From positions 1 to 13,461 of the forward strand of contig CADCUW010000412.1 of NCBI GenBank assembly GCA_902805985.1: a stretch of DNA of 13,461 nt, given 5' to 3'. The first letter of the stretch is position 1. Each line of letters begins with the position of its first letter. Source of the DNA: an uncultured Rubrobacteraceae bacterium. Lineage in GTDB: Bacteria > Actinomycetota > Rubrobacteria > Rubrobacterales > Rubrobacteraceae. Shown here one piece after another: positions 1 through 13,461 of this stretch. The position numbers and the translations under genes are program-made. Below the pieces are notes generated by a model. That model was not told the DNA's origin, did not search any database, and saw nothing but the letters and a program-made list of their open reading frames with translations.

Positions 1-3
1 TCC

Positions 4-12
4 TGATATCCT
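4..12 (+). promoter_or_regulatory. Extended -10 promoter of first HTH-ATPase gene (leaderless)
   Basis: The sequence reads TGA followed by TATCCT, i.e. a TGn extended -10 with a TANNNT hexamer. The hexamer ends 6 nt before the GTG start at 19, which is the spacing expected if transcription starts at the start codon itself. No Shine-Dalgarno sequence precedes the GTG. The same TGnTATCCT element sits at the same place before the paralogue at 5847, which supports it as functional. Any -35 element or operator would lie outside the window. Confidence 0.6.
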
Positions 13-18
13 CCGGAC

Positions 19-2439
19 GTGGCTGGACGGGCGACGACGGACGGGTTCGGGCGCGGGGAGGCGTCCTTCGGCGACCTCTTGCGGGAGCTTAGGACGGCGG
101 CCGGGCTCACCCAGGAGGAGTTGGCAGGGAGGGCGGGCCTCTCCCCAAACGCCGTCGGCGCCCTGGAGCGCGGGCAGAGGAGGCGCCCCTACCCGCACAC
201 GGTGAGGGCTTTGGCCGACGGCCTCGGGCTCGGTGAGGAGGGGCGGGCCTCGTTGCTGGCGGCCGTCCCCGGGCGGGACGAAGCGGCCCCCTCCCGCGAC
301 GCCGACGCCGGGGGACGCGCCGTGAGTACGGCCCCGGCCTCTGCGCTGCCCCGCCCCGGCACCCCGCTCGTCGGACGCGGGCGCGAGCTCGACGAGACGG
401 GGGACCTCATAGCCCGACACGACACCCGGCTGCTCACGCTCACGGGGATAGGCGGCGTCGGCAAGACTCGCCTCGCCGTGGAGGCCGCGCGGGGGGCGCA
501 GGGGCGGTTCGCGGACGGGGCGGCGTTCGTCGAGCTGGCCCTGCTCGGGGACCCCGCCCTCGTCGTGCCGACCGTGGCCAGGGTGCTGGGCTTGAGGGAG
601 GCGGAGGGGCGGACGGCGCGCGGGACCTTGGAAGATTACCTGCGGCCAAAGCGGATGCTGCTCGTGCTCGACAACTTCGAGCACGTCCTCGGGGCGGCGC
701 CCGAGGTGTCCGGCCTGATCGAGGCCTGCCCCGGCCTGAGCGTGCTCGCCACCAGCCGCGCGCCGCTGGGCGTCAGGGGAGAGAGGGAGTACCCTGTGCC
801 ACCTTTAGCCCTGCCACCCAACGGCCGGGTCCCGACCAGAGGGGAGGTCGCCGCCTCGCCATCCGGCAGGCTCTTTCTGGAGCGGGCCCTCGCGACCTCG
901 CCCCAGTTCACCATCACCGAGGGCAACGCTGGCGCCGTGGCGGCGATCTGCCGGCGACTCGCGGGGCTGCCGCTCGCCATCGAGCTCGCGGCGGCGAAGG
1001 TCCGGTTCCTCGACCCCGCGGCGCTGCTCTCCCGCCTCGACCGGGCGCTCGCGACGAGCTGGGCCCGCGACCTGCCGGAGCGCCAGAGGACGCTGCGGGC
1101 CACCCTCGACTGGAGCCACGGCCTGCTCTCGGGGACGGAACGCACGCTGTTCGGCCGGCTCTCGGTCTTCGCCGGGGGCTTCACGCTCCCGGCAGCAGAG
1201 GACGTGGGCGCCGGGCCTGACGCGGCCGGCCGGATCGACGGCGAGGACGTCCTCGACCTCGTTGGGAGCCTCGTCGAGCAATCGCTGCTGACGGCGGGGA
1301 CGGACGCGGGTGGCGGGGTGTGCTACGGGATGCTCGAGCCCGTCAGGCAGTACGCGCTCGAGAGGGCGGAGGAGGGCGGGGAGGCCGAGGGGGCGCGACG
1401 GCGGCATGCGGTCTACTTTCTCTCGCTGGCCGAACGCGCCGCCGCGGAGCTCAGGGGGCCGGCGCAGGTCGGGTGGCTTGAGAACCTCGAGCGGGAGAAC
1501 GGCAACCTGCGGGCGGCCATGTCCTGGGCCGTCTCAGGGGGCGAGGCCGAGGTCGCCGCCCGCCTCGGCTGGGCGCTGTGGGTCTTCTGGTGGCTCAGGG
1601 GCCACCAGGAGGAGGGACGCCGCTCGATGGAGGCGCTTATGGGCCGGGACCTTCCGCCCGGCCTGCGGGCGAGGGTCGTCCAGGTCGGGAACGCCATGGC
1701 CTACACGCAGGGCGACTCCGAGGCGTGCGCCCGGTACTCCCGGGAGGCCCTGGAGCTCTCCCGGAGGGTCGGCGACGAGCTCTGCGAGGCCTACGCCACG
1801 TGCGGCCTGGGCCTGGAGGCGCTGGGCCGGGGCGACCTCGGGGTGGCGACGGCCCACTTCGAGGCGGCCCTCCCGCTCTTCGTCCGCAGCGGCGAGAGGG
1901 GGATGTTGCCGATACTGCGCGTGTGGATGGGCACGGTGCTGCTCCTCGCGGGCGACCGCGACCGGGCCGTCGCCGCGTTCGAGGAGGGTCTCTCGCTGGC
2001 GCGGGAGGGCGGCGACAGGCTCGGCACCTACAACGCGCTCTACAACCTGGCCCAGCTCGCCGCGGGGCGCGGAGACCACGAACTCGCCACCCGCATGTTC
2101 GAGGAGGGCGTCGCGCTCTCCGAGGAGATGGGGGACCGGGCGAACCTGGCGCACTTCCTGGAGGGACTCGCCGTGGTGGCGGGGATGAACGGCGACGCGC
2201 CACGCTCGGCGACGCTCTCGGGCGCGGCGGAGAGGCTCTCTCATGAAGCGGGCGCCCCCGTCTACAACTACTACGTGCCGGCCCCCGCGCTGCGGGACCA
2301 GACCGCGGCCGGGGCGCGAGCGGCCCTCGGCGACGCCGCTTTCGAGGAGGCGCGGGGGCGGGGACGCGGGATGTCCTTCGAAGAGGCCATCCGGTACGCG
2401 CTCCCGGGGGCCCGCGCGCCGGAGGGGCCTGGACCGTAG
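19..2439 (+). CDS. XRE-family HTH regulator with STAND-type ATPase and TPR-like repeats
   Basis: Predicted 806-residue cytoplasmic transcription regulator. The order is an XRE helix-turn-helix (about residues 18-75), a linker, a P-loop NTPase with Walker [10 protein letters not shown] (143-151) and Walker [10 protein letters not shown] (214-222), an ATSRAPL sensor-like motif (244-250) and a GLPLA motif (316-320). A winged-helix-like region follows, then TPR-like helical repeats from about 460 to 730. The C-terminal tail (GAPVYNYY, then [10 protein letters not shown]) resembles proteins annotated as predicted ATPases of the COG3903 type. In related STAND proteins (MalT, AfsR) the repeats sense a ligand and ATP binding drives oligomerisation; the ligand here is unknown. 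The GTG at 19 is chosen because an in-frame TGA lies at 4-6 and a -10 element is suitably spaced for a leaderless start. A paralogue lies at 5847-8261, and the gene converges on the secreted-protein gene ending at 2490. Family assignment is solid; target and signal are not known. Confidence 0.9.
81..252 (+). repeat. HTH-coding block nearly identical to 5900-6071
   Basis: This 172-bp segment matches 5900-6071 with only three substitutions (128/5947, 174/5993 and 234/6053, by direct alignment). It encodes nearly the whole HTH domain. Similarity drops sharply on both sides, from base 253 and before 81, although the two genes remain homologous. One of the three changes alters the protein (Gly to Glu in the EELA-G/E-RAG stretch). 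Confidence 0.9.
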
Positions 2440-2489
2440 GGCCCGGGGCCCCAATCTGCCTCCCGGGATGCCTCTGGAGGCCGTAGCTT
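2440..2489. terminator. Convergent intergenic gap with GC-rich hairpins
   Basis: This 50-bp gap separates the stop codons of two converging genes. It holds a short GC hairpin directly after the first stop (GGGCC/GGCCC, 2439-2451) and a 6-bp GCCTCC/GGAGGC stem (2458-2463 with 2476-2481). There is no clear U-tract on either strand, so a bidirectional terminator role is only suggested by position and fold. Confidence 0.25.
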
Positions 2490-3065
2490 TCAGGCCCGGG
2501 TCTTGACGTGGAAGCTCCAGGAGGCGTACTGGTCGTCCCCACAGCCCTCCCTGTCCTGCCAGTGTCCCTCGCTTATGAGGTAGTAGTCCCTCCCCGGGTT
2601 TTTAACGGAGAACACGGCGTCCCAGGCTACCGTCCTGCCGTTCTCGACCACGCGCTCGAGCGTCCTGCCCAGCAGCCTTCCCTCGCCGACGGGCCTCCCC
2701 TCCGCGTCCACGGCCCGGTAGGCGGCGATCTCGAACGAGTCGGGCCTCTGGGCCTTGAAGGTCCGCACCCGCAGCCTCGCCCCCGCCGCCACGCTGTCCG
2801 TCTCAGGGAAGCGCGTCCTGTAGAACGTGGTCTCGAGCTCGCACAGGTCGCCTGACGGCCGTCTCCAGCTCGACTCCATCACCCTGGTTCCCGACTGCAG
2901 GCCCCGGTCTCCCTTTTTCAGGGCCGTCTCCGGCACGAGGTGGTCGTGGGCCCGGGCCGGCCCCTGCGCGAGCAGGACCCCCAGGAGCCCCGCCGCCAGC
3001 GCCGCGAGCACGACCACACCGAGCCGCCAACCGCCCGCCGCCGTGGATACCGTCGTTCCTCTCAT
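2490..3065 (-). CDS. Secreted protein of unknown function (191 aa)
   Basis: I do not recognise the family. The 191-residue product begins with a signal peptide: charged N-terminus, hydrophobic stretch about 15-34, and a likely cleavage site after ARA at 39. The mature part, about 150 residues, is rich in probable beta strands and has just two cysteines (C75, C175), which could form a disulfide outside the cell. It ends in WSFHVK, much like the WSFTVK end of the beta-helix protein encoded upstream, so a related terminal beta strand is possible. The ATG at 3065 is chosen because GGAGG lies 6 nt upstream and the signal peptide begins there; the frame extends 52 codons further upstream, but that stretch has no ribosome site and would bury the signal peptide. 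It lies 131 bp downstream of the beta-helix gene on the same strand, so the two may be co-expressed. Confidence 0.8.
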   Translation of the reverse strand: MRGTTVSTAAGGWRLGVVVLAALAAGLLGVLLAQGPARAHDHLVPETALKKGDRGLQSGTRVMESSWRRPSGDLCELETTFYRTRFPETDSVAAGARLRVRTFKAQRPDSFEIAAYRAVDAEGRPVGEGRLLGRTLERVVENGRTVAWDAVFSVKNPGRDYYLISEGHWQDREGCGDDQYASWSFHVKTRA

Positions 3066-3097
3066 GATCTTCCTCCCTCTCTCGTAACCTTGCACCC

Positions 3098-3124
3098 GGC
3101 GCCCGTCAGTTGCCTCCGGGCGCC
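3098..3124 (-). terminator. Perfect 8-bp GC hairpin between two secreted-protein genes
   Basis: GGCGCCCG and CGGGCGCC form a perfect 8-bp stem with an 11-nt loop in the 131-bp gap between the beta-helix gene and the 191-residue gene. There is no U-run after it, so it is not a classical intrinsic terminator. It could attenuate read-through, stabilise an mRNA end, or be incidental in such GC-rich DNA. The rest of the gap, 3066-3196, shows only the ribosome site of the downstream gene. Confidence 0.35.
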
Positions 3125-3196
3125 CTCCATCTCCGTCGTAGTCCCAGGTGCGCCACGCGGGAGTGCGTTCTGACCTACGACCTGGCGTTCGAGGCG

Positions 3197-5374
3197 CTAC
3201 TCCTTCACGGTGAAGGACCACGCCTTCTGCTGCGCGCCGGCGCGGTTCGGGTCCTGGTCCAGCGCGTTGCCCGCCAGGTCTTCGACCCTCTTGGTCACCG
3301 TGGCCCAGTAGACGGCGCCCCGTTTGAGGTCTCTGGCGGGGTCCAGGACCGCCTTCCTGGTGGCGGCGTTATAGGTCACCTCAGCCGGGACGGCCCTGGT
3401 CGTGCCCTTCCTGACGAGCTTGAAGGTGGTCCTGTCGATGGTGCCCGGCCTCATCATCTCGGAGAAGACCGCCGTGACGTTGGAGCCGGGCGAGGTCCCC
3501 GCTGCCCTGGCCGCCGGGCCGGCGGTGATGACCTCCGGCTTCGTGGTGTCGACCGTGACGGTCTTCGGGTCGGAGGCGGTCGAGGTGTTGTTCGCGGTGT
3601 CGGTGGCCCTGGCGGTGTAGGTGTGGGCACCCTCGGGCACGCCGCCCAGCGACTCGCTCCAGTCTCCCTGCGCGTCCGTCTTCGCGGTCCCCTTCAGGAC
3701 CGCGCCCTCGAAGATCCCGACCGTGGAGCCGGCCTCGGCCGTGCCGGAGAGGGGGATCTCGCCGTCGATGTCGTAGGAGTCATCGTCCGGGGAGGTGATC
3801 ACCGGCGGCTCGGGCGCGGTGACGTCCGCGACGACGATGGCTTCGGAGAACTCCAAGGTTCCGTCGGGCCCGGTGGCGGTCGCGGTCACGAGGTCGCCCA
3901 CGCGGGCGTCCGGGGTGGCGAAGGAGAAGGCCGCGCGTCCGCTTGCGTCGGTGGTCACGACCCGCTCGCCCAGGAACGTCTCGCCCTCGCCGCGGCCCGA
4001 GGGATCTCCCTCCGGGCCGGCAAAGTACTGGACGGTGAGCGGGCTGTTCGGGGCACCGTCGAACGCGCCCTCTACCGTCGTGGCGCCGCCGGAGCGCGAG
4101 GCCGAGGCCAGCGTCGGGGAGTTCTGCTGACCGTTGGAGCCCGAGTCCGCGTCGCCCGGATCGTTGCCGGCCGCCCCGGTCGCACCGAGGTCGATCCCGA
4201 GCCCGCCGTTGGCGTGGATGGAGTTGCCGAGGACGCGGTTCCCAAAGGCCGCGGAACCGAACCCCGAGATAAAGCAGGGCTCCGCGACGACGGCGACGCC
4301 GGCCAAACTGTTGTGGGCGATGACGTTCCCCTCACCGGGGCCCGTCCCGCCCACGGTGTGGTCCCTGACGGTGCCGCAGCGGCCGTCGAGGACCACCCCG
4401 TTGCCGGAGTTGCCTAAGGGGCGAGTGCCGGTCACGTCGGTGCCGACGTAGTTGCCGCGCACGGAGTTGTTCTCGATGCGTCCCCCCGCGCTACCGTTGT
4501 CGAAGACGACGCCGTTGACCCCGTTGCCGGAGATGACGTTGCGTGCCTCGGGCGTCGTCCCGCCGATGACGTTGCCGGTCCCGTAGCGGACGTGCACGCC
4601 GTGCCCCGAGTTGCCCAGATCTGCGGTGCCCGTGGCGTCGGTGCCGATAAAGTTGCCCTGCACCAGGTTCCCCGGGGTGCTGGTATGTATCCAGACCGCG
4701 CCTCCCCCGCTGCCGTTGCCGGAGATCACGTTGCGCGCGGCCGGGGTCGTGCCGCCCACGGTGTTGGCGGAGGTCCCCGAATAGGTGTTCACGATCACGC
4801 CGCTGTAACCGTGGCCGAGGTCGGCGCGGCCGGCGGCGTCGGTGCCGATAAAGTAGCCCTCGACGGCGTGGCCGCCATCACCGCCGATCCGTACCCCGTA
4901 CTCGCTGAAGCGGTTGATCACCAACCCCTTGACCGTGCTGTCGGTCGTAGAGATCTTCAGCCCGGAGACCTCGGCCCCGGCGGCCGCGCCGTTTAGCTCG
5001 ACCTTGAGCTGGGCGTTGTCGCCCCGTCCTGGACCATTGGTGTTGGGGACAGCCCCGGGCTGGGTGTAGCCGTCGATGGTCACGGGGTCGGTGATCGTCG
5101 GCAGGGCGGAGGCTGGCGAGATGGTCTTAACCCCCTCACCGGGTATGGCGAACGAGATCCTGTCCGCCCCGCTCCGGGCGTTGGCGTCGAGGATCGCCTG
5201 GCGCAGGGAGCCGGGCCCGCCGTCGCCCGTGTTCGTTACCCCGAAGTCGGCCGCGTGGGCGGGCCCGGCTCCAAAGAGAAGCGACCAGCCCAGCAGCGCG
5301 AGCACCACCGCCATCCTCATCTTCCCGGACCGCCGCGTCCGGCCTACCCGCGCCTCGTGTCCCATGTTCTTCAT
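3197..5374 (-). CDS. Secreted right-handed beta-helix protein with Ig-like C-terminal domains
   Basis: A 725-residue exported protein. A long basic N-terminus precedes a hydrophobic core (about 19-36) and a signal-peptidase site after PAHA (41). Residues 43-65 carry [11 protein letters not shown], the motif found at the start of CSLREA-type beta-helix surface proteins. Residues about 100-400 form the helix, with repeats of the type FIGTDATG...LGNSGHGV...[20 protein letters not shown]-like anchors recur at 175, 242 and 309, exactly 67 residues apart. A beta-rich linker (about 415-515) leads to a bacterial Ig-like domain (about 520-610) and a terminal domain resembling the SbsA Ig-like type (about 613-725). 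Such helices often bind or cleave polysaccharides, but I see no specific catalytic motif, and there is no LPXTG anchor or terminal membrane helix. ATG 5374 has GAGAGGAG about 8 nt upstream. It follows the small-protein gene ending at 5480, probably in one transcript. Fold and export are well supported; function is unknown. Confidence 0.88.
4436..4854 (-). repeat. Imperfect 201-bp tandem repeats within the beta-helix gene
   Basis: A 17-bp anchor (plus strand GTCGGTGCCGATAAAGT or a close variant) occurs at 4436-4452, 4637-4653 and 4838-4854, exactly 201 bp apart. It encodes the IGTD motif of each beta-helix unit. A second shared segment encodes [15 protein letters not shown], with less regular spacing. 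The coordinates span the anchors; the repeat region extends a few hundred bases further on the high-coordinate side. The exact period suggests internal duplication of a 67-residue module. Confidence 0.8.
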
Positions 5375-5422
5375 ACCCGCCGCTCCTCTCTTAGCCGCCT
5401 ACCTGCCACCTGGGAATACGGT

Positions 5423-5473
5423 GGAGGGGCGAGGAAACCGAATCCCCGCCCCTCCGGTTGGCGCTCTTGCGCC
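5423..5473 (-). terminator. Tandem hairpins downstream of the small-protein gene
   Basis: Just after the stop of the 67-residue gene, the minus-strand transcript forms GGCGC-AAGA-GCGCC (5460-5473). A larger hairpin follows: a 9-bp GGAGGGGCG/CGCCCCTCC stem (5423-5431 with 5447-5455), extended inward by GGGA/UUCC past a one-base bulge. No U-run follows, so this may be a Rho-assisted terminator, an attenuator before the beta-helix gene, or an mRNA-stabilising end. Confidence 0.45.
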
Positions 5474-5479
5474 GTGGGG

Positions 5480-5683
5480 TTACCTGACGAACCTCTCGCA
5501 GTTCGCGAAGCTGTCGAGGTCGGTGTCCCCAAGTGCCCCCCTTCGCGGCCGGAAGCCTCGGGCGGTCCGGCGTCGGGTCCGGGGCTCGCGATCCGGGCGT
5601 CGCCCAGTTCGGTCGGCGTTGATCTCCTGCAGCAGGCGCTCGTTGCGCTCGCGTACCAGGGAGATCTCGATGCTCGTGAACAT
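5480..5683 (-). CDS. Small arginine-rich protein of unknown function (67 aa)
   Basis: A 67-residue product starting MFTSIEISLVRERNERLLQE. The ATG at 5683 is preceded by AGAGGAGG with 6 nt between GGAGG and the ATG, one of the best ribosome sites in the window, which is the main reason to call it. The N-terminal 24 residues could form an amphipathic helix. Residues 25-50 are strongly basic (about half Arg), and the tail has a single Cys (C61). The frame extends upstream to 5929, but that part is antisense to the neighbouring regulator and has no ribosome site. The gene is transcribed away from the HTH-ATPase gene (5847) across a 163-bp gap holding a 12-bp inverted repeat, and lies 105 bp upstream of the beta-helix gene. 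It could be a nucleic-acid-binding or adaptor peptide, but nothing in the sequence proves a role. Confidence 0.65.
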   Translation of the reverse strand: MFTSIEISLVRERNERLLQEINADRTGRRPDREPRTRRRTARGFRPRRGALGDTDLDSFANCERFVR

Positions 5684-5755
5684 TTCCGTCCTCCTCTGCT
5701 CTGAGTGGCTCTGCGTGAAGAGTCTGCCGCCGCGGGCGACGGTCGAACACCCACA

Positions 5756-5796
5756 GCGCCCACACGCTCGGCGGTGTAGTTGCGGCGTGTGGGCGC
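5756..5796. promoter_or_regulatory. Perfect 12-bp inverted repeat between divergent genes
   Basis: GCGCCCACACGC (5756-5767) and GCGTGTGGGCGC (5785-5796) are exact reverse complements separated by 17 bp. Arm centres are 29 bp apart, close to three helical turns. The repeat lies 50-90 bp upstream of the probable start site of the HTH-ATPase gene and 73-113 bp upstream of the small-protein start codon, a natural place for an operator serving both. In the minus-strand transcript it could instead form a stable 5'-leader hairpin. No second copy was found in this window. Confidence 0.55.
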
Positions 5797-5830
5797 CGTA
5801 CGGATGCCGCGTGAGGATTCCGGGTCCGGT

Positions 5831-5839
5831 TGGTATCCT
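5831..5839 (+). promoter_or_regulatory. Extended -10 promoter of second HTH-ATPase gene (leaderless)
   Basis: TGG followed by TATCCT, a TGn extended -10. The hexamer ends 7 nt before the ATG at 5847, and there is no Shine-Dalgarno sequence, so the transcript probably begins at or next to the start codon. The element matches that before the paralogue at 19 in both sequence and position. I see no good -35 hexamer, as is usual for extended -10 promoters. Confidence 0.65.
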
Positions 5840-5846
5840 CTCCCGC

Positions 5847-8261
5847 ATGGAGAGGCGAGAGTTCGAGAAGGAAGCACCCGGGGCGTTCGCCGGGCGCCTG
5901 CGGGAGCTTAGGACGGCGGCCGGGCTCACCCAGGAGGAGTTGGCAGAGAGGGCGGGCCTCTCCCCAAACGCCGTCGGCGCCCTGGAGCGCGGACAGAGGA
6001 GGCGCCCCTACCCGCACACGGTGAGGGCTTTGGCCGACGGCCTCGGGCTCGGCGAGGAGGGGCGGGCCTCGCTTCTCGCCGCCGTGCCCGGGCGGCCGGA
6101 GGCCGCCGGGCGGGCCCCGGAGAAGCCGCCTGCGGCCGACCCGCCGACCGCGTCATCGACGGCGCTGCCGTACCCGGCGACGTCGCTCGTGGGGCGCGGT
6201 CGGGAGCTCGGGGAGGTCGCGGGCCTGCTGGCGCAACCCGAGGCGCGGCTCCTCACGCTCACCGGCACCGGCGGGGTCGGCAAGACCCGCCTCGCCGTCG
6301 AAGCGGCGCGGGCCTCGCTGACCTCCGGGCGCTTCTCCGACGGCGTCGCCTTCGTCAGTCTCGCCCCGATCGAAGACCCGGCGCTCGTGGCCCAGGCGGT
6401 GCTCGGCTCGCTCGGCGCGGCCATACCGGACGGCCTGACCCCGTACGAGGCACTCGCCGGGCACCTGAGGGAGAAGGAATTCCTGCTCGTCCTGGATAAC
6501 CTCGAGCACCTGCTGGCGGCGGCACCGGAGCTTGCGGGGCTGGTAGAGGTCTGCCCGGGCCTGACGGTGCTGGCCACCAGCCGAGCCCCGTTGAGGGTGC
6601 GGGGGGAGATCGAGTACCCCGTCCCCCCGCTCGCGCTGCCGCCCACGACCCGCTCGCCCTCCGAGGGGGAGGTCACGGGCTCGCCCGCAGGAACGCTCTT
6701 CGTCGAGCGGGCGCGGGCGACCTCGTCCGGGTTCCGCCTGACCCGGCAGAACGCGGCGGACGTGGCGGCGATCTGCTGGCGGCTGGCGGGGCTGCCGCTG
6801 GCGCTGGAGCTCGCGGCGGCGAAGACGAAGTTCCTCGACCCTGCGACACTTCTCTCGCGCCTGGACCGGGCGCTCTCGACCACCTGGGGGCGCGACCTGC
6901 CGGAGAGGCAGCGCACGATGCGGGCGACGCTGGACTGGAGCTTCGGGCTGCTCGGCGAGCAGGAGAGGCGACTGCTCGGGCGTCTCTCCGTGTTCGTCGG
7001 GGGCTTCTCGCTTCCGGCGGCCGAGGCCGTGGGGGCGGGGTTCAACGCGGCGGGGGACGTCGACGCCGGGGCGGTGATCGACCACCTCGGTACCCTGGTG
7101 GAGCAGTCACTGGTGACGGTTGACCCGAACGGGGGCGATGATGGCACCCGCTTCAGGATGCTCGAGCCGGTCAGACAATATGCCCTGGAGAAGCTGGTCG
7201 AGGGCGGCGAGGAAGGGGAGACGCGCGGTCGACACGCGGCCTACTACCTCGCCCTGGCCGAGCGGGCGGGCGTGGAGCTCTGGGGCCCCGGCCAGGGAGA
7301 GTGGCTGGAGAGGCTCGAGCGCGAGAACGGCAACCTGCGCGCCGCCCTTGCGTGGACGATCGATTCGGGGGCGGAGACCGCGGGGAGGTTCTGCTACGCG
7401 CTATGGCTCTTCTGGTGGGCCCGCGGCCACCACGGGGAGGGTCGCCGATGGTCCGAGGCGGCGCTCGGGTGCGACCTTCCGCCCGCCTGGCGCGCCAGGG
7501 TGCTCTCCGTCTCCGCGGCGATGTTCTACGCGGCCAACGACCACGCCCCGGCCGAGGAGCGCTGGAGCGCGGGCCTCTCCGTCTCCCTGGAGGGAGGCGA
7601 CAGGATCGGCGAGAGCTACTGCAGGTCGGGCCTGGGGCTCGCCAGGCTGGCCCGCGGGGACCATGAAGCGGCGGCGGCGCGATTCGGCGAGGCCCTGCCG
7701 CTTCTGGAAGAGTGCAGGGACCCGCTCTCCTCGTTGGCACGCGTGTGGATCGGAACGACCTCCCTTCTCCGTGGCGACGCTGAGCGGGCCGAGCGGGAGA
7801 TCGAGGAGGGGCTGAGCTCGGCCCGGTCCCGCGGGGACACCCTCTGCACCTACGTGGGCCTCTACAACCTGGCCCAGCTAGCAATCTCGCGCGGCGACCT
7901 CGGGCTCGCCGCCACCACGCTAGAGGAGGGCGTGAGACTCTCCGGGCACACCAAGGACAGGGCGAACCTCGCGCACTTCCTGGACGCGCTCTCGGCGGTC
8001 GCCGCGCTGCGCGGAGAGGCGGAACGCTCGGCGGTCTTGATCGGCGCGGCCGAGGAGTCCCTGCGGGAGGTCGGCGCCCCCGTCTACAACTTCTACGCCC
8101 CCGACCCCTCCCTGAAGGAACGCGCCTCCTCGGAGGCCCGCGCCTCTTTGGGCGACGCGGCGTTCGAGGAGCTGCGCGAGCAGGGACTGTCCATGACCTT
8201 CGAGGACGCGGTCACCTTAGGAGCCGGTACCGACGCGAACGGCCCCACAGCGGCCCTGTAA
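5847..8261 (+). CDS. XRE-family HTH regulator with STAND-type ATPase and TPR-like repeats (paralogue)
   Basis: 804-residue paralogue of the product of 19-2439 with the same layout: HTH (about 17-75), Walker A GTGGVGKTR (140-148), Walker B LLVLDNLEH (213-221), ATSRAPL sensor-like motif, GLPLA motif, winged-helix-like region and TPR-like repeats, ending with GAPVYNFY and the SMTFEDAV tail. All nucleotide-binding motifs look intact, so it should be an active ATP-switch regulator. The ATG at 5847 is preferred over a much longer upstream open frame (from 5076), because that extension runs antisense through the beta-helix gene and the small gene, and because the -10 at 5834 fits a leaderless start. 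The HTH is one residue different from the paralogue over about 57 residues, while the sensor half is clearly diverged: probably the same DNA targets but a different signal. It converges on glmS, with stop codons 45 bp apart. Confidence 0.92.
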   Translation: MERREFEKEAPGAFAGRLRELRTAAGLTQEELAERAGLSPNAVGALERGQRRRPYPHTVRALADGLGLGEEGRASLLAAVPGRPEAAGRAPEKPPAADPPTASSTALPYPATSLVGRGRELGEVAGLLAQPEARLLTLTGTGGVGKTRLAVEAARASLTSGRFSDGVAFVSLAPIEDPALVAQAVLGSLGAAIPDGLTPYEALAGHLREKEFLLVLDNLEHLLAAAPELAGLVEVCPGLTVLATSRAPLRVRGEIEYPVPPLALPPTTRSPSEGEVTGSPAGTLFVERARATSSGFRLTRQNAADVAAICWRLAGLPLALELAAAKTKFLDPATLLSRLDRALSTTWGRDLPERQRTMRATLDWSFGLLGEQERRLLGRLSVFVGGFSLPAAEAVGAGFNAAGDVDAGAVIDHLGTLVEQSLVTVDPNGGDDGTRFRMLEPVRQYALEKLVEGGEEGETRGRHAAYYLALAERAGVELWGPGQGEWLERLERENGNLRAALAWTIDSGAETAGRFCYALWLFWWARGHHGEGRRWSEAALGCDLPPAWRARVLSVSAAMFYAANDHAPAEERWSAGLSVSLEGGDRIGESYCRSGLGLARLARGDHEAAAARFGEALPLLEECRDPLSSLARVWIGTTSLLRGDAERAEREIEEGLSSARSRGDTLCTYVGLYNLAQLAISRGDLGLAATTLEEGVRLSGHTKDRANLAHFLDALSAVAALRGEAERSAVLIGAAEESLREVGAPVYNFYAPDPSLKERASSEARASLGDAAFEELREQGLSMTFEDAVTLGAGTDANGPTAAL
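5900..6071 (+). repeat. HTH-coding block nearly identical to 81-252
   Basis: Second copy of the 172-bp segment described at 81-252, at a constant offset of 5819, with three substitutions. Silent sites are conserved too, so protein-level selection alone does not explain the match; recent recombination between the paralogues is the simpler reading. Confidence 0.9.
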
Positions 8262-8306
8262 CCCCCGAATAACGGGACCTGGCCGACGCCCCGGGGATAA
8301 CGCCGT

Positions 8307-10142
<1,836 letters not shown>

Positions 10143-10217
10143 GGGCGTACCTCCCAGTCTTCCGCAAATTAAAGTCAATTGGGGCGAAGAGAGAGTGGCA
10201 GGACCGTCAGGGTCCCA
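10143..10217 (-). other. glmS leader between ribozyme and start codon
   Basis: About 75 nt of leader between the ribozyme and the GTG. It holds a small GGACC/GGUCC hairpin next to the ribozyme, a pyrimidine-rich run, an AT-rich patch (10165-10181, unusual for this DNA) and the GGAGG ribosome site. After self-cleavage this segment would be the lower part of the 5'-OH mRNA that nucleases degrade. Confidence 0.6.
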
Positions 10218-10376
10218 CCCGGGCCGAACGGCGTTTTGTCCCCGGTGTCACCACCGGATTTTGTCGCCGCCCTATCGACCGCCCGAAGCCGAGACGCACC
10301 CGCCGAAAAACTCGATGAACGTCTCCCTCGTCGACTCCCGCCTTGAAAAACTTGCTGCTCGGGAGCCCTGGCGCTT
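10218..10376 (-). ncRNA. glmS ribozyme (glucosamine-6-phosphate-dependent self-cleaving riboswitch)
   Basis: On the glmS strand the conserved core is present and in order: AGCGCC at 10375-10370 (cleavage expected between A 10375 and G 10374), GACGAGGG at 10332-10325, UUCAUCGAG next to it, and UCGGCGGGUGC at 10306-10296. The stems can be built by hand. P1 is GGCUCCCG (10367-10360) with CGGGAGUC (10340-10333). P2 is GAGACG (10325-10320) with CGUCUC (10296-10291). P3 is UUCGGGC with GCCCGGG (10224-10218). P4 is GCGGCG (10270-10265) with CGCCGU (10233-10228). P4.1 is CCGGUG-GUGA-CACCGG (10257-10242), capped by a GNRA-type loop. The arrangement follows the Thermoanaerobacter tengcongensis ribozyme as I recall it. 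In known examples glucosamine-6-phosphate is a cofactor for cleavage, after which RNase J degrades the message. The position directly upstream of glmS confirms the call. Confidence 0.95.
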
Positions 10377-10495
10377 GTTTTTGTTCTCTCCGTCCCGCAA
10401 GCCCCGAACCTTCAGTCGGGCCTACCGGCCGTACCTCTGAAAAATCTCTCCTCTCGCACCTCCTCCAACGCGGCCGTGGCCCATTCACTTTACCC
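10377..10495 (-). other. Upstream part of glmS leader/promoter region, no gene seen
   Basis: Together with 10143-10376 and 10496-10524 this makes up the 382-bp gap between the acyltransferase and glmS. The glmS promoter should lie here if glmS has its own, but I found no convincing -35/-10 pair. There is a purine-rich AGGAGG stretch and a T-run near 10440-10475 without a credible start codon after it. Transcription from the acyltransferase gene may also pass through. Confidence 0.4.
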
Positions 10496-10523
10496 GCGCC
10501 GGCGCGAAAAGGAAACCCGGCGC
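10496..10523 (-). terminator. GC-rich hairpin just after the acyltransferase stop
   Basis: GCGCCGG and CCGGCGC pair perfectly over 7 bp around a 14-nt loop, starting 1 nt after the acyltransferase stop codon. The T-rich stretch lies in the loop and not after the stem, so it is a poor intrinsic terminator and read-through towards glmS is plausible. Confidence 0.35.
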
Positions 10524-10524
10524 C

Positions 10525-11325
10525 CTAGGAAAGGTTCAGATCCACCACACCTAGCGCGGCGAGGAGGACGATCATCACCGGCTGGTGTACGAGGTAGATC
10601 GCAAGCGAGTTCCTGCCCAGCGGAAGCAACGGCCGGGCAGGTACGGGAGCGCGATCCGGTATCCCCCCGGGCCGTCTCCCGTCGCCGTAGACCGTGTTCC
10701 CGAAGAAAATCCCGACCAGGACCACCCCGAACCACGGCAACAGCGGCCTGTAGTCCGGCATGGCCCATCCCTCCGGTACGACCCCGAACGGCAGGAGCCA
10801 GGCGCTCCCGGTCGGGTCACCGGCCTGCAAAGATAGTCCGGCGGCGAAGATCGCGGCGCCAAGCACGAAGTTCGCGAACCTGAGCTTCAGGAAGGGGTAG
10901 GAGAGGACGATGGAGACCCCGATCAGGTGCAGTATCCCGAACGCGACTATTCCCATGCCGAAGACGAGGAAGACCGCCGTGAGCAGCATCCCGTAGCCGA
11001 AGATCCTGAGTCCCCGCAGCAGGTACCTCCGGAACCCTCCCCCGCCCCTCTTGCTACTGATGGCGAGCGAGACCCCGACGAGGAACAGGAAGAGGCTCGC
11101 GGTCGCGTCGGCGAAGCGGGCCCAGAAGCCGCTCACGGCGTCCACGTCGTAGCCGCCGAAGGCGTAGAGGTCGAAGGTGAAGTGGTAGACGACCATCATG
11201 AGGATGGCGACGCCGCGCGCGGCGTCGATCTCCCAGAACCTGCCGCCCTTGTTGGTGGCGCTGCGCTCCGTGCCTGGTCCCCTCTCCGCCGTCGCGGGGA
11301 TCATACCCCACCCGCCGAACCTCAT
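10525..11325 (-). CDS. Membrane acyltransferase, HGSNAT_cat / DUF1624 family
   Basis: A 266-residue integral membrane protein. The N-terminal block RFWEIDAARGVAILMMVVYH followed by FTFDLY is the signature of the heparan-alpha-glucosaminide N-acetyltransferase catalytic domain family; H48 is the likely conserved histidine. About seven hydrophobic segments can be seen (roughly 36-55, 73-90, 106-124, 126-145, 150-166, 195-209, 240-260), with RNSLAIYLVHQP near the end. Bacterial members are thought to move acetyl groups across the membrane onto sugars or envelope polymers; the substrate here is unknown, although the glmS neighbour fits an amino-sugar theme. The ATG at 11325 has no ribosome site; an in-frame ATG at 11304 is an alternative, and family conservation begins only near residue 29, so the start is uncertain. 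It diverges from the GNAT gene at 11342 with 16 bp between start codons. Confidence 0.88.
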   Translation of the reverse strand: MRFGGWGMIPATAERGPGTERSATNKGGRFWEIDAARGVAILMMVVYHFTFDLYAFGGYDVDAVSGFWARFADATASLFLFLVGVSLAISSKRGGGGFRRYLLRGLRIFGYGMLLTAVFLVFGMGIVAFGILHLIGVSIVLSYPFLKLRFANFVLGAAIFAAGLSLQAGDPTGSAWLLPFGVVPEGWAMPDYRPLLPWFGVVLVGIFFGNTVYGDGRRPGGIPDRAPVPARPLLPLGRNSLAIYLVHQPVMIVLLAALGVVDLNLS

Positions 11326-11329
11326 GGGT

Positions 11330-11335
11330 TAGGAT
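11330..11335 (+). promoter_or_regulatory. -10 element of GNAT gene (leaderless)
   Basis: TAGGAT, a TANNNT hexamer, ends 6 nt before the ATG at 11342, with no Shine-Dalgarno sequence between. This is the same leaderless geometry as the two regulator genes, but without the TGn extension. It lies in the 16-bp gap to the divergent acyltransferase, so any -35 contact would fall inside that gene. Confidence 0.5.
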
Positions 11336-11341
11336 TGTCGG

Positions 11342-11824
11342 ATGGAGAGCCAGGATTTCGCCATCCGAGCGGGCCGCCGGGAGGACGCGGAGGCAGCCGC
11401 CCGTCTGTGGATGCAGAGCGCCGAAGAGCACACGTCCCACGACCCCGTCTACGCCACGGCCCCAGATGCCGAGAAGACCATGCGCCGCTTTTTGGCCGAC
11501 CTCGCCCGCAACAGCTACGCTTTCGTCTTCGTCGCGACGGTCGGGGACCGGATCGTCGGCTTCATCTCGGGTGAGCTGCGCGAGGGCTCCCCGACATTCC
11601 TCCCGAAGACCTGGGCCTCCGTTGACGACGTCTTCGTGGACCCCGGCCACCGCAACCGCGGCATAGGCCGCGCCCTCATCGCCAGCGTCGAAGGGTGGGC
11701 GAGACAAAAAAGAGCGAACGGCGTCTCCCTGCAAGTCGCCGCGGCCAACGGGCGGGGACGCAAGTTCTACGAGGATCTTGGGTTTCGGGAGATCTCGGTG
11801 TACGAGGTGCTGGAGTTCGAGTAG
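11342..11824 (+). CDS. GNAT-family N-acetyltransferase
   Basis: A 160-residue single-domain cytoplasmic enzyme using acetyl-CoA; the acceptor cannot be told from sequence. The N-terminal strand and helix (FAIRAGRREDAEAAARLWM) are typical of the fold. The acetyl-CoA motif A is VDDVFVDPGHRNRGIGRALI, with the pyrophosphate-binding RNRGIG loop at 104-109, and motif B (SLQVAAANGRGRKFYEDLGF) follows with the usual FYEDLGF turn. Length and domain are complete. The ATG at 11342 is probably leaderless, given TAGGAT 6 nt upstream. It converges on another GNAT gene with 11 bp between stop codons; the two are from different subgroups and are not recent duplicates. Confidence 0.92.
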   Translation: MESQDFAIRAGRREDAEAAARLWMQSAEEHTSHDPVYATAPDAEKTMRRFLADLARNSYAFVFVATVGDRIVGFISGELREGSPTFLPKTWASVDDVFVDPGHRNRGIGRALIASVEGWARQKRANGVSLQVAAANGRGRKFYEDLGFREISVYEVLEFE

Positions 11825-11853
11825 GTTTTGAGGTTCTAGGTTCCAGGTTTTCC
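11823..11853. repeat. Short AGGTT-type tandem repeats at converging gene ends
   Basis: Four degenerate units in a row: AGGTTTTG, AGGTTCT, AGGTTCC, AGGTTTTCC. They overlap the stop codon of the plus-strand GNAT gene and encode the last few residues (KPGT) and stop of the minus-strand one. Low GC for this DNA. It may be slipped-strand expansion between two genes. Confidence 0.6.
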
Positions 11854-12309
11854 AGCGTCGCCACCGTCGATCGTCAGAGATCTTGAAAAGACCCGCACGT
11901 CGGGCTCCGGCTCGTAACCGGAAGCCGCGTACAGAGTCTCCGCGTCGTTTTCTTCTACCTGTGCTTCAAGGTAAGAGATGCCGCGACTTCTGCAACGGTC
12001 GTCCGCAGCTTGCAGGAGGGCTCCGCCCACGCCCTCTCGTCTGGACCCGGGATGGACGTAGAGGTCTTCGATGCTGGCGAAGGTGGAGCCTAAAGAGACG
12101 TTGGGGCGGAAGGCGAGGACTAGGACGCCCACCATCCGGCCTTCGAGGTGGCCGGCGAGGAACTCGAGGTGGCCGGCGTCGACCTGATGCCGCATCTCCC
12201 GGAGGAACCCGTCGGGGACGGGTTCGCCTTCCCTGAGCCATTCTTCGAGCAGGCGCAGGGGCTCCCGGAGGTCCGTGTTGGGGACCGGCCAAACCTCGAC
12301 GGGGCTCAT
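11836..12309 (-). CDS. GNAT-family N-acetyltransferase, coupled to ltaE
   Basis: A 157-residue acetyltransferase. Motif A is IEDLYVHPGSRREGVGGALL with the RREGVG acetyl-CoA loop at about 90-95; motif B reads YLEAQVEENDAETLYAASGY. The last residues (about 145-157) are disordered-looking and partly encoded by AGGTT-type repeats. The ATG at 12309 overlaps the ltaE stop as ATGA and has no ribosome site of its own, so translation is probably coupled to ltaE. Substrate unknown; co-expression with threonine aldolase hints at an amino-acid or related small-molecule acceptor, but that is only inference. Confidence 0.9.
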   Translation of the reverse strand: MSPVEVWPVPNTDLREPLRLLEEWLREGEPVPDGFLREMRHQVDAGHLEFLAGHLEGRMVGVLVLAFRPNVSLGSTFASIEDLYVHPGSRREGVGGALLQAADDRCRSRGISYLEAQVEENDAETLYAASGYEPEPDVRVFSRSLTIDGGDAGKPGT

Positions 12310-13319
12310 CGCTGGAGGGCTGTGATCCTGGCGGCGGCCTCGACGGCCGCTTCTATGTCCGCGTCGCCCACGTCGAGGTGGGTGCAGAGGCGAACGTAGC
12401 CTGGCTTGCCCGGGGTGGCGAGGACGCCCTCGCGGGCGAGGGCTTCGAGAAACGCTTCGGGCCGCTCGACCTTAACGAGCACCAGGTTCGTCTCGGGGGT
12501 CGCCACCTCGCAGCCCACCTCCCTCAACCTATCGGCGAGGGTACGGGCGCGTTCGTGGTCTTCGGTGAGCCGTTCCTGGTGGTGCTCGAAGGCGTAGAGG
12601 GAGGCGGCGGCGATGACGCCGGCCTGCCGCATGCCGCCCCCGAAGGCCTTGCGGGCGCGGCGGGCCTCGAAGATGGCCTCCTCGCTGCCGGCGAGGAGGG
12701 AGCCTACGGGGGCGCCGAGGCCCTTGGAGGAGCAGACGGAGACGGTGTCCACGTGCTCGCACCACTCGCGGGCCGGGATGCCGGTGGCGGCCTGGGCGTT
12801 GAAGAGCCTGGCGCCGTCGAGGTGGACCTTCAGGCCGCCCTCCCGCGCCACGCTGGCGGCGGCGGCAAAGTCTTCGAGCGGGTAGACCTTGCCGCCGGCG
12901 GTGTTGTGGGTGTTCTCCAGGCAGAGCAGGCGCGAGCGCGGGAAGTGGACGTTCTCGGGCCGTATCGCCTTACGGACGGTCTCGGGGTCGAGGACGCCGC
13001 CCTCTCCGGGGAGGGTACGCAGCTGAACGGATGAGAGCAGGGCCGGGGCGCCGCCCTCGTAGACGAAGACGTGGGCGCCCTCGTGGATCAGGACCTCTTC
13101 GGCCCTGCCGGTGTTGACGTAGACCCCGATCTGGTTGGTCATCGTCCCCGACGGCGCGTAGATGGCCGCCTCCTTGCCGAGCATCTCTGCGACGTACTCC
13201 TCCAGCCGATTGACGGTCGGGTCCTCCCCGAAGACGTCGTCCCCAAGGGGCGCCTCCATCATGGCCCGCCGCATACCCTCCGTCGGCCGCGTTACCGTAT
13301 CGCTGCGAAGATCTATCAC
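12306..13319 (-). CDS. ltaE: Low-specificity L-threonine aldolase
   Basis: A PLP-dependent enzyme splitting L-threonine or L-allo-threonine into glycine and acetaldehyde; it acts in the cytoplasm in glycine and threonine metabolism. The 337-residue length is normal. Family landmarks are IDLRSDTVTRPTEGMRRAM at the N-terminus, GDDVFGEDPTVNRLE, the PSGTMTNQI loop, LENTHN, HLDGARLFNA (D168 should contact the pyridine nitrogen) and SSKGLGAPVGS, where K199 is the expected PLP lysine. The start is a GTG at 13319 with GGAGG 6 nt upstream. This GTG overlaps the stop of the upstream gene as GTGA, and the ltaE stop overlaps the next gene as ATGA. The close relative phenylserine/beta-hydroxy-amino-acid aldolase is hard to exclude on sequence alone. 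Confidence 0.95.
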   Translation of the reverse strand: MIDLRSDTVTRPTEGMRRAMMEAPLGDDVFGEDPTVNRLEEYVAEMLGKEAAIYAPSGTMTNQIGVYVNTGRAEEVLIHEGAHVFVYEGGAPALLSSVQLRTLPGEGGVLDPETVRKAIRPENVHFPRSRLLCLENTHNTAGGKVYPLEDFAAAASVAREGGLKVHLDGARLFNAQAATGIPAREWCEHVDTVSVCSSKGLGAPVGSLLAGSEEAIFEARRARKAFGGGMRQAGVIAAASLYAFEHHQERLTEDHERARTLADRLREVGCEVATPETNLVLVKVERPEAFLEALAREGVLATPGKPGYVRLCTHLDVGDADIEAAVEAAARITALQR

Positions 13320-13461
13320 GCGATTCCTCCGTTGTTGTCTCTTCCGATTACGCGCTTCGTCGTCGCGAAGTGGACCTTCGCCACCTTCGCGAGCCCTTCT
13401 TCTCCCCGCTCCCTTACGACGCGCCGGCCCGCGTCGAGGACGTGGGTCGCCCCGAGCGGCA
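13316..13461 (-). CDS. Partial gene upstream of ltaE, C-terminus only
   Basis: The last 47 residues of a protein whose start lies beyond the window. The end reads KVAKVHFATTKRVIGRDNNG, then GIA and a TGA that overlaps the ltaE GTG by 4 bp. The frame is open to the window edge, the overlap is typical of coupled operons, and the ltaE ribosome site is embedded in its final codons. I do not recognise the family from this fragment. An alternative frame, continuous with ltaE, is also open but has an arginine- and glycine-rich composition typical of spurious frames. Confidence 0.6.
   Translation of the reverse strand, partial: PLGATHVLDAGRRVVRERGEEGLAKVAKVHFATTKRVIGRDNNGGIA

Follow-up and report, generated by a model that had tools for sequence, protein, structure and literature searches.

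The glmS leader of an uncultured Rubrobacteraceae bacterium carries what is almost certainly a glmS ribozyme controlling the gene behind it, and comparison of related sequences suggests that such ribozymes in this phylum are enclosed by a further helix, here termed P0, in which leader RNA just 5' of the cleavage site would pair with RNA just 3' of stem P4 and which is without counterpart in the Rfam model. The account that best explains the observations overall, and that can be held with good confidence, is a glmS ribozyme that places glmS under feedback by glucosamine-6-phosphate (GlcN6P) and is enclosed by P0 in this phylum. The copy analysed here is otherwise an ordinary member of its class and adds one more G+C-rich glmS ribozyme to it.

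Within the window, the whole stretch of 13,461 nucleotides that was analysed, cmscan returned a match to RF00234, the glmS ribozyme, on the reverse strand at 10386-10216, covering the full model (positions 1-167) with 101.4 bits (E 3.1e-23) against a gathering score of 37 bits. No other Rfam match in the window exceeds its threshold, and the host assembly (4.23 Mb, 707 contigs) holds this single RF00234 match. A sequence-only reading had proposed a complete glmS ribozyme at 10218-10376 and a search with this covariance model, and the result of that search bears out the ribozyme; the location stands, whereas the size does not, as the model match occupies 10216-10386 and the element with P0 included extends at least from 10392 to 10185. 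All ribozyme and leader features described below likewise lie on the reverse strand. The conserved core segments and the stems P1, P2, P3, P4 and P4.1 that had been drawn by hand are present, the core comprising A(-1) at 10375, G1 at 10374, GCGCC, GACGAGG, AUCGA, UCGGCGG and a GUGA tetraloop. Every pair of the P2/P2.1/P2.2 double pseudoknot forms in the window copy, AGCGCC stands at the cleavage site, and the peripheral P3/P4 domain is complete with its GNRA-type GUGA loop capping P4.1. From the position of AGCGCC in the model alignment, cleavage is predicted between A(-1) 10375 and G(+1) 10374, in agreement with the earlier proposal, and would leave a leader of 232 nt before the GTG, where about 230 nt had been anticipated.

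The site lies in the leader of glmS (8307-10142, reverse strand, 611 aa), whose product, glutamine--fructose-6-phosphate aminotransferase, begins MCGIVGY and is identified as GlmS by TIGR01135 with 760.7 bits (cut-off 418), as the placement upstream of glmS had implied. Its GTG start at 10142-10140 follows the RF00234 match by 73 nt and is preceded by the Shine-Dalgarno (SD) sequence GGGAGG at 10155-10150. The RF00234 ribozymes of B. subtilis, B. anthracis and T. tengcongensis have the same core, stems P1 to P4.1, cleavage site, gene and position; the window copy differs from these examples in being G+C-rich, and the window as a whole has the high G+C content that had been noted (70.7%).

The architecture is maintained across the host's family. 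In an alignment of 37 family sequences, 36 of them distinct, the named structure comprises 39 pairs, and standard pairs fill 97.3% of 1403 pair cells in the distinct sequences, against 93.2% in shuffles and 33-54% with partners slid; both sides have changed in 12 of the 39 pairs, against 6.5 in shuffles. The core double pseudoknot (10292-10373) consists of P2.2 (10373-10370 with 10304-10301), P2.1 (10330-10328 with 10315-10313) and P2 (10324-10320 with 10296-10292). P2.1 and P2.2, the active-site pseudoknot pairs in the numbering given in the accessible part of PMC7125110, are invariant and fully paired in all 36 distinct sequences, which is conservation and says nothing about covariation; P2 is also 100% paired, with double changes in two of five pairs. 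Double changes occur as well in P1 (10367-10360 with 10340-10333; three of eight pairs), and, within 10226-10291, in P4 (10272-10265 with 10233-10226; five of eight) and P4.1 (10257-10252 with 10247-10242; two of six), and in none of the five pairs of P3 (10291-10287 with 10280-10276). An invariant core, helices kept through double changes and an intact glmS downstream make it hardly credible that the window copy is the relic of a decayed ribozyme, and no evidence for decay was found. The P1 apical loop (P1 hairpin, 10333-10367) had been described as expanded and as containing a U5 tract; the tract is indeed in the loop, but a length of 19 nt is not unusual among the 37 family members, which range from 2 to 25 nt. 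A U5 run is found in the P1 hairpin of three members (the window, L024 and L038), and only in the window copy does it lie wholly inside the apical loop.

Such ribozymes are not rare in this part of the bacterial tree, contrary to what the sequence-only reading had implied. RF00234 matches occur in 37 of 39 genomes of the host's family, including all 22 of good quality (at least 90% complete, at most 5% contaminated), the two genomes that have none being 82% and 83% complete, and in 75 of 396 genomes sampled in the phylum. The flanks of the family loci have 60-73% G+C, and the G+C-rich glmS ribozyme is a standing trait of this family. An actinobacterium-like source had also been suspected, and this is consistent with the named GlmS loci among the matches listed, 75 of 80 being Actinomycetota by name; at least 80 were listed, at 47-53% identity, and nearer relatives may be absent from that list. 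In 71 of the 75 phylum loci glmS lies directly downstream, starting 49-233 nt after the RF00234 match, and these tallies suggest that the ribozyme has been inherited together with glmS.

The remaining four loci, all of one genus, have glnA (glutamine synthetase) first and glmS next. They come from all four genomes of a single low-G+C family (loci of 25-31% G+C, genomes of 1.0-1.4 Mb), in each of which the only glmS ribozyme (50-62 bits) heads the glutamine-synthetase gene, followed by glmS, so arranged that GlcN6P feedback would also cover glutamine supply. The gene runs are at L166 (G034:C124), L167, L168 and L169/L170 and the ribozymes at L154:301-543, L149:301-543, L150:301-538 and L155:301-533; glutamine synthetase was identified by Pfam (PF00120, PF03951) in G034 and is alike by eye in the other three. 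A glmM-like gene (Pfam) lies upstream of the run in G034, and in G391 the run is split, the ribozyme contig ending inside glnA and the glmS contig beginning with it. At these loci a pair of additional hairpins lies in the ribozyme core, between P2 and the AUCGA strand, and P2.2 differs at position 5/53. In a further family, f77, with 34 matches in one genus, genomes are of 0.6-1.1 Mb and the RF00234 matches are short, at about 147 nt.

The P0 helix was first noticed by reading the leaders and spacers of relatives, in which complementary strands flank the ribozyme, and it is very probably real in the window's family and in a second class. Duplexes computed over long stretches with no slot imposed were in many cases spurious and carry no weight in what follows. 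Across the 37 family genomes native leader-spacer duplexes have a mean z of -1.43 relative to shuffles, and in 32 of them the native duplex is better than the mean inter-genus swap (mean difference -4.84 kcal/mol). One explanation would be that these are plain glmS ribozymes and that the complementarity simply reflects leaders rich in purines opposite spacers rich in pyrimidines; both have a biased composition, and the window's own P0, as described below, is no better than swaps or shuffles. This explanation is nevertheless improbable, in that a permutation of partners, which preserves composition, still sets the native pairs apart, both within the family and across the second set of loci (p=0.0002 in each). 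In this test the RNAduplex energy was calculated between leader positions -45 to -6 and at most 70 nt after P4, with partners permuted 5000 times, and the 37 family genomes gave -34.28 kcal/mol for native pairs against -29.34 kcal/mol for permuted ones (sd 0.64), the p value being the floor of the test; with one genome for each of the 13 genera p is about 0.0002. Also at odds with a compositional origin, neither control region of these leaders pairs with post-P4 RNA beyond chance in the window's family, whether at -115 to -60 (p=0.87) or far upstream at -200 to -130 (p=0.23), and the leader is likewise null against the SD region (p=0.72).

When the search is confined to a common slot (leader -30 to -9, spacer +3 to +46), a score of at least 18 is reached in 20 of 37 native family pairs and in 25.9% of 1182 inter-genus swaps (p=0.0004). 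Some members do not conform: the duplex is worse than swaps in five of the 37 (G000, G280, G053, G076 and G152), and slot scores of 13 or less are found in G053, G076, G087 and G119. Elsewhere in the first set the permutation gave p=0.019 for family f18, 0.042 for f28 (n=4), 0.11 for f2 and 0.09 for the rest (n=5), and the slot-restricted test 0.13, 0.083, 0.060 and 0.036, respectively; in the rest the controls are not clean (far upstream p=0.0098, leader against SD p=0.042). The permutation values belong to 25 tests in all, and in the window's family, f2 and f18 the choice of regions to compare was made with their sequences already in view. Members of f18 have a UAGGGG-type strand just 5' of the cut with its complement in the spacer, a P0-like arrangement farther from P4 than elsewhere, the complement lying 61-62 nt after P4 in G169 and G020 (L132, L134) and 40-47 nt after it in G137, G116, G035 and G048 (L119, L021, L007, L005). 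A leader hairpin seen in some members of the window's family was considered and set aside; a loose pattern found it in 11 of 37, one of them far upstream and spurious.

For a second set of loci both the statistic and the membership were fixed before the sequences were viewed. It comprises 44 loci from 28 genera in the class of G331, with no genome of the window's family among its matches, drawn from 87 RF00234 hits after leaving out the 34 hits of f77, six genomes already used (G331, G045, G057, G177, G304 and G340), G406 (at a contig start) and the weak matches in G427 and G398 (48.3 and 35.5 bits), these last two exclusions not being named in the prior specification. The genomes are new, yet f28, f30, f52 and the genus g61 (one locus) are shared with the first set, so the two are not wholly independent. 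Native pairs here have -24.68 kcal/mol against -21.64 for permuted partners (sd 0.58, p=0.0002; per genus p about 0.0005), and the difference holds within f52 alone (p=0.0002) and f30 alone (p=0.0022). The control region at -115 to -60 is null (p=0.19); the other controls are not clean, with p=0.037 far upstream and p=0.0002 for the leader against the 30 nt that precede the start, a comparison in which spacers are short and the target can overlap the post-P4 region by 12 nt. The best contiguous helix falls in a common slot in 31 of the 44 loci, the leader strand starting at -29 to -15 and the spacer strand at +3 to +33, and the slot score reaches at least 18 in 29 of 44 native pairs compared with 12.8% of 1842 inter-genus swaps (p=0.0002). 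The contiguous helices in this place are unrelated in sequence, among them AGACCGGAGA with UCUCCGGUCU, GAUCAAGC with GCUUGAUC, GCGACAGA with UCUGUCGC and UUGCGUGCG with CGCACGCAA, and further GGAGAUGC with GCAUCUCC, GGGAAGACGA with UCGUCUUCUC and GGACCGGCAC with GUGCCGGUCU.

In the window copy the putative 5' strand of P0 is CGGAGAGA at 10392-10385, 11-18 nt 5' of the cleavage site, with a possible extension at 10396-10394, and the putative 3' strand is UCUCUUCG at 10192-10185 (+24 to +31 after P4), with a possible extension at 10184-10181. A model of the intact RNA gives these pairs probabilities of 0.83-0.88. Between P4 and the 3' strand a local hairpin is predicted (10219-10211 with 10205-10197), with pair probabilities of 0.97-1.0 in the cleaved model, and a similar one occurs in the minimum free energy structure of seven of eight members of the genus. 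Taken alone, the window's P0 is not significant: its duplex energy is -25.7 against -27.4 for swaps (z 0.4 against shuffles), its contiguous score 18.5 against 19.0 for swaps, and the expected number of leader-spacer pairs 15.0 with the native leader and 17.0 with swapped ones. Within the genus 59 of 64 pairs are standard in the window's register, pair 2 being G-C in four members and A-U in the other four, and this level of pairing was matched by 540 of 2000 permutations. P0 is nonetheless rather probably present in the window's copy, because of the co-evolution seen across the family and because the candidate sits in the slot common to its relatives.

The first 19 and the last 10 positions of the RF00234 model are unpaired, whereas P0 encloses the ribozyme in much of this phylum. 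McCown et al. reportedly described in 2011 Deinococcus-Thermus variants of the glmS ribozyme with extra stems inside the core. Those variants likewise show that the class tolerates added helices, although theirs are inside the core and P0 encloses the ribozyme. Loci of f24 are closer to these core-stem variants. Among Firmicutes, two of nine named loci scanned carry the ribozyme (L042 and L107), too few to judge P0. At L107:2683-3000 (Heliobacterium mobile) the glmS ribozyme scores 91 bits, CUCGACA and UGUCGGG could form a P0, and by eye a terminator-like hairpin with a T run lies between ribozyme and glmS. A search for literature on a glmS riboswitch in Rubrobacter found no paper, and a P0-like helix goes unmentioned in the accessible parts of PMC2258182, PMC11602151, PMC7125110, PMC3766115, PMC3997798, PMC10907184, PMC13273304 and PMC10043782. 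None was seen either among the titles and abstract beginnings listed, which came from queries that did not name such a helix, and an earlier description by McCown in 2011 or 2012 is possible.

The likely course of events is that GlcN6P, as cofactor, brings the leader RNA to cut itself between A10375 and G10374, and that the glmS message behind the cut, which then bears a 5'-OH, is inactivated, a step that is established for the B. subtilis member and would extend to the window copy. In B. subtilis, according to the accessible part of PMC3997798, GlcN6P-dependent self-cleavage of the glmS mRNA is followed by degradation by RNase J1. Before cleavage P0, formed by the leader some 10-25 nt 5' of the cut and the RNA just 3' of P4, would clamp the base of the ribozyme in the uncut message, and after cleavage its two strands would belong to separate molecules. 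The 3' strand is located, in the window's family, in or close to RNA that is predicted to base-pair with the SD sequence of glmS, and cleavage may thus, as far as folding models go, both expose the mRNA to 5'-3' decay and free a strand that closes the ribosome-binding site. P0 would also tether the cut 5' fragment, and the departure of this fragment is the unsupported step of the mechanism.

Translational riboswitches with an anti-anti-Shine-Dalgarno strand work through mutually exclusive pairings that decide access to the ribosome-binding site. The glmS leader would be similar if the SD step holds, except that the choice would be made by cutting a strand off and not by ligand-driven refolding. 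In the cleaved product from the window the SD is predicted to be sequestered in a hairpin (10195-10184 with 10165-10151) that covers five bases of the hexamer GGGAGG at 10155-10150, and P0 and this hairpin are mutually exclusive, since the 3' strand of P0 lies inside 10195-10184. In models in which the ribozyme of the intact RNA was replaced by 12 N, the predicted freedom of the window's SD is 0.07 when cleaved, 0.39 when intact and 0.19 with swapped leaders. Over 35 of the 37 family genomes, G053 and G076 being omitted for spacers of at least 150 nt, it averages 0.151 cleaved and 0.399 intact and is raised in the intact RNA in 33; the native leader frees the SD more than leaders from other genera do (0.270; native higher in 27 of 35, p=1.8e-4), more than shuffled leaders (0.306; 22 of 35, p=4e-3) and more than a far-upstream piece (0.175; 32 of 35, p=1.4e-7). 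The means of 12 genera agree, with p=2.4e-3 against cleaved, 3.4e-3 against swapped and 1.6e-2 against shuffled. That shuffled leaders also partly free the SD is a point in favour of the plain, compositional explanation weighed above.

Spacer and SD are more complementary than shuffles within the window's family (Fisher p=0.015) and f2 (1.8e-4), the value in f18 being 0.48. Permutation gave no sign of spacer-SD co-evolution in the window's family (p=0.83), and the window's best contiguous spacer-SD match over a 24-nt SD segment scores 12.5 against 16.6 for swaps; the two spacer strands, judged by best contiguous match, overlap by at least 4 nt in only 11 of 37 family members. In f2 both leader and SD are complementary to the strand immediately behind P4, with an overlap of at least 4 nt in 11 of 14, and the effect on SD freedom is not leader-specific; this dual complementarity fits the idea of switching, and the f2 strands vary too little for a test.

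A close contender, judged a little short of an even chance, is that P0 is a structural clamp only, which joins the ends of the ribozyme and aids co-transcriptional folding or insulates the core. P0 would then tether the cut 5' fragment, perhaps even permitting re-ligation, and shut-off would proceed by decay as in B. subtilis, translation not being switched directly. Several observations are in keeping with this: P0 occurs where the freedom of the SD barely depends on the leader (in 39 of the 44 loci of the second set it hardly shifts, at 0.414 intact, 0.354 with swapped leaders and 0.355 cleaved, and in f30 it is 0.165 both ways, n=10), spacer and SD show no co-evolution in the window's family, and the host assembly contains, at a contig start, an RNase J-like fragment whose match spans model positions 330-545 with 179 bits, short of the cut-off of 400. 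Standing against a clamp alone are the greater release of the SD by native than by swapped, shuffled or far-upstream RNA in the window's family and the location of a P0 strand inside the window's predicted SD hairpin. An effect of P0 loss on the Shine-Dalgarno sequence in the window's family is accordingly a tentative proposal, somewhat doubtful on present modelling, and the fuller version, in which the ribozyme would serve as the scissors of an expression platform, glmS being translatable while the uncut leader holds the anti-SD strand through P0 and cleavage closing the SD, is less likely still. If true, translation would be under the direct control of a metabolite-dependent ribozyme, whereas glmS RNAs are generally held to lack an expression platform and to act by cleavage and decay of the mRNA alone. 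In the accessible part of PMC13273304, glmS variants with an expression platform were sought in post-aptamer sequence and no covarying overlap is reported; that analysis, as far as the same part goes, concerns post-aptamer sequence and not leader-to-spacer pairing across the cleavage site.

Farther upstream the window's leader contains an SD-like motif, GGAGGAGGTG, at 10466-10457, about 90 nt 5' of the cleavage site, which includes GGAGGAGG at 10466-10459 and has no start codon 3-14 nt behind it. GGAGG is found in 34 of 37 family leaders (shuffle mean 16) and, in 31 of 37, within one 30-nt slot at -110 to -80, similar-size slots elsewhere having it in 0-6, and the flanks have diverged. A start codon follows the slot GGAGG by 3-14 nt in one of the 31, a GTG overlapping or touching the motif not being counted, and a small upstream open reading frame behind GGAGG was rejected on this ground. 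STAB-SD elements of the cryIIIA type are likewise SD sequences in a 5' leader without a start codon at the usual distance, the window's motif differing in its place upstream of a self-cleaving ribozyme, and in Bacilli mRNAs are stabilised by strong SD sequences that lack a start codon (PMC3997798, in the part accessible). It is conceivable, if rather unlikely, that the GGAGG element protects the glmS mRNA in this manner and that ribozyme cleavage removes the protection. The conservation of the slot without a start codon in leaders that have otherwise diverged argues for protection; against it are the relatedness of these sequences, the absence of GGAGG in f2 (0 of 14, shuffle mean 4.8) and a GGAGG region that does not pair with post-P4 RNA, pairing of the element with the spacer having been rejected as null in the family for -125 to -60 (Fisher p=0.82) as for -115 to -60 (p=0.87). 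Protection by GGAGG could combine with P0 and need not be only its rival.

Upstream of the leader, TAAAGT at 10492-10487 is a weak -10-like hexamer; TA[CA]AGT is shared by 16 of 37 family genomes, among them that of the window, at -139 to -115, and a promoter scan found no site. In a Selenomonadales metagenome-assembled genome (L042:2800-3000), AAAAAAGGAGG with GGAGG lies about 25 nt before the cut, the next ATG being 16 nt behind it. Two long paralogous regulators are encoded on the forward strand of the window at 19-2439 and 5841-8261, each with an HTH start and a TPR end by eye and from weak NCBIfam matches, both being below every NCBIfam cut-off shown. The gene adjoining the glmS leader upstream (10525-11325, reverse strand) encodes a membrane acetyltransferase of the HGSNAT type (PF07786, 223 bits), an activity that is, by name, related to amino sugars.
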